NCBI RefSeq assembly: GCF_900489465.1
Contig: NZ_UEFQ01000020.1
Location: 1 to 64,000, forward strand
Direction of reading: 5' to 3'
Source of the DNA: Aequorivita sp. CIP111184
Lineage (GTDB): Bacteria; Bacteroidota; Bacteroidia; Flavobacteriales; Flavobacteriaceae
Length of the DNA stretch: 64,000 nt
Both the position numbers and the translations under genes were made by a program. Below the pieces are notes generated by a model, which was given only the letters and a program-made list of their open reading frames with translations, did no database searches and was not told the origin of the DNA. This document shows positions 1-64,000 of this stretch, piece by piece (the stretch's first letter is position 1; each line of letters opens with the position of its first letter).

Positions 1-3000
1 ATCCGTTACGCGGATGTTGCCCAGGTCTACGTTGCCTTCGTTGGTTACCTTGAAAGTATAAGCGATAAGATCGCCTACCTCACTGGTACACTCTCCGTTT
101 ACGATTGGATCGTAAACAGAACTCTTAACGATTGCAATCTTAGCCGATTGGCAGATTAAAACAGTTACAGTATTACTAGTAGCAGTATCAACAGCACCCA
201 AAACTGAGTTACCATCTACCTTTGCCGTATTTACAATAGAACCTGCATTTACATCACTTTGTGTTATTATATAAGTTGCAGTATATGTCCAATCTTCACC
301 AATATTTAAAATTCCATCACCATCATCTCCCGAAACATATACAATAGATACTACTGGGTTTGGAGCCAAAAATAATGGGTCAGTTATAACAACATTTGTA
401 ATATCTACATCACCATTGTTACTTACTACAAATTTATAATCTATAGTATTACTTTCTTCAAAAGCAATACAATCTCCTGTTGCACTTGTGCTCGATTTCA
501 CAATCGACATTGCAGCGTTTTGACAAAGATTTACTGTAACTGAATCAGAATTTAAAACTGGATATGAGCCGCCTGTTGTTTGAACTTGTCCATTTACTGT
601 AGCAGTATTTTGAACTTGACCAATTATTATGTCTGGCTGGGTTACAGTATATGAAGCTGTATATACCCAAGTTTCTCCAGCATCCAATACACCTGGATTT
701 ATTGTGTCTCCACCAATAGGACCAGGTAAAGGGTTATTTGTTGGATCAATTAATAAATCTCTTAATTCAACATTAGTTATAGGAGCGTTTCCTGCTGGAT
801 TTGAAACATTAAATGTATAAGTTATAGCTTCTCCAGGAGCAATAGGAGTACATCCTTGCTGATTATTTGGACTTGCTATCTTTTCTAAAATAATTCCACA
901 ATTGTTTATGGTAACCAGAAAGCTATTCTCTGCGTAACAATTCGGATTAGTTCCAGTTTCAGCATAAACATAGATTGTCTGAGTTGCTGTTATTACTGTT
1001 CCCACTGCTATTGGGTTCTGTCCGCCACTACTAGCGAAGTAAGCTCCGTTGGTAAGCGCTGGTAATGTGTAGCTACCACAAGCACTAACATCCGCTGGGT
1101 CGTCAACTACTGGTGTAGCGTTGATGGTAACCAAGAAGCTGTTCTCTGCAGTACAGTTTGGCGTGGTTCCCGTTTCTGCATAAACATAAATAGTCTGTGT
1201 ACTAGTAATACTTGCACCAACTGACAATGGAGTTCCTGTTCCTCCACTTCCAGTGAAATAGTTTCCGTTTGTCAAGGCAGGCAAGATATAGCCATCGCAA
1301 GCAGTAACGTCCGCTGGGTCGTCAGCTATTGGCGTGTTAAGTATTGTAAGTTTTACTGGAGTACGAGTTACACTATAACATTTACTTACAATATCATAAG
1401 ATTCAGCGTAATAAGTTATTGTGCCAACAGTATTCCATGTTGGATCTTGTACTTCAGTACCATTGGTTGGCTGGTCATACCAAGTGATTGTTTGTCCATT
1501 AACCGGCGTAATAGCATCATTGGCATCCAAAGTTTGAATTGGACTTGTCTTACATTGGGTAATATCACCTGTACTTATAGGTGGTGGAATAGCTGCAGGC
1601 TGGGTTATTGTTACACTTTTTTGAACTGTACAACCATTATGATCTGTTACAGTTACATTATAAGTGCCAGCAGTTAAACCAGACTGATCTTGAGATGTTG
1701 GGTTTAATCCACTTCCGTTGTTAGTAGTCCATTCATAAGTATATGGCGTTGATCCGCCAGTAACAGTTAAATCTATAGTACCATTAGCCAGTCCAAAACA
1801 TGTTACATTTTGCTTTGTATAACTTGAGTTTAGATCTGTATTTGTTAATGTAAGCTTTCGCGATGGAGAGGTACAATTCAAATTCGGGTCTGAATTTAGA
1901 TAATATGCGTACCAAACACCGGGAGTTGTTACCGTTGGGTTATTTGGTAATGGACTACTTAAATCTGCATTAGCAGACCATTTTAGGATAGCACCAGCAG
2001 GAGTTGGTGATGTAACAAAAGAATTAAGCTGCACTTGTGTCGGTGTGCAATATGTCTTCTCAGTTACAGAAAGAACTGGAGCATTTGCATAACCTTCTAT
2101 TGATAACCTTAAACCATCAACTAAAACAACTGATCTACCTGGATTTCCAGTTTTATAGAATACTTCAACAGTTGTAGCACTTGGCCCTGCTTTAAATGTA
2201 ATACATCTATTTTCCCAATAAGGGTTAATATTTGTCCATCCACCTGGGTTTTGATTTATGCCAGTTGGTGATGTGGACAATCTTGCTGGAAAATCACTAA
2301 TAGGGTGTTGAACTAAATTCGCATGCGTATAAGTTAGTGGGTCGCTAATTTGAACAGCCCCATTTCTAACACCAAATTGTAAATTTGGAACATATTCGTT
2401 TATAGCTCCTCCTTGATTGTTACTATTCACAGTATTATAACGAGGAATTACTGCAATCTCAAAACATACAGTATAAACTGTATTTGGAGTAACGTTAAGT
2501 GTTTGCCGTATAGCTTCATTTTGAAATGAAAATATAGCAAATCCCCCTCCATCAAATGTTGAAGGCTGAATAATTCCAGGATAAACAACGTTTGCATTTG
2601 TTGTAGAATATGATATATATTGTCCTTCCGACCAATCTACTGTACCGTCATCATTCCAACAGGTATATTTAGCATCAGCTTGGTATTGACCATTGGTACC
2701 ACCAACAGCAGTTCGGAATGTACCTCCATCCACGTCGTCCTTTTCAAAAGACCCACATGTTATTAAATTACATGCACCTACAGTATTAGGACCTTTATTA
2801 CTAGTATTAAAAGCTACTGCTTTTGATCTAGAGCGGAATGTTGCATTGTAGTCCGCAGCTTTTTTATCCAGAGCAGCATTATATTGATCCAAATACGCTT
2901 GGGTATATGGCAATATCACTTCTCCCCCATCACCATTACTTTTTACTTGAGAATATCCATTTGTACCCAAGCAAGCTATTAAAATGAGACCTATTAAAAA

Positions 3001-3042
3001 CCTCTTATCAGAAGTAAATAATTTAGTAATTATTTTAAACAT
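1..3042 (-). CDS. Large secreted adhesin-like repeat protein, 5' part (continues past the left edge)
   Basis: An open frame of 1014 codons starts with ATG at 3042 and runs without a stop to base 1, so the C-terminus is missing. Residues 1 to about 32 form a signal peptide ending in GYSQ. About residues 80-310 look like a globular region typical of Bacteroidota surface proteins. About 404-486 match a SprB-type repeat (TPYTYEW, TAGTYNVTVTD). Residues 568-639 and 640-711 are two 72-residue Ig-like repeats, each with DDPADV, PALTNG and IYVYAETGT. From 711 to the edge come DUF11-type repeats (VTNEGNVDLGNI, NTATVNG). The protein is probably exported and displayed on the surface through the type IX system, with an adhesion or gliding-related role. 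That role is inferred from family knowledge, because the sorting domain lies outside the window. Confidence 0.85.
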   Translation of the reverse strand, partial: MFKIITKLFTSDKRFLIGLILIACLGTNGYSQVKSNGDGGEVILPYTQAYLDQYNAALDKKAADYNATFRSRSKAVAFNTSNKGPNTVGACNLITCGSFEKDDVDGGTFRTAVGGTNGQYQADAKYTCWNDDGTVDWSEGQYISYSTTNANVVYPGIIQPSTFDGGGFAIFSFQNEAIRQTLNVTPNTVYTVCFEIAVIPRYNTVNSNNQGGAINEYVPNLQFGVRNGAVQISDPLTYTHANLVQHPISDFPARLSTSPTGINQNPGGWTNINPYWENRCITFKAGPSATTVEVFYKTGNPGRSVVLVDGLRLSIEGYANAPVLSVTEKTYCTPTQVQLNSFVTSPTPAGAILKWSANADLSSPLPNNPTVTTPGVWYAYYLNSDPNLNCTSPSRKLTLTNTDLNSSYTKQNVTCFGLANGTIDLTVTGGSTPYTYEWTTNNGSGLNPTSQDQSGLTAGTYNVTVTDHNGCTVQKSVTITQPAAIPPPISTGDITQCKTSPIQTLDANDAITPVNGQTITWYDQPTNGTEVQDPTWNTVGTITYYAESYDIVSKCYSVTRTPVKLTILNTPIADDPADVTACDGYILPALTNGNYFTGSGGTGTPLSVGASITSTQTIYVYAETGTTPNCTAENSFLVTINATPVVDDPADVSACGSYTLPALTNGAYFASSGGQNPIAVGTVITATQTIYVYAETGTNPNCYAENSFLVTINNCGIILEKIASPNNQQGCTPIAPGEAITYTFNVSNPAGNAPITNVELRDLLIDPTNNPLPGPIGGDTINPGVLDAGETWVYTASYTVTQPDIIIGQVQNTATVNGQVQTTGGSYPVLNSDSVTVNLCQNAAMSIVKSSTSATGDCIAFEESNTIDYKFVVSNNGDVDITNVVITDPLFLAPNPVVSIVYVSGDDGDGILNIGEDWTYTATYIITQSDVNAGSIVNTAKVDGNSVLGAVDTATSNTVTVLICQSAKIAIVKSSVYDPIVNGECTSEVGDLIAYTFKVTNEGNVDLGNIRVTD

Positions 3043-3113
3043 AAGTTAGAATTTTATTAATACCGATATCTTTTGACAATCCAATAATTGAATATACAAT
3101 CTCAATTAAAGGT

Positions 3114-3121
3114 CAAATATA
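3114..3121 (-). promoter_or_regulatory. Candidate -7 promoter element for the adhesin gene
   Basis: The minus strand reads TATATTTG, which fits the Bacteroidota -7 consensus TAnnTTTG, about 70 bases before the adhesin ATG. No clear -33 TTG is seen. The rest of the 446-bp divergent gap (3043-3488) is AT-rich and holds no recognisable gene. Confidence 0.4.
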
Positions 3122-3460
3122 CAGTGGAAAATCTGTTAAGGAATTACTAATAAACAAGTATTAGTTGAACTGTAAAAAATAGTCGGCAAACGACATAAAT
3201 TGTATGAAAAAACAGTATTTTTTGTAGGAAAAAGACATACGTGTTAATACGTATATATACTGTTTATAAGGCTTTTGAAGATATTTTAGGTAAGAAAAAA
3301 ACTAATGTCTTTTACCAAAGATAAGTATACTTACCAATATATAGCTATATAAGGCAATGTAACAAAGATGATAAATTGTTTTATAAGTAGAGAGAATTAA
3401 AAAAAATAAAGTCATAATTATTTTAGATACTCCCAGCTATATTACTCCACTAACAAACTT

Positions 3461-3468
3461 TATCTTTG
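3461..3468 (+). promoter_or_regulatory. Candidate -7 promoter element for prfC
   Basis: TATCTTTG matches TAnnTTTG and lies 20 bases before the prfC ATG, implying a very short leader. No convincing -33 element was found at the usual spacing. Confidence 0.5.
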
Positions 3469-3488
3469 CCCATATATATAGAAAAAAA

Positions 3489-5090
3489 ATGTCGTTACAA
3501 AAAGAAATAAACCGGCGAAGAACTTTTGGAATCATTAGTCACCCAGATGCTGGAAAGACTACTTTAACCGAAAAATTGCTACTCTTTGGAGGGGCAATAC
3601 AAGAAGCTGGTGCAGTTAAAAACAATAAAATAAAAAAAGGAGCTACCAGCGATTTTATGGAAATTGAGCGTCAACGTGGAATATCTGTGGCTACTTCAGT
3701 TTTAGCGTTTGAATATGAAGGCATAAAAATTAATATTCTCGATACTCCTGGCCACAAGGATTTTGCTGAAGATACTTTTAGAACTTTAACTGCTGTTGAT
3801 AGCGTGATTGTGGTTATTGATGTGGCGAAAGGTGTTGAGGAACAAACTGAAAAATTAGTTGAAGTTTGCCGAATGCGAAACATCCCCATGATTATTTTCA
3901 TCAATAAAATGGATCGTGAAGGAAAAGATGCTTTCGAATTGTTGGATGAAATCGAGCAAAAACTAAATCTACGTGTTACACCGCTAAGTTTCCCAATTGG
4001 AATGGGTTATGATTTTAAGGGAATATATAATGTTTGGGAAAAGAACGTAAACCTATTTAGTGGCGATAGCAGAAAAAATATTGAAGAAACCATTGAAATT
4101 GAAGACGTAAGCAGTCCAGAATTGCAAAAACTGATTGGCGAAAAACCTGCCAAAACGCTCCGAGAGGAACTTGAATTAGTCTATGAAGTTTATCCAGATT
4201 TTGACCGACAAGAATATTTGGACGGGAAACTTCAGCCTGTATTCTTTGGATCTGCTCTTAATAATTTTGGAGTGCGAGAGCTATTAGACTGTTTTGTTGA
4301 AATAGCCCCTACCCCACGCCCAAAGGAAAGCAGCACACGTTTGGTGAAGCCGGACGAAAAGGAATTTTCAGGTTTCGTCTTTAAAATTCATGCCAATATG
4401 GACCCAAAGCATCGTGATCGTTTGGCGTTCGTTAAAATTGTTTCCGGAACTTTTGAAAGAAACTCACCCTATCTGCATGTACGCAATGGAAAGAAATTGA
4501 AATTCTCTAGTCCGAACGCTTTCTTTGCCGAAAAGAAACAGATAGTGGACACCTCATATCCTGGCGATATAGTGGGACTTCACGACACTGGGAACTTTAA
4601 AATTGGTGATACGCTTACCGAAGGTGAAGAAATGCAATATAAAGGTGTTCCAAGCTTTTCCCCAGAACACTTTAAATACATCAACAATGCAGACCCAATG
4701 AAGAGCAAACAGCTTGAAAAGGGTATAGACCAATTGATGGATGAAGGGGTGGCTCAACTTTTTACTTTGGAGCTCAACGGAAGGAAAGTGATTGGAACTG
4801 TGGGTGCGCTCCAGTTTGAAGTTATTCAATATAGATTAGAGCACGAATACGGTGCTAAATGTAGCTATGAGAATCTGAATGTACATAAAGCCTGCTGGGT
4901 TGAAGCAAAAGATCCTAAAAGTGAAGAGTTTGCAGATTTCAAAAGAGTTAAATCCAAATTTTTGGCGAAAGATAAACGGGGACAATTGGTATTCTTTGCT
5001 GATTCATCATTCACACTTCAAATGACGCAATCAAAATATCCCAACGTTAAGTTTCACTTTGTTAGTGAGTTTGAAAAAGCTAAAAACTGA
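3489..5090 (+). CDS. prfC: Peptide chain release factor 3 (RF3)
   Basis: A 533-residue translational GTPase that recycles RF1/RF2 from the ribosome after termination. The G1 motif SHPDAGKT is at residues 17-24, the G3 motif DTPGH at 85-89 and the G4 motif NKMD at 139-142. The switch-I region [10 protein letters not shown] is typical of RF3 and distinguishes it from EF-G. Length matches the family (about 530). It stands alone on the plus strand between the divergent adhesin gene and the convergent DUF3467/rpoC block, with its own TAnnTTTG promoter and a shared hairpin terminator. Confidence 0.97.
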
Positions 5091-5105
5091 AAAATTATTT
5101 AAAAT

Positions 5106-5135
5106 AAAAAAGCCCTGCAAATGCAGGGCTTTTTT
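5106..5135. terminator. Bidirectional rho-independent terminator between prfC and the DUF3467 gene
   Basis: AGCCCTGC at 5111-5118 pairs with GCAGGGCT at 5123-5130 around an AAAT loop. An A-run precedes the stem and a T-run follows it, so the hairpin can end transcription from either side. The two flanking genes are convergent. Confidence 0.9.
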
Positions 5136-5139
5136 ATTT

Positions 5140-5460
5140 CTATGCTTCGCCTGTTGGGCCGAAGTTTAATGGAATAGGCGGTTGCTCATAATCCTTAATT
5201 TCTCCGTGGGCGTTTTCAAATCTTTTTACATTGTCATTCAAAGCCTTTAGAAATCTTTTGGCATGCTGTGGCGTCAAAATAATTCTTGACTTCACTTTGC
5301 TTTTTGGAATTCCGGGCATAATGGTTACAAAATCCACTACAAATTCAGAAACTGAATGGTTGATGATGGCCAAATTGCTATAAATGCCTTGTGCCACAGC
5401 TTCATCCAACTCAATGTTTATCTGTCCTTGCTTGGGTTGTTCTTTTTTTTGATCTGCCAT
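5140..5460 (-). CDS. DUF3467 family protein
   Basis: A 106-residue acidic protein of the DUF3467 family, which has no established function. Recognisable parts are the GQINIELDE strand, an SVSEFVVDFVTIMPG core and an SRIILTPQHAKRFLKAL helix. It lies downstream of rpoC on the same strand, a position common for this family in Bacteroidota. A strong hairpin separates the two genes, so it may be expressed by read-through or from an unseen promoter in the 98-bp gap. Confidence 0.85.
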   Translation of the reverse strand: MADQKKEQPKQGQINIELDEAVAQGIYSNLAIINHSVSEFVVDFVTIMPGIPKSKVKSRIILTPQHAKRFLKALNDNVKRFENAHGEIKDYEQPPIPLNFGPTGEA

Positions 5461-5523
5461 TCTATATGTTAGATTTTAAATATTAGACTTGTATTTTCAT
5501 TTTAAAAAATAAGCCTAAAAAGA

Positions 5524-5551
5524 AAAGGTGCGTTTTGGAAAACGCACCTTT
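5524..5551 (-). terminator. Hairpin terminator after rpoC
   Basis: A 13-bp perfect stem, AAAGGTGCGTTTT at 5524-5536 with AAAACGCACCTTT at 5539-5551, has a two-base loop. On the minus strand it is followed by a TTTTCTTTTT tract. It sits 8 bases after the rpoC stop codon and should end the long rplK-rpoC transcript. Confidence 0.85.
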
Positions 5552-5558
5552 TTCAATA

Positions 5559-8500
5559 TTAATTATAATTTACTTCTTGCTTTACGCGGTTCATTTCCTC
5601 GAGCTCTTCTTTAGAACCTACAATTATAGTATCATATCTACGCATACCTGTTCCGGCTGGTATTTTATGCCCTACAATTACATTCTCTTTCAAGCCTTCC
5701 AAGGTATCAACTTTACCCGCAACAGCAGCTTCGTTCAATACTTTGGTTGTTTCCTGGAAGGAAGCCGCAGAGATGAATGATTTAGTCTGTAACGACGCTC
5801 TCGTAATACCCTGAAGTACTGGAGTAGCCGTTGCTGTAATCACATCACGTGCTTCTGCAAGTACTTTATCGTTTCTTCTCAACAAAGAGTTTTCATCACG
5901 AAGTGTACGTGGAGAAAGTATCTGACCTTCTTTCAAGTTTTCAGAATCACCGGCGTTTGTAACAACCTTCATTCCAAAAATTTTGTCGTTTTCTTCGATG
6001 AAATCATCTTTATGAGCTAATTGATCTTCAAGGAAAGTAGTATCTCCCGGATCTTGGATTCTAACCTTACGCATCATTTGACGAACAACAACTTCAAAAT
6101 GCTTGTCGTTAATCTTCACCCCTTGCAGACGGTAAACCTCCTGAACTTCGTTCACAAGATATTGCTGTACTGCTGAAGGTCCTTTAATACGAAGAATGTC
6201 TTCTGGTGTAATGGAACCATCGGAAAGTGGCATACCTGCACGAACGTAATCATTTTCTTGAACTAGAATCTGGTTACTTAATTTCACCAAATACTTTTTC
6301 AATTCGCCCAATTTGGACTCAACGATAATTTCGCGATTACCACGTTTAATTTTTCCGAAAGAAACTACACCGTCAATCTCACTAACTACCGCTGGGTTTG
6401 AAGGGTTACGTGCTTCAAAAAGCTCAGTAACACGTGGAAGACCTCCCGTAATATCACCCGATTTCGCAGATTTACGTGGAATTTTTACCAGTACTTTACC
6501 AATCTTAATTTTGTCGCCATCGTCCACCATCAAGTGAGCTCCAACAGGCAAGTTATAGCTTCGTATAACTTCGTCTTTCTTCCCTAATATTTGAAGGGTT
6601 GGAATACGTTTTTTATCTCTTGATTCAGAAATTACCTTTTCCTGGAAACCAGTTTGCTCATCGATTTCAACTTGAAAGGTCATACCTTGAACAATGTTCT
6701 CGTATTTAATCTTTCCAGCAAATTCTGAAATAATTACACCGTTATATGGATCCCAAGAACAAACAATATCTCCAGCATTTAAGCTGTCGCCATCTTTCAC
6801 ATACAGTGTTGAACCGTAAGGAATGTTGTTGGTACTAAGTGTAATTCCTGTTTTCTTATCGGTAAGTTTAATTTCTGAAGTACGGGAGATAACAATATCA
6901 ACCGTTTTTCCTTGATTGTCCTCACCTTTAACGGTTTTAAGATCTTCAATCTCAGCTTTACCATCAAATTTAACAACCAATTTATTCTCTTCGGAAATGT
7001 TACCTGCAATACCTCCCACGTGGAACGTACGAAGTGTAAGCTGAGTTCCCGGCTCACCAATTGATTGTGCTGCAACAACACCAACAGCTTCACCACGCTG
7101 AACCATTTTATTGGTAGCAAGGTTACGTCCGTAACATTGTGAACAGATTCCTTGTTTTGCCTCACACGTAAGTGCAGAACGAACTTCTACGCTTTCCAAT
7201 GGAGATGCTGCAATAGCATCTGCAATTTCTTCGTAAATATGTTCGCCAGAAGCAACAAGCAATTCTTTAGTCAATGGATTAACCACATCGTTAAGTGCAG
7301 TACGCCCAACAATTCTATCGCGAAGTGTTTCAACAATCTCTTCGTTTTTCTTTAAAGCCGAAACTTCAATTCCACGAAGGGTGTAACAATCTTCTATATT
7401 AATAATAACGTCTTGTGAAACATCCACCAAACGACGTGTTAGGTAACCTGCATCTGCTGTTTTAAGAGCCGTATCCGCAAGACCTTTACGCGCACCGTGA
7501 GTAGAAATAAAGTACTCAAGAATTGAAAGACCTTCCTTAAAGTTAGAAAGAATCGGGTTTTCAATAATTTCGCCTCCACCTGAGTTTGATTTTTTAGGTT
7601 TTGCCATCAATCCACGCATACCAGTTAACTGGCGAATTTGTTCCTTAGAACCCCTCGCACCAGAATCAAGCATCATATACACAGAATTGAAACCTTGCTG
7701 ATCTTCACGAATACGTTTCATAGAAAGCTCCGTAAGTTCAGCGTTGGTTGCAGTCCAAATATCAATTACTTGGTTGTAACGTTCGTTGTTTGTAATAAGA
7801 CCCATGTTGTAGCTGTTGATAATACCATCCACTTGGGTGTTGGCACTGTCAATCATACTTTGTTTTTCAGCAGGGATAATAATATCACCAAGACTGAAAG
7901 ACAATCCGCCTTCAAAAGCGAATTTATAACCAAGGGTTTTAATTTCATCAAGGAAAGCTGCAGTAACAGGAACTGAAGTTACCTTCAAAATTCCACCAAT
8001 AATATCACGAAGTGACTTTTTAGTCAAAACTTCGTTGATGTATCCAGCAGCTTCAGGAACTTTCTCGTTAAAGATTACTCTTCCTAAAGTTGTGGTTATG
8101 ATTTGTTTTACCAGTTCACGTTTATCGTTAAAGTCTGTAGTACGAATTCTTATTTCAGCATTCAAGTCTACCATCCCTTCATTGTAGGCGATAATAGCTT
8201 CTTCAGCTGAATAAAAAGTTAGTCCTTCACCTTTCACTTTTACATCTGCAGTAGACTTTCTAAGTTTGGTCATATAGTACAGACCCAAAACCATATCCTG
8301 AGAAGGAACAGCAACCGGCGAACCGTTTGCAGGGTTCAAAATGTTATGTGAAGCAAGCATCAAAAGTTGACATTCCAAAATTGCCTCTGGCCCTAATGGA
8401 AGGTGAACAGCCATCTGGTCACCATCAAAATCCGCGTTAAAAGCGGTACATACCAATGGGTGCAATTGGATTGCTTTTCCTTCAATTAATTTAGGCTGGA

Positions 8501-9860
8501 AAGCTTGAATACCCAATCTGTGCAAAGTTGGGGCCCGGTTAAGCATAACTGGGTGACCTTTCAATACATTTTCAAGAATATCCCAAACTACTGGCTCTTT
8601 CTTATCTATAATTTTCTTTGCAGATTTTACAGTTTTTACAATTCCTCTTTCAATCAATTTACGGATTACGAAAGGTTTGTAAAGTTCGGCAGCCATATCT
8701 TTTGGAATACCGCATTCGAACAATTTCAATTCCGGTCCAACAACGATTACCGAACGAGCCGAATAATCCACACGCTTACCAAGCAAGTTTTGACGGAAAC
8801 GACCTTGTTTACCTTTTAATGAATCTGAAAGGGATTTCAACGGACGGTTGCTATCAGTTTTTACTGCGGAAGATTTACGTGTGTTATCAAACAATGAATC
8901 TACTGATTCCTGAAGCATACGTTTTTCGTTACGAAGAATAACTTCTGGAGCTTTAATCTCCATCAATCGCTTCAAACGGTTATTACGTATAATTACACGA
9001 CGGTATAAATCGTTCAAATCTGAAGTTGCGAAACGGCCACCATCAAGCGGCACCAATGGACGTAATTCTGGTGGAATAACCGGAACTACTTTCATAATCA
9101 TCCACTCGGCTTTGTTCTCGCGGTTTTTGTTTGAATCACGAAGTGCTTCCACAACTTGAAGACGTTTCAAGGCTTCTGTTTTACGTTGCTTTGAAGTTTC
9201 GTTGTTTGCTTTATGACGAAGGTTGTATGAAAGGGTGTCCAAATTGATTCTTTGTAAAAGATCAATTAAACACTCTGCACCCATCTTCGCGATGAATTTG
9301 TTTGGATCGCTTTCATCCAAATATTGGTTTTCCTGTGGAATTGAATCAAGAATTGCAAGATATTCCTCTTCAGTAAGGAAGTCCATTTTCTTAACGTTTT
9401 CACCACCTTCGTACTTTGCAATACCTGGCTGAATTACTACATAACGCTCGTAGTAAATTATCATATCCAATTTCTTGGAAGGCAACCCCAAAAGGTAACC
9501 AATCTTGTTTGGAAGACTACGGAAGTACCAAATGTGTGCCACAGGAACTACCAAATTGATATGCCCCACACGGTCACGACGTACTTTTTTCTCCGTTACT
9601 TCCACACCACAACGGTCACAAACAATACCTTTGTAGCGGATTCTTTTATATTTACCACAGGCACATTCGTAATCCTTTACCGGACCAAAAATGCGCTCAC
9701 AGAAAAGACCGTCACGCTCTGGTTTGTGCGTACGGTAGTTTATTGTTTCGGGTTTTAAAACTTCACCACGTGATTCCGCCAAAATGGATTCAGGGGAAGC
9801 CAAACCAATAGAAATCTTGTCAAATTTCTGTACTGTGTTTTCTTTATTTCTGTTCATCAT
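5559..9860 (-). CDS. rpoC: DNA-directed RNA polymerase subunit beta'
   Basis: The 1433-residue beta' subunit of RNA polymerase. The N-terminal zinc site uses C66, C68, C81 and C84. The catalytic magnesium motif NADFDGD is at residues 475-481. A second cysteine cluster ([11 protein letters not shown]) lies in the middle, and trigger-loop and C-terminal segments are present. Length and architecture are normal for Bacteroidota. It follows rpoB after a 90-bp gap holding two hairpins. The chosen ATG at 9860 gives MMNRNKENT; the second Met is equally possible. Confidence 0.98.
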
Positions 9861-9886
9861 GTTGAAAAAAAATTAATTTTTTTTTG

Positions 9887-9903
9887 GGGTACGCAATGTA
9901 CCC
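9887..9903 (-). other. Small hairpin in the rpoB-rpoC gap
   Basis: GGGTAC at 9887-9892 pairs with GTACCC at 9898-9903 around a 5-base loop, directly before an A/T homopolymer run leading into rpoC. Together with the neighbouring palindrome it fills most of the gap. No function is known; mRNA processing or attenuation is possible. Confidence 0.5.
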
Positions 9904-9906
9904 ATT

Positions 9907-9934
9907 GTAGGCGCGCGATTAATCGCGCGCCTAC
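9907..9934. repeat. Perfect 28-bp GC-rich palindrome between rpoB and rpoC
   Basis: GTAGGCGCGCGATT at 9907-9920 is followed immediately by its exact reverse complement at 9921-9934. The arms are strikingly GC-rich for this AT-rich genome. In RNA it would form a very stable hairpin between the two largest polymerase genes. The shape recalls dispersed REP-like palindromes, but no second copy was noticed in this window. Confidence 0.85.
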
Positions 9935-9950
9935 CGGCACCGCCTTTCGG

Positions 9951-12900
9951 CTATTCTTCTAATCTAATGTCAAGACCCAATCCTTTCAATTCGTGCATAA
10001 GTACGTTGAAAGATTCCGGTAATCCTGGTTCTGGCATGGTTTCACCTTTTACGATTGCTTCGTAGGTTTTGGCCCTTCCAATAACATCATCAGATTTAAC
10101 AGTCAATATTTCTCTAAGTGTGCTGGATGCACCGTATGCTTCCAAGGCCCAAACTTCCATCTCTCCAAAACGCTGACCACCAAATTGTGCTTTACCACCA
10201 AGAGGTTGTTGCGTAATAAGTGAGTACGGCCCGATGGAACGTGCGTGCATCTTATCATCTACCATGTGGCCCAGTTTCAGCATATAGATTATACCTACAG
10301 TTGCAGGTTGATCAAAACGCTTTCCGGTTCCACCATCAAATAGATAAGTATGTCCAAATCTTGGAATTCCAGCTTCATCAGTCAATTCATTGATCTGGTC
10401 TATGGTTGCACCGTCAAAAATTGGGGTTGCATATTTGCGACCTAATTTCTGTCCAGCCCATCCAAGAACCGTTTCATAAATCTGCCCAATGTTCATACGC
10501 GATGGCACCCCAAGTGGGTTCAACACGATGTCTACAGGAGTTCCGTCTTCTAGGAAAGGCATATCTTCCTCACGTACAATACGTGCAACAATACCTTTGT
10601 TTCCGTGACGTCCAGCCATCTTATCACCTACTTTTAGTTTACGCTTTTTAGCGATATAAACCTTAGCGAGTTTTAAGATTCCGGCTGGAAGCTCATCTCC
10701 AACAGAAATTGTAAATTTCTCACGACGTAAGTTACCTTGAAGGTCGTTTTCCTTAATTTTATAGTTGTGCATTAAATCTGCAACCAACACATTGGTTTCA
10801 TCATCAGTCGTCCAAACACCTCCAGTTAAGTGGGTGTAATCGTCAACGGCGTGAAGCATTTTTAATGTGAACTTCTTCCCTTTTGGGAAAACTATTTCGC
10901 CAAGATCATTATTAACACCTTGTGCAGTTTTTCCGCCTACAATAGTGAAAAGTTTTTCAACCAAAACATCTTGAAGCGAAACAAATTTTGCTTCATATTT
11001 TGCCTCAAGTTCTGAGATGTCTTCTTTATCCTTTGCACGTTTACGTTTATCTTTTACGGCACGGGCAAACAATTTCTTTTCAATTACTACACCTGTTAAA
11101 GAAGGTGAAGCTTTAAGGGAAGCATCCTTCACATCACCTGCTTTATCACCAAAAATGGCGCGAAGTAGTTTTTCTTCTGGCGTTGGATCGCTTTCTCCTT
11201 TTGGTGTGATTTTTCCGATAAGGATATCGCCAGGTTTTACCTCGGCTCCAATACGGATCATTCCAGCTTCATCTAAATCTTTTGTAGCTTCTTCTGAAAC
11301 GTTTGGAATATCGTTGGTCAATTCTTCATTACCTAATTTGGTATCTCGAACTTCCAATGAATATTCGTCAATGTGGATAGAAGTGAAAATATCTTCACGA
11401 ACCACTTTTTCAGAAATCACGATTGCATCCTCAAAGTTGTAACCTTTCCAAGGCATGAAGGCAACCTTCATGTTTCGTCCAAGAGCAAGTTCTCCTTTTT
11501 CAGTAGCGTAACCTTGACAAAGCACTTGTCCTTTTTTCACTCGGTCACCTTTGCTAACAATAGGTTTCAAGTTAATAGAAGTACCTTGATTTGTTTTTCT
11601 GAATTTTACAAGTTGATATGTTTTTTCGTCAGAATCAAAACTAACCATACGTTCATTTTCGGTACGGTCATACTTAATAGTGATTTCATTTGCATCAACA
11701 TATTCTACCACACCGTCTCCTTCTGCATTAATCAATACACGGCTATCTGAAGCAACTTGTCTTTCAAGACCAGTTCCTACAATTGGTGAATCTGCAATCA
11801 ATAAAGGTACTGCCTGACGCATCATGTTTGACCCCATCAGTGCACGGTTTGCATCATCGTGTTCCAAGAAAGGAATCAACGATGCTGAAATAGATGCTAT
11901 CTGGTTTGGCGCAACATCGGCGTAATTTAATATGGTTGGATCAACCAATGGGAAGTCACCTTCCATACGGGCAATTACTTTATCCGTATCAATTTCACCT
12001 TTATCTGTTAATGGAATGTTTGCTTGCGCGATGTGTTGATCTTCCTCTTCTTCAGCGGAAAGATAAACTGGTTCGTGCTTCAAATCGATTTTACCATCTG
12101 TAACTTTACGGTAAGGGGTTTCAATAAAACCAAGATTGTTCACTTTTGCATAAACCGCAAGTGAAGAAATCAAACCAATGTTTGGTCCTTCCGGAGTTTC
12201 AATTGGGCATAATCTTCCGTAATGTGTATAGTGAACGTCACGAACCTCGAAACCTGCTCTTTCACGTGAAAGACCACCTGGTCCAAGAGCTGAAAGACGA
12301 CGCTTATGCGTAATCTCTGCCAATGGGTTGGTTTGATCCATAAATTGTGAAAGCTGGTTTGTACCAAAGAAAGAGTTGATAACAGAAGATAAAGTCTTCG
12401 CATTAATCAAATCAATAGGTGTAAACACCTCGTTGTCACGAACGTTCATACGCTCGCGGATGGTACGTGCCATACGGGCAAGACCCACACCAAACTGTTG
12501 AGACAATTGCTCACCTACAGTACGTACACGACGGTTGCTAAGGTGGTCAATATCATCAATCTCAGCTTTAGAGTTGATAAGCTCGATCAAATATTTAACT
12601 ATGGTAATGATATCTTCTTTGGTAAGCACTTGCTTATCCATTGCGATATCAAGACCAAGCTTTTTGTTCATTCTATAACGACCTACTTCACCAAGATTAT
12701 ATCTTTGATCGCTAAAGAAAAGTTTGTGGATAATACCACGAGCAGTTTCTTCATCAGGCGGTTCAGCGTTACGGAGTTGTCTATATATATGTTCTACCGC
12801 TTCTTTTTCAGAGTTGGTAGGATCTTTTTGCAAAGTGTTGTGGATAATGGCATAATCTGCCAAAAGGTTATCCTCTTTGTGCAACAGAATGGTTTTTGAA

Positions 12901-13763
12901 CCAGAGTCAATTACTTCATCAATGTGTTCTTTTTCAAGAACAGTATCACGATCTAAAATAATCTCATTACGCTCAATAGACACAACCTCGCCAGTATCTT
13001 CATCTACGAAATCTTCGTGCCAAGTTTTAAGCACACGGGCGGCCAGTTTACGGCCGATGTATTTTTTAAGTCCTGTTTTTGAAGCTTTCACTTCTTCCGC
13101 AAGGTCAAATATTTCAAGAATATCCTTATCCCTTTCAAAACCAATTGCACGGAAAAGTGTGGTTACAGGTAACTTTTTCTTACGGTCAATGTATGCATAC
13201 ATTACACTGTTAATATCTGTGGCAAACTCAATCCATGAACCTTTGAAAGGAATTACACGGGCAGAATAAAGTTTAGTTCCATTTGCGTGGAACGACTGGC
13301 CAAAGAATACACCTGGTGAACGGTGAAGTTGCGAAACAACAACACGCTCGGCCCCGTTAATGCAGAAAGTTCCGCTTGGGGTCATGTAAGGTATTGTACC
13401 AAGATAAACATCTTGCACGATAGTTTCAAAATCTTCGTGCTCGGCATCTGTACAGTACAGTTTCAACCGCGCTTTAAGAGGCACACTATAGGTTAGACCA
13501 CGCTCAATACATTCCTGAATGGAATATCTTGGTGGATCTACGAAATAGTCTAAAAACTCTAAAACGAATTGGTTGCGGGTATCGGTAATCGGGAAATTTT
13601 CCAAAAAGGTTTTATATAATCCTTCTTGGCCTCTTTCTTCTGATTTGGTTTCCAACTGGAAAAAATCCTGAAAGGATTTAATCTGAATGTCCAAAAAGTC
13701 GGGATAAGCCGGCTTATTTTTTACAGAGGAAAAATTCAATCTTTCAGTTTGCGTTGCTGACAT
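9951..13763 (-). CDS. rpoB: DNA-directed RNA polymerase subunit beta
   Basis: The 1270-residue beta subunit of RNA polymerase. The rifampicin-binding segment is at residues 465-497 and keeps the usual sensitive residues D476, H486 and S491. The conserved [12 protein letters not shown] motif and the C-terminal [12 protein letters not shown] segment are both present. It begins with ATG at 13763, downstream of rplL across a gap carrying a strong hairpin, and precedes rpoC. No truncation or frameshift is visible. Confidence 0.98.
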
Positions 13764-13837
13764 CTATGGACGGAATTTTAATTAAAATAATAATGAAAAT
13801 CGTATAAAAAAGGTGTTAACCATTATATACGCAAAAT

Positions 13838-13874
13838 GGTTTAGGTCTTTCCGTCGAAACGGAAGACCTAAACC
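13838..13874 (-). promoter_or_regulatory. Strong hairpin in the rplL-rpoB gap (possible attenuator or processing site)
   Basis: GGTTTAGGTCTTTCCGT at 13838-13854 pairs with ACGGAAGACCTAAACC at 13859-13874, a 16-bp stem with one bulged T and a CGAA tetraloop. No T-run follows on the minus strand, so it is not a classical terminator. In E. coli the equivalent gap holds a partial attenuator and an RNase III site. A similar role here is inference. Confidence 0.65.
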
Positions 13875-13897
13875 TTAGGGTTTGGAACGTAAGGAGC

Positions 13898-14272
13898 TTA
13901 CTTAAGCTCAACCTCAGCTCCAGCTTCTTCTAGTTGTGCTTTTAAAGCCTCAGCTTCATCTTTAGATACACCTTCTTTTATTGGAGAAGGAGCATTATCA
14001 ACCAATTCTTTTGCTTCTTTAAGACCAGCACCAGTTAATTCCTTAACTAGTTTTACAACTGCAAGTTTAGAAGCACCAGCAGCTTTCAACATTACTGTGA
14101 ATTCTGATTGCTCTTCTGCGGCTTCAGCAGCAGCACCTCCACCAGCGGCAACAGCAACAGCTGCAGCAGCAGGCTCAATGCCATACTCGTCTTTTAATAT
14201 TGTAGCTAACTCATTAACTTCTTTTACTGTTAGGTTAACCAATTTTTCTGCGAAATCTTTCAAATCTGCCAT
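13898..14272 (-). CDS. rplL: 50S ribosomal protein L7/L12 (bL12)
   Basis: A 124-residue acidic stalk protein that recruits translational GTPases to the ribosome. The N-terminal dimerisation helix ([18 protein letters not shown]) leads into an Ala/Gly-rich hinge around residues 35-52. The C-terminal domain carries [20 protein letters not shown]. It lies after rplJ in the usual L10-L12 pair. Confidence 0.97.
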
Positions 14273-14330
14273 TTCTATCGTTTTTAAAAATAATTATGTT
14301 TATGTAAATAAATTAGTGCTAAATGAAATT

Positions 14331-14852
14331 TTATCCTTCTCTTTCGGATAAGGTCTTAACAAGACCTGCGATTGTGTTACCACCACTTTTAAGAGCAGAA
14401 ATAACATTTTTAGCAGGTGATTGTAATAACCCGATAATTTCTCCAACAAGTTCGTCTTTAGATTTAAGGTCAACCAAATTATCCAATTGATTGTCGCCAA
14501 CGTAAATTGACTCTTGGATGTAGGCTCCTTTCAAAAGAGGCTTATCAGATTTTCTTCTAAATTCTTTAATTACTTTGGCTGGTGCATTACCAGTTTCAGA
14601 GAACATTAAAGAAGTGTTTCCTTTAAGTATTTCTGTTAATTCACCAAAATCCTTATCTGAACTATCCATTGCTTTTTTAAGCAATGTGTTTTTAACAACT
14701 GCCAACTGAATACCTGCCTTAAAACAAGCACGACGAAGGTTAGTTGTGCTCCCTGCATCAAGACCTGAAATGTCTGCCAAATAAATATTAGCATTATCAG
14801 ACAACTGCGCAGTCAACGTTTCGATTACTTGTGATTTTTCTTCTCTTGTCAT
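14331..14852 (-). CDS. rplJ: 50S ribosomal protein L10 (uL10)
   Basis: A 173-residue base of the ribosomal stalk; it binds 23S rRNA and carries L12 dimers on its C-terminal helix. MTREEKSQVIETL begins the N-terminal rRNA-binding domain, and SPAKNVISALKSGGNTIAGL is typical of the C-terminal part. Only 12 bases separate it from rplA, so the two are co-transcribed. Confidence 0.96.
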   Translation of the reverse strand: MTREEKSQVIETLTAQLSDNANIYLADISGLDAGSTTNLRRACFKAGIQLAVVKNTLLKKAMDSSDKDFGELTEILKGNTSLMFSETGNAPAKVIKEFRRKSDKPLLKGAYIQESIYVGDNQLDNLVDLKSKDELVGEIIGLLQSPAKNVISALKSGGNTIAGLVKTLSEREG

Positions 14853-14864
14853 AATTTCCAGTTT

Positions 14865-15560
14865 TTACTGCTCAGTAAACCTTTTAGTGTCAATTTCAAC
14901 ACCCGGGCTCATTGTACTAGACATAAAAATACTTTTTATGTAAATACCTTTTGCCGCTTGAGGCTTCAATTTAACGAGGGTTGTTAATAATTCTCTTGCG
15001 TTTCCTGCAATTTTATCAGCATCAAAAGACGCTTTCCCGATTGCTGCATGTACAATACCAGTTTTGTCAACTTTAAAGTCAATTTTACCAGCTTTTACAT
15101 CTGAAACTGCTTTAGCAACGTCCATAGTTACGGTACCTGTTTTTGGGTTTGGCATTAGACCTCGAGGACCTAATATACGTCCTAAGGGACCCAATTTACC
15201 CATTACACTTGGCATAGTTACAATTACGTCAACATCTGTCCATCCTCCTTTAATTTTGTCGAGGTACTCATCAAGACCTACGTAGTCTGCTCCTGCTTCC
15301 TTGGCTTCGGCCTCCTTGTCTGGAGTTACCAATGCCAATACTTTTACGTCTTTACCTGTTCCGTGCGGAAGGGTAACAACGCCTCTAACCATTTGATTCG
15401 CTTTACGTGGATCCACGTTAAGACGTATCGCTAGGTCAACGGAAGCATCAAACTTTACGCTGGTGATTTCTTTTATTAAAGCAGAAGCTTCAGCTACGGT
15501 ATAGGTTCTATCCTCTACCTTAAGTTTAGCTTCCTTTTGCTTTTTAGTTAATTGTGCCAT
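14865..15560 (-). CDS. rplA: 50S ribosomal protein L1 (uL1)
   Basis: A 231-residue L1-stalk protein that assists release of deacylated tRNA and commonly represses its own operon. [27 protein letters not shown] and the C-terminal [14 protein letters not shown] are family signatures. It lies between rplK and rplJ in the standard order. Confidence 0.97.
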
Positions 15561-15580
15561 TTTATAGTTTCTTTTTCAGA

Positions 15581-16018
15581 TTAAAAAGGTGCGTCACCTT
15601 TTACTTTAACTCCCATAGAACGTGCAGTACCAGCTACCATTTTCATAGCAGACTCTACGGTAAATGCATTAAGATCGGGCATTTTATCTTCCGCGATCGT
15701 TTTAATTTGGTCCCAAGAGATAGTGGCTATTTTTTTTGCGTGTGGTTCACCGGAGCCTTTTTTTGCTTTAGCAGCTTCAAGTATTTGTACTGCAGCGGGT
15801 GGGGTTTTAATAACAAAATCAAAAGACTTGTCTTTAAATACCGTGATCGCTACTGGCAATACTTTACCTTGCTTATCTTGAGTTCTAGCATTAAATTGCT
15901 TACAGAACTCCATGATGTTAACACCGGCAGCACCAAGAGCAGGTCCAACTGGTGGTGATGGGTTAGCAGCACCTCCACGAACTTGCAACTTAACTACTTT
16001 ACTGATTTCTTTTGCCAT
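15581..16018 (-). CDS. rplK: 50S ribosomal protein L11 (uL11)
   Basis: A 145-residue protein of the GTPase-associated centre. The N-terminal [15 protein letters not shown] and the C-terminal rRNA-binding stretch ending [11 protein letters not shown] are characteristic. It is co-transcribed with nusG upstream and rplA downstream. A small imperfect hairpin lies in its leader. Confidence 0.97.
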
Positions 16019-16039
16019 TTCTAATTTTTAATGCGGCCC

Positions 16040-16061
16040 TTCAAAAGTGGAAGCCTTTGAA
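16040..16061 (-). promoter_or_regulatory. Imperfect hairpin in the rplK leader, possible L1 operator
   Basis: TTCAAA at 16040-16045 and TTTGAA at 16056-16061 can pair around a GGCTTCCACT-type loop, 22 bases before the rplK ATG. In many bacteria L1 binds an rRNA-like site here to repress rplKA. The match to an L1 site is not demonstrated. Confidence 0.25.
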
Positions 16062-16082
16062 AAAACCTATTAAGCGTAACAA

Positions 16083-16637
16083 TTAAACTTTTTCTACTTG
16101 CATATAACTCAATTCTAATGGTGTTTTTCTTCCGAATATTTTCACCATTACCTCAAGCTTGCGTTTTTCTTCATTTATTTTTTCTACGGTACCGTTAAAT
16201 CCATTAAACGGACCATCTATAACTTTTACTGTTTCGCCAATTATAAAAGGTATATTAACATTATCGTCTTTCACTGAAAGCTCATCTACCTTACCTAGCA
16301 TTCTATTTACTTCAGATTGTCTAAGTGGCACAGGATCTCCTCCTTTAACTTCACCTAAAAACCCAATAACACCGTTAATGGATTTTATAATGTGTGGAAT
16401 TTCACCACCTAAGTTTGCTTGTATCATTATGTAACCTGGAAAGTAAACACGTTCTTTGTTTACTTTTTTTCCGTTACGGATCTGTATTACTTTTTCAGTG
16501 GGTACGAGCACCTGATCAATATAATCCTCAAGCTCCAATCGTTTTATCTCAGTTTCGATATACGATTTGATCTTATTTTCCTGTCCACTTACTGAACGGA
16601 CTACATACCACTTTTTTGTACTTGTTGTTTCGGTCAT
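16083..16637 (-). CDS. nusG: Transcription termination/antitermination factor NusG
   Basis: A 184-residue RNA polymerase clamp-binding elongation factor. The N-terminal NGN domain begins KKWYVVRSVSGQENKIK, and VYFPGYIMIQ follows. The C-terminal KOW domain carries VIDGPFNGFNGTVEKIN. It lies 3 bases after secE and before rplK, the universal arrangement. Confidence 0.97.
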   Translation of the reverse strand: MTETTSTKKWYVVRSVSGQENKIKSYIETEIKRLELEDYIDQVLVPTEKVIQIRNGKKVNKERVYFPGYIMIQANLGGEIPHIIKSINGVIGFLGEVKGGDPVPLRQSEVNRMLGKVDELSVKDDNVNIPFIIGETVKVIDGPFNGFNGTVEKINEEKRKLEVMVKIFGRKTPLELSYMQVEKV

Positions 16638-16640
16638 TTC

Positions 16641-16829
16641 TTACGATTTGATCCAGATGAAATATTGATCTACAACCCAATGGAATACTGTATCTACTCC
16701 CCAAACTGCCAAAGCTAACAATACAGAAAAAACCGCTACAATAACGGTAAGCTTCTGCGCCTCTACCCAAGTAGGCCATGTAACGTGGTTCTTAAGTTCT
16801 TTATACGATTCTGAAATATAATTTACCAT
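16641..16829 (-). CDS. secE: Protein translocase subunit SecE
   Basis: A 62-residue single-span subunit of the SecYEG channel. The amphipathic segment ESYKELKNHVTWPTW is followed by one membrane helix (about residues 28-58). The short form is normal for Bacteroidota. It lies between tRNA-Trp and nusG. Confidence 0.95.
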   Translation of the reverse strand: MVNYISESYKELKNHVTWPTWVEAQKLTVIVAVFSVLLALAVWGVDTVFHWVVDQYFIWIKS

Positions 16830-16906
16830 TTTGTCGCAGTATTAATTTTGAATATTTCTGAAAATTCTTGACTTGTGCTAAGCATTTCAGAAAAATATTT
16901 TTTTTG

Positions 16907-16979
16907 CACGGGTTGGGAGACTCGAACTCACGACACCTGGTTTTGGAGACCAGTGCTCTACCAACTGAGCTAAACCCGT
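16907..16979 (-). tRNA. tRNA-Trp(CCA)
   Basis: A 73-base cloverleaf on the minus strand. The acceptor arm ACGGGTT pairs with AACCCGT, the D arm contains AGCTCAGTTGGTAGAGC, and the anticodon loop CTCCAAA gives anticodon CCA. The T loop is GTTCGAGTC. The 3' CCA is not encoded. It lies between tuf and secE, a widespread position for tRNA-Trp. Confidence 0.96.
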
Positions 16980-17038
16980 TTATTTAGGATTAGCAACATT
17001 AACTCAAGTACGCTAAACCCGTTATAAAAGCCAAGGTA

Positions 17039-17057
17039 TCCCGAAGTAAATTCGGGA
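17039..17057 (-). other. Hairpin between tuf and tRNA-Trp
   Basis: TCCCGAA at 17039-17045 and TTCGGGA at 17051-17057 form a 7-bp stem with a 5-base loop, about 30 bases after the tuf stop. No T-run follows, so it may slow or process the tuf transcript instead of terminating it. Confidence 0.45.
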
Positions 17058-17084
17058 CACCCAGTGCTTTTAATTATATTATAA

Positions 17085-18272
17085 TTAGTCTAAAATCTCA
17101 GTTACCTGACCTGCACCAACAGTACGCCCACCTTCACGAATAGCGAAACGAAGACCTACGTTCATTGCAATTGCTTGAAGCAACTCAACATGGATAGTTA
17201 AGTTATCACCAGGCATAACCATTTCAACACCATCAGGAAGCATAATTGTTCCAGTTACGTCAGTAGTACGAACGTAAAATTGTGGACGGTAATTGTTATG
17301 GAATGGTGTATGACGACCACCTTCTTCTTTTTTAAGGATATAAACCTCAGCTTTAAACTTAGCGTGTGGTGTTACAGATCCTGGCTTAGTGATTACCATA
17401 CCTCTAGAGATTTGTGATTTTTCAATACCTCTCAAAAGGATACCTGCATTATCTCCAGCCTCTCCTCTATCAAGGATTTGACGGAACATTTCAATACCTG
17501 TAATAGTTGAAGTTAATTTTTCTGCACCCATACCGATGATCTCTACAGGATCTCCAGTTTTTGCGATACCAGTTTCAATACGACCTGTAGCAACAGTTCC
17601 ACGACCAGTAATAGAGAACACATCTTCAATAGGCATTAGGAATGGCTTGTCAACTTCACGAGTTGGCTCTTCAATCCAGTTATCAACAGCTTCCATCAAT
17701 TCCAAAACTGTATTAACCCATTTTTCTTCACCGTTAAGTGCGCCAAGCGCTGAACCTTGAATTACAGGTCCGTTATCACCATCATATTCATAAAAGCTAA
17801 GAAGGTCACGAATTTCCATCTCAACTAATTCTAATAACTCCTCATCATCTACCATATCTACTTTATTCATAAATACAACGATACGTGGAATACCTACCTG
17901 ACGACCTAGAAGGATGTGCTCACGAGTTTGTGGCATTGGTCCGTCTGTTGCAGCAACCACAAGAATAGCACCATCCATTTGGGCAGCACCAGTTACCATG
18001 TTTTTTACGTAATCCGCGTGACCAGGACAGTCAACGTGCGCATAGTGACGGTTAGCTGTTTGGTACTCTACGTGCGAAGAGTTGATTGTTATACCTCTTT
18101 CTTTTTCCTCTGGCGCGTTGTCAATCTGATCGAATGAACGTGCTTCAGAATATCCAGCATCCGCCATTACTTTAGTAATTGCAGCTGTTAAAGTTGTTTT
18201 ACCGTGATCTACGTGTCCAATTGTACCAACATTTAAGTGTGGTTTTGAACGATCGAATGTTGCTTTTGCCAT
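17085..18272 (-). CDS. tuf: Elongation factor Tu
   Basis: A 395-residue GTPase that delivers aminoacyl-tRNA to the ribosome. G1 GHVDHGKT is at residues 19-26, DCPGH at 81-85 and NKVD at 136-139; the two beta-barrel domains follow. It is preceded by four tRNA genes and followed by tRNA-Trp and secE. The leader between tRNA-Thr and tuf carries two hairpins. Confidence 0.98.
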
Positions 18273-18341
18273 TTTGTATTTATTTTAATCTTAGTTATAA
18301 TATATTAGTGTTACTTGTAATCAAATCCGAGTCATGAAGGC

Positions 18342-18355
18342 CCCGACTTTTCGGG
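18342..18355 (-). other. Hairpin in the tuf leader (tuf-proximal)
   Basis: CCCGA at 18342-18346 pairs with TCGGG at 18351-18355 around a CTTT loop, about 70 bases before the tuf ATG. Confidence 0.4.
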
Positions 18356-18364
18356 AATACCCAT

Positions 18365-18384
18365 TGCCTAAAATAAATTAGGCA
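18365..18384 (-). other. Hairpin in the tuf leader (tRNA-proximal)
   Basis: TGCCTAA at 18365-18371 pairs with TTAGGCA at 18378-18384 around a 6-base loop, shortly after the 3' end of tRNA-Thr(GGT). It could guide 3' processing of the tRNA or protect the tuf mRNA end. Confidence 0.45.
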
Positions 18385-18401
18385 CTGACAATTTTTTCTT
18401 G

Positions 18402-18473
<72 letters not shown>

Positions 18474-18534
18474 GTAAAGTATTTATTTTTTCCTTTAAAA
18501 GAAAGGAAGATATTCCTGCCTTCACAGGTTTTTG

Positions 18535-18607
18535 AGCGGGAGACCGGGTTCGAACCGGCGACATTCAGCTTGGAAGGCTGACGCTCTACCAACTGAGCTA
18601 CTCCCGC
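18535..18607 (-). tRNA. tRNA-Gly(TCC)
   Basis: A 73-base cloverleaf. The acceptor GCGGGAG pairs with CTCCCGC, and the loop CTTCCAA carries anticodon TCC. The T loop GTTCGAACC is present. It lies between tRNA-Tyr and tRNA-Thr(GGT). Confidence 0.96.
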
Positions 18608-18657
18608 ATTTTGATTCTAATTTTTAGAATCTTGGTTTTCAATATTTCAATTCTACG

Positions 18658-18675
18658 TTTTCGCAGCTGCGAAAA
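18658..18675. other. Perfect 18-bp palindrome between tRNA-Tyr and tRNA-Gly
   Basis: TTTTCGCAG at 18658-18666 is followed by its exact reverse complement at 18667-18675. A second inverted repeat (GATTCTAA / TTAGAATC, 18613-18631) lies next to it in the same spacer. They may mark RNase sites for separating the tRNAs. Confidence 0.6.
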
Positions 18676-18682
18676 TTAATTG

Positions 18683-18764
<82 letters not shown>

Positions 18765-18826
18765 GAGACATTCAAAATTTAAATATTAAAACTTAAATTC
18801 CAAATGTGTATTTCAAAATTTTAAAG

Positions 18827-18900
18827 AGCCGATAGAGGGACTCGAACCCACGACCTGCTGATTACAAATCAGCTGCTCTAGCCAGCTGAGCTACATCGGC
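18827..18900 (-). tRNA. tRNA-Thr(TGT)
   Basis: A 74-base cloverleaf. The acceptor GCCGATG pairs with TATCGGC (one G-U), and the loop TTTGTAA carries anticodon TGT. It is the first gene of the tRNA-tuf unit and lies just downstream of a strong promoter match. Confidence 0.96.
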
Positions 18901-18934
18901 TTTTTGATCCCTTTTTAAGGCTATTTTTTAGCCA

Positions 18935-18962
18935 TAAAAAAGTCCGCTATTTCTAACGGACT
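18935..18962 (-). terminator. Terminator after hpf, overlapping the tRNA-tuf promoter region
   Basis: On the minus strand AGTCCGTTA (18962-18954) pairs with TAGCGGACT (18949-18941) around a GAAA tetraloop, with one G-U pair, and is followed by TTTTTT (18940-18935). It should end transcripts coming from hpf. Confidence 0.85.
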
Positions 18963-18963
18963 G

Positions 18964-18993
18964 CAAATGTAGAGAAATTATTTTTTCTACAAA
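18964..18993 (-). promoter_or_regulatory. Promoter of the tRNA-Thr/Tyr/Gly/Thr-tuf unit
   Basis: The minus strand has TTTG (18993-18990), an 18-base spacer and TACATTTG (18971-18964), a full match to the Bacteroidota TTTG-N(18-19)-TAnnTTTG promoter. The predicted start is near 18957, inside the hpf terminator hairpin. Confidence 0.8.
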
Positions 18994-19013
18994 ACTTTTT
19001 CTAAAAAATTATA

Positions 19014-19316
19014 CTACAAATATGCTTTTTGTTTCTGTTTTCTTTTTTTAAGCTGCCTCTCTAAAGTCTTTACAACTTCATCTGTCGCTTCTTCAAAGGT
19101 CCTAGCCTCTTTCTTTACCATTAAATCATCCCCGGGAATACTCAGCAATACTTCTACTATTTTATTTTCTTTCTCGCTGGTTTTCTGGACTTTCAGAAAT
19201 ACATCTGCAAAAACTATTTTATCATAAAATTGTTCAAGCTTAGACAACTTCTTACCAACAAAGACCAATAACTCATCCTTAGCCGCAAAATTTGGGGTCT
19301 GCACGTTTACTTTCAT
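19014..19316 (-). CDS. hpf: Ribosome hibernation promoting factor (HPF/RaiA family)
   Basis: A 100-residue short-type hibernation factor. The fold is recognisable from KLSKLEQFYDKIVFADVFLKV, a central strand EVLLSIPGDDLMVKKEA and the basic tail QLKKRKQKQKAYL. The family binds the 30S decoding region in stationary phase. It lies 65 bases after the recombinase gene and before the tRNA-tuf unit, and a GAAA-loop terminator follows. Confidence 0.93.
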   Translation of the reverse strand: MKVNVQTPNFAAKDELLVFVGKKLSKLEQFYDKIVFADVFLKVQKTSEKENKIVEVLLSIPGDDLMVKKEARTFEEATDEVVKTLERQLKKRKQKQKAYL

Positions 19317-19381
19317 ATTATATTATTTTAAAAAGTTAATATACTATGTATTTTTACGCCATAAGCCTCTTTTAATTTAGT

Positions 19382-20266
19382 TTAGTTTCGCGGATGTGAG
19401 TTTTTGTAAACCTCTTTTAACTTTGCTATACTGTTTTGTGTATAAACTTGTGTTGAGGCAAGACTGGAATGACCCAGCAACTCTTTCACCGCATTGATAT
19501 CTGCTCCTTCGTTCAAAAGGTGTGTTGCAAAAGAATGCCGCAAAATATGCGGACTCTTCTTTACTTTCTCCGAAGTTTTACTAAAGTATGAATTTATAAT
19601 CCTGTAGACAAGTGTTTCATAAACTTTAACCCCCTTTTGGGTTAGAAATAAAAAATCCACTTCCTTTATATTTTCAACCTGATCCCGAAATGGCAAATAC
19701 TCATTAATTGTATTAAGAACGGAAGGCAATAATGGTATGATACGTTCTTTATTTCTTTTCCCCAAAACTTTGATAGTTTTTTGCGCAAAGGAAACATCAT
19801 TCAGCTTTACATTGATGAGCTCCGCCCGTCGTATTCCCGTTGAATAAAAAAGCTCAACTATTAACTTGTCCCGTAATCCTTCAAATGTATTTTCTGCTTG
19901 CAGTATTTCCATTACGTTCACTATTTCTTTTTCGGAAAAAGGCACTTGAATTTTTTTTGAGGTTTTTAATACCTTATGCTTTGCCAAAGGATTTATTTTA
20001 ATCTGGCCCGTTTTCAATAAAAATTTATAGTATGTTTTAAGTGAAGAAATTTTTCGGTTTACCGTCCGGTTTGAAATGCCCGAATCTACCAATGAAACAA
20101 TCCAGCTTCGAACAATGGAGTAATTCACATTTACAATTTCAGAATATTGATAGTTTTCCGAAGCAAACAAACGGAAGTCCTCTAAATCTTTTAAATAAGC
20201 AATCACTGTATGCGGGGAATATTTTTTTTCGAGCTGAAGGTAATCTGTGAATGCTTGAAAGGACAT
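19382..20266 (-). CDS. xerC: Tyrosine recombinase XerC/XerD family
   Basis: A 294-residue site-specific recombinase of the type that resolves chromosome dimers at dif. The N-terminal SAM-like DNA-binding domain covers about residues 1-95. Catalytic residues are visible as R146 (TGIRRAEL), K170, H240-x-x-R243 (HILRHSFATHLL), H266 (LLGHSSLASTQ) and the nucleophile Y275. The location between rpsU and hpf is a stable housekeeping position in Flavobacteriia, so this is a chromosomal Xer protein and not a mobile-element integrase. Assignment to XerC or XerD specifically is uncertain. Confidence 0.92.
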   Translation of the reverse strand: MSFQAFTDYLQLEKKYSPHTVIAYLKDLEDFRLFASENYQYSEIVNVNYSIVRSWIVSLVDSGISNRTVNRKISSLKTYYKFLLKTGQIKINPLAKHKVLKTSKKIQVPFSEKEIVNVMEILQAENTFEGLRDKLIVELFYSTGIRRAELINVKLNDVSFAQKTIKVLGKRNKERIIPLLPSVLNTINEYLPFRDQVENIKEVDFLFLTQKGVKVYETLVYRIINSYFSKTSEKVKKSPHILRHSFATHLLNEGADINAVKELLGHSSLASTQVYTQNSIAKLKEVYKNSHPRN

Positions 20267-20333
20267 TTCTTAGAATATTGGATAGGAGTTAAATTTAGCG
20301 AATTTATTATTGGTATTTAAAATTGCCTGAATT

Positions 20334-20366
20334 AAAAAAATCCGTTGGAAAAAAAATTCCAACGGA
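20334..20366 (-). terminator. Rho-independent terminator after rpsU
   Basis: TCCGTTGGAA at 20341-20350 pairs exactly with TTCCAACGGA at 20357-20366. On the minus strand the stem is followed by a T-run at 20340-20334. It should largely separate rpsU from the recombinase gene. Confidence 0.9.
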
Positions 20367-20394
20367 TCTCTATTTTTATTCAAAAGGATATAAA

Positions 20395-20589
20395 TTAAAT
20401 ATCTTCCTGATCTCTTAAGTTTTGAATGTACTGAGCTTTTTGAATTTGTGCTCTTTTCTTAACAGAAGGCTTCATAAAAGCTTGTCTGGAACGTAGCTGG
20501 CGCATTGTTCCGGTTCTATCAAATTTACGCTTAAAACGCTTTAGCGCTCTATCGATATTTTCTCCGTCTTTAACTGGTATAATTAACAT
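20395..20589 (-). CDS. rpsU: 30S ribosomal protein S21 (bS21)
   Basis: A 64-residue basic protein with the family signature IDRALKRFKRKFDRTGTMRQLRSR. In Bacteroidota ribosomes bS21 helps to sequester the 16S anti-Shine-Dalgarno tail. The start ATG at 20589 is fixed by an exceptionally strong Shine-Dalgarno sequence 6 bases upstream. The gene has its own promoter and terminator. Confidence 0.97.
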   Translation of the reverse strand: MLIIPVKDGENIDRALKRFKRKFDRTGTMRQLRSRQAFMKPSVKKRAQIQKAQYIQNLRDQEDI

Positions 20590-20595
20590 AGTGTC

Positions 20596-20605
20596 ATCAC
20601 CTCCT
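20596..20605 (-). promoter_or_regulatory. Full-length Shine-Dalgarno sequence of rpsU
   Basis: The minus strand reads AGGAGGTGAT, fully complementary to the 16S 3' end, spaced 6 bases from the ATG. No other gene in the window was seen with a comparable sequence. In Flavobacterium this feature is thought to allow autoregulation: ribosomes lacking bS21 have a free anti-SD tail and favour rpsU mRNA. Confidence 0.92.
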
Positions 20606-20618
20606 CTCTTTAGGACGG

Positions 20619-20626
20619 CAAAAATA
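20619..20626 (-). promoter_or_regulatory. Candidate -7 promoter element for rpsU
   Basis: The minus strand reads TATTTTTG, matching TAnnTTTG, 30 bases before the ATG. It would give a leader of about 20 bases holding the Shine-Dalgarno sequence. No -33 element is evident. Confidence 0.5.
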
Positions 20627-20678
20627 ATAATTAATAATGAATAATGAGCAGTGGGTAATAAAAATTTTATAGAATAAA

Positions 20679-22097
20679 TTACTCTTTATATAAAGATGCG
20701 CGCTTACTCAAATCTTGGATTAGCTTTTCTTCCTCTTTACTTTCCAACAAAACATTGTAATTTTTCCAAAAGTCTTCATGGTACGGTTTTGTGGAAAAAA
20801 TATCTGCAGACCAATCGTTTTGCTGTAGTTCCTGTTTTATGAGCTCAGGATCTTGAATAATGTCGCTAAACAATATTTCTTGAATAGTATAGTAATATTG
20901 TTCGTCTTTATCAAATCCGGGTTCTGCCTCGGTTTTAACTCTGTCTGAAGATCTATCGCCTGTATTTACCAGTTTTGGTGTTTCGTAATATATATAGTTA
21001 GGATACATCTTTCCATTATATTCTATATAAGTCATTATAAGTTTGTGAATGGTTTGAGTGTCAAAAAGGCTTTTGCTACGCTTTTTCTGTACATCGGAAG
21101 CTGCTACCAATTCGTACTCCACTTTTTTAATGGCATAATTGTCATAATAAATATAGATCCATCCTTTTGGCTCAAAGCCTTCATTGTAGATATTTGCCGT
21201 GTTCAGTCCAACAAAATCAGCACCTTTTGAAATTTTGATTTTATAAATTTTCCTTCCATTATCAACAAGAATCGTATCTAGGTTAAACTGATGTTTCTCC
21301 AAAATATTCTTACCAAGCAAAGAACCCATAGCATTAGAATTTCGAACCAAGTTGAGCTTTCCTTTAAAAAGATTTTCCAAACCATTAACCCGGCTATCGT
21401 TCCATTTTATGGCTTCAATTAAAGACGAGGTTTTGATTGAATTCCTATTTAAATTACCAGCTTTGGAACCCATACTCTTAAGATATGCCGAAAAGGTAAA
21501 AAGACTGTCAACATCCCTTAAATCATAACTTTTTCGAGTTTCGTCAACATTTATTTTCAGATTGTTTTTTGCGCCGGAAGCGTAACTGGAATCATATAAA
21601 GTGATGGCGCTTTCAATAAGCCATTTATACTCCTTTTTATTGCGCTCTTTATGACGTAAAAATCCTTTTTGCAAATAAGGCTGTTCCGGTAAGTTTTTCG
21701 GAAGTTTTTCAATTGCCTTTTGCACAATGCCATTCCCTGTTGTTGGCCGCGGATCTGAAATAATTACAACTTCATCTAATGAAGCTACGTCTTCTTCCAA
21801 AAATATATCGGAACCATTTTCAAATTCACTTATAACAACTTTAAAACTTTTGTAGCCAATAGAGGAAATAACCAACGTATCCTTTAAATGTTCCTGCGGC
21901 ACTTTTAAAACGAAATTACCATCCGCATTGGTTATGGAACCTATAGTTGTATTTTCAATATAAACACTGGCGCTTTCAATGGGTCCGTAAGTTAAGAAAT
22001 CAGCAACCTTTCCCTTCAATTCTGTCTGGGCAAAAGCTGATGCGCCGATAAGAAAAACAGTTAATGCGAAAAAACTTTTTAAAGTGAAATGCTTCAT
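20679..22097 (-). CDS. Exported protein with carboxypeptidase-regulatory-like (CarboxypepD_reg-like) domain
   Basis: A 472-residue protein starting at ATG 22097 (MKHFTLKSF); an upstream TTG would add three residues but is less likely. Residues 1-23 are a signal peptide ending in AFAQ. About 24-110 form the beta-sandwich domain often seen at the N-terminus of TonB-dependent receptors (GKVADFLTYGPIESASVYI, ITNADGNFVLKVP, SSIGYKSFKV). The remaining 360 residues resemble uncharacterised Bacteroidota envelope proteins and do not form an obvious barrel. It follows an acyl-CoA dehydrogenase gene by 32 bases. Function unknown. Confidence 0.8.
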   Translation of the reverse strand: MKHFTLKSFFALTVFLIGASAFAQTELKGKVADFLTYGPIESASVYIENTTIGSITNADGNFVLKVPQEHLKDTLVISSIGYKSFKVVISEFENGSDIFLEEDVASLDEVVIISDPRPTTGNGIVQKAIEKLPKNLPEQPYLQKGFLRHKERNKKEYKWLIESAITLYDSSYASGAKNNLKINVDETRKSYDLRDVDSLFTFSAYLKSMGSKAGNLNRNSIKTSSLIEAIKWNDSRVNGLENLFKGKLNLVRNSNAMGSLLGKNILEKHQFNLDTILVDNGRKIYKIKISKGADFVGLNTANIYNEGFEPKGWIYIYYDNYAIKKVEYELVAASDVQKKRSKSLFDTQTIHKLIMTYIEYNGKMYPNYIYYETPKLVNTGDRSSDRVKTEAEPGFDKDEQYYYTIQEILFSDIIQDPELIKQELQQNDWSADIFSTKPYHEDFWKNYNVLLESKEEEKLIQDLSKRASLYKE

Positions 22098-22129
22098 TTC
22101 TGGCAATTAGATTTAAGAATGAAAAAATA

Positions 22130-23296
22130 TTATGTTGCTGGCTTATACTCTTTTCCTTCTATGACCATTTTGGCAATAATCTCCCGAAGGATTTCTGAAG
22201 TTCCGCCGCCAATGGGCCCTAATCTACTATCGCGTAACAAACGCGCTAAAGGATACTCTTCCATATACCCATAACCTCCCAAAAACTGTAAACATTCAGT
22301 CATTACCTCGTCTGCAACTTTGGTGGAAATCAATTTGCTCATCGTGGCTTCTTTTACTACATATTCGCCATCGTTCAAACGTTTTGCGGTAACGTAATTG
22401 AAAGTTTTACAAACTTCAATTTCACTTGCAATTTGCGCAACGCGGTGACGCAACGCTTGAAATTTCGAAATACTTTTACCAAAAGCAAAACGATCTTTCA
22501 TATATTGAATGGTATATTCCAAAGCGAATTCGCTACGGGCGTGGGCGTTGACACCCATAATAAGTCTTTCCAATGCGAAATGCTGCATTATATAAGGAAA
22601 TCCAGCATTCTCCTCACCCAGTAAATTAGTTAGAGGAATTTCAACATTGTCAAAAGCTATTTCCCCGGTGTCGCTAGCACGCCATCCCAATTTATCCAAT
22701 TTGGTAGCGGAAACGCCTTTTGTATCGCGATCCACAACAAAAATGCTTATACCTTTATTACCCAATTCAGGAGACGTTTTTGCAGCTACAATTAAATAAT
22801 CGCTATAAATTCCGTTGGTGATAAAAGTTTTTGAACCGTTCAAAATATAGCTATCGCCTTTTTTAACCGCAGTAGTACGCATTCCAGAAACATCACTACC
22901 ACCAAAAGGTTCAGTGATACAAAGACAGCCTATCAGTTCTCCTGTAATACTTGGTGCTAAATATTTTTCTTTTTGTTCGTGGTTAGCTTCTTTTTTAAGA
23001 TGCGTCATCGCTAGATATGCGTGGGCCCACATTGCAGCAGCAAAGCCGCCACTGTTTACTTTTTGAAGTTCTTCTAAAAAGATTACAGTATAAAAAAGGT
23101 CTAAATTAAGCCCGCCGTATTCTTCGGGTTGATAAATTCCGAAGTAACCCATTTCGCCAAATTTCTCCCAGATGAACCGCTCGATATGACCGGTTTTTTC
23201 CCACTTTTCAATATGTGGTACTACCTCTTTTTGAAGAAAATCCTGAAAACTCTTTCTGAAAAATTCGTGTTCCTCTGTAAAATACATTGTACTCAT
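22130..23296 (-). CDS. Acyl-CoA dehydrogenase
   Basis: A 388-residue flavoenzyme that introduces a 2,3-double bond into acyl-CoA and passes electrons to ETF. Family signatures include CITEPFGGSDVSGMRT (about 126-141), KTFITNG and the C-terminal QFLGGYGYMEEYPLARLLRDSR. The common C-terminal catalytic Glu position (EGT) is Gly here (IGGGTSEI), while E243 in the ALERL helix occupies the position used in isovaleryl- and long-chain acyl-CoA dehydrogenases. This suggests a branched- or long-chain substrate, which is an inference. Confidence 0.9.
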   Translation of the reverse strand: MSTMYFTEEHEFFRKSFQDFLQKEVVPHIEKWEKTGHIERFIWEKFGEMGYFGIYQPEEYGGLNLDLFYTVIFLEELQKVNSGGFAAAMWAHAYLAMTHLKKEANHEQKEKYLAPSITGELIGCLCITEPFGGSDVSGMRTTAVKKGDSYILNGSKTFITNGIYSDYLIVAAKTSPELGNKGISIFVVDRDTKGVSATKLDKLGWRASDTGEIAFDNVEIPLTNLLGEENAGFPYIMQHFALERLIMGVNAHARSEFALEYTIQYMKDRFAFGKSISKFQALRHRVAQIASEIEVCKTFNYVTAKRLNDGEYVVKEATMSKLISTKVADEVMTECLQFLGGYGYMEEYPLARLLRDSRLGPIGGGTSEILREIIAKMVIEGKEYKPAT

Positions 23297-23343
23297 GCTT
23301 TTCTAATACTAATATTTATAGGCCTTTCGGCAATTTATTTTAT

Positions 23344-24219
23344 TTACTCTGTGGACAAATATAATTGAAATAGCTGTAACTTTCTTTCCGTGATTCCTTC
23401 AATTTTGTTCAGCTCTTGAATGCTGGTAATTTTTTCACGAAGTCTGCGGTATTCCCAAATTTTCTTTGCCATTTCAAATGAGATGCCAGGAATGGTTGAA
23501 ATATCGGAAGCGGAGGCCATATTTATATTTAATTTTGAAATTTTCTTTGGGGTTTTTACTGTGAAAATATTCAGTGTTCGCTGCACTACTGTAGGATCTA
23601 ATCCATAAACACTATACAATTGAATATCATCTGAAAACCCACCCAACTTGTCTCGATATGAAATGATTCGTTTGCTCAACGCCTCCCCTATTCCACTTAT
23701 TTGTTGTAATTGTTCTTCGCTTGCTTTGTTGAGATCAATTTTTTGGGTGAAAGATTTTTCCGAAAAACCTTTTTCACTTTTATAATCTTTCTTTGGTTTT
23801 GGATTTGTCACCCAATCAGGAAATTTGAAATAAGGACTCAATTCTTTCAATAGAGAATCTGAAACGCCCGTTACTTTTTTAAAGTCGGCTGCAGAATTAA
23901 TCCATTTATCTTTCTTTCTGTATTGAAACAAACGGTCAATTTCTTTGTTTGACATTCCAAGGGTATACCCTTTATAATCTGTAATAAAATTGGGGTTAAA
24001 AGGATATTTTTTAGGCTTCCTATTTTCCATTTCAACAAGGCGAAGCGAATCCAACTCTTTCTGCATTGCAACAATTTCTGCTGAAGAGGTATCAAAGGTG
24101 TCTTCTTCGGAAAAATCCACAAACCAATAAACACACAGCAACAAAACGATGAGTAGCAACAAAAGCAAAACCCCACTCCGTTGTTGCTTATTGAACGTGA
24201 AGTGGGATTTTATATTCAT
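23344..24219 (-). CDS. Membrane-anchored helix-hairpin-helix (ComEA-like) protein
   Basis: A 291-residue protein beginning at ATG 24219 (MNIKSHFTF); a longer frame upstream overlaps the symporter gene and is not supported. One membrane helix covers about residues 17-34. Two helix-hairpin-helix modules lie near 160-225 (LNKASEEQLQQISGIGEALSKRI) and 230-291 (NMASASDISTIPGISFEMAKKI). HHH modules bind DNA backbones; ComEA relatives bind DNA during uptake. It starts 11 bases after the symporter stop. Codons 3-17 overlap an RNA hairpin that is also preserved in a pseudogene copy at 26081-26339. Confidence 0.85.
   Translation of the reverse strand: MNIKSHFTFNKQQRSGVLLLLLLIVLLLCVYWFVDFSEEDTFDTSSAEIVAMQKELDSLRLVEMENRKPKKYPFNPNFITDYKGYTLGMSNKEIDRLFQYRKKDKWINSAADFKKVTGVSDSLLKELSPYFKFPDWVTNPKPKKDYKSEKGFSEKSFTQKIDLNKASEEQLQQISGIGEALSKRIISYRDKLGGFSDDIQLYSVYGLDPTVVQRTLNIFTVKTPKKISKLNINMASASDISTIPGISFEMAKKIWEYRRLREKITSIQELNKIEGITERKLQLFQLYLSTE
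23356..23363 (-). promoter_or_regulatory. Candidate -7 promoter element for the acyl-CoA dehydrogenase
   Basis: The minus strand reads TATATTTG, matching TAnnTTTG, within the last codons of the upstream HHH gene and 60 bases before the dehydrogenase ATG. Confidence 0.35.
24167..24211 (-). promoter_or_regulatory. Conserved RNA hairpin after symporter A, overlapping the start of the HHH gene
   Basis: On the minus strand AAAATCCCACTTC (24211-24199) pairs with GGAGTGGGGTTTT (24179-24167), 13 bp with two G-U pairs and a 19-base loop. The 3' arm ends in TTTT and is followed by GCTTTTGTTG. A homologous hairpin of identical stem and loop length follows symporter B, although the coding frame there has decayed. 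It may terminate the symporter mRNA or attenuate HHH translation. Confidence 0.6.
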
Positions 24220-24230
24220 TTTAAAAAAAT

Positions 24231-25928
24231 TTAATCCGATATGGCTTCTCTTTTCATTTTTATTGCATCCAAATAGCGGCGCAATTGCTTTTTTACTACG
24301 GGGAAGAGGAAGAACAATCCTATCATATTTGGAAAAATCATTGCAAATATCATCGCGTCGGAAAAGTCCCAAATAGATTTCATATTTGCAGCGGCACCAA
24401 TGATAATAAAGATACAAAAAAGAACTTTATAAACTAAATCCATTGTTTTACCTCTTCCAAATAGATATTTCCAGGATTGTAGTCCATAATATGACCAAGA
24501 TATCATTGTTGATACAGCAAAAAGGAATACAGCAATAGTCAAGAAAATATTGGAATACGGGATAAATGCGTGAAATGCTTGAGCGGTTATTCCGGAGCCT
24601 TCATAAGATACACCGTCAATAATAGCAACACCGTGACCAGTTACGTCACCATATTCAAAATAACCTCCCATATTAAAAATTATAATTACCAGAGCCGTCA
24701 TAGTACATATAACTACTGTATCTATAAAAGGCTCTAATAGTGCGACCAAACCTTCACTTGCAGAATATTTTGTACGAACGGCAGAGTGTGCAATGGATGC
24801 AGAACCTGCACCAGCTTCATTGGAAAAGGCCGCCCTTTTAAAACCAACCAATAATACTCCTATTAAAGAACCAACACCGATTGCAGTTGGTTTAAATGCT
24901 TCTGTGATAATTAGATTTATAGCATCGTCAATTAATGTATAGTTGCTTAAAATTATATATAAACAAGCAATTATATAAAAAATCGCCATAAAGGGAACCA
25001 CCCTTTCGGTTACTTGAGCAATTCTTTTTATACCTCCAATAATAATGATACCTACCAAAATAGCAAGCAAAACACCAATCCAAAAACCAGCAGCTGTACT
25101 TTGAAGGTTGAACAAATCTTTCAATACAATAGTTGCTTGATTGGATTGTGCGGCATTACCCCCACCAAAAGAACCCCCAATACAAAAAATAGCAAATAGC
25201 ACAGCTGCTATTTTGCCTAATGTTGCAAAGCCTTTTTCCTTGAGTCCTTTGCTTAAATAATACATTGGACCTCCGTACACAGTACCGTCTGGACCCACAT
25301 CTCGATATTGAACACCCAGAGTACATTCCACAAATTTTGTAGACATTCCCAAGAGCCCGCAGACTACCATCCAAAAAGTAGCTCCTGGTCCACCAAGTGC
25401 AATAGCCAAGGCAACCCCGGCTATATTTCCATTACCTACAGTGCCCGAAACTGCTGTTGCTAAAGCTTGAAAATGGCTTACTTCTCCTGCCGAGCTTTCA
25501 TCACGTATTGTATCTACAATATTACCATCTATGGCTAAATCATCGTCAAGGGTTTCGATGTGTGCTTTAAAGTCATCAACTTTATTCATGTCAACTCCTT
25601 GGGCAATTCCGCCTTCTCCATATAAAATTTTAGCTCCATGGTTTTCGATATCCTCATATTTGCCTCGCACAGTTTGTATTGCCCGCCAAAAGTATCTGAA
25701 GTTAGGAAACCCAAAATATAATGTGAAAAAAGTAGCACTAAAAACTAGTAGTATAAGAACAAACGGAATTCCAGCTATTTGAAAGAATATCACATTCGAG
25801 AAAAAATTAGATACAGGCAGAAAAGCCTGATTAATTTTTTCATCAATACCTATTTCTGGAGGCGTTTCTTGCGCAAAATTTAGTATTGGAATTAAAAATG
25901 CGATTAGCGAAAGCAAATGTTTCTTCAT
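24231..25928 (-). CDS. Sodium:alanine/glycine symporter family (AGCS), copy A
   Basis: A 565-residue inner-membrane amino-acid carrier using a sodium gradient. Family signatures are GNGNIAGVALAIALGGPGATFWM and SNEAGAGSASIAHSA. About ten or more membrane spans are visible. The N-terminus looks like a cleavable signal (ends LNFAQ), as in copy B. Compared with copy B there is an insert around residues 105-145. It arose by tandem duplication together with copy B. Confidence 0.93.
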   Translation of the reverse strand: MKKHLLSLIAFLIPILNFAQETPPEIGIDEKINQAFLPVSNFFSNVIFFQIAGIPFVLILLVFSATFFTLYFGFPNFRYFWRAIQTVRGKYEDIENHGAKILYGEGGIAQGVDMNKVDDFKAHIETLDDDLAIDGNIVDTIRDESSAGEVSHFQALATAVSGTVGNGNIAGVALAIALGGPGATFWMVVCGLLGMSTKFVECTLGVQYRDVGPDGTVYGGPMYYLSKGLKEKGFATLGKIAAVLFAIFCIGGSFGGGNAAQSNQATIVLKDLFNLQSTAAGFWIGVLLAILVGIIIIGGIKRIAQVTERVVPFMAIFYIIACLYIILSNYTLIDDAINLIITEAFKPTAIGVGSLIGVLLVGFKRAAFSNEAGAGSASIAHSAVRTKYSASEGLVALLEPFIDTVVICTMTALVIIIFNMGGYFEYGDVTGHGVAIIDGVSYEGSGITAQAFHAFIPYSNIFLTIAVFLFAVSTMISWSYYGLQSWKYLFGRGKTMDLVYKVLFCIFIIIGAAANMKSIWDFSDAMIFAMIFPNMIGLFFLFPVVKKQLRRYLDAIKMKREAISD

Positions 25929-26033
25929 AGTAGTTTTTTAAGATGAATCGCTTTTCTTAAATAAAGCGAAGCAAGATGCTTAAAAAAAACTATATTTTTA
26001 AAAAATTGTGAAGTTATTTGTTAACACTTTCGT

Positions 26034-26069
26034 AAACCCAAATTTCTTTTTAAGAATTTCAATTTTTCT
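26034..26069 (-). pseudogene. Remnant of the 3' end of the K+ channel gene
   Basis: The minus strand encodes RKIEILKKKFGF, matching the C-terminal NQIEKLKKEYGV of the K+ channel at 28108. Non-coding similarity continues to about 25969, where GCAAGATGCTTAAAAAA is shared with 28047-28063. The old stop codon has become TAC through a one-base deletion and a substitution. This marks one end of the duplicated segment. Confidence 0.8.
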
Positions 26070-26080
26070 TTAAGAGGTTG

Positions 26081-26339
26081 CCATTGGGAGAATTTAAAAT
26101 AGAGCCTCAATTCCACATAAAAAAACCGTAAATACTTATAGAACCAAACCCTATACTTAATGTTTAAGTAATAAAGTGAAGCGAACAATTTCTTTATTGG
26201 AAATTTTTAGAATATGGTTTTTAAATTCTTTGATTGAATTTGGATTGAATCATTCTGCGGAAGGAGTCTCAAAGTATTCTAAATTGAAAATCCCACTTCA
26301 CCTTCAATTAATAACGACGAAGTGAGATTTTAAATTGAA
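26081..26339 (-). pseudogene. Decayed copy of the 5' half of the HHH (ComEA-like) gene
   Basis: From 26339 the minus strand reads NLKSHF, then three in-frame stops, with SG, TPSAE, FNPNSIKEFK and ISNKEIVRF in the same frame. After a frameshift, KYR and VELRLYFKFSQW follow. These match MNIKSHF, DTSSAE, FNPNFITDYK, MSNKEIDRL, QYR and KELSPYFKFPDW of the intact HHH protein in the same order. The membrane-helix codons are deleted. The fragment ends where the K+ channel remnant begins, so the whole 418-bp intergenic region is a duplication scar. Confidence 0.88.
26287..26331 (-). promoter_or_regulatory. Conserved RNA hairpin after symporter B
   Basis: On the minus strand AAAATCTCACTTC (26331-26319) pairs with GAAGTGGGATTTT (26299-26287), 13 bp with one G-U pair and a 19-base loop. 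It is the counterpart of the hairpin at 24167-24211. All three stem differences between the copies keep pairing, while the loop matches at only about 6 of 19 positions. Confidence 0.6.
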
Positions 26340-26346
26340 GGCTATT

Positions 26347-28008
26347 TTAAATTTCTTTAACTTCCTTACTTTCTTTATGAATGGTAGCATCCATTTTATC
26401 TATTTTAATTGCATTTAGGTATTTTCTCAGTTCTTTTTTCACTTTAGGTGAAAGCAAGACCAAACCTATTATATTGGGGAACACCATAGCAAATATCATA
26501 GCATCGGAAAAACCAATTACAGCACCCAAACTTGAGGAGGCACCTACAATTAAAAATATTAAAAATAACACCTTATAAGTTATATCAGAAACTTTTCCTT
26601 TTCCGAAAAGAAATTTCCAAGATTGAAGCCCGTAATAGGACCATGAAATCATGGTGGAGATAGCAAACAAAATTACGGCTATGGTAAGTACTATAGAAAA
26701 GTTTGGAATAGCAGAGTCAAAAGCCACTGAAGTTAAATCAACCCCATTAATTGGTTGGTTTGTAGCATTGAGCATAACGTTACTTGCCGCATCAAGGTTT
26801 CCGTAAGTAAACAGGTTGTGTTTTGCATTGGTGATAATAATCACAATAGCGGTCATTGTACATATAATAACGGTATCCACAAAAGGCCCCAATAAAGCAG
26901 TTAGACCTTCGCTGGCAGGATATCGGGTTTTTACAGCGGAGTGCGCAATGGCAGCAGACCCCACACCAGCTTCGTTAGAGAATGCTGCGCGCTGAAATCC
27001 AACTATCAACACTCCAACCACACCACCAAACGCGGCATTCGGATTTGTAGCTCCTTCCCAGATTTGATTAGCAGCATAAGGAATCATATCATAATTAATC
27101 CCTAAAATTATTAGACCTGCCCCAACATAAATAATTGCCATAAATGGAACAACTTTTTCCGTAACAGAACCAATTCTTTTAATTCCACCAATAATCACAA
27201 GACCTACAATAACAGCCATTACTAGCCCCACATAGAGCCCAGCATTAGGACCGTCCCAACCCATTAGTTGCGTTAACTGTGCTGCGGCTTGATTGGATTG
27301 AAACATGTTTCCACCACCAAAAGATCCTCCAATACACATAATTGCAAAAAAGACAGCCAAAATTTTACCGAAACCAGCCATTCCCATTTCTTTGAGACCA
27401 CTGGCAAGATAATACATTGGCCCCCCATATGTTTTCCCGTCGGCGTCTACTTCTCTATATTTTACACCCAAAGTACATTCCACAAACTTTGAAGCCATTC
27501 CTAATAGTCCAGCTACAATCATCCATATTGTTGCTCCTGGACCACCAATGGCGATGGCAACCGCAACACCTGCAATGTTTCCTAATCCTACTGTTGCCGA
27601 CAAGGAAGCCGTTAGTGCCTGAAAGTGTGTAACCTCGCCCGGAACTTCTCCTGTTAACTGAACAGTATCAATAATTTTACCATCCTTTACCTCAATCTCT
27701 TGATCAGCAGGAACATGATGATCTAGTTTATCATATTTTCCAGATGCTGTTTTAATAGAGATTTTTAAATATCTAAAATTAACCCCATTAAAATAAAGCG
27801 TGAAAAAGAGTGCTCCCGCCAGCAAAAGAATAATTACTATTGGCATATCTTTTCCCGCTATTGTTACAGGATAAAAAATTAAATCTACAAGTGGTGTAGT
27901 GTATTCAGCAAACGCATCATCGATTTTATCTCCGAAACTTTTTTGTTCTTGTGCGAAAGTGAAGATTGGAATAAGAAATGTAATTAGCGAAAGAAGATAT
28001 TTCTTCAT
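26347..28008 (-). CDS. Sodium:alanine/glycine symporter family (AGCS), copy B
   Basis: A 553-residue sodium-coupled amino-acid carrier, paralogous to copy A. GNIAGVAVAIAIGGPGATIWM and SNEAGVGSAAIAHSA are the family signatures. Both copies begin with an MKKxLLSLI signal-like segment ending FAQ, unusual for an inner-membrane carrier. Copy B has a longer loop between about residues 405 and 445. It lies directly downstream of the K+ channel, the presumed ancestral position. Confidence 0.93.
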   Translation of the reverse strand: MKKYLLSLITFLIPIFTFAQEQKSFGDKIDDAFAEYTTPLVDLIFYPVTIAGKDMPIVIILLLAGALFFTLYFNGVNFRYLKISIKTASGKYDKLDHHVPADQEIEVKDGKIIDTVQLTGEVPGEVTHFQALTASLSATVGLGNIAGVAVAIAIGGPGATIWMIVAGLLGMASKFVECTLGVKYREVDADGKTYGGPMYYLASGLKEMGMAGFGKILAVFFAIMCIGGSFGGGNMFQSNQAAAQLTQLMGWDGPNAGLYVGLVMAVIVGLVIIGGIKRIGSVTEKVVPFMAIIYVGAGLIILGINYDMIPYAANQIWEGATNPNAAFGGVVGVLIVGFQRAAFSNEAGVGSAAIAHSAVKTRYPASEGLTALLGPFVDTVIICTMTAIVIIITNAKHNLFTYGNLDAASNVMLNATNQPINGVDLTSVAFDSAIPNFSIVLTIAVILFAISTMISWSYYGLQSWKFLFGKGKVSDITYKVLFLIFLIVGASSSLGAVIGFSDAMIFAMVFPNIIGLVLLSPKVKKELRKYLNAIKIDKMDATIHKESKEVKEI

Positions 28009-28107
28009 AGTGAAATTTTCAGGTTAACATTTTTAAGATAAAAAAAGCAAGATGCTTAAAAAAGTTTACAATTTCAAAGAAATAAACATAAATTTGTTAA
28101 CGCCTTC

Positions 28108-29115
28108 TTAAACCCCGTATTCCTTTTTAAGTTTCTCAATTTGGTTGGGACGTCCTATCAATATTAATTTAGAATTTTTTTGAAGAATAAGTGAAGGTTC
28201 TGGGTTAACAATATATTCTCCTGTTGGAGAACGATAACCTATTATAGAACAGCCTGTTTTTTTGCGAACATCCAAATCTTGGATTGCCTGTTCATTTCCG
28301 TTTGGACACATTTTTTCAAAGGAAATTTGCTCAACGTTAATACTGTCTTCCATTCCAGAAACAGTTAGATTATCCAAAAATTCCACAAGATCAGGCACTA
28401 CTACCAAAGAAGCCATATGGTCGCCACCTATTTTATCTGGCATAATAACATTATCTGCTCCTGCAAGTTTCATTTTTTTATAACTGGTCTCTTCACTTGC
28501 GCGACTAATAATTTTAAGGTTCTTATTCATCTGTCTGGCAGAAAGCACCACAAAAAGATTATCGGCATCACTTGGCGTGGCACAGATTAATGTGGAAGCT
28601 TTTTCTACACCTGCTTTTAGAAGAATCTCATCTTCAATGGCATTTCCTAAAATGAACAACGTATTATCGTCCGAAAATCGATCGATTACCTCCTCATCTT
28701 TTTCAATAATTACAAAGGGACGGTTGTAGGCCAATAATTTCTGGGCGGCTTGTTTTCCGTTTCTTCCAAAGCCACATACAATAATGTGGTCATGCATAGA
28801 TTCCAATTTTTTTTGCACTTTTTTCTGTCTTAAAATACCTATGTTTTTACTTAAAATATATTCAGTAGTTACCGAAATGGAATAACCAACTATAAAGATA
28901 CTTGAAATGATGAGAAGCGAAACAAAAACTTTTTCCGAAGGGCTCAAAGGCATTACTTCACCGTATCCCACGGTTGTAATGGTAATGACGGTCATGTAAA
29001 AAGAATCAATCCAACTGTACTCCGAAAACAAACGAAAACCCAATACGCCTGACAGGAATACCAAGAGCAATAAGAGAAGTGCGACCGTTATTTTAGAGTT
29101 GAAGATATTCTTCAT
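28108..29115 (-). CDS. Potassium channel with TrkA-type RCK domain
   Basis: A 335-residue two-span K+ channel. Membrane helices lie at about 9-28 and 63-85, and the selectivity filter TTVGYG is at 47-52. A Rossmann RCK/TrkA-N domain begins with IIVCGFGRNG at 111-120, and a TrkA-C-type domain follows to the C-terminus. The ATG overlaps the end of the PspC gene by 4 bases, so the two are translationally coupled. The last codons were copied into the scar at 26034-26069. Confidence 0.93.
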   Translation of the reverse strand: MKNIFNSKITVALLLLLLVFLSGVLGFRLFSEYSWIDSFYMTVITITTVGYGEVMPLSPSEKVFVSLLIISSIFIVGYSISVTTEYILSKNIGILRQKKVQKKLESMHDHIIVCGFGRNGKQAAQKLLAYNRPFVIIEKDEEVIDRFSDDNTLFILGNAIEDEILLKAGVEKASTLICATPSDADNLFVVLSARQMNKNLKIISRASEETSYKKMKLAGADNVIMPDKIGGDHMASLVVVPDLVEFLDNLTVSGMEDSINVEQISFEKMCPNGNEQAIQDLDVRKKTGCSIIGYRSPTGEYIVNPEPSLILQKNSKLILIGRPNQIEKLKKEYGV

Positions 29116-29342
29116 AAATCAAAAACAGAGGTTCGTTTTGTGTTTACAAGATCTTTAAGCTTTAATAAAAAAGCTAGTGTGAGATAAATTGCGAACCCAG
29201 CACCTAAAGTGGCGAAAGAAACATAGATAAAGAATAGCCGCACGCTTTTGGCTCGCATTCCCAACCTGTCAGCCAAACGGGAAGACACATAAAACCCACG
29301 TTTTTCAAGGTAATGACGTAATGAATAAATGGCTTGCAACAT
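29112..29342 (-). CDS. PspC domain protein
   Basis: A 76-residue protein with the PspC signature: LRHYLEKRGFYVSSRLADRLGMRAKSVR would be the cytoplasmic segment, followed by one membrane helix (about 35-60). PspC proteins sense membrane stress. It overlaps the K+ channel start by 4 bases, suggesting a shared role in membrane potential or stress. Confidence 0.82.
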   Translation of the reverse strand: MLQAIYSLRHYLEKRGFYVSSRLADRLGMRAKSVRLFFIYVSFATLGAGFAIYLTLAFLLKLKDLVNTKRTSVFDL

Positions 29343-29410
29343 AGCTGCAAATTACGTTTTTTTGGTATAAATTGACGAAACAACGTAGATAAAAATCAAT
29401 TTTGATTTTG

Positions 29411-30703
29411 TTAGTTTTTTCTCTTTTCTTTTTCTGAACCAATTATTAAATTACCTACAGCACACTGCAAACACTTGTTATTATCACAATATTCATCTTT
29501 TAATTGAAGCAGGGCCTGACTTTGATATGCGTTTTTGGAAGTATGTCTTAGCGAATTGAATTTCTTCACAATAGTATTTTCTTCGGAAGAAATCTTTGAA
29601 GCCAGATTTAGTAATTCTTCGGAAATATCCCTGCCCTGTTGCACGGCGTAACAAAATTTTAAAGGGATAATAGTATTGATGATTAAAAGATCTACAAAAC
29701 TTTTGGTAATGCGTTTTTTTCGCTCCAATGAAGAAATTCCGAAGTTGTAGTGTGTGTCCCAATAATCACTTCCGTAAATATTGAAAAGCTCATAAAAATC
29801 TTTAACGTCTTGGACGGCGATTACTTTTGAAAATAGATTATCCCTTTCAAAATAAAGCATCGCAAACTGTGCCAATCGTAGCGTAGGAAAGTTTGGAGGT
29901 CTTAATCGGAAAAATTTTGGGGTAATTACATTTTCGTTCTGTAAATTAAACTTGTGCTTTAAATATTCATATTGGCTTTTCAAAGTTTTGAAATACCAAT
30001 CTTCATTTTCCCCTTCCAGCAAACCTGCTTGGCCCATCAAGATTGCTTCCAAATCCTGCCGTTCTTGACTGCATTTTTTAACTACAGAAAAATCTAAAGA
30101 TTTGGCAATGCTGAAAAAAGAATCACCGTTTACTTTCAGTCCAAAATTTTTACATAACATTCTAAATAGTAAGCTTTCCCAATGATTCTGGGAATCTTCC
30201 AACTCTTTCAGAAGTTGTGACTCTTTCTTTTGAAGCCTTTCAAAAAAAACACGTTCCAACCAATTTTCAATTATGAAATCATCAACAGATTCAAAATCTG
30301 TTTCACAATTGATCCACTTTTTATCTTTTGAAAATAGTTTTTTATAATGCTCCAAAGTACTTTTTGGAACGTGCTCTTTAATTACAAAAGTCGGGATCTT
30401 GCTCCCATCATTCCTGAAAACTTCTGCATCGTGTTCCCAAACTACGTGTAGAATTACATTGTCATAAGCAGGATCTGTTTCATGACCATGTGCATACCAA
30501 TCTGATGATTTAATATGAATTTCAACATTGCCCGCCCACAGCTGGCCGTCAAGTTCAATTTGCGAATTAAAAAAATCTGGGCCCGAATTTAAATTGTGGC
30601 TCCCATTATTCCTAATGTGAAATTTTTCATTGTTTGTTGTAAGAAACCCACATACATCAAACTTCTGAAATTTCCACACATAGTGCAGAAAATCCTCTTT
30701 CAT
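29411..30703 (-). CDS. DUF2851 family protein
   Basis: A 430-residue cytoplasmic protein of the Bacteroidota DUF2851 family, function unknown. Signatures are LNSGPDFFNSQIELDGQLWAG near residue 40, NVEIHIKSSDWYAH and the C-terminal cysteine cluster CDNNKCLQCAVGN. The N-terminal part has a nuclease-like look (GNVEIHxKxSDW), but no function is established. Confidence 0.85.
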   Translation of the reverse strand: MKEDFLHYVWKFQKFDVCGFLTTNNEKFHIRNNGSHNLNSGPDFFNSQIELDGQLWAGNVEIHIKSSDWYAHGHETDPAYDNVILHVVWEHDAEVFRNDGSKIPTFVIKEHVPKSTLEHYKKLFSKDKKWINCETDFESVDDFIIENWLERVFFERLQKKESQLLKELEDSQNHWESLLFRMLCKNFGLKVNGDSFFSIAKSLDFSVVKKCSQERQDLEAILMGQAGLLEGENEDWYFKTLKSQYEYLKHKFNLQNENVITPKFFRLRPPNFPTLRLAQFAMLYFERDNLFSKVIAVQDVKDFYELFNIYGSDYWDTHYNFGISSLERKKRITKSFVDLLIINTIIPLKFCYAVQQGRDISEELLNLASKISSEENTIVKKFNSLRHTSKNAYQSQALLQLKDEYCDNNKCLQCAVGNLIIGSEKEKRKN

Positions 30704-30760
30704 TTGAAAAAATATTAGGGGGAGTCTTAAATAAGATTCTATAAATATAATGAAAAAATG

Positions 30761-31135
30761 TTACGCTTCTTGTTTTTCCAGTTTCTCTTGAGCATTAGCC
30801 TGTTTCTCTACTTTTTCAGTTGCATTATCTACAAATAAAATTCGATTCCATTTGTAAAGTCTTCGCGAAAGAAGTACATACCGAAAAACGCCCACTGTTA
30901 AAAAGAAAACACAAACAACAAGTGCAATATAACCTAGCCAATGTATATTTCTAAAATCCTTAAGTTGAAGTATGGCAATACCGCCCAAAAGCAGATAAAG
31001 TGAGGAGCGAATGTAAGAAAGCAGCGTGCGTTCATTGGCAAGTTTAGTTCGCTCTAATGCCAAAATTTCATTGGTATGTTCGGGTAATGGCCTAGTTCGT
31101 AAAAACCGGAATAACTTTTTAGCTTCATTCTTCAT
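30761..31135 (-). CDS. DUF202 family small membrane protein
   Basis: A 124-residue protein with LALERTKLANERTLLSYIRS, the hallmark of the DUF202 family, followed by two hydrophobic helices (about 45-62 and 68-90). The charged tail is rich in Lys and Glu. Function is unknown, although the domain is related to the membrane part of yeast VTC proteins. The genes on both sides are separate units. Confidence 0.85.
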   Translation of the reverse strand: MKNEAKKLFRFLRTRPLPEHTNEILALERTKLANERTLLSYIRSSLYLLLGGIAILQLKDFRNIHWLGYIALVVCVFFLTVGVFRYVLLSRRLYKWNRILFVDNATEKVEKQANAQEKLEKQEA

Positions 31136-31156
31136 AACAGCCTAAAAATAACAAAA

Positions 31157-31185
31157 ATCCCGCTCCATTTAGAATGAAGCGGGAT
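31157..31185 (-). terminator. Terminator after the CBS-type PLP enzyme
   Basis: ATCCCGCTCCATT at 31157-31169 pairs with AATGAAGCGGGAT at 31173-31185 (one non-Watson-Crick pair) around a 3-base loop. On the minus strand TTTTTGTTATTTTT follows. Confidence 0.85.
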
Positions 31186-31207
31186 ATTATTTTAAATACT
31201 CAATAAA

Positions 31208-32566
31208 CTATAGTGCGCGAATAATATCGTGCTTGGTAATTATATTATAGTTGCCATCACCCAAGTCCACCAAAACAGCATTGTTTTCTTTGTGGATCAA
31301 TTTTGAAATCTCTTCAATTGGCGTGCTCTTTTTTACAATTGGAAAAGGTTTGTGCATCACCTCCTTTATAGGAAGATCAGCTATATTTTTGTTTTCCAAA
31401 TATTTGCGCAACAAATCAGTTTCGTCCAAAGCGCCTACAAAGCCAGTAGTATCTTCCACAGGAATCTGAGAAATATTGTATTTCTTCATTCGCTCAATGG
31501 CGTGACCTACAAGTTCTTCAGTTTTTACGGTAATCAAAGGTTTGTCTTCATGTTCTTTTATCAAATCAGAAGCGTTTTTGGCTTCGTCTTCTACAAAACC
31601 TCGTTCACGCATCCATTCATCATTGTACATTTTACCAACATATCTGCTTCCGTGATCATGGAAAAGTACGACAACAACATCGTCTTTCGTGAATTTATCC
31701 TTCAGTTGAAGCAAGCCTTTAATTGCAGCTCCAGCGGAATTCCCCAAGAAGAAACCTTCCATTTTCGCAAGCTTCTGTGTGTAGATTGCCGCATCTTTAT
31801 CGGTCACTTTCACAAAACCATCTATTACACTGAAATCAACATTCTTCGGAAGAATATCTTCGCCGATCCCTTCAGTTATGTAGGGATAGATTTCGTTTTC
31901 ATCAAAAATTCCGGTTTCGTGGTATTTTTTGAAAACACTTCCGTAGGTATCAATTCCCCAAATTTTTACATTGGGGTTTTGTTCTTTTAAATATTTTCCA
32001 ACGCCGCTAATAGTTCCGCCGGTTCCAACTCCTACCACAAAATGCGTTACTTTTCCATCGGTCTGTTTCCAGATTTCCGGACCAGTACTTTCATAATGTG
32101 CTTTGGTGTTACTTGGGTTGTCATATTGGTTTACATACCAACTATTTGGGGTTTCCTCCGCCAATCTTTTTGAAGTAGAATAATAACTGCGCGGATCCTC
32201 GGGCGCTACGTTTGTTGGGCAAACAATAACCTTACTGCCAACGGCCTTTAAAATATCTATTTTTTCCTTGCTTTGTTTATCGCTTATTACACAAACCATT
32301 TTGTAGCCTTTTACAATTGCGGCAAGTGCGAGGCCCATTCCGGTGTTTCCTGAAGTTCCCTCAATAATGGTTCCGCCGGGTTTTAGCCTTCCATCTGCTT
32401 CGGCGTCTTCAATCATTGTTAAAGCCATACGGTCTTTCACCGAATTTCCCGGATTAAAAGTTTCGTATTTGGCAAGTACCAAAGCGGGAATATCCCCAAT
32501 TATTTTATTGATTTTCACCATAGGTGTGTTACCAATGGTTCCTAAGATGTTTTCTGCGTATTCCAT
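31208..32566 (-). CDS. PLP-dependent cystathionine beta-synthase/cysteine synthase family enzyme with CBS domains
   Basis: A 452-residue enzyme starting at ATG 32566 (MEYAENI); 21 upstream codons in frame lie over the promoter and are rejected. The PLP lysine is K44 in NSVKDR, the substrate loop TSGNTG is at 71-76 and the phosphate cup VGVGTGGTISG at 176-186. Two CBS domains occupy about 335-452, the layout of cystathionine beta-synthase and not of plain cysteine synthase. It joins homocysteine or an activated serine with a sulphur nucleophile; exact substrate is uncertain. Confidence 0.9.
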   Translation of the reverse strand: MEYAENILGTIGNTPMVKINKIIGDIPALVLAKYETFNPGNSVKDRMALTMIEDAEADGRLKPGGTIIEGTSGNTGMGLALAAIVKGYKMVCVISDKQSKEKIDILKAVGSKVIVCPTNVAPEDPRSYYSTSKRLAEETPNSWYVNQYDNPSNTKAHYESTGPEIWKQTDGKVTHFVVGVGTGGTISGVGKYLKEQNPNVKIWGIDTYGSVFKKYHETGIFDENEIYPYITEGIGEDILPKNVDFSVIDGFVKVTDKDAAIYTQKLAKMEGFFLGNSAGAAIKGLLQLKDKFTKDDVVVVLFHDHGSRYVGKMYNDEWMRERGFVEDEAKNASDLIKEHEDKPLITVKTEELVGHAIERMKKYNISQIPVEDTTGFVGALDETDLLRKYLENKNIADLPIKEVMHKPFPIVKKSTPIEEISKLIHKENNAVLVDLGDGNYNIITKHDIIRAL

Positions 32567-32583
32567 ATTAAATTTTAGAAGTG

Positions 32584-32591
32584 CAAAGGTA
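32584..32591 (-). promoter_or_regulatory. Candidate -7 promoter element for the CBS-type enzyme
   Basis: The minus strand reads TACCTTTG, matching TAnnTTTG, 17 bases before the chosen ATG. It supports that start over the longer frame. Confidence 0.55.
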
Positions 32592-32631
32592 CAAAAGTGA
32601 ATGGTTTTCCATTGCGTCGTTCTCCGCAATG

Positions 32632-33867
32632 TTATTCAAACCGGATCGCCTTCACTGGAGAAATCTTCGCAATTATAAAGGAAGGAATCAAAAGCATCAA
32701 AAGGCAAAGCAGAAAAGTTCCACCATTCAAAATTAAAATATAGTCCCAATGTAAATAAACAGGGGCTTCATTTACGTAATAGGTATCTGGGTTCAGTTTA
32801 AAAACCTTGCCGTATTTCTGAACCAAAAGTAATCCAATACCAAAAACATTTCCCCAAAAAAGGCCTACGCCAATCAAATATATTGCGTTGTAAAGAAATA
32901 CTTTTCGTACGCTCCAGTCGCTGCTGCCTAAGGCTTTTAAAATTCCTATCATTTGGGTTCGCTCTAAAATTAGCACCAAAAGGGCCGTAATCATATTAAT
33001 GCCCGCCACCAAAATCATTATCCCTATAATCATTATAATATTGAAGTCGAACAAATCCAACCATTCAAAAATGGAGGCGTATTTATCGCGAATGGTTTGG
33101 GTATCGAGCGTGCTTCCGGTTTCGTTGTAGACCTCGTTTCCGATGGGGATTATTTCATCAAAATCATTTACAAAAACTTCAAAGGCGCCAATCTGGTCAT
33201 CTTCCCATTTATTCAAACGTTGAATGTGGCGAATGTCTGTAATTATAAACTGTTCATCAAACTGCTGAAAACCGCTATTGTAGATTCCCACAATATCAAA
33301 ACCACGGCTTCGCGGGGTTTTGGAAACTTCATCGTTTAAAAAGAACGTAGTCACTTTATCACCAAGTTTCAAATGCAGTCTATTAGCCAAATATTCCGAA
33401 ATCAAAATATCTTCATTCAAATCGCCTTTAAAATCGGGCAGTTTTCCTTCCGTTAAATAATCCTTGAAATATTCCCAATCGTAATCGTCACCAACGCCTT
33501 TTACCACCACGCCTTCAAAATCGGTTTCGGTACGTATTACGCCACCTTTGGAAGCGGTAACTTGAACATGTTTTATACCGTCAATATTTTTAAAAGTTGG
33601 GTAAAAATCCTGGTTCTTTGAAATAGAATTTTGGGAATCATTGGAAAAGTTGGTGTCGAAATTTGTGATAATGATGTCACCATTAAAAGCAGAAACCTTT
33701 TCGCGTATCTTTTTTTGAAGCCCAACACCTGTGGCGATGGAGATAAGCATCATAATAATGCCGAGCGCGATTGCAGTGATTGCAATTTTTATTATCGGTG
33801 CCGAAATACTACTTTTATAGTCCTTGGAAGCAATGATGCGCCGAGCGATGAAAAATTCGAAATTCAC
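32632..33867 (-). CDS. LolC/LolE-family ABC transporter permease
   Basis: A 411-residue inner-membrane permease of the lipoprotein-releasing type. The N-terminal MNFEFFIARRI and first membrane helix (about 25-48) are followed by a large periplasmic MacB-like domain (about 50-265). Three C-terminal spans lie at about 275-300, 325-350 and 375-400. The start is a GTG at 33867, fitting the conserved family N-terminus. No matching ATPase gene is adjacent. Its start lies only 9 bases from the divergent namZ start. Confidence 0.85.
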   Translation of the reverse strand: MNFEFFIARRIIASKDYKSSISAPIIKIAITAIALGIIMMLISIATGVGLQKKIREKVSAFNGDIIITNFDTNFSNDSQNSISKNQDFYPTFKNIDGIKHVQVTASKGGVIRTETDFEGVVVKGVGDDYDWEYFKDYLTEGKLPDFKGDLNEDILISEYLANRLHLKLGDKVTTFFLNDEVSKTPRSRGFDIVGIYNSGFQQFDEQFIITDIRHIQRLNKWEDDQIGAFEVFVNDFDEIIPIGNEVYNETGSTLDTQTIRDKYASIFEWLDLFDFNIIMIIGIMILVAGINMITALLVLILERTQMIGILKALGSSDWSVRKVFLYNAIYLIGVGLFWGNVFGIGLLLVQKYGKVFKLNPDTYYVNEAPVYLHWDYILILNGGTFLLCLLMLLIPSFIIAKISPVKAIRFE

Positions 33868-33876
33868 TGAAATTTT

Positions 33877-35157
33877 ATGGGCTTAACTTTTTTCAAAAAT
33901 ACAGTTTTATTGGTTGTTTTGACTATTTTTTCCTGTGGAAGTAAAACAACTTCGAAGAATAAAGATCAAAATGAAGAGAGAAAAGAGAAGCAAGAAGCAA
34001 CTGCCAAGATTAAAGACGAACTAATCATACTTGGTGCGGAGCAATTTCAACTATATTCTGAACTGCTAAAAGGTAAGAATGTAGGCGTTGTTGCCAATCA
34101 GACTTCATTTTTAGAAAATGAAAACCAACATCTTATTGATTTTTTAATTTCAAAAAATATTTCGGTCAAAGTAGTTTTTTCACCAGAACACGGATTCAGA
34201 GGCAAAGCAGATGCTGGGGAACACATTAAAGATGGGATTGACACTAAAACTGGAATTCCACTTATATCGCTTTATGGCGACAACAAAAAACCGAAGCTGG
34301 AACAATTGGCTGGAGCTAAAAAAATAGAAGAGGATATTAATAAAGGAGTTTCCGCCATTGATGTAATGGTTTTTGATTTACAAGATGTGGGCGCCCGCTT
34401 TTACACCTATATTGCCACACTTCACTATGTAATGGAAGCTTGTGCCGAAGCGGGAATACCTGTAATTGTTTTGGACAGACCAAACCCAAACGGACATTAC
34501 GTTGATGGTCCAATTATGGAACCAGAAAACCAAAGTTTTGTAGGAATGAACCCTGTGCCTGTTGTTCATGGAATGACGATTGGGGAGTATGCACAAATGC
34601 TCAATGGCGAAGGTTGGTTAAAGAATAAAGTGAAATGTGAGCTGACTGTTATTAAAATGAAAAACTACAATCATCAAAAAGAGTACTCGCTTCCCATAAA
34701 ACCATCACCCAATCTGCCGAATGATCAAGCTATAAACCTCTACCCTAGCCTTTGTTTTTTTGAAGGTACATTTATAAGTGCAGGTCGCGGCACGGATATG
34801 CAGTTTCAGGTTTTTGGCGCGCCTAGCTTACCTGCTTCAAAATATTCTTTTGAATATACGCCTCAATCCAACGAAGGTGCAAAAAGTCCAAAATTTAAAG
34901 GGCAGTTATGCCACGGAAAAGATCTTCGGAAGGAACCGCGTTTGAATAAAATCAATTTGGAATGGTTGATTGATGCTTATAATGCCAACGGAAAAAAGAA
35001 GGATTTTTTCAATTCGTTTTTTGTGAAACTTGCCGGAACGGACAAGTTGCAAAAACAGATTGAGCAAGGGTTATCTGCGGAAGAAATTCGGGATTCTTGG
35101 AAGGATGGGCTTGAAAGTTTTAAGAAGATTCGTGAAAAATACTTAATCTACAATTAA
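33877..35157 (+). CDS. namZ: Exo-beta-N-acetylmuramidase NamZ family lipoprotein (DUF1343)
   Basis: A 426-residue protein of the DUF1343/GH171 family, whose characterised member NamZ removes terminal MurNAc from peptidoglycan fragments. The N-terminus is a lipoprotein signal with lipidated C20 (IFSCGSK). Core motifs include VVANQTSF, FSPEHGFRG, DLQDVGARFYTY and RPNPNG. It should act in the periplasm or at the outer membrane in cell-wall recycling. The upstream neighbour is divergent and the downstream YkgJ gene convergent. Confidence 0.9.
   Translation: MGLTFFKNTVLLVVLTIFSCGSKTTSKNKDQNEERKEKQEATAKIKDELIILGAEQFQLYSELLKGKNVGVVANQTSFLENENQHLIDFLISKNISVKVVFSPEHGFRGKADAGEHIKDGIDTKTGIPLISLYGDNKKPKLEQLAGAKKIEEDINKGVSAIDVMVFDLQDVGARFYTYIATLHYVMEACAEAGIPVIVLDRPNPNGHYVDGPIMEPENQSFVGMNPVPVVHGMTIGEYAQMLNGEGWLKNKVKCELTVIKMKNYNHQKEYSLPIKPSPNLPNDQAINLYPSLCFFEGTFISAGRGTDMQFQVFGAPSLPASKYSFEYTPQSNEGAKSPKFKGQLCHGKDLRKEPRLNKINLEWLIDAYNANGKKKDFFNSFFVKLAGTDKLQKQIEQGLSAEEIRDSWKDGLESFKKIREKYLIYN
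33894..33901 (-). promoter_or_regulatory. Candidate -7 promoter element for the LolC/E-type gene, inside namZ
   Basis: The minus strand reads TATTTTTG, matching TAnnTTTG, 27 bases upstream of the permease GTG. It lies within the first codons of the divergent namZ gene, as needed when only 9 bases separate the two starts. Confidence 0.4.
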
Positions 35158-35161
35158 TTAC

Positions 35162-35656
35162 TTAACGGTTTATTCTTCGCTTCATCTCTTCCACAATATT
35201 GAAAGCGGCCGGGCAAACGGCAACATTTTTCATTGTTAGATTTGAAATCTGCTGAAATTTCTTTCGGTCTGTATGCGGGAATTCGCGGCAAGCTTTTGGG
35301 CGAACGTCGTAAATACTACAATAATTATCGGCTCCCAAAAAAGTGCAGGGAACGCTTTGCAATACATAATCTTTGTCTTCATCAATCCGCAAATAGTTTT
35401 CAATAAACTGTTGCGGTTTCATTCGGAAATGTTTTGAAATTCGCTCTATATCTTTATCTGTAAAAAGCGGGCCGGTAGTTTTACAGCAATTGGCACAAGT
35501 TAAACAATCTGTTCTTTGGAACTCTTCCTCGTGCAGTTCCTGCATCAAACTATCCAGATGTTTGGGCGGCTTTTTCTTCAGCTTCGCGAAGAACTTTTTG
35601 TTTTCGGTTTCAGCCTCCTTTGCTTTCTGCGGAAGTTGTTTCAAGATTTCTTCCAT
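35162..35656 (-). CDS. YkgJ-family cysteine cluster protein
   Basis: A 164-residue protein with the zinc/iron-chelating YkgJ pattern: CLTCANCCKTTGP, CTFLG, YCSIYDVRPKACREFP. The family is thought to bind a metal, with no defined reaction. The ATG overlaps the stop of the amidohydrolase gene by one base (TAATG), so the two form a coupled operon. Confidence 0.88.
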   Translation of the reverse strand: MEEILKQLPQKAKEAETENKKFFAKLKKKPPKHLDSLMQELHEEEFQRTDCLTCANCCKTTGPLFTDKDIERISKHFRMKPQQFIENYLRIDEDKDYVLQSVPCTFLGADNYCSIYDVRPKACREFPHTDRKKFQQISNLTMKNVAVCPAAFNIVEEMKRRINR

Positions 35657-37296
35657 TACTCTGCTTCATAAACTTTTTCACCATTGATAAAGGTTGCAAG
35701 TACTTTTGTATTTGGAAGTTCTTTTTCGTCAACTTTCATAATGTCTTTATCAAGAACCGTAAAATCGGCAAACTTTCCAACTTCAATACTTCCCTTTTCG
35801 TTTTCTTCAAAATTTGAAAAAGCTGCCCAAATAGTCATTCCGCGTAAAGCTTCTTCACGGGTCAATGCATCCTTCATTTGGAAACCGTTTTCTGGATAAT
35901 TCTTTAAATCTTTTCGTGCAACAGCGGCGTAAAAGGTGTACATCGGGTTTACTTGTTCCACAGGGAAATCGGTTCCCAAAGCAACCATTCCGGCTTTGTC
36001 AAGTAATTCTTTATATGCATAAGCTCCTTTCATTCGTTCCGCTCCCACTCTATCTTCAGCCCAATACATATCGCTAGTTGCGTGCGTTGGTTGTACCGAA
36101 GGAAGGATATTGTTATTTTCATCAAAATAATTGAAATCCTGTGGCGAAATAATCTGAGCGTGTTCCACTCTCCAACGTCTGTCTGTTTTACCTTCCAACG
36201 CATTTTTATAAGCTCGTAAAACTGCAATATTTGCAGAATCTCCAATGGCGTGTGTATTCATTTGAAATTCGGAAGCTGAAATTTTATCCGCAAAATAAAA
36301 TAAACTATCTGCTGTAGTAATCATAGCTCCAAAATGATGGGGCATATCGCTATACTCTTCTCGCATCGCTGCACCTCGTGAACCCAGTGCGCCGTCGGCA
36401 TATACTTTAAAGGAACGCACATTTAATCGATCGGTTTTATATATTCCTCTCTTCAGATAATAATCACGGTTTTCAGAACTGTTACTGACCATAACGTACA
36501 TTCTCAGTTTAAACTTTCCGCCTTTTTGAAGTGTATCAATCAACTCAATAATATTCCTATTCAAACCTGCATCGTCAACCGTTGTTAAACCATATTGAAG
36601 GCATATTTTTTCTGCTTCCAAAAGTGCTTCGGTTGAAACTTCGGAGGTTATTTCTGGGAAGGTTCTCCCAATTAAACCCATTGGCGCATCAATAATTATT
36701 CCTGTTGGCTCACCGTTTTCCAGAACTATTTCACCTCCAGCAACTTTTGTTTTTGAAGTAATTCCCGCCAACTCCAATGCTTTCGAGTTTACCAACATAG
36801 CGTGGCCGTCAATCCTGCGTAAAGAAACAGGGGTATCGGGAAATAAGGAATCCAATTCTTTTTTGGTTGGAAAATTTTTATCATCCCAGTCATTCTGGTC
36901 CCATCCGCGACCGATGATATACGGCATTTTTTTCTCCTCCTGAAAAGCGACAACTTTCCCCAAAACCTCATCAAAACTTGTTGTTCCCACCAAATCTACC
37001 TGTTGCAGACCTAATCCAAGACCGTATAAATGGGCGTGGGCATCAATCAAACCTGGAACTACGGTATTGCCTTTAGCATCGTAGGTTTCCTTAATATTAT
37101 ATTTTAGTTCAAGTTCAGGTTTTAAACCTATCTCTAAGATTTTTCCATCTTTTACAACCAAAGCATTTGCAGTGCTAAAATCTTTATCAACTGTATAGAT
37201 TGTTGCATTTTTGATTAATAAATCTGCTGGAATTTTATTTGGGGCGCATGATGCAATTGATATTGCTAATAAAAGAAAGAGTAGTTTTTTCATCAT
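35656..37296 (-). CDS. Lipoprotein amidohydrolase, YtcJ-like
   Basis: A metal-dependent amidohydrolase of about 547 residues, start at one of two adjacent ATGs (37296 or 37293). The N-terminus is a lipoprotein signal with the lipobox SIASC. The metal-binding HxH is in GLIDAHAHLYGLG, with later DGALGSRGAAM and HAIGDSANIAVL motifs and a C-terminal cap GSIEVGKFADFTVLDKD. The substrate is unknown; relatives hydrolyse cyclic amides or formamides. A longer in-frame start is rejected because it lies before the signal peptide. Confidence 0.9.
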   Translation of the reverse strand: MMKKLLFLLLAISIASCAPNKIPADLLIKNATIYTVDKDFSTANALVVKDGKILEIGLKPELELKYNIKETYDAKGNTVVPGLIDAHAHLYGLGLGLQQVDLVGTTSFDEVLGKVVAFQEEKKMPYIIGRGWDQNDWDDKNFPTKKELDSLFPDTPVSLRRIDGHAMLVNSKALELAGITSKTKVAGGEIVLENGEPTGIIIDAPMGLIGRTFPEITSEVSTEALLEAEKICLQYGLTTVDDAGLNRNIIELIDTLQKGGKFKLRMYVMVSNSSENRDYYLKRGIYKTDRLNVRSFKVYADGALGSRGAAMREEYSDMPHHFGAMITTADSLFYFADKISASEFQMNTHAIGDSANIAVLRAYKNALEGKTDRRWRVEHAQIISPQDFNYFDENNNILPSVQPTHATSDMYWAEDRVGAERMKGAYAYKELLDKAGMVALGTDFPVEQVNPMYTFYAAVARKDLKNYPENGFQMKDALTREEALRGMTIWAAFSNFEENEKGSIEVGKFADFTVLDKDIMKVDEKELPNTKVLATFINGEKVYEAE

Positions 37297-37320
37297 TGGT
37301 TTTGTTAAAGTGTAAAAATA

Positions 37321-37349
37321 GAAAACATCCGCCAAAGACGGATGTTTTC
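37321..37349 (-). terminator. Terminator after the barrel/TPR operon
   Basis: GAAAACATCCG at 37321-37331 pairs exactly with CGGATGTTTTC at 37339-37349 around a 7-base loop. On the minus strand the stem is followed by TATTTTTA. Confidence 0.85.
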
Positions 37350-37372
37350 AGAAATTATATTTTTATAGGAAG

Positions 37373-39091
37373 TTACCAATCAAACTTATAGGTAACCCCG
37401 GCCAATCCCTGAATTCCCTGAACTGGGTAATTCAACCATTTTTGATAGTTATCACCAAAAAGATTACTCCCTTTCACAAAAGCCGAAAGTCTATCTGTAA
37501 ATCTATAGCCAAAATGAAGGTTGGCATCAACATAACCGTCTACAGTAACTTTTTGAGTTATGGATAAATCTGTATAAAGGTCCTTTCGTTCACCAACATA
37601 GAAAATTGAAGCACCCCCATAAAGTTTTTCCGTAATACTGAAATTTGAAAATATAGAAGCTTTTAAATCAGGAAGGTTCCATGCTTCCTCTTGTAAATTT
37701 GTACTATAACTGTAATAATTGGCGTCTATTCCAAATGAAAACACATCAGAAACTTCAACTTTCAATTCCCCGAAAAATGACAAGGTATTTACATCATCAT
37801 AAACTACATTAAATGAATTTCCATATTGGTAACCTTCCAAACCAGTGTATAACCTTAAGGGATTAATTTGAAACAATGGTCTGTTTTCATCTTTTCCATA
37901 GGAAGCTCGTATATTATAAGCCACGGAATTAGACAATTTTCCCTTGACTCCTCCAAAGCCTTCGTAGAGTTTTTTTGTTGGCGCAATATTCAATGTTGGC
38001 GAAATGAATGGGTTTTCTTCCTTAAAATTATAATAGGAATTTTGCTGAAGTCCTCCTTCTACCCCACCATAAACAATTACGGTTTCATCCAGCAAACGAT
38101 ACGAAGCATTTAATCTTGGGTATAACGAAAAGTCAGTATTGTTGTTTTCAGAATCCAGACTTACATATGCTGCAACACCAAGTGAAACCGAAAGATCATC
38201 ATTTACAAAAGTTATGGAAGGTGCCAATCCTGCATTTAAATAACTGTATTTAATATCGGAAGTGTTTTGATAATTTTTGTCAAAACTTCCGCTTAAATAA
38301 TCAATATCACCATCTATTTTTAATGTCAAATTTTCTAACGGAAAGGAAAACTCAGGTTTCAATACGGCATTGAATTCCGATGAAGAAAAAGCATCCGTCA
38401 AATAGCGAACATTCAAAGCAGCTCTTTCAAAAAAGGAATCGTCCAAGGCAATACTTCCGCCAGCATACCCGCTAATATAGTTCTGCTTTGGATCAATTTG
38501 TGAAGTAAGTTCATCAACGATAACTGCAAATTCCTCAGGTAAACCGTACCAATTGTAAAGTTGGTGCTCCACGCCTGCTTCAAGTCTATAAGTTGCATCT
38601 TTTTGGCGGCTTGTATAATTAGCATCAAGGCTAGTGTCGTAATATTTGTTATCCAACTTCACCCCTTTTATATCGCCTTGCGATGAATTGTGCCGAAAGA
38701 AAAACCCAGCATTATCGGTACGGCTGAGCTCAAAATTGCTGTAAAATTCACCTAAAATGGAAGTGTAATTCCCGAAGCCAAGCGTTGCATAGTTATCATA
38801 TAATTTTACAGGCTTTGCTTTTTCAACTGTAGTTGCCTTTCCTTTTGCTGGTGTAAAAGTGGAAGCCACGGGAACCGAGAAAATACTGTATTTCACTTCC
38901 TTTTTTGTGGTGGAAATAGAATCATTCAATGACGGAGTTTCCTTTACTTTGAAGGCGTCCGAAATTGTTGGCGTATATGGTTTCACAATATTTACAACCT
39001 CAGTATCAAGTTCTTTTTCCTGCGAAAACATCGAGAAATTGAACAATAAAATTGTTGTGAATGAAAATAATACTATGCGTTTCTTTGACAT
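37373..39091 (-). CDS. Outer-membrane beta-barrel protein (TonB-receptor-like, no plug)
   Basis: A 572-residue exported protein. Residues 1-23 are a signal peptide ending MFSQ. A conserved N-terminal segment DTEVVNIVKPYTPTISDAFK is followed by alternating aromatic-rich strands up to a final YKFDW, typical of an outer-membrane barrel C-terminus. It lacks a recognisable plug domain. It follows the giant TPR gene by 30 bases and shares its terminator. The two probably act together in the envelope, but the function is unknown. Confidence 0.82.
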   Translation of the reverse strand: MSKKRIVLFSFTTILLFNFSMFSQEKELDTEVVNIVKPYTPTISDAFKVKETPSLNDSISTTKKEVKYSIFSVPVASTFTPAKGKATTVEKAKPVKLYDNYATLGFGNYTSILGEFYSNFELSRTDNAGFFFRHNSSQGDIKGVKLDNKYYDTSLDANYTSRQKDATYRLEAGVEHQLYNWYGLPEEFAVIVDELTSQIDPKQNYISGYAGGSIALDDSFFERAALNVRYLTDAFSSSEFNAVLKPEFSFPLENLTLKIDGDIDYLSGSFDKNYQNTSDIKYSYLNAGLAPSITFVNDDLSVSLGVAAYVSLDSENNNTDFSLYPRLNASYRLLDETVIVYGGVEGGLQQNSYYNFKEENPFISPTLNIAPTKKLYEGFGGVKGKLSNSVAYNIRASYGKDENRPLFQINPLRLYTGLEGYQYGNSFNVVYDDVNTLSFFGELKVEVSDVFSFGIDANYYSYSTNLQEEAWNLPDLKASIFSNFSITEKLYGGASIFYVGERKDLYTDLSITQKVTVDGYVDANLHFGYRFTDRLSAFVKGSNLFGDNYQKWLNYPVQGIQGLAGVTYKFDW

Positions 39092-39121
39092 ATTTATAGT
39101 AATATCGTTTAAAATAATTGC

Positions 39122-42100
39122 TTAATTACCGCCAGTTTCAACGGAAGAATTGGTTTTCGACTCAGCATTTTTGATTACTGCGAGCTCCGCTTTTGCTTCC
39201 TCAACTACCTCGGGATAATCTGTGAAATTTTTGGTTACACTTTCCAAAATATAGGTTGCTTGATAAGCGTCTTTGAGTTGATAAAAATTCTTTGCCATTA
39301 GCATCAAACCTTTGGCACCATATAATTTATAGCCAGAATAATCCTTCGCCAATTTCTGCACGGAAGCATTTGAGGCTTCATAATTTCCCTCTTTATTTTT
39401 GAAATAGGCATCGTAATAAAGTGCTTCGGCAGCAAGTTGGCCAGTTGCAATTTTCTGAACTTCTGTGTAAGCGGTTTTTGCTTTTGCTTCGTTATTAGTT
39501 TTCATCGCCGAACGAGCGATTATTATTTGCGCGTCACTCTTAATTGAATTGTCAATTTTTGAATTTTGAAGCACTTTTTCGGCGTAATTAACTGCTTCCG
39601 AATAGTATTTCAATTCATACGAAGCCTTCATACTGTTGGTCTGTGCGAAGATTATATTCTGCGGAAAATCTGCTTCGGCTTCCAAACGAGTTAAATATTT
39701 CAACGCATTTTGATAATCTTTTTTGCCCAAATACAATTCTGAAATTCGCGCCAAAGCTTGTTCCGTAAATTCACTTCGCTCGCGATTCACAACATATTCA
39801 AAATGTGGAATAGCTTGATCTGCTTTTGCATCAGCGAAATAAATTTGCCCTAAATAGAAATGCGAATTCTGCGCATGCTGTCCGTTTGGAAATTGCTTTA
39901 AATAATCCTCAAAACGACCTTTCGCTTGACTTTGATTATTTTCCAAATATGGTTGTTCTGCAGCCAAATAAGCTGCATCATCAAGCTCCGTATCGCCCAC
40001 TTGCACATAATCCAAGGTTTTTACCCAACGCGCATATTCGTCAACATTTCCCTGATCTATATAGATAATTTTTGCGGAAGAAACCGCTTGCAAAGCCTCT
40101 GGTGTTGAAGGAAAATCCTTTGCTACGCGTTTGAAAATAGCCAACGCTTCGTTGCTTTTTCCAGTGTTGTCATATATTAAAGCTTTTTTTAGCAACGCTT
40201 TTGAAACAAAACTGCTATTTGGAACATCTCGAACCAATTGATCGTATGCAGAAATTGCTTCGTTAGTTTTGTTTTGGGCTACATAGGTATTTCCCAATTC
40301 ATATAAAGCATCATCATGGTAAACGGATTTTGGGTATTTTTTCGCAAATGCGATCAATTCCTCAACCTTTTTTTCGGGGCGATCTACAAAACCGTAACTG
40401 ATAGCTTTTTGAAATTCAGCATAGTCATTATCACCGCCCAATTCAGCAGCTGCGTTGTAGTTTTCCATTGCTGGCCAATATTGGCTTGTCACAAAATAGC
40501 TATCGCCCAAACGCAAATAAGCATCTTTTTTTCGAACTGTTTCAGCGGAAGCAGCCACAACGTAACTTTTAAAATTTGAAATGGCTTCGGTGTAATTTTT
40601 AAGTTTGAATTGGTTGTACGCCAAATTGTATTTCAAATTTTTGTTTTCTAAAGTATTCTGCGAGCCTGGCATTTGCATAAACTTTTTATAACCGGCCAAG
40701 GATTTATCAAAGTTTGAAAGTTGGTAATCGCTTTCAGCTTTCCAATATGTAGCGCGGGCGACGAAACTTTGATCTTGCGATTCCTTCATGCTTTTATCAA
40801 AAAACGAAATCGCTTCGTTGTAATCGGCTTCGTTATAAAGTTCGATTCCTCTATAAAACGCTACTTTTTGATAAGCTGCCTTATCAGCAAAATTTTTGTT
40901 GTTTTCCAACAAATCCAATGCTTCCTTATAATTTTTTGAAGTAATATAACTGTCTATCAACAGTTTTTTCAACTCTTCGTTATTGGCATTGTCAGGATAT
41001 TTTTCAATAAATGAAAGCAAAACCTGTGGGGTACTTTTATAGCTGTTCCCAATTTCATAGCTCAATTTTGCATAATTGAAATATGCATCTTCCTGAATTT
41101 CAACACTAAAATTCATTTCCGAAGCATTTTTAAAAGCGTTCAAAGCTTCCTGTTTTTTGTCCAGTTTTAAATAACTTTCCGCTAAATGATAATATGCATT
41201 TTGCGCAACGGCGTTCTTTCCACCAATAATTTTATTGAACTCTCCAATGGCGCTTTCGTAATTTTCTTGTTTGTAATATGCATACCCCAATTGGTAATAA
41301 TCTGTATTGCTCCACTTGCCGCGCATTCCTTTATACTCCTTTAAGTATGGAATCGCTTCAGCGTATTGACCGAGGTTGAAATAGCTCTCACCAATTATTT
41401 TTGAAAGTTGGCTTTTCTCTGCGGGACTGCTTTTATCAAACTGCTCCTTCCCCATATCGATTGCTTTTTGGAAGTTTCCAAGCTTAAAATTCATATCGGC
41501 TTGGTAATAACTTAAATCTTCAGAATAGCGCTCTTCACCTTTTACTTCTTCAAAATTTTTGTTGGCTTCCTCATAATCATCGCCTTCGTAAGCAATAAAG
41601 CCCAAATAATATTTTGCTTGCGAACCGTATTTTTGAGACGTTGAAACCTTGTTGAAATAGTTTTTCGCATCGTTATATCGCTTCGCCTTAAAATATGCGT
41701 AACCATTATTGAAATTATACTGATCCCGTTGGCTTGGGCTTAGACTTCCTTCGTCAACCTTATCGTACCACTTTTGGGCATATGAATATTTTCCGTTTTC
41801 GAAATAAAAATTCGCCACATCTATAAATGCAGAATTTCGCTTCAAACTCGTTGGATATTTCTCCACAAATTCCTCCATTAACTGGTCAGCATTTTGCTGA
41901 TTTAATCTAACAGCGGCATTCGCGATGTAATAAGCGCAATCGCTTTGAACTGTTTCATCATTATTGCTATTTTTTATTTTGTCGAAAAGACTTTGCGCAG
42001 CTAAAAACTGACCATTGTTATAAAGCTCAAGCGCTTGATTGAAGTCAGCGAGGTCATTTGTAAAGACCGCTGATTGCTGCGAAAAGGATGAAGATGAAAG

Positions 42101-42139
42101 GAATAGAAAAAGCGAAAAGACAAGAAAATTCTTTATCAT
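39122..42139 (-). CDS. Large exported TPR-repeat protein
   Basis: A 1005-residue protein with an N-terminal signal (ends SSFSQQ) and tetratricopeptide-like repeats almost throughout, for example YNNGQFLAAQSLFDKI, AKYYLGFIAYEGDDYEEA and YELGNTYVAQNKTNEAIS. It is probably a periplasmic or outer-membrane-associated scaffold for the barrel protein encoded downstream. Such a pair recurs in Flavobacteriia near an ftsE-like gene. No enzyme motif is seen. Confidence 0.88.
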   Translation of the reverse strand: MIKNFLVFSLFLFLSSSSFSQQSAVFTNDLADFNQALELYNNGQFLAAQSLFDKIKNSNNDETVQSDCAYYIANAAVRLNQQNADQLMEEFVEKYPTSLKRNSAFIDVANFYFENGKYSYAQKWYDKVDEGSLSPSQRDQYNFNNGYAYFKAKRYNDAKNYFNKVSTSQKYGSQAKYYLGFIAYEGDDYEEANKNFEEVKGEERYSEDLSYYQADMNFKLGNFQKAIDMGKEQFDKSSPAEKSQLSKIIGESYFNLGQYAEAIPYLKEYKGMRGKWSNTDYYQLGYAYYKQENYESAIGEFNKIIGGKNAVAQNAYYHLAESYLKLDKKQEALNAFKNASEMNFSVEIQEDAYFNYAKLSYEIGNSYKSTPQVLLSFIEKYPDNANNEELKKLLIDSYITSKNYKEALDLLENNKNFADKAAYQKVAFYRGIELYNEADYNEAISFFDKSMKESQDQSFVARATYWKAESDYQLSNFDKSLAGYKKFMQMPGSQNTLENKNLKYNLAYNQFKLKNYTEAISNFKSYVVAASAETVRKKDAYLRLGDSYFVTSQYWPAMENYNAAAELGGDNDYAEFQKAISYGFVDRPEKKVEELIAFAKKYPKSVYHDDALYELGNTYVAQNKTNEAISAYDQLVRDVPNSSFVSKALLKKALIYDNTGKSNEALAIFKRVAKDFPSTPEALQAVSSAKIIYIDQGNVDEYARWVKTLDYVQVGDTELDDAAYLAAEQPYLENNQSQAKGRFEDYLKQFPNGQHAQNSHFYLGQIYFADAKADQAIPHFEYVVNRERSEFTEQALARISELYLGKKDYQNALKYLTRLEAEADFPQNIIFAQTNSMKASYELKYYSEAVNYAEKVLQNSKIDNSIKSDAQIIIARSAMKTNNEAKAKTAYTEVQKIATGQLAAEALYYDAYFKNKEGNYEASNASVQKLAKDYSGYKLYGAKGLMLMAKNFYQLKDAYQATYILESVTKNFTDYPEVVEEAKAELAVIKNAESKTNSSVETGGN

Positions 42140-42368
42140 TATTTACAGTTTTTGTGGCGTAAAGGTATTTAACTTTAAATGTAGCTTTCGGCGATACTGT
42201 AAATTTTTAAGGTTTAATTAACGATTGGTTTTTAAGTTGAATTTCTATGAGTGATAACGTGCAAAAAACTGAATAAGTATATACCTCTTCAAGAGAATTT
42301 AACATTCATTGAAACGCTTAAAAAAATTACTGTAATTTTAAAACTTCACAAATTCTAAATGCATTGTT

Positions 42369-42842
42369 ATGAACAGATTATTAATTTTCTCTATTATATT
42401 ATTCACAATTTCCGCAACCGCACAACGCAGTCCTTTTACAAGTCTGACTGAAAAAAATGGAAAAATAGGTATTGGCACAACCACTCCCGACGAGCTTTTA
42501 ACTGTAAAGGGAAAAATCCACACACAGGAAGTATTAGTCGATTTGGACGGAGCCGTTGCACCTGATTATGTTTTTGAAAACTATTTCAACGGTTTTTCTG
42601 AAATGATGCCAGAATACAAATTGATTTCTTTGAAAGAACTGGAAGCATTTTTAAAAGAAAATAAACATTTACCCAATGTGCCTTCCGCTAAAATGATGCA
42701 GGTCGAAGGTATTTCATTAAAAGAAATGAATTTAATTTTACTACAAAAGGTTGAAGAATTGACACTTTACACGCTTCAGCAACAGAAGGAAATTGAGGAA
42801 TTAAAAAGCAATTTTAAGCACATTGAAAAAACAAATAAATGA
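42369..42842 (+). CDS. Small secreted protein with a tail-fibre-like C-terminal module
   Basis: A 157-residue protein with a signal peptide (ends ATAQ), then NGKIGIGTTTPDELLTVKGKIH, a turn-rich motif common in Bacteroidota secreted and fibre-like proteins. The middle LISLKELEAFLKENKHLPNVPSA and a terminal coiled coil (EMNLILLQKVEELTLYTLQQQKEIEEL) suggest a trimeric stalk. Its stop overlaps the following protease start by 4 bases (ATGA), so they are coupled. Confidence 0.82.
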   Translation: MNRLLIFSIILFTISATAQRSPFTSLTEKNGKIGIGTTTPDELLTVKGKIHTQEVLVDLDGAVAPDYVFENYFNGFSEMMPEYKLISLKELEAFLKENKHLPNVPSAKMMQVEGISLKEMNLILLQKVEELTLYTLQQQKEIEELKSNFKHIEKTNK

Positions 42843-44494
42843 AGATTGAGGTTTTAATAATTTTTTCGCTGTTTATTTTTAAACAAAGCTTTTCACAAAA
42901 AAATGAAGCTCAAAAATTTCACTATTATGTGAATATTGCAGACGTTTCTTCCCTAATTATAAAGCAGAAAAATGAAGGCTTTTTTTCGGTAATTAGCAAA
43001 TACGATACTACAGAAACTTCTATTTATGAGAAATATAAAATCTCAACTTTTAATATTGCATACCCAAACACAGATAAAAAATTATTTAAAGACGTTTATT
43101 ATATTTCAACAGATGACGAAAATCTTTTAATAGAACTTCAAGAAAAATATCCAAAAAAATATACACGAGTTCTAGAATTTTTCCCAGCGCCAAACCCATA
43201 TTACCCGAATGATTATGGCAATACAAGCCCAGTTGAAAATTTAGGCAACCCCTATTCAAGTCGAGATTTAGATATAATAAATGCTCCTGGCGCTTGGAGT
43301 ATTACCAAAGGTGATAAAAAGGTAATTATTGGAATATCAGATTCACGGATAGACACTTTAAATATTGATATGAAAGGGAAACTAATAAAAGATTTACACC
43401 CCGAAAATCCAGCAAAAGCAAGTGACTGTAGCCATGGAACCAATGTAGCAGGCATTGCTTTCGCTAGAATGGACAATGCTTTTGGCAGACCTGGCATCTG
43501 TAGCGAATGTGATGGCATAAGCACCCGTTATGGTTCATTTAAGTATATAGAAGATCTGGTTGACGCCGGTGCGAAAGTTATAAATACAAGTTGGGCTATG
43601 TGCGGTATGGGTTCTCAACAAGAGATTATTAACAAACGAATTAGTGAATATTACGAAGACGGAATTATAATTGTAGCTGCCGCAGGAAATGGCAGGGACT
43701 GTAATTTCGATAAAACTTCTATTGGCGATTTAATGTATCCGGCATCATTTGATAAAGTTATCTCCGTAACAGGAGTATTTTCTGAATATCCTTTAATTGA
43801 AGATGGCTACTTTACCAAAGACAACATTAACTATACCCATGAAATAAGTGATCGAAGAAGTGGATATTTTATAATAGATGAAAACGGAGTATTTAACCCA
43901 ACACCAATTGAAAAAGGAGTTCAAGTAAACACCGCTGTGGATCTGCTCGCTCCCCGTCAAGGCTATTTATTGGGGCATGAGGTTTGCGGAAAAGATGAAT
44001 TTTTTGGCGGAGCATCTTCAAGTGCAGCGCCCTATGTTACTGGCACCATCGGCCTTATGTGGTCTGTAAATTATTGCCTTTCTTCCTATGAAATAGAAAC
44101 TATTTTAAAATTGACTTCTGCAGATGTTGAAAATTTAAATGGAAATATTCCCTTTAAAGGAATGTTGGGCGCTGGGAGGCTTGATGCTTATAAAGCCGTA
44201 AAAATGGCGAATGATATGAAAAACTTAAACGGAAACATCATCATAAAGGGTCGGGAATTTTATAGGTTCGATTTTAAAATAGAACGCGCACAACACAATA
44301 TTACAATTCAAAATCAAACTTTTCGTGAGGCTGCATCTGTAGATTTTAAAGCGCGAAATGCAATAATATTAAAACCAAACACACATTTAAAGCCCAATGC
44401 AACTGGAAAAATAATATTAGCCATTGATCCCAACATACCAAACAAAGAATGCGAACCGCAACCTCCCAAAAAATACGATAGGATCTTTAAATGA
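42839..44494 (+). CDS. Secreted S8 (subtilisin-like) serine peptidase
   Basis: A 551-residue exported protease. Signal peptide ends SFSQ. The catalytic triad is D168 (GISDSR), H199 (CSHGTNVAG) and S394 (GASSSAAP), with N284 (AAGNG) as the oxyanion residue. The C-terminal ~75 residues (VDFKARNAIILKPNTHLKP) look like a small beta domain common at the end of Bacteroidota secreted proteins. No type IX sorting domain is evident. It is translationally coupled to the small fibre-like protein, perhaps its substrate or partner. Confidence 0.88.
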   Translation: MKIEVLIIFSLFIFKQSFSQKNEAQKFHYYVNIADVSSLIIKQKNEGFFSVISKYDTTETSIYEKYKISTFNIAYPNTDKKLFKDVYYISTDDENLLIELQEKYPKKYTRVLEFFPAPNPYYPNDYGNTSPVENLGNPYSSRDLDIINAPGAWSITKGDKKVIIGISDSRIDTLNIDMKGKLIKDLHPENPAKASDCSHGTNVAGIAFARMDNAFGRPGICSECDGISTRYGSFKYIEDLVDAGAKVINTSWAMCGMGSQQEIINKRISEYYEDGIIIVAAAGNGRDCNFDKTSIGDLMYPASFDKVISVTGVFSEYPLIEDGYFTKDNINYTHEISDRRSGYFIIDENGVFNPTPIEKGVQVNTAVDLLAPRQGYLLGHEVCGKDEFFGGASSSAAPYVTGTIGLMWSVNYCLSSYEIETILKLTSADVENLNGNIPFKGMLGAGRLDAYKAVKMANDMKNLNGNIIIKGREFYRFDFKIERAQHNITIQNQTFREAASVDFKARNAIILKPNTHLKPNATGKIILAIDPNIPNKECEPQPPKKYDRIFK

Positions 44495-44525
44495 TATTAT
44501 TTTCATCTAAATAATAAATCACATT

Positions 44526-44555
44526 TTTGTTTCCATTTGCTTTGCGTTACATTTG
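44526..44555 (+). promoter_or_regulatory. Promoter of the ftsE-like gene
   Basis: TTTG at 44526-44529, an 18-base spacer and TACATTTG at 44548-44555 form a full Bacteroidota promoter, 19 bases before the ATG. Confidence 0.75.
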
Positions 44556-44574
44556 CTAAAAAATAAATTATTTT

Positions 44575-45258
44575 ATGGACCAAGCTGTTCTTCAATTAGA
44601 AAACGCCTCTATTTTTCAAGGTGAAAATCTCGTACTTTCAGATGTTTCCGTTTCTGTGGAAAAAGGCGAATTTGTATATCTTATTGGGAAAACAGGAACT
44701 GGAAAAAGTAGTTTTATGAAAACCCTTTACGGCGATCTTCCACTTCAAAAAGGCGAAGGACATATTGTGGGTTATGATTTGGCAACGCTAAAAGAAAAAG
44801 ACATTCCTTTTTTAAGAAGAAAACTAGGTGTGGTCTTTCAGGATTTTAAACTATTGAATGACCGAACTGTAAGCGACAATCTCCGTTTTGTACTTACCGC
44901 CACTGGCTGGAAAGATAAAGCCGCGATGGAAAGTAAAATAAATCAAGTGTTGGATAAAGTGGACATGAAAACCAAAGCCTTTAAATATCCATATCAACTT
45001 TCTGGAGGTGAACAACAGCGAATTGCCATTGCACGCGCCCTTTTAAACGATCCTGAATTAATTTTAGCAGACGAACCTACCGGAAACCTAGACCCGCAAA
45101 CAAGTGTGGAGGTAATGGAAGTGCTACGCGAAATAAACAAAAACGGAAACACTATATTAATGGCAACACACGATTATGCATTGCTATTAAAATATCCTTC
45201 CAAAACCTTAAAGTGTGATCAAAACCAAATTTTTGAAGTAGTTCAAAAAACGGTTTAA
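44575..45258 (+). CDS. ftsE: FtsE-like ABC transporter ATPase
   Basis: A 227-residue ATP-binding subunit. Walker A is GKTGTGKSS near residue 39, the ABC signature is LSGGEQQR and Walker [10 protein letters not shown]. With FtsX, FtsE activates peptidoglycan hydrolases during division. The match is closest to the FtsE class, but no ftsX lies next to it, and LolD-type ATPases are similar. It has its own strong promoter. Confidence 0.85.
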
Positions 45259-45266
45259 AATTAAGC

Positions 45267-46184
45267 TCACTTTTTCTGCAAAATAGCATTTAAAATTTTA
45301 CTGAATTTTTCTGCGCCTTCGTTAGTTAAATGATCGGCATCACGGAAATCTGAATCAATAAAACTTTCTTCCTGACTGAAATCAAAGAAATGGACACCTT
45401 TATTTTGTTCTTCTAAGTTAGTTAAGGTTGCATTTATTTTTTCCTTTTTTGCAGTGTCCAATAAGCTATAATACGTTTTGTAAACGGGCATTTCTATCAA
45501 ATATACTGCAACGCCATTTTTATTGCACAAATCAATAATTCGTTGCAAACGGTTTTTATTCACCTCAAAATCCAATAAATGATCTTCGTGCTTTTTGGCA
45601 ATCATTACAGCTATTTTTTCTTTATCGGGAACGATATTGGTTTCGTCCTGCATTCCAAACCCATTTTCGTAACAACTTACAATAGTTCCATTTTGCAGAT
45701 ATTCTCCAAATAAATCTACAGATTTATCAAACCTTCTAACTAATGCCAAGCTATATTGGCTTGGATCAAAAACGAATATAGAAGGGATATTTAAATTCAT
45801 TTGTTGCTGATAAAAATATCTTCTCCATCTATCTTCTGAAGAATTATCTACGGCAGAAAGGGTAAAATAACTGATATTTAAAATTACATTTTTTAAATTG
45901 GGAAGACTGTCAATGTGCTTTTTCAGCAGTAATTCATCAAAATATAGACTTTGGCTTACATTGGCAATGTTGAAAGTATTTGAAGTGAAATATTCAGGAT
46001 TTATTCCGAAGAAAGCATGCGAATCGCCGAACACCAATGTTTCTATTTGGTTATATTCCGAAATAATTCGTTGATTTTTGAAAGTGAAATTATTTTCAGC
46101 TGTACGATAAAAAACCTCCGTAATACCCCATACCACAAAAACAGGTATTAAGAAAATCAGTAGGTTTTTATAAAATTTTTTCAT
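45267..46184 (-). CDS. SGNH-like partner of an MBOAT acyltransferase (AlgJ/DltD-like)
   Basis: A 305-residue protein with one N-terminal membrane helix (about 8-25) and a periplasmic SGNH-hydrolase-like domain. GDSH at 53-56 supplies the nucleophile and DADH at 282-285 the Asp/His pair. It begins 2 bases after the MBOAT gene ends, so the two are co-transcribed. Together they probably move acyl groups across the membrane onto a surface glycan, as AlgI/AlgJ do for alginate. Confidence 0.8.
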   Translation of the reverse strand: MKKFYKNLLIFLIPVFVVWGITEVFYRTAENNFTFKNQRIISEYNQIETLVFGDSHAFFGINPEYFTSNTFNIANVSQSLYFDELLLKKHIDSLPNLKNVILNISYFTLSAVDNSSEDRWRRYFYQQQMNLNIPSIFVFDPSQYSLALVRRFDKSVDLFGEYLQNGTIVSCYENGFGMQDETNIVPDKEKIAVMIAKKHEDHLLDFEVNKNRLQRIIDLCNKNGVAVYLIEMPVYKTYYSLLDTAKKEKINATLTNLEEQNKGVHFFDFSQEESFIDSDFRDADHLTNEGAEKFSKILNAILQKK

Positions 46185-46186
46185 CG

Positions 46187-47608
46187 TTAAAATTGAAAGT
46201 AAATAAAAGGTTGTAAATCGCCCGCATAATAGAAAACTGCAAAAACCACCAAATAATAAATGGTATATCTAATCCATTTATTATTAATATAACCGATGTC
46301 CAATACATGATCGCGATGTCTTTGGATCCATTCAATGACCATATAAAAGAAAAGTAAAAAAATACCACTTCTAGGAATTTGAGGCATTGTAAACAAACTA
46401 CTTGAAAATATTTTTCCAATGTAACTAAAAGCCATTGTCAAATTTTCTGACCTAAAAAACACCCAAGCTATAACTACAATAAAAAATGTTGTTGTAATTT
46501 TTAAAAACTGGCTGATAGTGGGTAACTTTTTATCTTTAGCAAAGGGGGTTTCTTTTTTAAAAAATAATATAACAGGAATCACAAACAAGGCATGTATAAA
46601 GCCCCAGAAAACAAAGGTTAAATTCGCTCCATGCCACAATCCACTTACTATAAAAACTATAAAAACATTAACTATAAGTCTGCCTTTAGAAACTCTACTT
46701 CCACCCAGCGGAATGTAAACATAATCCCTAAACCAAGTGGATAGAGAAATGTGCCAGCGCCGCCAAAACTCAGACAGATTTTGGGATAGATAGGGGTAAT
46801 TAAAATTTTTCATCAAGTCAAAACCCATCAAACGAGAAGTACCAATTGCTATATCGCTATAGCCAGAGAAATCTCCGTAAATTTGAAAAGCAAAAAATAC
46901 AGCACCAAAAAACAAGGTGCTGCCGCTGTTCACTTCATAATTTTCAAAAATATTATTTACCAACAATGCACAATTATCAGCAATCACCATTTTTTTGAAA
47001 AGCCCTCCCAAAATTAATCGTAGCCCATCTACACTTTCATTATAATTGAATTTTCTTTTAACCTTAAATTGCGGCAATAGATGTGAAGCCCGCTCAATTG
47101 GACCTGCCACTAATTGTGGAAAAAAGGAAACAAAGGCAAAAAATGCAACTATATCATGTGTAGGCTCAATTTTTTTGCGGTACAAATCTATGGTGTAACT
47201 CATAGTTTGAAACGTATAAAAGCTTATCCCAACCGGCAGGAGAATATTCCACGAAGTAATTTTTAAAGGAGTTCCAAATAAGGCAAAAGCATCAACAAAT
47301 GTTTCAACGAAAAAATTGAAATATTTAAATGTCATTAGCAGTCCCAAATTAAAGATGAGACTAATTCCTAAAAGTATTTTTCGCTTACTTAAATTATTGG
47401 TTTTGCCCAACCATAATCCCACAGAGTAGTCTACAATGGTGCTCAGAAAAATCAAGGAAAGAAAACGCCAATCCCAAAAGGCGTAAAAAACATAACTTAC
47501 AACTACTAAGAATAAATTTTGTAATGAGAGGGATTTTTTAAAAACCGTCCAGTATAAAAGAAGTACTGTTGGGAAAAAAATAGCAAAATCTATGGTATTA
47601 AAAAGCAT
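46187..47608 (-). CDS. MBOAT-family O-acyltransferase
   Basis: A 473-residue multi-span membrane protein of the AlgI/DltB type. SFFPQLVAGPIERASHLLPQ (about 161-180), QIYGDFSGYSDIAIG, FWRRWHISLSTWFRDYVYIPLGG (about 281-303) and SGLWHGAN with catalytic H326 are all present. It transfers acyl groups, often acetyl, to exported polysaccharides. It forms a two-gene operon with the SGNH protein. Confidence 0.92.
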   Translation of the reverse strand: MLFNTIDFAIFFPTVLLLYWTVFKKSLSLQNLFLVVVSYVFYAFWDWRFLSLIFLSTIVDYSVGLWLGKTNNLSKRKILLGISLIFNLGLLMTFKYFNFFVETFVDAFALFGTPLKITSWNILLPVGISFYTFQTMSYTIDLYRKKIEPTHDIVAFFAFVSFFPQLVAGPIERASHLLPQFKVKRKFNYNESVDGLRLILGGLFKKMVIADNCALLVNNIFENYEVNSGSTLFFGAVFFAFQIYGDFSGYSDIAIGTSRLMGFDLMKNFNYPYLSQNLSEFWRRWHISLSTWFRDYVYIPLGGSRVSKGRLIVNVFIVFIVSGLWHGANLTFVFWGFIHALFVIPVILFFKKETPFAKDKKLPTISQFLKITTTFFIVVIAWVFFRSENLTMAFSYIGKIFSSSLFTMPQIPRSGIFLLFFYMVIEWIQRHRDHVLDIGYINNKWIRYTIYYLVVFAVFYYAGDLQPFIYFQF

Positions 47609-47751
47609 CTACTTGCTGTTATTTTTTTCTGCAATATACAAACAATACACCTTTTAAAGATGGGTGAGCGCATTGGTTTTTTTGTTTAATTAGCTGAACA
47701 ATCAACAACTTTGTTTTTAAACTATAAGAAACTTTCCTGTATTTTAGCGGG

Positions 47752-48480
47752 ATGTACCAGATGCTTAAAAATGTTGCACTTTCTGTAGTTCCCAAAAAAA
47801 TACTCCTTGAAAACGAGACTTTTTTTCGGTCTATTTTTGCATTTCACTTACGCGGAAAAAATTACGAATGTGGTATTTGTGGCAACGGACTTAAAAAATT
47901 TATCACAATTCCTGATGGTGATCTTCTCTGCCCTTTTTGTGGAAGTCGTTCCCGAACCCGCCGCCTTTATTCTTTTTTAAATGAAGATGATTTAATTCGT
48001 GGAAAAGTGCTCCATTTTTCACCTTCGCGAAGTGTTTACCGGTTGCTCAAAAAAAATTCTAAAATAAAGTATTTCAGCACCGATTTTGAAGATGAATTTC
48101 TTGCAGATTATCGGTATGACATTACCCAAATTCCATTGGAAAATGATTTTTTCGACCTCATAGTTTGTTACCATATTTTAGAGCATATTGAAGACGATAA
48201 AAAAGCAATGGAAGAATTGCATCGCGTTTTGAAACTTGAGGGAACCTGCATAATTCAAACGCCGTTTAAAGAAGGAAATATTTACGAAGATTTTTCAAAA
48301 AAGACTCCCGAAGAAAGACTGGAAGCCTTTGGGCAGGAAGATCACGTGCGCATCTATTCAGTAAAAGGATTGAAAAACCGGCTGAAAGAAAACGGCTTTC
48401 AAAATGTTGAAGTCAAAACTTTTCCTGCAAATGAGCGTTACGGGTTTATGGAAGAAACTGTAATAATCGCCAAAAAATGA
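47752..48480 (+). CDS. SAM-dependent methyltransferase with N-terminal zinc ribbon
   Basis: A 242-residue protein. Residues 40-63 hold a zinc-ribbon pattern with C40, C43, C60 and C63. A class I methyltransferase fold follows, with FDLIVCYHILEHIEDDKKAM as the motif after the SAM site and HRVLKLEGTCIIQTPF downstream. It starts a plus-strand run with two glycosyltransferases; the next gene overlaps it by 4 bases. Probably modifies a glycan or lipid intermediate. Confidence 0.85.
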   Translation: MYQMLKNVALSVVPKKILLENETFFRSIFAFHLRGKNYECGICGNGLKKFITIPDGDLLCPFCGSRSRTRRLYSFLNEDDLIRGKVLHFSPSRSVYRLLKKNSKIKYFSTDFEDEFLADYRYDITQIPLENDFFDLIVCYHILEHIEDDKKAMEELHRVLKLEGTCIIQTPFKEGNIYEDFSKKTPEERLEAFGQEDHVRIYSVKGLKNRLKENGFQNVEVKTFPANERYGFMEETVIIAKK

Positions 48481-49373
48481 TTTCCATCCTTATTCCAACA
48501 TACAATTACACTGTTTTTTCGTTAGTAGAAAACTTGCAAAAACAATGTGAAAGTGCAAATGTTGTTTATGAAATATTAGTTTTTGATGATGCTTCAACTG
48601 ATAAGAAATCCTTGGAAGAAAATTCAAAAATTAATTCGTTGGCGCATTGCAGTTTTCAGGTTTTGGACAAAAATATTGGCAGAAGCAAAATCCGAAATCT
48701 TTTGGCAGAAAAAGCAACGTATACTTGGTTGCTTTTTTTGGATGCAGACACGTTTCCTTCAAGTTCAAAATTTATATCAAATTACGTTGCGGCATTTTCC
48801 GAAGAAAGTTCCGTTGTTTTTGGTGGAATTGAATATCCTAAAAACACTTCAGAAAATGTTAGATTGCGATATAAATACGGCAGTGAACGCGAAAGTCTAA
48901 CCCTTTCAGAACGCATCAAAAATCCATATCATAGTTTTATAACAATGGGATTCGGCATTAAGAAAGATGTTTTTAAAACTATTAAATTCAACGAAAAGCT
49001 TACGGGTTATGGTTATGAAGATTCTGTTTTTGGATATGAACTTCAAAAAAACAACATTTCCCTGCTTCATATTGACAATCCAGTAATTCATTTAAATTTG
49101 GAAACCAATGAAGATTTTATATACAAATCACACTTGGCACTTCAAAATTTGCTGAATTTTTACAACGAGGGTTCTATTGACGGTGAAAACGTAAAAATTT
49201 TAAAAACCTATTTAAAATTAAAAAAATGGAACTTGCTTTTTGCGGCACGAGCAATTTTCGCTGTTTTTAAAAACCCTTTACTGAAAAATCTGACTTCTTC
49301 GAAACCCTCACTTTTCCTTTTTGATTTGTATCGCTTGGGTTATCTTAGTTCTCTAAAAGCGAAAGATGCGTAG
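48477..49373 (+). CDS. Glycosyltransferase family 2
   Basis: A 298-residue GT-A glycosyltransferase. The N-terminus SILIPTYNY, then VFDDAST and the metal-binding DAD (LFLDADTFP) define the fold. TGYGYEDSVFGYEL supplies the likely catalytic ED. Sugar donor is unknown. It overlaps both neighbours (4 and 8 bases), indicating a tight operon. Confidence 0.9.
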   Translation: MISILIPTYNYTVFSLVENLQKQCESANVVYEILVFDDASTDKKSLEENSKINSLAHCSFQVLDKNIGRSKIRNLLAEKATYTWLLFLDADTFPSSSKFISNYVAAFSEESSVVFGGIEYPKNTSENVRLRYKYGSERESLTLSERIKNPYHSFITMGFGIKKDVFKTIKFNEKLTGYGYEDSVFGYELQKNNISLLHIDNPVIHLNLETNEDFIYKSHLALQNLLNFYNEGSIDGENVKILKTYLKLKKWNLLFAARAIFAVFKNPLLKNLTSSKPSLFLFDLYRLGYLSSLKAKDA

Positions 49374-50295
49374 GTTTTCCGTCGTCATACCAGTTTTCAA
49401 TAAAGAAAAGTACATTGCGGAAACTATAAAAAGTGTTCTGAACCAAACCTTTTCAAATTTTGAAGTAGTTATTTTAAACGATGGCTCCACAGACAATAGC
49501 GAAGCAGAAATCCTCAAATTCAAAGACCCTCGGATTCGTTACTTTTCAAGAGAGAATAGCGGTGCTTCAGCCGCCCGAAATTTTGCAATCCAACAAGCGG
49601 AAACAGAATATATAGCATTAATGGATGCCGATGATTATTGGTACCCTTTCTATTTGGAAGAGCAAAATAGATTATTGAATGATTTTCCCGAAGAATCCGT
49701 CTTTGCAACTGCAACAGAAATAAAACGAAATGGAAAAATTTTCTCTAACAATTATTCTATTAAAACCTTTGGAAAAGATTCGGTTCTTGTAGATTATTTT
49801 GAAGCAAGCCAGCTTGACTCTGTTTTGCTGAGCATTTCCACAGTATTAAAGAAAGATGTTTTTGAGAATGTTGGTTGGTACGATCCAAAAATTAAAAGTG
49901 GTGAGGATACTGATCTTTACGTTCGAATAGGCATAAAATATAAAGTAGTTTTTAGTCCAAAAGTCTGTGCAACTTATATGGTTCGGAAAAACAGTTTATT
50001 TCAGAGTGTAAAAAAACTCGAAGAAAAAGCAAATTTTGAAGCGTATGAAGTTCACGAAAAAGACAATCTCGCCCTTAAAAAATTTCTGGATTTAAACAGA
50101 TATTCGCTCTGTGTTTTGGCAAAAATTGAAGGAAACAAAGAAGCATTTCAAAAAAATTTTAAGAAAATAGATCAAGAAAATCTGAGTAAAAAGCAGCAGT
50201 TTCTGCTACGGCAAAATAAAACCATATTAAAGTATCTTTCAAAAACGAAAGACAATCTGGAAAAGCTAGGGTTGCGATTAGGCACTTTTAAATAA
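49366..50295 (+). CDS. Glycosyltransferase family 2
   Basis: A 309-residue GT-A enzyme. FSVVIPVFNKEKYIAETIKS, LNDGSTDNSE and MDADDYWYP are typical of family 2, and KSGEDTDLYVRI supplies the ED motif. It is the last gene of the plus-strand run. Its 3' end overlaps the end of the convergent ketoisomerase gene by 18 bases. Confidence 0.9.
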   Translation: MRRFSVVIPVFNKEKYIAETIKSVLNQTFSNFEVVILNDGSTDNSEAEILKFKDPRIRYFSRENSGASAARNFAIQQAETEYIALMDADDYWYPFYLEEQNRLLNDFPEESVFATATEIKRNGKIFSNNYSIKTFGKDSVLVDYFEASQLDSVLLSISTVLKKDVFENVGWYDPKIKSGEDTDLYVRIGIKYKVVFSPKVCATYMVRKNSLFQSVKKLEEKANFEAYEVHEKDNLALKKFLDLNRYSLCVLAKIEGNKEAFQKNFKKIDQENLSKKQQFLLRQNKTILKYLSKTKDNLEKLGLRLGTFK

Positions 50296-50697
50296 TTTGA
50301 ATTCGCTGTATTCGCGAATGTAATCTTCTTCACTGTATTCTTCGCTCACCAAAGAAAGACAAACAGCTCCAGATGAAAAGTTTTCCAGTTCCCGCCAAAC
50401 CCCACTTGGTATCAACAAACCTCTGTCAGGCCTGTTCAAGGTGATTGTTCTTCGTTTTTTTCCATTGTCCAACACCACATCAAAACTACCGCTTAAGGCA
50501 ATTAAAAATTGCTGTAATTGTTTATGCGCGTGGCCTCCACGCGTGGACGAACTAGGAACGTCGTACAAATAATAAACTCGTTTTATTACAAATGGCAAAT
50601 AATCCTTTTCAACTACTGATAGGTTTCCGCGACCGTCCGGATCGCTGATTTTAGGTATTTCTTTGAGTGCTATTTTATCTAAATCAAGGTATTGCAT
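50278..50697 (-). CDS. fdtA: dTDP-4-dehydro-6-deoxyglucose 3,4-ketoisomerase (FdtA/QdtA family)
   Basis: A 139-residue cupin enzyme that moves the keto group of dTDP-4-keto-6-deoxyglucose from C4 to C3. SDPDGRGNLSVVE and RGGHAHKQLQQF (H56, H58) are the family motifs. It overlaps the upstream glycosyltransferase by 14 bases. The product is the substrate for a FdtB-type aminotransferase such as that at 55470. FdtA and QdtA differ in the stereochemistry at C4, which cannot be told apart by eye. Confidence 0.88.
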   Translation of the reverse strand: MQYLDLDKIALKEIPKISDPDGRGNLSVVEKDYLPFVIKRVYYLYDVPSSSTRGGHAHKQLQQFLIALSGSFDVVLDNGKKRRTITLNRPDRGLLIPSGVWRELENFSSGAVCLSLVSEEYSEEDYIREYSEFKLFKSA

Positions 50698-51793
50698 GCT
50701 GTAAAGTTTGATTCCATTTTTCAGAAATGGCCTGCATTGAAAATTTTTCTACAGAAGGTTTTGCATTCTTTTTAAGTGTTTCATACAACTGCTCATCAAA
50801 ACATAAAGTTTGCAACGCTTCCGAAAATAAAGGTAAACTTCTTTCGGTAATCAGCAAACCGTTTTTTTGGTGCTGCACGATTTCCGAAGGGCCGGAAATT
50901 ATATTCAATGAAACCACTGGCGTTCCCAATGAAAGTGATTCTACCAATACCATTGGAAAACCTTCGTATTTGCTGGTGAGCGTTACGCAGCGTGCATTTT
51001 TAATAATTTCAAAAGGACTTTTTGTGAATGGCAAAAATAAAATCTGCTCTGCACAGGGTTTCGAAAAGGCCAACTTTTGAAGTTTTTCTTTGTCTTTCCC
51101 GTCACCCAAAATAACAAGCTGAACCTCTTTTTCCCAAACTTTTGATTGCGAAAAAGCTTCAATCAAAAATGAAAAATCCTTTATTGAATCGTCCAATCGG
51201 CCATAAGAAAGTATGTATTTTTTGTTTTGAAGTATTTTGGGAAAATCACCGCTTTCATTTTCCCATTTAGGATTAAAAGCATTGTGGATGGTGACGGAAT
51301 TGTTTATTCCTTCCTTCTTCAATATTTCATTTTCAATATATTCTGAAACTGCTACATTCAAAATATTTTTTTGACATATTTTTGAAAATTTTGATGGATT
51401 TTCCGTAAGATATTCAGCCTTTTTAGAACTGTGTACTACATAAATTTTTTGGAGTTCGCGATAAATAAATTTTGAATAAAATAGTTCTCGCTCAAAATTA
51501 TTTTTGGGACGATGATCAATAATTAGATCAAATTTTTCATTTTTTAAATAATTTCTAAATTTTCGAAAGCGCAGCAAACGCTTCACCATCGAGTCTTTTT
51601 TCGCCTTCATTTTTCCCAAATTCAGCATTTTTCCACTGTATGGGTAATCAACTTCATCATTCAATATTACCAAATGAACATCGTGCCCGTAAGTTTCCAA
51701 CATTTCCGAAAGCATGGCACAAGAACGCTCCAAACCACCTTTTGCAAGTGAGATGGAAACTAGGCATACTTTAAATTTCTTTTCAGCGGGCAT
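50684..51793 (-). CDS. Glycosyltransferase family 4
   Basis: A 369-residue GT-B enzyme. The N-terminal VSISLAKGGLERSCAMLSEML and the C-terminal EGFPMVLVE motif (EX7E) define family 4. A candidate promoter lies upstream (51827-51834). It is co-transcribed with fdtA. Confidence 0.9.
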   Translation of the reverse strand: MPAEKKFKVCLVSISLAKGGLERSCAMLSEMLETYGHDVHLVILNDEVDYPYSGKMLNLGKMKAKKDSMVKRLLRFRKFRNYLKNEKFDLIIDHRPKNNFERELFYSKFIYRELQKIYVVHSSKKAEYLTENPSKFSKICQKNILNVAVSEYIENEILKKEGINNSVTIHNAFNPKWENESGDFPKILQNKKYILSYGRLDDSIKDFSFLIEAFSQSKVWEKEVQLVILGDGKDKEKLQKLAFSKPCAEQILFLPFTKSPFEIIKNARCVTLTSKYEGFPMVLVESLSLGTPVVSLNIISGPSEIVQHQKNGLLITERSLPLFSEALQTLCFDEQLYETLKKNAKPSVEKFSMQAISEKWNQTLQHAIP

Positions 51794-51826
51794 CGCTATT
51801 TATTATGTATTTTTGGTTGCAAAAGG

Positions 51827-51834
51827 CAAATATA
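51827..51834 (-). promoter_or_regulatory. Candidate -7 promoter element for the GT4-fdtA operon
   Basis: The minus strand reads TATATTTG, matching TAnnTTTG, 34 bases before the GT4 start. A TTG lies about 16 bases further upstream. Confidence 0.45.
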
Positions 51835-51927
51835 GCTTTTATGAAACATCCAAGGCTAACTTTTGATCCTTCAAAAAAAATGTATTGGGATGTTGCATGT
51901 GACCATTAAATACAATATTATCGACAC

Positions 51928-53067
51928 ATGAATATACTTTTAGTGGGCGAATACAGCCGGTTGCACAATTCCCTTAAGGAAGGTTTGTTAGCACTTGGCC
52001 ACGAAGTAACGTTGGTTTCATCTGGTGATGAATTTAAAAGCTTTCCTTCAGATATATTATTAAAGCGAAAATACGATTCCGGAATTTCAAGAAAAGTGAA
52101 GGTCGGACTATATAGAATGTTCGGTTTGGATATCACATCATTATCCTTAAAACATCAGTTTTTTCAGCATAAAGAAAAATTCAAGGGTTTTGACATTGTT
52201 CAGCTGATTAACGAAAGTCCTTTTGGAATTTTACCCAAATATGAAAAAGAAATCATTTCCTTTTTAAAGACAAACAACAAAAACCTCTTTCTTCTTTCCT
52301 GTGGAACTGATTACATAAGCGTGAAATATGCTTCTGAAAAAAAGTTTCGCTACTCCATTTTCAATCCTTTATTTGAAGGAAGGGTTTCAGAAAAAGATTT
52401 TTATTCAATTCTAAAATATTTAAAAACTGAGTACATAGAGCTGCACACATTTGTATTTAAAAATGTAGCTGGAATAGTAGCCTCAGATTTAGATTATCAC
52501 ATTCCGCTGGCGGGAAACAAAAAGTATTTGGGACTGATTCCAAACCCCATAAATACTTCAAAATTAAATTATCAACCCTTTTCAGAAGACGGAAAAATCA
52601 TCATTTTTCACGGGATAAATAGAGCCAATTATTTAAAAAAAGGGAATGATTATTTTGAAATGGCACTTGAAAAAATTCAACAGAAATATGCTGAAAAAGT
52701 TTCCATCATTTCAGTAGAAAATATTCCCTATTCTGAATATATAGTAAAATATAATTCGGCACATATTCTTTTGGATCAAGTATTTGCATATGACCAAGGG
52801 TACAATGCCCTGGAAGCGATGGCAAAGGGAAAAGTGGTTTTTACAGGAGCCGAAATTGAGTTTTTAGATCATTATAACTTGAAGGAAGATGAAGTGTGCA
52901 TAAATGCACTTCCAGATGTAAAATATCTATTTGAAAAACTGGAAGACTTAATTTTAAATCCAGAAAAATTAGCTTCAATTTCAGTAAACGCACGGGATTT
53001 TATTGAACGTGAACACAACTATATTTCTGTCGCCAATAAATATCTGGACGTTTGGGGAAATTGTTAA
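51928..53067 (+). CDS. Glycosyltransferase (GT-B, family 4-like)
   Basis: A 379-residue protein. MNILLVGEYSRLHNSLKEGLLALGH opens a GT-B N-terminal domain, and the C-terminal GYNALEAMAKGKVVFTG aligns with the donor-binding part of family 4. The classical EX7E is weak, so the assignment is less sure. It is divergent from the GT4-fdtA operon and its end overlaps the convergent next gene by 4 bases. Confidence 0.72.
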   Translation: MNILLVGEYSRLHNSLKEGLLALGHEVTLVSSGDEFKSFPSDILLKRKYDSGISRKVKVGLYRMFGLDITSLSLKHQFFQHKEKFKGFDIVQLINESPFGILPKYEKEIISFLKTNNKNLFLLSCGTDYISVKYASEKKFRYSIFNPLFEGRVSEKDFYSILKYLKTEYIELHTFVFKNVAGIVASDLDYHIPLAGNKKYLGLIPNPINTSKLNYQPFSEDGKIIIFHGINRANYLKKGNDYFEMALEKIQQKYAEKVSIISVENIPYSEYIVKYNSAHILLDQVFAYDQGYNALEAMAKGKVVFTGAEIEFLDHYNLKEDEVCINALPDVKYLFEKLEDLILNPEKLASISVNARDFIEREHNYISVANKYLDVWGNC

Positions 53068-54047
53068 AATGGTAAATCAATAGATTCTGGATTAATAAAA
53101 TCTTTGGTATATGGATTCTCAAGAAAGCTAAGTGGCGGCTTTTGAAATTTGAGTATATCCTCTCTTTCAATACCATAAACCTGCCAATAATTAGAGAGTA
53201 ATTGTGCAAATATATCCTCATCCCAAAACCCAAAAATGGGTTTGTTTGCCGTACTTTCAATAGGAAGAGCTTCAACGATAACTTTATCATCTTCGCTTTC
53301 AATTTTGTATTCAGGTTTGTATTGCAGTATGTAATCTGAATAATGAAACCGGGCGTACAACTCTTCAAATTGGATAGGATGTAAAACGTGACCTTTCATT
53401 TTATCGAGTATGTCTTTCTGTTTATCACCGATTATACCGTTATCCTGCAAACACGCAATAAAACCAAAGCCATTAACGCCAAATGAAAACATTAAATTGA
53501 TTGCATCATCACGATAACTAAAAATATCTGCAGAATATTTAAGCGGAAATACAGCGATACTCCACGGTTTTTTTCCAACGAATGAAACTGGTGCTATTAC
53601 AGATTGTAACATTAAATGAAAGCGACCAAAGCGTTCTTTAAGATGCGCAGAAAGTTCAAATTCCTCACCTTGTTTTAGTAACCTATCCCTTTCATAAAGC
53701 ATTTCGTAATAGAGAAGGCCATAGACCATTCTACCAGTCCACTGGAAAAGCAACTCTTGGTCTAGGGAAGCCATTCCTTCAAAACCATTTTTATAAGCGT
53801 CTTGAACCTTTATATCTAGTTCTTTAAAAGCAGTTTTAACTTCAGGTGAACATGGCAATCTAAGGTCGGTGTATGTGTAAGATTTGGTTTTATCCATCAT
53901 CTCGATCCTTTCATCATCAAACTTAAAATGTTTCATCAACCATTCAGGAAAAACGGAGATATGCTCGTTTGTTAATGCTCCGGAGAGAAAACAAAAATGT
54001 TCATCAAAAATCAAATCCTCAAAGGGATTAAAAAGGGTTTGAGCCAT
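53064..54047 (-). CDS. Hypothetical protein
   Basis: A 327-residue soluble protein, no signal peptide and no membrane helix. The N-terminus contains DEHFCFLSGALTNEHISVFPEWLMKHF. The middle part is rich in aromatic and charged residues (GRMVYGLLYYEMLYERDR). I do not recognise the family. It has its own candidate promoter and sits inside the glycan region on the same strand as the flippase operon, but separated by 130 bases. A link to glycan synthesis is not shown. Confidence 0.75.
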   Translation of the reverse strand: MAQTLFNPFEDLIFDEHFCFLSGALTNEHISVFPEWLMKHFKFDDERIEMMDKTKSYTYTDLRLPCSPEVKTAFKELDIKVQDAYKNGFEGMASLDQELLFQWTGRMVYGLLYYEMLYERDRLLKQGEEFELSAHLKERFGRFHLMLQSVIAPVSFVGKKPWSIAVFPLKYSADIFSYRDDAINLMFSFGVNGFGFIACLQDNGIIGDKQKDILDKMKGHVLHPIQFEELYARFHYSDYILQYKPEYKIESEDDKVIVEALPIESTANKPIFGFWDEDIFAQLLSNYWQVYGIEREDILKFQKPPLSFLENPYTKDFINPESIDLPF

Positions 54048-54081
54048 AAAATTCGGAAAAATAAGCTATAAAAAAACTGTG

Positions 54082-54089
54082 CAAAGATA
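54082..54089 (-). promoter_or_regulatory. Candidate -7 promoter element for the hypothetical gene at 53064
   Basis: The minus strand reads TATCTTTG, matching TAnnTTTG, 35 bases before the ATG. Confidence 0.5.
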
Positions 54090-54179
54090 ACTATTAACTA
54101 TTGTTTGCTTCTCATTAATTCCAAAGAGATTCCTGCAGAAATATTAAAACAACAAAAATTAAAATTATGCTTTCGCTAC

Positions 54180-55469
54180 TTAATCAACAACGCTATCTTT
54201 CTTTTTGAAATAACGATATACAAGAAAAAGCACTACAAAAAAGTAAATCAAATATCTTAAAAAGTGTGCCATCACTACGCCTTCAATACCGTAAATTCCG
54301 GCAAAGTAATATGCAAAACCATAGAAGAGAGCGAGCGACATTATTTCAGTAATAATAAAATTGAGTACAAGTTTTTTTGCTAAAAACTGATGTGCTAAAA
54401 CTAAAGAAGCCAGACGCACAAAATCTCCCATAAGCTGCCACTTAAAGAGCGGAGCCATCTCTATCTGTCCTGGATATATTATTTCTATAATTACATTTCT
54501 AAATAAAAAGACTAAAACCATGCCCATAGCAAAAAGTGGGAGAAGCGTTTTATATATTGAAATAACTTCCTTCTTAAAATTACCTGCACTGTAAATTCCA
54601 GCAAACTTCGGTATTACATAAAGCGTAAAAATAGAACTTGAAAACACCATATAATTTTGCGAAATAAACGTCATATTCGTCCAAATTCCCGCATCGCGTC
54701 CAGATAATTTTTCGTCAAGCATACTGCGAATGTCTATTTCCACAATCGGTAATAAAATTGACGAAACAAAAGACATCACTGTAAAAGCCAAAAGCGCTTT
54801 TGCCATAGGAGCTTGAAGCTTCAAATTCTTAAACTGAATATATTCGCGAAGTATTTTATAAAAAAAGAAAAGCATAACCGAAACCTGAATAATTGGCGTA
54901 ATAGCAATTGCAATTAAAACACCGTCCAGATTGTATTGAAACAGAAAAATTATTGTTAGCAATGCACTAAACAGATAACTAATCAAGTCTATTTTAGCAT
55001 ACTTTTTATATTCAGAAAGACCATTTATAACACCATTAAAAACTCTTTGAACGGCTATAAAAGGAATAACAACGGCCGTTAATTTTATTAAATATGAAAA
55101 GTCTGCAGTAGAAAATAAATAGTTGCTGATTTGCGAGGAAAATAAAAGAAGAACGGAAGTTGTAATAGAGGTGCCAATAATCAGAAATACAAAAACAGAG
55201 GAAAATAACCGCTGCAACTTTATTTCATCTTTTTTATATTCGGCAATATATTTTATTACTCCATTAAAAGTTCCTAAAGAAGCGACTGACAATAAAAGTT
55301 GTGACAAACTTCTAAGTTGCCCAATTTTATATTGACCTACCGGGCCAACATATTCTGACAAAAAGCGCTGAAGTATTGCTGAAATAATTAACCGAACGCC
55401 AATAGCACCTGCATTTAAAGATGTCATCTTTAAAAGTAAATTACCGCGTATGGATTCTGGAATTTTCAA
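54180..55469 (-). CDS. Polysaccharide flippase (Wzx/MATE-like)
   Basis: A 429-residue protein with about 12 membrane spans. The N-terminal LNAGAIGVRLIISAILQRFLS and LSQLLLSVASLGTFNGVIKY fit the Wzx/O-antigen flippase group that moves lipid-linked glycans across the inner membrane. It directly follows the aminotransferase gene (no gap) and closes that operon. Confidence 0.85.
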   Translation of the reverse strand: MKIPESIRGNLLLKMTSLNAGAIGVRLIISAILQRFLSEYVGPVGQYKIGQLRSLSQLLLSVASLGTFNGVIKYIAEYKKDEIKLQRLFSSVFVFLIIGTSITTSVLLLFSSQISNYLFSTADFSYLIKLTAVVIPFIAVQRVFNGVINGLSEYKKYAKIDLISYLFSALLTIIFLFQYNLDGVLIAIAITPIIQVSVMLFFFYKILREYIQFKNLKLQAPMAKALLAFTVMSFVSSILLPIVEIDIRSMLDEKLSGRDAGIWTNMTFISQNYMVFSSSIFTLYVIPKFAGIYSAGNFKKEVISIYKTLLPLFAMGMVLVFLFRNVIIEIIYPGQIEMAPLFKWQLMGDFVRLASLVLAHQFLAKKLVLNFIITEIMSLALFYGFAYYFAGIYGIEGVVMAHFLRYLIYFFVVLFLVYRYFKKKDSVVD

Positions 55470-56570
55470 TTAAAATTTATTTAAAACTGAAATCACAATG
55501 TCCACATCTTTATCACTAAGCACAGGACTTATAGGTATACTCACAACTTGATTATGCATACTTTCAGTAATTGGAAATGATAGATGCGAATACTCATAAA
55601 GCGCTTCTTGTTTGTGTGGTGGAATTGGGTAATGAATTAGATAGCCAATCCCGTTCCGGTCCAAATAGTCCATAAACTTGTTTCTATTTTCAACGCGAAC
55701 TACAAAAAGATGGAAGACGTGATTTTCACTGCCGTCATATTTTGGGAGTGTAATTTTTTTGTTTTTTATTTCTGAAATATACTTTTGGGCAATTGCTCTT
55801 CGCTGAAGATTGTCGGTATCTACCATTGGCAATTTTACATTTAAAAATGCCGCTTGCAACTCGTCGAGCCTTGAGTTGAAACCCAGCAACTCATTCACAT
55901 ATTTAGTTGAAGTGCCATAATTTCGAAGTTTTTTGATCACTTCGGCCAAGGCATCATCATTGGTGGTTACCGCTCCCCCATCACCCAACGCACCAAGATT
56001 TTTAGTGGGATAAAAACTGAAACCCGCTGCATCACCAATATTTCCGGCTTTGTTGCCAAATTCATCTTTTGCACCATGTGCCTGCGCGGAATCTTCAATG
56101 ACGAGTAAATCATTTTCCTTTGAAATTTTTAAAATCTCCTCCATTGGCGAAAGCTGCCCGTAAAGGTGAACTGGCATTATTGCCTTCGTTTTTTTTGAAA
56201 TTGATTTTTTTAGCGAATCGATATCAAAATTATAGGTTTTGAAATCTGCTTCTACCAAAACTGGATTTAAACCAGCTTGTTTTATTGCCAAAATTGTGGC
56301 GATATATGTGTTGGCAGAAACCAAAATTTCATCGTTTTCTTTTAGTTTTCCGAGTATTTTGTAACCTTCCAAAATCAATCGCAGTGCATCCAAACCATTC
56401 CCAACACCAATACAATGTTTTACGCCGCAAAACCTTGCGAAGTTGGCCTCAAATAATTTTACCTGATTTCCTAAGATGTAATAGCCGGAATCTAAAAATT
56501 GCTGAAAACTATGTTGAAACTGTTTTTCAAACCGTGCATTTATTGCGTGAATATCTAAAAATGGAATCAT
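55470..56570 (-). CDS. DegT/DnrJ/EryC1/StrS aminotransferase (FdtB/QdtB-like)
   Basis: A 366-residue PLP aminotransferase for nucleotide sugars. [37 protein letters not shown] and the PLP lysine K190 in [12 protein letters not shown] are present. Together with the fdtA product it should make a dTDP-3-amino-3,6-dideoxyhexose. It overlaps the upstream acyltransferase by 4 bases. Confidence 0.9.
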
Positions 56571-57544
56571 AGCAAATTGAGTGTTAAAGTATCTGCAATC
56601 TTAGTATCTACCACATAATTATCAACAGTGTATGAACGTGCGCCACAACTCTCCTTCCAAAAAACCAGTCCTTTATTCAAGTATTTGCCATTCTCTTCAC
56701 TCGAAATATTAAAGTCGAAATATCTTTTACTGTCTTTGTATTTTTCAATTATAAAATTATAAGCAAGGTCTAAACTCCCGTATATATTTTTATCTGCATT
56801 TCCCGAAACATATTGTGGATGGACAGTAGTTTTAGTTAAAAAAATTGTTGTTCCAGCAACGATTTTACCGTCTTTATAGACACTAAATTGCTTGATATTT
56901 TCAGGAAAACGATCTGCCAATAATTTTATTTCGGACAATGTATGTACTGGCGCAACGTCGTGTTTGTTTTTTAGATTGGGAATGAGTATTTCGTTCCAAA
57001 ACCCGTCAAAATTAGTATCCATTTTCACTTCAAGCCCCATTCTGTTGGCTTTATTTATACCTTCTCTCCTATTTTTTTGAAACCTAACTTTATTCTGATA
57101 ATCTATTAAAAAAAGCACATCCCTCTTTATTAAAGTGGCATTCGCTAAAAATAAAAAATAGATCAATTCATCTGAAGGTAATACACTGTAAAATGAGGGA
57201 ATTATCCGTATGTCAAGTTTTGATATTCCATTGGAAGAAAGAAACTGGAGCATTGCTTTGAAAGCCTCAAATGCTGATATTAATTTAGCACTGCTTTGCA
57301 ATACAAATCCACCATAAGTAAGTCCTTGATGCGAGTAAACCATGGTATCTCTTCGGTTAGCTGGCATAACGGCATACAGCTCTTCACCTTTATAGACCAT
57401 CAATGAATAATCTTCAAAACGATCTTTGTGATAATCCATAAAATCACGCTTAAAAAGAAATGTGGCGTTTTTTGCAGAGTCAATGAATTCATCCCACTGT
57501 TTTCTGTTACTCGCCTCATATTTTTTTACTGAATAATCTATCAC
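56567..57544 (-). CDS. FemAB/GNAT-like acyltransferase
   Basis: A 325-residue protein with a duplicated GNAT-like fold of the FemAB type ([15 protein letters not shown] near the N-terminus, [24 protein letters not shown] in the C-terminal half). Such enzymes transfer acyl or aminoacyl groups to amines. Position upstream of and overlapping the sugar aminotransferase suggests that it acylates the new amino sugar. Confidence 0.78.
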
Positions 57545-57598
57545 TCCTCTTGTGTTTTATTTTAAAAGAAATTGAGCTTGTTGTATTGACAGAATGTA

Positions 57599-59086
57599 CT
57601 ATATTTTTTTGAATGTAATATTTCCGGTTTCATCAATATATTCATAGATTCCTGGCTCTGCACCCTCTTTAATTATCAAATAACTTTTGTCATCTTGCAA
57701 ATTTTGAAGATATTTTTCATCATCACTCAAATAGGAAAAAAGTATTCTAAAAACATTTACGCAAGTTTTTAGATTCGTGTCGGTGACAGGAACTTCATTA
57801 TCTGGCCATCTTATTGACAACATAGCTCCAAAAGTACTGTAAATAATATCACGGTCTGTCGTTTTTTTATACACTTCTAAGGTATAATCTAAGCCTACAA
57901 AGCCGCCGTGATCTGCCATTATCATAATAAGCGCACCTGGGTCTTTTTCAATTATTAGGTTCACTAATTTCTCGATTTTCTTATTTGCGATTTCTCTTTT
58001 TTCAAGCCACTGCAATCGCTCATTTACTTTTCCCTTTGAGGCTGCTTTTGTACTTGAAATGTGACTTGGTTCAAAAATTTCGACAAAAAAGAAATTTCCA
58101 TCAGATTTTTTTGAAGCTATTGTATTTTCCAAATCATTATAAACATCCCTTCCAACATTGAAACCTGTTGTTATATAGGGAATATCACTGTACATGAAGT
58201 TGGTATAATCGTATCCAATTTTAGGTCGATTTACCATCAAATAGGGATGTTCAGTGATAAAATGAGTTTTATAGCCGTTGTTTTTGAAAATGGAAAGTAC
58301 CGCATTTTCGGAAATTATATTTTTCCGTGCATTCAGCATTTCCGAATAGTCTTTTCTGTTATGGTAATAATGGTGCTTCATCATAAATGTAGCACTGTTA
58401 GATGTTAATGTTGAGATGTAATTACTTCTAAAATTTGGATAATTTTTAAATTTACTTTCGCCTAAAAAGTTTTTAAATTCGGTGTTATCCACATTGTAAA
58501 ATCCGCCTTCAAGTTCAGCAAAATTAACGTAGCCATCTGGTTGAATATAATATACGTTCGGTCTTTTTTCAAAAACAACACTTTCTATTGCATCTGGCTG
58601 TTGTTTCCAAGTATGGGAATAATTAAGATATTTTATTAATACTGGCGCTAAGCCAATAAGCCCGATAGCCGCCAAAAGCAGTTGAATTACTACCCATTTT
58701 TTAAAATGCTTTTTAAAAAAAAATGCTGCCAATGCCGATATAATAAAGATTCCCAATATTATTTTCCGTTGCATGTCAGTGTATAAAATAATTTTTATAA
58801 AAAAAAGAAAGAGGAAAACGCTAAAAAAAGGCAATACATATTTCCCCCATTTTGAAGCAAAAGAAAGCCCAGAAAACCATTTTAAAATTGAAAAGAGAAC
58901 AATGGGAAATAAGAGAAACAATAAGAGAAAATATCCAAACTGTTCCCAAGAATTAATCATTCCAAAATTTCGGGAATAATAAAAGACTAACGGATAGAGA
59001 CCTACTCCAAGACCTATGAAAAGGGGATTTCTTGAAACATTTTCAAAAATTTTTCCAAAATTGTTGTTTCGTTTAGATTGCATCAA
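57599..59086 (-). CDS. Membrane-anchored sulfatase-like hydrolase/transferase
   Basis: A 495-residue protein with about five N-terminal membrane spans (to about residue 155) and a periplasmic alkaline-phosphatase-superfamily domain. Metal ligands are suggested by D184 (QPDGY) and D392/H393 (ADHGG), with the nucleophile in STLTSNSATF near 225-232. Relatives include phosphoethanolamine and phosphoglycerol transferases and sulfatases. A glycan-decorating role fits the neighbourhood. Confidence 0.8.
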   Translation of the reverse strand: MMQSKRNNNFGKIFENVSRNPLFIGLGVGLYPLVFYYSRNFGMINSWEQFGYFLLLFLLFPIVLFSILKWFSGLSFASKWGKYVLPFFSVFLFLFFIKIILYTDMQRKIILGIFIISALAAFFFKKHFKKWVVIQLLLAAIGLIGLAPVLIKYLNYSHTWKQQPDAIESVVFEKRPNVYYIQPDGYVNFAELEGGFYNVDNTEFKNFLGESKFKNYPNFRSNYISTLTSNSATFMMKHHYYHNRKDYSEMLNARKNIISENAVLSIFKNNGYKTHFITEHPYLMVNRPKIGYDYTNFMYSDIPYITTGFNVGRDVYNDLENTIASKKSDGNFFFVEIFEPSHISSTKAASKGKVNERLQWLEKREIANKKIEKLVNLIIEKDPGALIMIMADHGGFVGLDYTLEVYKKTTDRDIIYSTFGAMLSIRWPDNEVPVTDTNLKTCVNVFRILFSYLSDDEKYLQNLQDDKSYLIIKEGAEPGIYEYIDETGNITFKKI

Positions 59087-59328
59087 TTTTTATTAAAGAC
59101 TACGCTGCCCTCAGTAAGTAAATTCATAAATGTCTTTTAGCTACTCAAAATTTATACTAAAAAAAATTATCATGCTGTAAATTTACAAGATACGAAGGAT
59201 TTACATTTAAAAGGAAAACAAAAATGCGGAATAGGCTCATGCTGTTTTCATTTTTTTTTAAATTTCTGCAGGGGCAGTATATGTTTTGTTATCAAAAAAA
59301 CTGAGAAAAAACTCTGCTTTTTTTAGTT

Positions 59329-60717
59329 TCAATTGGTTTTGTTTTTTAGGAAGTATAACAAACGTTTGGTGCCTTTAACAACCTCCTTTTTTTCAAGAGT
59401 GAAAAATTGCATATAGCCCTTTTCAAATTCCGTTTCATTGTAAAAATCAAAGTGATTTATAAATTCGCGTTTGCGAACTAGTAATGATTGCGCCCAAGAA
59501 TCCTCTCGGGTTGGAAATTCAATGATTAGGTTTTTTGAAAATGAAGCAAAGAATTCAGCAGATTTTTCAAAAGGAACATTTCCCGAAAGGGTTATGTGAT
59601 GGATCAAAGCGAGAGCCATTGTAACGTCGGGAGCATATTGCGCCAACCGTTCTATTAAAGAGTTTCGCTCGGTGTTGTTAAAACCAATACCGGGTGCGGG
59701 CTGCAACACATCGCACACAAAGGGAAGCATATTAGTTTCTTTGTTATTTTGAAGTTGTTTATAATTATAATCTACGGCATTGCTGTCAATATCGGTAACA
59801 ATTATATGCGGTACACTTTCAATAACGGTTCTCGCGAAAGTTCCGTCATTGCCACCAACGTCAATCAGTTTTTGAGGAGCCAATGGTTTTATCCATTGTT
59901 TTATAAGTTCTTTTTTGGCTTCAAAAGCAGCCGCGTCATAATTGGTTTTGCTGTAGTAATCTCCCCACTCGCTAGCTTCCTTGAGAGTCAAATCTTTTAT
60001 GTAGTCAAAAAGGCTTTCTACAATATTTTCTTGCGCTTTTTTTGAAAGGGTCGCAATTTTAGTTTCAGCTTTATAGTCTTCGCTGTGCTTGCTTTCCATT
60101 TTTGCGAGCAAGTGAATGTTTGGATAAATAACTGAGCTCAACTTGGTACGCGTGGGAAGCAAAGAGGAAATCAATTTAACGGGAATCCCATCAATATGGG
60201 TTTGCATCATTTTGAAAATTTCAGTGCCATGATATTTCGCCAAAACCAAAGGCCCCAAAAAGTGCGTAATAAATTGTTTGTAAGCACGCCAAGGTGTTCC
60301 TTCTTCATAAAAATCAAAGGAAAGTGTATCTATAAAAACAGGTTTCCCTTTGTGAAAAGTAACGTTGTAAGCTGAAGCATCTTTTAAAATAAATCCTTTT
60401 GAAAGTGCGTATTTCTGAATTTTCAGTGTGTGAAGAGCGGCGTGTTTGTATTGCTCAAAGCTCCATTCATACGGATTTGTAATGAATGGAATTTCTTCCG
60501 GAGTGATTATTATTTCTTCCGAAGTAGCTGAAGTTTCCTCATGAGGAATTAACAAACCATTGGAAATTAGGTTTTTAAAAAACCCACTCTCTTTCAGTTT
60601 ATTATACTGCGGAAAATAGATAGGTTTGATGGCCCTTCTTAGAGTTTTACCATCATAAAACATGTATCCCGAAGGATCTCGGAACGAGGCTTGGTGTGAG
60701 TCAGTTTTTTTTGTCAT
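59329..60717 (-). CDS. SAM-dependent methyltransferase, NoeA-like
   Basis: A 462-residue protein starting at ATG 60717 (MTKKTDSHQ); a TTG 30 bases upstream is rejected. The N-terminal half (DPSGYMFYDGKTLRRAI, KDASAYNVTF) is typical of the nodulation-protein NoeA-like group. The C-terminal class I methyltransferase has the SAM motif LIDVGGNDGTF and the post-motif ALALIHHI. Its start overlaps the small membrane protein upstream by 17 bases. Confidence 0.82.
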   Translation of the reverse strand: MTKKTDSHQASFRDPSGYMFYDGKTLRRAIKPIYFPQYNKLKESGFFKNLISNGLLIPHEETSATSEEIIITPEEIPFITNPYEWSFEQYKHAALHTLKIQKYALSKGFILKDASAYNVTFHKGKPVFIDTLSFDFYEEGTPWRAYKQFITHFLGPLVLAKYHGTEIFKMMQTHIDGIPVKLISSLLPTRTKLSSVIYPNIHLLAKMESKHSEDYKAETKIATLSKKAQENIVESLFDYIKDLTLKEASEWGDYYSKTNYDAAAFEAKKELIKQWIKPLAPQKLIDVGGNDGTFARTVIESVPHIIVTDIDSNAVDYNYKQLQNNKETNMLPFVCDVLQPAPGIGFNNTERNSLIERLAQYAPDVTMALALIHHITLSGNVPFEKSAEFFASFSKNLIIEFPTREDSWAQSLLVRKREFINHFDFYNETEFEKGYMQFFTLEKKEVVKGTKRLLYFLKNKTN

Positions 60718-60907
60718 CTTTATCGGTGTCTTCCTCTTCAACGTCAATTGAATCGTAAGTATCTTCTTTCTCTTTTGTCAATCCGAAAAAAGATTTCACC
60801 TTATACATAACCCCTTTTGAAAAAAGCAAAATGCCCGCCGCTGCCGCCACTACTGCCTGTACTATCATTGCCCCTAAGCCAGGATCGAAATATAAGAAAT
60901 GTATCAT
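60701..60907 (-). CDS. Small membrane protein with DPGxG motif
   Basis: A 68-residue protein starting at ATG 60907 (MIHFLYFDPG); 14 upstream codons are unlikely to be translated. FDPGLGAMIVQAVVAAAAG is one membrane helix preceded by an L/FDPGxG motif, then a basic segment and a very acidic tail (residues 46-68). Small proteins of this plan occur beside glycan and sulfatase genes in other bacteria. Function is unknown; coupled to the NoeA-like methyltransferase. Confidence 0.72.
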   Translation of the reverse strand: MIHFLYFDPGLGAMIVQAVVAAAAGILLFSKGVMYKVKSFFGLTKEKEDTYDSIDVEEEDTDKDDKKN

Positions 60908-60981
60908 CTTGTTGATAAAATTGAATGAGCAATTATTAAAACGGTGCAAATTAACTAAAAAAAGAAGAGTTTATAAGTTGA

Positions 60982-62349
60982 ATGCCAAAGAATATTCATG
61001 TTAAGTTTTATCTTGCGCTCCTTGAACAGAAAGATTTTAGATTAATGCTTAGGGAAATTAAAAATATCATAGAAAAATATTTCAATTATATTCTATTTGG
61101 GCTTTTCTCAATTTCTTTTGTTTTAATTTTATTGAAGCCCATTGAGCTTTTAAAAGACTCGCAAGGATACTTGGAAATGTCATTGATTCGCTCCCCAGTA
61201 TATCCTATTTTCATCAATGTTATTGAAAAAATATTTGGAGATTATTTTCTTACGGCAGCAGTTTGCATACAGTTTGTAATAATGTCTTTAGCTATTTTTT
61301 ATCTTGTAGTTACTTTAAGAAAACTATATAACATCCAGTCTTTTTGGTATCTTTTATTGGTCTTGCTTCTTCTATCACCCGCGCTTTATGAAGTGAACGT
61401 CTCCACCAGAATTCTTTCAGAAGCTCTTGCGTATCCACTGTATTTAATAATATTTTCTTTATTTATAAAAGCATTTACTGAAACTAAAACAAAGCCTTTA
61501 TTAATATCATTTCCCTTTCTATTACTCTTGTTACTTACAAGAGGACAGTTTGTTTATTTGGCAGTCGTGGGACTTTTATTGGCTCTATTTATTCTTTGGA
61601 AACAAAAAAGAGTAATACGCCAAAGTTGGATTATGGTTGCATTTATTGCTCTTCCTTTTATTGCGAATTTTACAGATAAAACATATCATTATGTGGTGCA
61701 TCAACATTTTGTTACCACTCCTTGGACCGGGATTCATTTAATTACCCCGGCACTTTTTGTCGCTACTGAAAGTGACGAATCCGTTTTTTCATCCGAAGAA
61801 GAAAAATCCTTCTTTTTGAAAATTTTTAAAAAATTAAAGGAAAATGGACTTACTCTTTCAAGTTTAGATGAAAAAAATTCAGAATCCACCATTTTTTATA
61901 TACAGAACTTTACCAAAATCGCTAATGGAACAGTATTCAATGAAGGCAGATATTTTTTTGGAATTCCCATTGATGATGCAGAAACTTTTATAAAACTGGA
62001 TACTCTCACAAAAAAAATGTCGCTCCCTTTAACGCTAAAGAATCTTGCAAAATGGAGCAAACTTTACTATCAAAATTTCGCATACGGATTGAATGGCTCC
62101 CGCTTTGTAATGCTGTATCTTTTGCTTTTAATTGTAGCTTTATTTTCTGTTTTCAGAATTCCTTCTTCAGAAATAAAATTTATTTTATTGGGAAGTGCTA
62201 TCACGTTATTTAATATTGGCATAATTGCAATTGGAATGCACACCATTAAACGATTTACATTTTATAACGATTGGATTTTATTTTTTATATTCTTTATTCT
62301 GATAGATCTTTTGCTAAAAAAAACAAAACAATATGCAGCTAGAAGTTAG
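60982..62349 (+). CDS. Multi-span membrane glycosyltransferase-like protein (GT-C type)
   Basis: A 455-residue protein with about eleven membrane spans. An early periplasmic loop contains LKDSQGYLEMSLIRSPVYP, the acidic-residue loop typical of the ArnT/GT39 group that use polyprenyl-phosphate sugars. The last 17 bases overlap the next gene, a polyprenyl-phosphate glycosyltransferase-like enzyme, which would supply its donor. Specific sugar unknown. Confidence 0.75.
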   Translation: MPKNIHVKFYLALLEQKDFRLMLREIKNIIEKYFNYILFGLFSISFVLILLKPIELLKDSQGYLEMSLIRSPVYPIFINVIEKIFGDYFLTAAVCIQFVIMSLAIFYLVVTLRKLYNIQSFWYLLLVLLLLSPALYEVNVSTRILSEALAYPLYLIIFSLFIKAFTETKTKPLLISFPFLLLLLLTRGQFVYLAVVGLLLALFILWKQKRVIRQSWIMVAFIALPFIANFTDKTYHYVVHQHFVTTPWTGIHLITPALFVATESDESVFSSEEEKSFFLKIFKKLKENGLTLSSLDEKNSESTIFYIQNFTKIANGTVFNEGRYFFGIPIDDAETFIKLDTLTKKMSLPLTLKNLAKWSKLYYQNFAYGLNGSRFVMLYLLLLIVALFSVFRIPSSEIKFILLGSAITLFNIGIIAIGMHTIKRFTFYNDWILFFIFFILIDLLLKKTKQYAARS

Positions 62350-63478
62350 TGTAGTAATGCCATGCCTTAATGAGGCAGAAACTCTTGCAATATGCATCCG
62401 AAAGGCTTTTTCTTTCTTTAAAGAGAAAGGGATTCAGGGCGAGGTAGTTATTGCAGATAACGGCAGTACAGATGGCTCACTTGAAATCGCAAATACTGAA
62501 AATGCCCGTATTATAAATGTTGCAGAAAAAGGATATGGAAGCGCATTACGCGGAGGAATAGAAGCTGCAAATGGCACTTATATTATTATGGGCGATGCTG
62601 ATGATAGTTACGACTTTACAAATTTAATGCCTTACATTATAAAACTTCGTGAAGGCAATGATTTGGTTATGGGAAACCGATTTAAAGGCGGCATTAAAAA
62701 AGGGGCAATGCCTTTTCTGCATAAATATCTCGGCAATCCCGTACTTTCATTTATTGGCAGACTGTTCTTTAAAAGTAATATTGGAGATTTTCATTGTGGC
62801 TTGCGTGGGTTTAGTAAAGAAGCCTATTATAAAATGGAACTAAAAACAACGGGAATGGAGTTTGCCAGTGAAATGATTGTAAAGGCAAGCCTTAAAAACC
62901 TGAAAATCGCTGAAGTGCCCACCATACTTTCTCCAGACGGCCGTACCCGGCCACCGCATTTAAATACCTGGCGCGATGGTTGGCGGCATCTGCGTTTTTT
63001 AGTCCTTTACAGCCCAAATTGGCTTTTTTTGATCCCAGGCATGCTATTAATGTTTATTGGGCTTATTGCATCCTTAATTTTAATAAATGGCCCCCTAACT
63101 ATTGGCTCCATTAATTTTGATGTGCATACACTTTTATTTACTTCTGGAATTCTACTTATTGGGTTTCAATTCATTTTGTTTTATGGGCTAACCAAAGTTT
63201 TTACTGTTGAAAATGAATTACTCCCAAAATCGAAGAAATATGATCGTCTTTTTAAATTTATCAATTTGGAAAAAGGATTAATCACAGGATTTTTAATGGT
63301 TATTATAGGAATTATTTTAAGCGTTTTGGCCTATAATGATTGGCAGCAACTCAGTTTTGGAGATATCAATGATGCCAAAATTTTTAGAATTGTTATTCCT
63401 GCTATTACGCTAATGTTATTGGGCGTCCAGATTATACTTTTCAGTTTGTTTTTCAGTATACTAGGGCTAAAAAAATAA
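62333..63478 (+). CDS. Family 2 glycosyltransferase, polyprenyl-phosphate mannose/glucose synthase-like
   Basis: A 381-residue protein. Residues 1-230 form a DPM1-like GT2 domain: VVMPCLNEAETL, IADNGSTDGS, GDADDSYDF and FKSNIGDFHCGLRGFS. Four membrane spans follow (about 235-260, 270-290, 320-340, 350-378). Such enzymes load a sugar onto polyprenyl phosphate for GT-C partners like the overlapping upstream gene. Confidence 0.9.
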   Translation: MQLEVSVVMPCLNEAETLAICIRKAFSFFKEKGIQGEVVIADNGSTDGSLEIANTENARIINVAEKGYGSALRGGIEAANGTYIIMGDADDSYDFTNLMPYIIKLREGNDLVMGNRFKGGIKKGAMPFLHKYLGNPVLSFIGRLFFKSNIGDFHCGLRGFSKEAYYKMELKTTGMEFASEMIVKASLKNLKIAEVPTILSPDGRTRPPHLNTWRDGWRHLRFLVLYSPNWLFLIPGMLLMFIGLIASLILINGPLTIGSINFDVHTLLFTSGILLIGFQFILFYGLTKVFTVENELLPKSKKYDRLFKFINLEKGLITGFLMVIIGIILSVLAYNDWQQLSFGDINDAKIFRIVIPAITLMLLGVQIILFSLFFSILGLKK

Positions 63479-63502
63479 AAAGGCACCCAAGTGGGTGCCT
63501 TT
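63479..63502. terminator. Bidirectional terminator between the GT2 gene and typA
   Basis: AAAGGCACCC at 63479-63488 pairs exactly with GGGTGCCTTT at 63493-63502 around an AAGT loop, with A/T-rich flanks on both sides and convergent genes. Confidence 0.88.
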
Positions 63503-63527
63503 ACTAAAAAGTATATTTTTAAACTTA

Positions 63528-64000
63528 TTAAATTTTATTCCTTTTACGGTCTGTTTCTTTCAAATATATTTTTCGCAGTCTTAAATGGTGCGGTGTAACC
63601 TCAACATATTCATCTTTTTGAATATATTCCAAAGCTTCTTCCAAAGAAAATTTAACTGCAGGAATAATTTTTGCTTTATCATCCGCTCCAGAAGAACGTA
63701 CGTTTGACATTTTCTTGGTCTTAGTGATGTTTACAGCCATATCATCCTGACGTGTATTTTCACCAATAACCTGTCCTTCATAAATATCTTCGTTAGGATT
63801 TACAAAGAAACGTCCTCTATCTTGCAATTTATCAATAGAATACGGAATTGCAGAACCAGTTTCCATAGAAACCAAACTTCCGTTTTGTCTTTCTGGAATT
63901 CCACCTTTCATAGGTTGGTATTCAAGAAAACGGTGTGTCATAATTGCTTCACCGGCAGTTGCTGTCAACAATTGGTTACGCATACCTATAATTCCACGAG
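63528..64000 (-). CDS. typA: GTP-binding protein TypA/BipA, C-terminal part (continues past the right edge)
   Basis: The last 157 codons of a translational GTPase of about 600 residues. RGIIGMRNQLLTATAGEAIM, RFLEYQPMKG and the C-terminal EEALEYIQKDEYVEVTPHHLRLRK are diagnostic. The GTPase domain lies outside the window. The family helps ribosome assembly and stress adaptation. Confidence 0.96.
   Translation of the reverse strand, partial: RGIIGMRNQLLTATAGEAIMTHRFLEYQPMKGGIPERQNGSLVSMETGSAIPYSIDKLQDRGRFFVNPNEDIYEGQVIGENTRQDDMAVNITKTKKMSNVRSSGADDKAKIIPAVKFSLEEALEYIQKDEYVEVTPHHLRLRKIYLKETDRKRNKI

Follow-up and report, generated by a model that had tools for sequence, protein, structure and literature searches.

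A hairpin with a T-rich tail inside the coding start of the helix-hairpin-helix (HHH) gene of Flavobacteriaceae is, judging from sequence, very probably the intrinsic (Rho-independent) terminator of the symporter gene upstream. The hairpin is conserved, its paired positions covary, it survives where HHH does not, and its loss or replacement is linked to the upstream gene. We infer termination of the symporter transcript because the stem lies about 23 nt past the symporter stop codon, is followed by more T than recoded sequences would carry, and has the form of hairpins found in gaps at gene ends. Among the functions that a first-pass annotation had offered (symporter terminator, 3' stability element, sensor), the first fits best, because the hairpin tracks a co-directional symporter gene, is mostly replaced by substitute hairpins where it is broken, and resembles the gap hairpins. 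This intact, family-wide dual-coding element is a larger finding than the decayed copy, hairpin B, that accompanies it in the sequence analysed.

Two homologous hairpins follow tandem symporter genes

The window, i.e. the whole 64,000-nt stretch of Aequorivita sp. CIP111184 DNA that was analysed, carries on its minus strand, in this order, a potassium-channel-like gene, AGCS-B, AGCS-A, the HHH gene and a gene that is probably, by its sequence, acyl-CoA-dehydrogenase-like; the families of the first four were assigned by Pfam (Table 1). The common gene order is channel, AGCS, HHH and acyl-CoA-dehydrogenase-like gene, and the channel gene of the window fits it.

Table 1. Features of the window discussed in the text.
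Feature	Positions	Strand	Details
Hairpin B	26287..26331	-	13-pair stem, arms 26331-26319 and 26299-26287; 19-nt loop 26318-26300
Hairpin A	24167..24211	-	arms 24211-24199 and 24179-24167; 19-nt loop 24198-24180
AGCS-B, sodium:alanine symporter	26347..28008	-	Pfam PF01235
AGCS-A, sodium:alanine symporter	24231..25928	-	Pfam PF01235
HHH gene, intact	23344..24219	-	from ATG at 24219; Pfam HHH_3, two stretches
Potassium-channel-like gene upstream of AGCS-B	28108..29115	-	TrkA_N, Ion_trans_2
Remnant of decayed HHH copy	26281..26334	-	recognisable in the window around the hairpin only
Intergenic hairpin of similar stem	31147..31190	-	ATCCCGCTTC/GGAGCGGGAT; between two tandem reading frames; comparison

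Hairpin B starts 15 nt past the AGCS-B stop codon and hairpin A 19 nt past that of AGCS-A, and the two symporter transcripts would stop at hairpins B and A, respectively. On the minus strand, B folds with -19.3 kcal/mol (z -4.76) and A with -20.3 kcal/mol (z -3.99), and none of 200 shuffles was as good in either case; the plus-strand folds are weaker (-11.9, z -2.45, and -13.3, z -1.74). The coordinates confirm that A and B have equal stems (13 bp) and equal loops (19 nt), as the first-pass annotation had described, and that hairpin A overlaps codons 3-17 of the intact HHH gene, in which a leucine-rich segment follows codon 16. The annotation was also right that the two copies are separated by three pairing-neutral stem differences, one C-G to U-G and two G-U versus A-U, and that the loop keeps about 6 of 19 bases: 3 of 25 counted stem columns differ, as against 13 of 19 loop columns. 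With the usual Aequorivita stem as reference, B departs from it once (C to U, pairing retained), and the remaining two differences are G-U wobbles located in A. The T-tract of hairpin B overlaps the stem end and is followed by CAATTT, while hairpin A is followed by GCTTTTGTTG, which supplies leucine codons in HHH. The T-tracts in the window are interrupted, that of B is poor, and the loop is long (19 nt). A search of the own genome with the hairpin model returned hairpin B with E 4.7e-7, B itself being among the model's 43 rows.

The stem outlives the reading frame in Aequorivita

Translated in the frame that is homologous to HHH, hairpin B gives K S H F V V I N stop R stop S G I F, in agreement with the earlier observation that this frame has gained stops; both stops lie in the loop region, and the remnant has no start codon. 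A tblastn search of HHH against the window stretch after AGCS-B gave no match. At the same place in A. antarctica (L031), HHH residues 1-31 and 29-152 are matched, the longer piece containing six stops; in the genome G016 (also L034), the match covers residues 3-34 and has one stop. Because these relatives (L031, G016) retain HHH matches with stops, we regard the hairpin B stretch as a decayed HHH copy. A shared terminator motif as the sole source of the likeness between A and B is made less likely by the A. antarctica remnant and by the conserved gene slot, both of which speak for descent from HHH, yet gap hairpins of similar stem do exist in the own genome.

AGCS-B followed by AGCS-A was examined in six Aequorivita loci (the window, L031, L032, L034, L044 and L050). 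The hairpin between the two genes is kept in all six, with all 12 counted pairs in five and 10 in L032. Compared with the intact HHH copy of the same genome, the six together show changes at 7 of 150 stem positions and at 52 of 114 loop positions; for L050 alone the difference between stem and loop is not significant (p 0.07). The six loci probably share one duplication and therefore do not count as six independent origins. In L053, where AGCS-B precedes another AGCS type, neither an HHH remnant nor the hairpin was found.

The stem is conserved across Flavobacteriaceae

HHH is present in 272 of 299 sampled genomes of the family. We examined 154 loci, made up of the best-scoring family loci (27, one duplicate having been dropped, plus 100 fetched) and those of the genus, a choice that biases the set toward relatives resembling the window; five loci that were impossible to anchor lie outside it. 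In this set, 95.7% of the cells of the 12-pair stem are standard pairs, the top value of 1081 registers. All 12 pairs are formed in 114 loci, 11 in 26, 10 in 6 and fewer in 8. An AGCS gene lies within 400 nt upstream of HHH in 151 of the 154 loci, for which the median distance from symporter stop to stem is 23 nt, and AGCS is also adjacent in L181. In L153 and L177 an SNF-type symporter, an identity confirmed by Pfam in three other loci, replaces AGCS upstream. The AGCS-linked loci carry 117 genus labels, in which codes and names are mixed.

Synonymous recoding with each locus's own codon usage yielded 8.2 pairs and -6.4 kcal/mol, compared with 11.5 pairs and -17.6 kcal/mol observed, and the stem exceeded recoding in 136 of 154 loci at p<0.05. 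We give practically no credence to the explanation that the stem is a by-product of conserved N-terminal residues of HHH (K-S-H-F ... R-S-G-I). The peptide is indeed conserved in symporter-linked loci, but the recoding null and the decayed copies contradict this explanation, and loci without the symporter largely retain F-x-F ... Q-R-x-G but lose the stem.

Paired positions change together

In a 43-sequence alignment picked from paired loci, 96.2% of cells are paired, double changes occur in 7 of 13 pairs, and slid registers pair at 37-62%. The alignment holds 38 double-change cells as against 4.9 in shuffles, and none of 500 shuffles reached 38. A phylogeny-aware test on 179 tips, in which both members of a pair are modelled along a FastTree tree built from the remaining protein, gave p 8e-13 for pair 11-37, 6e-5 for 14-34 and 2e-4 for 12-36; stem pair 13-35 is invariant on one side, and the test covers the three other pairs. 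Covariation, which had been named beforehand as the check, thereby supports three stem pairs; in the same test the p values of nine control column pairs ranged from 0.08 to 0.81.

The commonest coupled change joins a silent third base in a His/Tyr codon to a Ser/Asn replacement nine codons downstream, with counts of C-G 63, T-A 92, T-G 15 and C-A 2. The choice of amino acid, here between Ser and Asn at a single site, can follow RNA pairing. In rarer couplings the residues encoded by one arm, or by both, are replaced (CAC CTT with GGT, CAT ATC with TAT, CAT GTC with CGT, CGT with AAC, CTT with AAA), and unrepaired combinations exist as well (CAT GTC with AAT, CAT TTC with TAT). The first-pass annotation had proposed selection on the RNA structure and not on the protein; this is supported because the stem is kept in six of six decayed copies, because compensations that change amino acids keep the pairing family-wide, and because the stem exceeds synonymous recoding.

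An intact stem goes with an upstream symporter gene

We classified 269 loci by their upstream gene. Of the 180 loci preceded by a co-directional symporter gene, 161 form 11 or 12 pairs of the 12-pair stem (AGCS 149/167, SNF symporter 12/13), versus 4 of the 87 without one (PspC-adjacent 4/36, divergent amino-acid permease 0/51); both unclassified loci form fewer than 11. The Fisher p for this link is 7e-45, a value that ignores ancestry. All 87 non-symporter loci belong to the single genus code g127, so the stem losses represent few independent events; the upstream class changes six times on the tree, with one independent pair on well-supported branches. Within g127, all ten SNF-linked loci have at least 11 pairs. 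Exceptions occur on both sides: fewer than 11 pairs are formed in 19 of the 180 symporter-linked loci, and four PspC-adjacent loci without a symporter (L262, L279, L286, L290) have at least 11. Pair counts can differ from energies, as in L212, L213, L215 and L216 from other families, which have 11 pairs but a weak fold in the family register (-7.6 to -8.5).

T after the stem amounts to 8.40 of 12 positions in symporter-linked loci, versus 7.47 in recoded sequences and 7.25 in non-symporter loci. What marks an intrinsic terminator was found here as follows: the stem-loop is stable beyond chance against shuffles, recoding and resampled controls; a U-rich tract directly 3' of the stem is present over the symporter-linked loci and weak in window copy B; and the position is just past the upstream stop codon.

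Of the 161 symporter-linked loci that form 11 or more pairs, 140 have the stem starting 3-12 nt past an in-frame ATG, so ribosomes initiating at HHH must interfere with the hairpin. In E. coli, translating ribosomes have been described as weakening, or repressing, a terminator that lies very close to a stop codon (PMC4824070). The hairpin could accordingly be conceived mainly as an attenuator of HHH, in which ribosomes that translate the HHH start, or reinitiate there, compete with folding and set the HHH level. We consider this unlikely: the hairpin survives where HHH is dead, fewer than 11 pairs are formed in 83 of 87 loci that have HHH but no symporter directly upstream, and no alternative upstream helix is predicted in 28 loci. 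The position of the stem 3-12 nt past the ATG suggests that HHH would be made from read-through transcripts, with initiation competing with folding, and the putative attenuation of HHH is likely a side effect of where the symporter terminator sits. A more elaborate version, which we regard as doubtful but worth stating, is a family-wide dual-coded switch in which HHH would be made only when ribosomes hold the hairpin open, its synthesis would be coupled to ribosome traffic at the symporter stop, and pairing would have fixed the permitted HHH amino acids.

Substitute and shifted hairpins

Fewer than 10 pairs are formed in 8 of the 154 loci, and 7 of these 8 have a substitute hairpin nearby. In L072, L084, L102, L107 and L117, the spacer between symporter and HHH contains a separate hairpin that replaces the broken stem, and L094 and L109 have a re-registered hairpin inside the HHH gene; the substitute hairpins, too, carry T-tails. 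In L187, which has AGCS upstream, the folding and energy scans made revealed neither the stem nor a substitute. In loci of other families, the hairpin within HHH takes a further register; this is the case in L210, L211 and L214, with AGCS upstream, and in L218, with SNF upstream, and L212, for which 11 pairs were counted, likewise shows an other-register hairpin. By family code, L210, L211, L212 and L214 are f11 and L218 is f7, and their shifted hairpins lie at HHH codons after the usual site, which suggests that the terminator has shifted position within the HHH gene in the f11 and f7 loci.

An energy scan for terminator-like hairpins of -10 kcal/mol or better close to the HHH start gave one in 174 of the 180 symporter-linked loci, in 10 of the 87 others and in 1 of 60 Markov-resampled sequences. 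The scan misses L072 and L107, whose substitutes lie beyond the scanned stretch, L111 and L292 (-8.4), L187, and L176, the last probably through the scan's T rule.

Related hairpins elsewhere in the genome

The gap hairpin at 31147-31190 is probably an ordinary terminator. A covariance-model search of the own genome gave seven weaker matches that were inspected, all of them in gaps beside gene ends as set by mechanical reading-frame calls. The exact consensus pattern had no match in the own genome, and neither window copy fits that consensus exactly. Since similar stems recur in the genome, the hairpins might be thought to form a dispersed family of DNA palindromes or repeats unconnected with transcription ends. 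This is very improbable: in 28 Aequorivita genomes the listed matches with E <1e-5 sit at HHH starts or remnants, the model having been built from such sites, and the seven weaker matches inspected in the own genome lie at gene ends.

Protection of 3' ends is another role that a stem just past a stop codon can have. An element for the stability or processing of the symporter mRNA 3' end, in place of a terminator, would agree with the poor T-tract of window copy B, but we judge it quite unlikely, as the tract after the stem is richer in T than in recoding and non-symporter controls, the substitutes bear T-tails, and similar hairpins of the same genome occupy gaps at gene ends.

The third suggested function, a sensor, is unsupported. 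RNAalifold, applied to 70 nt upstream plus the hairpin in 28 chosen loci, predicted no helix besides the stem, which disfavours a riboswitch-like element, although a lineage-specific helix may be present; the conserved, mutually exclusive antiterminator helix that defines a regulated attenuator or riboswitch was not found in these 28 loci. Rfam at the gathering threshold gave no match at the hairpins and only tRNAs in the window, and at a loose threshold four matches, all far under their families' thresholds.

A putative terminator shared with the next gene's code

Our working model for Flavobacteriaceae places the terminator within the first ~17 HHH codons and not in the intergenic gap. The arms of the hairpin come from the K-S-H-F and R-S/N-G-I codons, and its U-tract from the I-F/L-L-L codons of the next hydrophobic segment. 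RNA polymerase that has passed the symporter gene would mostly stop at the hairpin, and read-through would supply HHH. At window copy B, HHH has decayed, presumably as a redundant duplicate, and selection would have maintained the AGCS-B terminator.

Intrinsic terminators are well known, and the hairpin shares with them a GC-containing stem, flanking A and T tracts, a position ~20 nt past the stop codon and a resemblance to intergenic hairpins of its own genome. It differs in lying within the coding start of the next gene, in sharing bases with codons, in its 19-nt loop and in its family-wide conservation with coupled amino-acid changes. In E. coli, 3' ends have been mapped inside coding sequences, one of them (aceK) predicted to be intrinsic (PMC7815308). 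The likeness consists in 3' ends within coding sequence; as described there, however, those ends are a gene's own premature ends or belong to internal small RNAs, whereas here the putative end is that of the upstream gene and the hairpin is conserved family-wide. For Flavobacterium psychrophilum, a member of the same bacterial family, partial-termination regions ('3' PT') transcribed downstream of predicted intrinsic terminators have been described (PMC9723704); these, too, are regions beyond predicted intrinsic terminators. The word 'symporter' is absent from the main text of that paper, and its supplementary tables may include an AGCS-HHH locus. A literature search at the level of listings and abstracts found no description of the AGCS-HHH hairpin, which does not prove absence.

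The unusual aspect is that a terminator and the code of the following gene occupy the same bases, with conservation in a family, coupled amino-acid changes and contrasts that separate both roles. The locus provides a clear natural case in which one DNA stretch is a gene's putative terminator and the next gene's protein code, and three evolutionary contrasts (a dead downstream gene, a missing upstream gene and a replacement terminator) separate the two. It also warns that a conserved protein N-terminus may reflect RNA, and it makes the expression of genes behind in-frame terminators a directly testable question.

Symporter slot and a conserved spacer word

The slot before HHH is filled by interchangeable sodium symporters, of three AGCS types or of SNF type accompanied by a small additional open frame. 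Such swapping is seen in the window (24231-28008), in L048, L049, L206 and L252, and in others, with mostly unchanged flanking genes. In L047 (6001-6883), an Aequorivita MAG, HHH was matched only as two pieces with a gap and may be broken or misassembled.

An ACTCCC-like word before HHH (GCTCCC in two) is conserved in 17 long-spacer loci (L048, L065, L066, L068, L070, L073-L076, L078, L079, L084, L096, L102, L113, L117 and L120). It is better conserved than its hairpin, and RNAalifold gives no consensus fold for the 17 loci. The word is often part of a hairpin, the 3' arm of which (GGAG or GGGGAG) extends into the HHH start.
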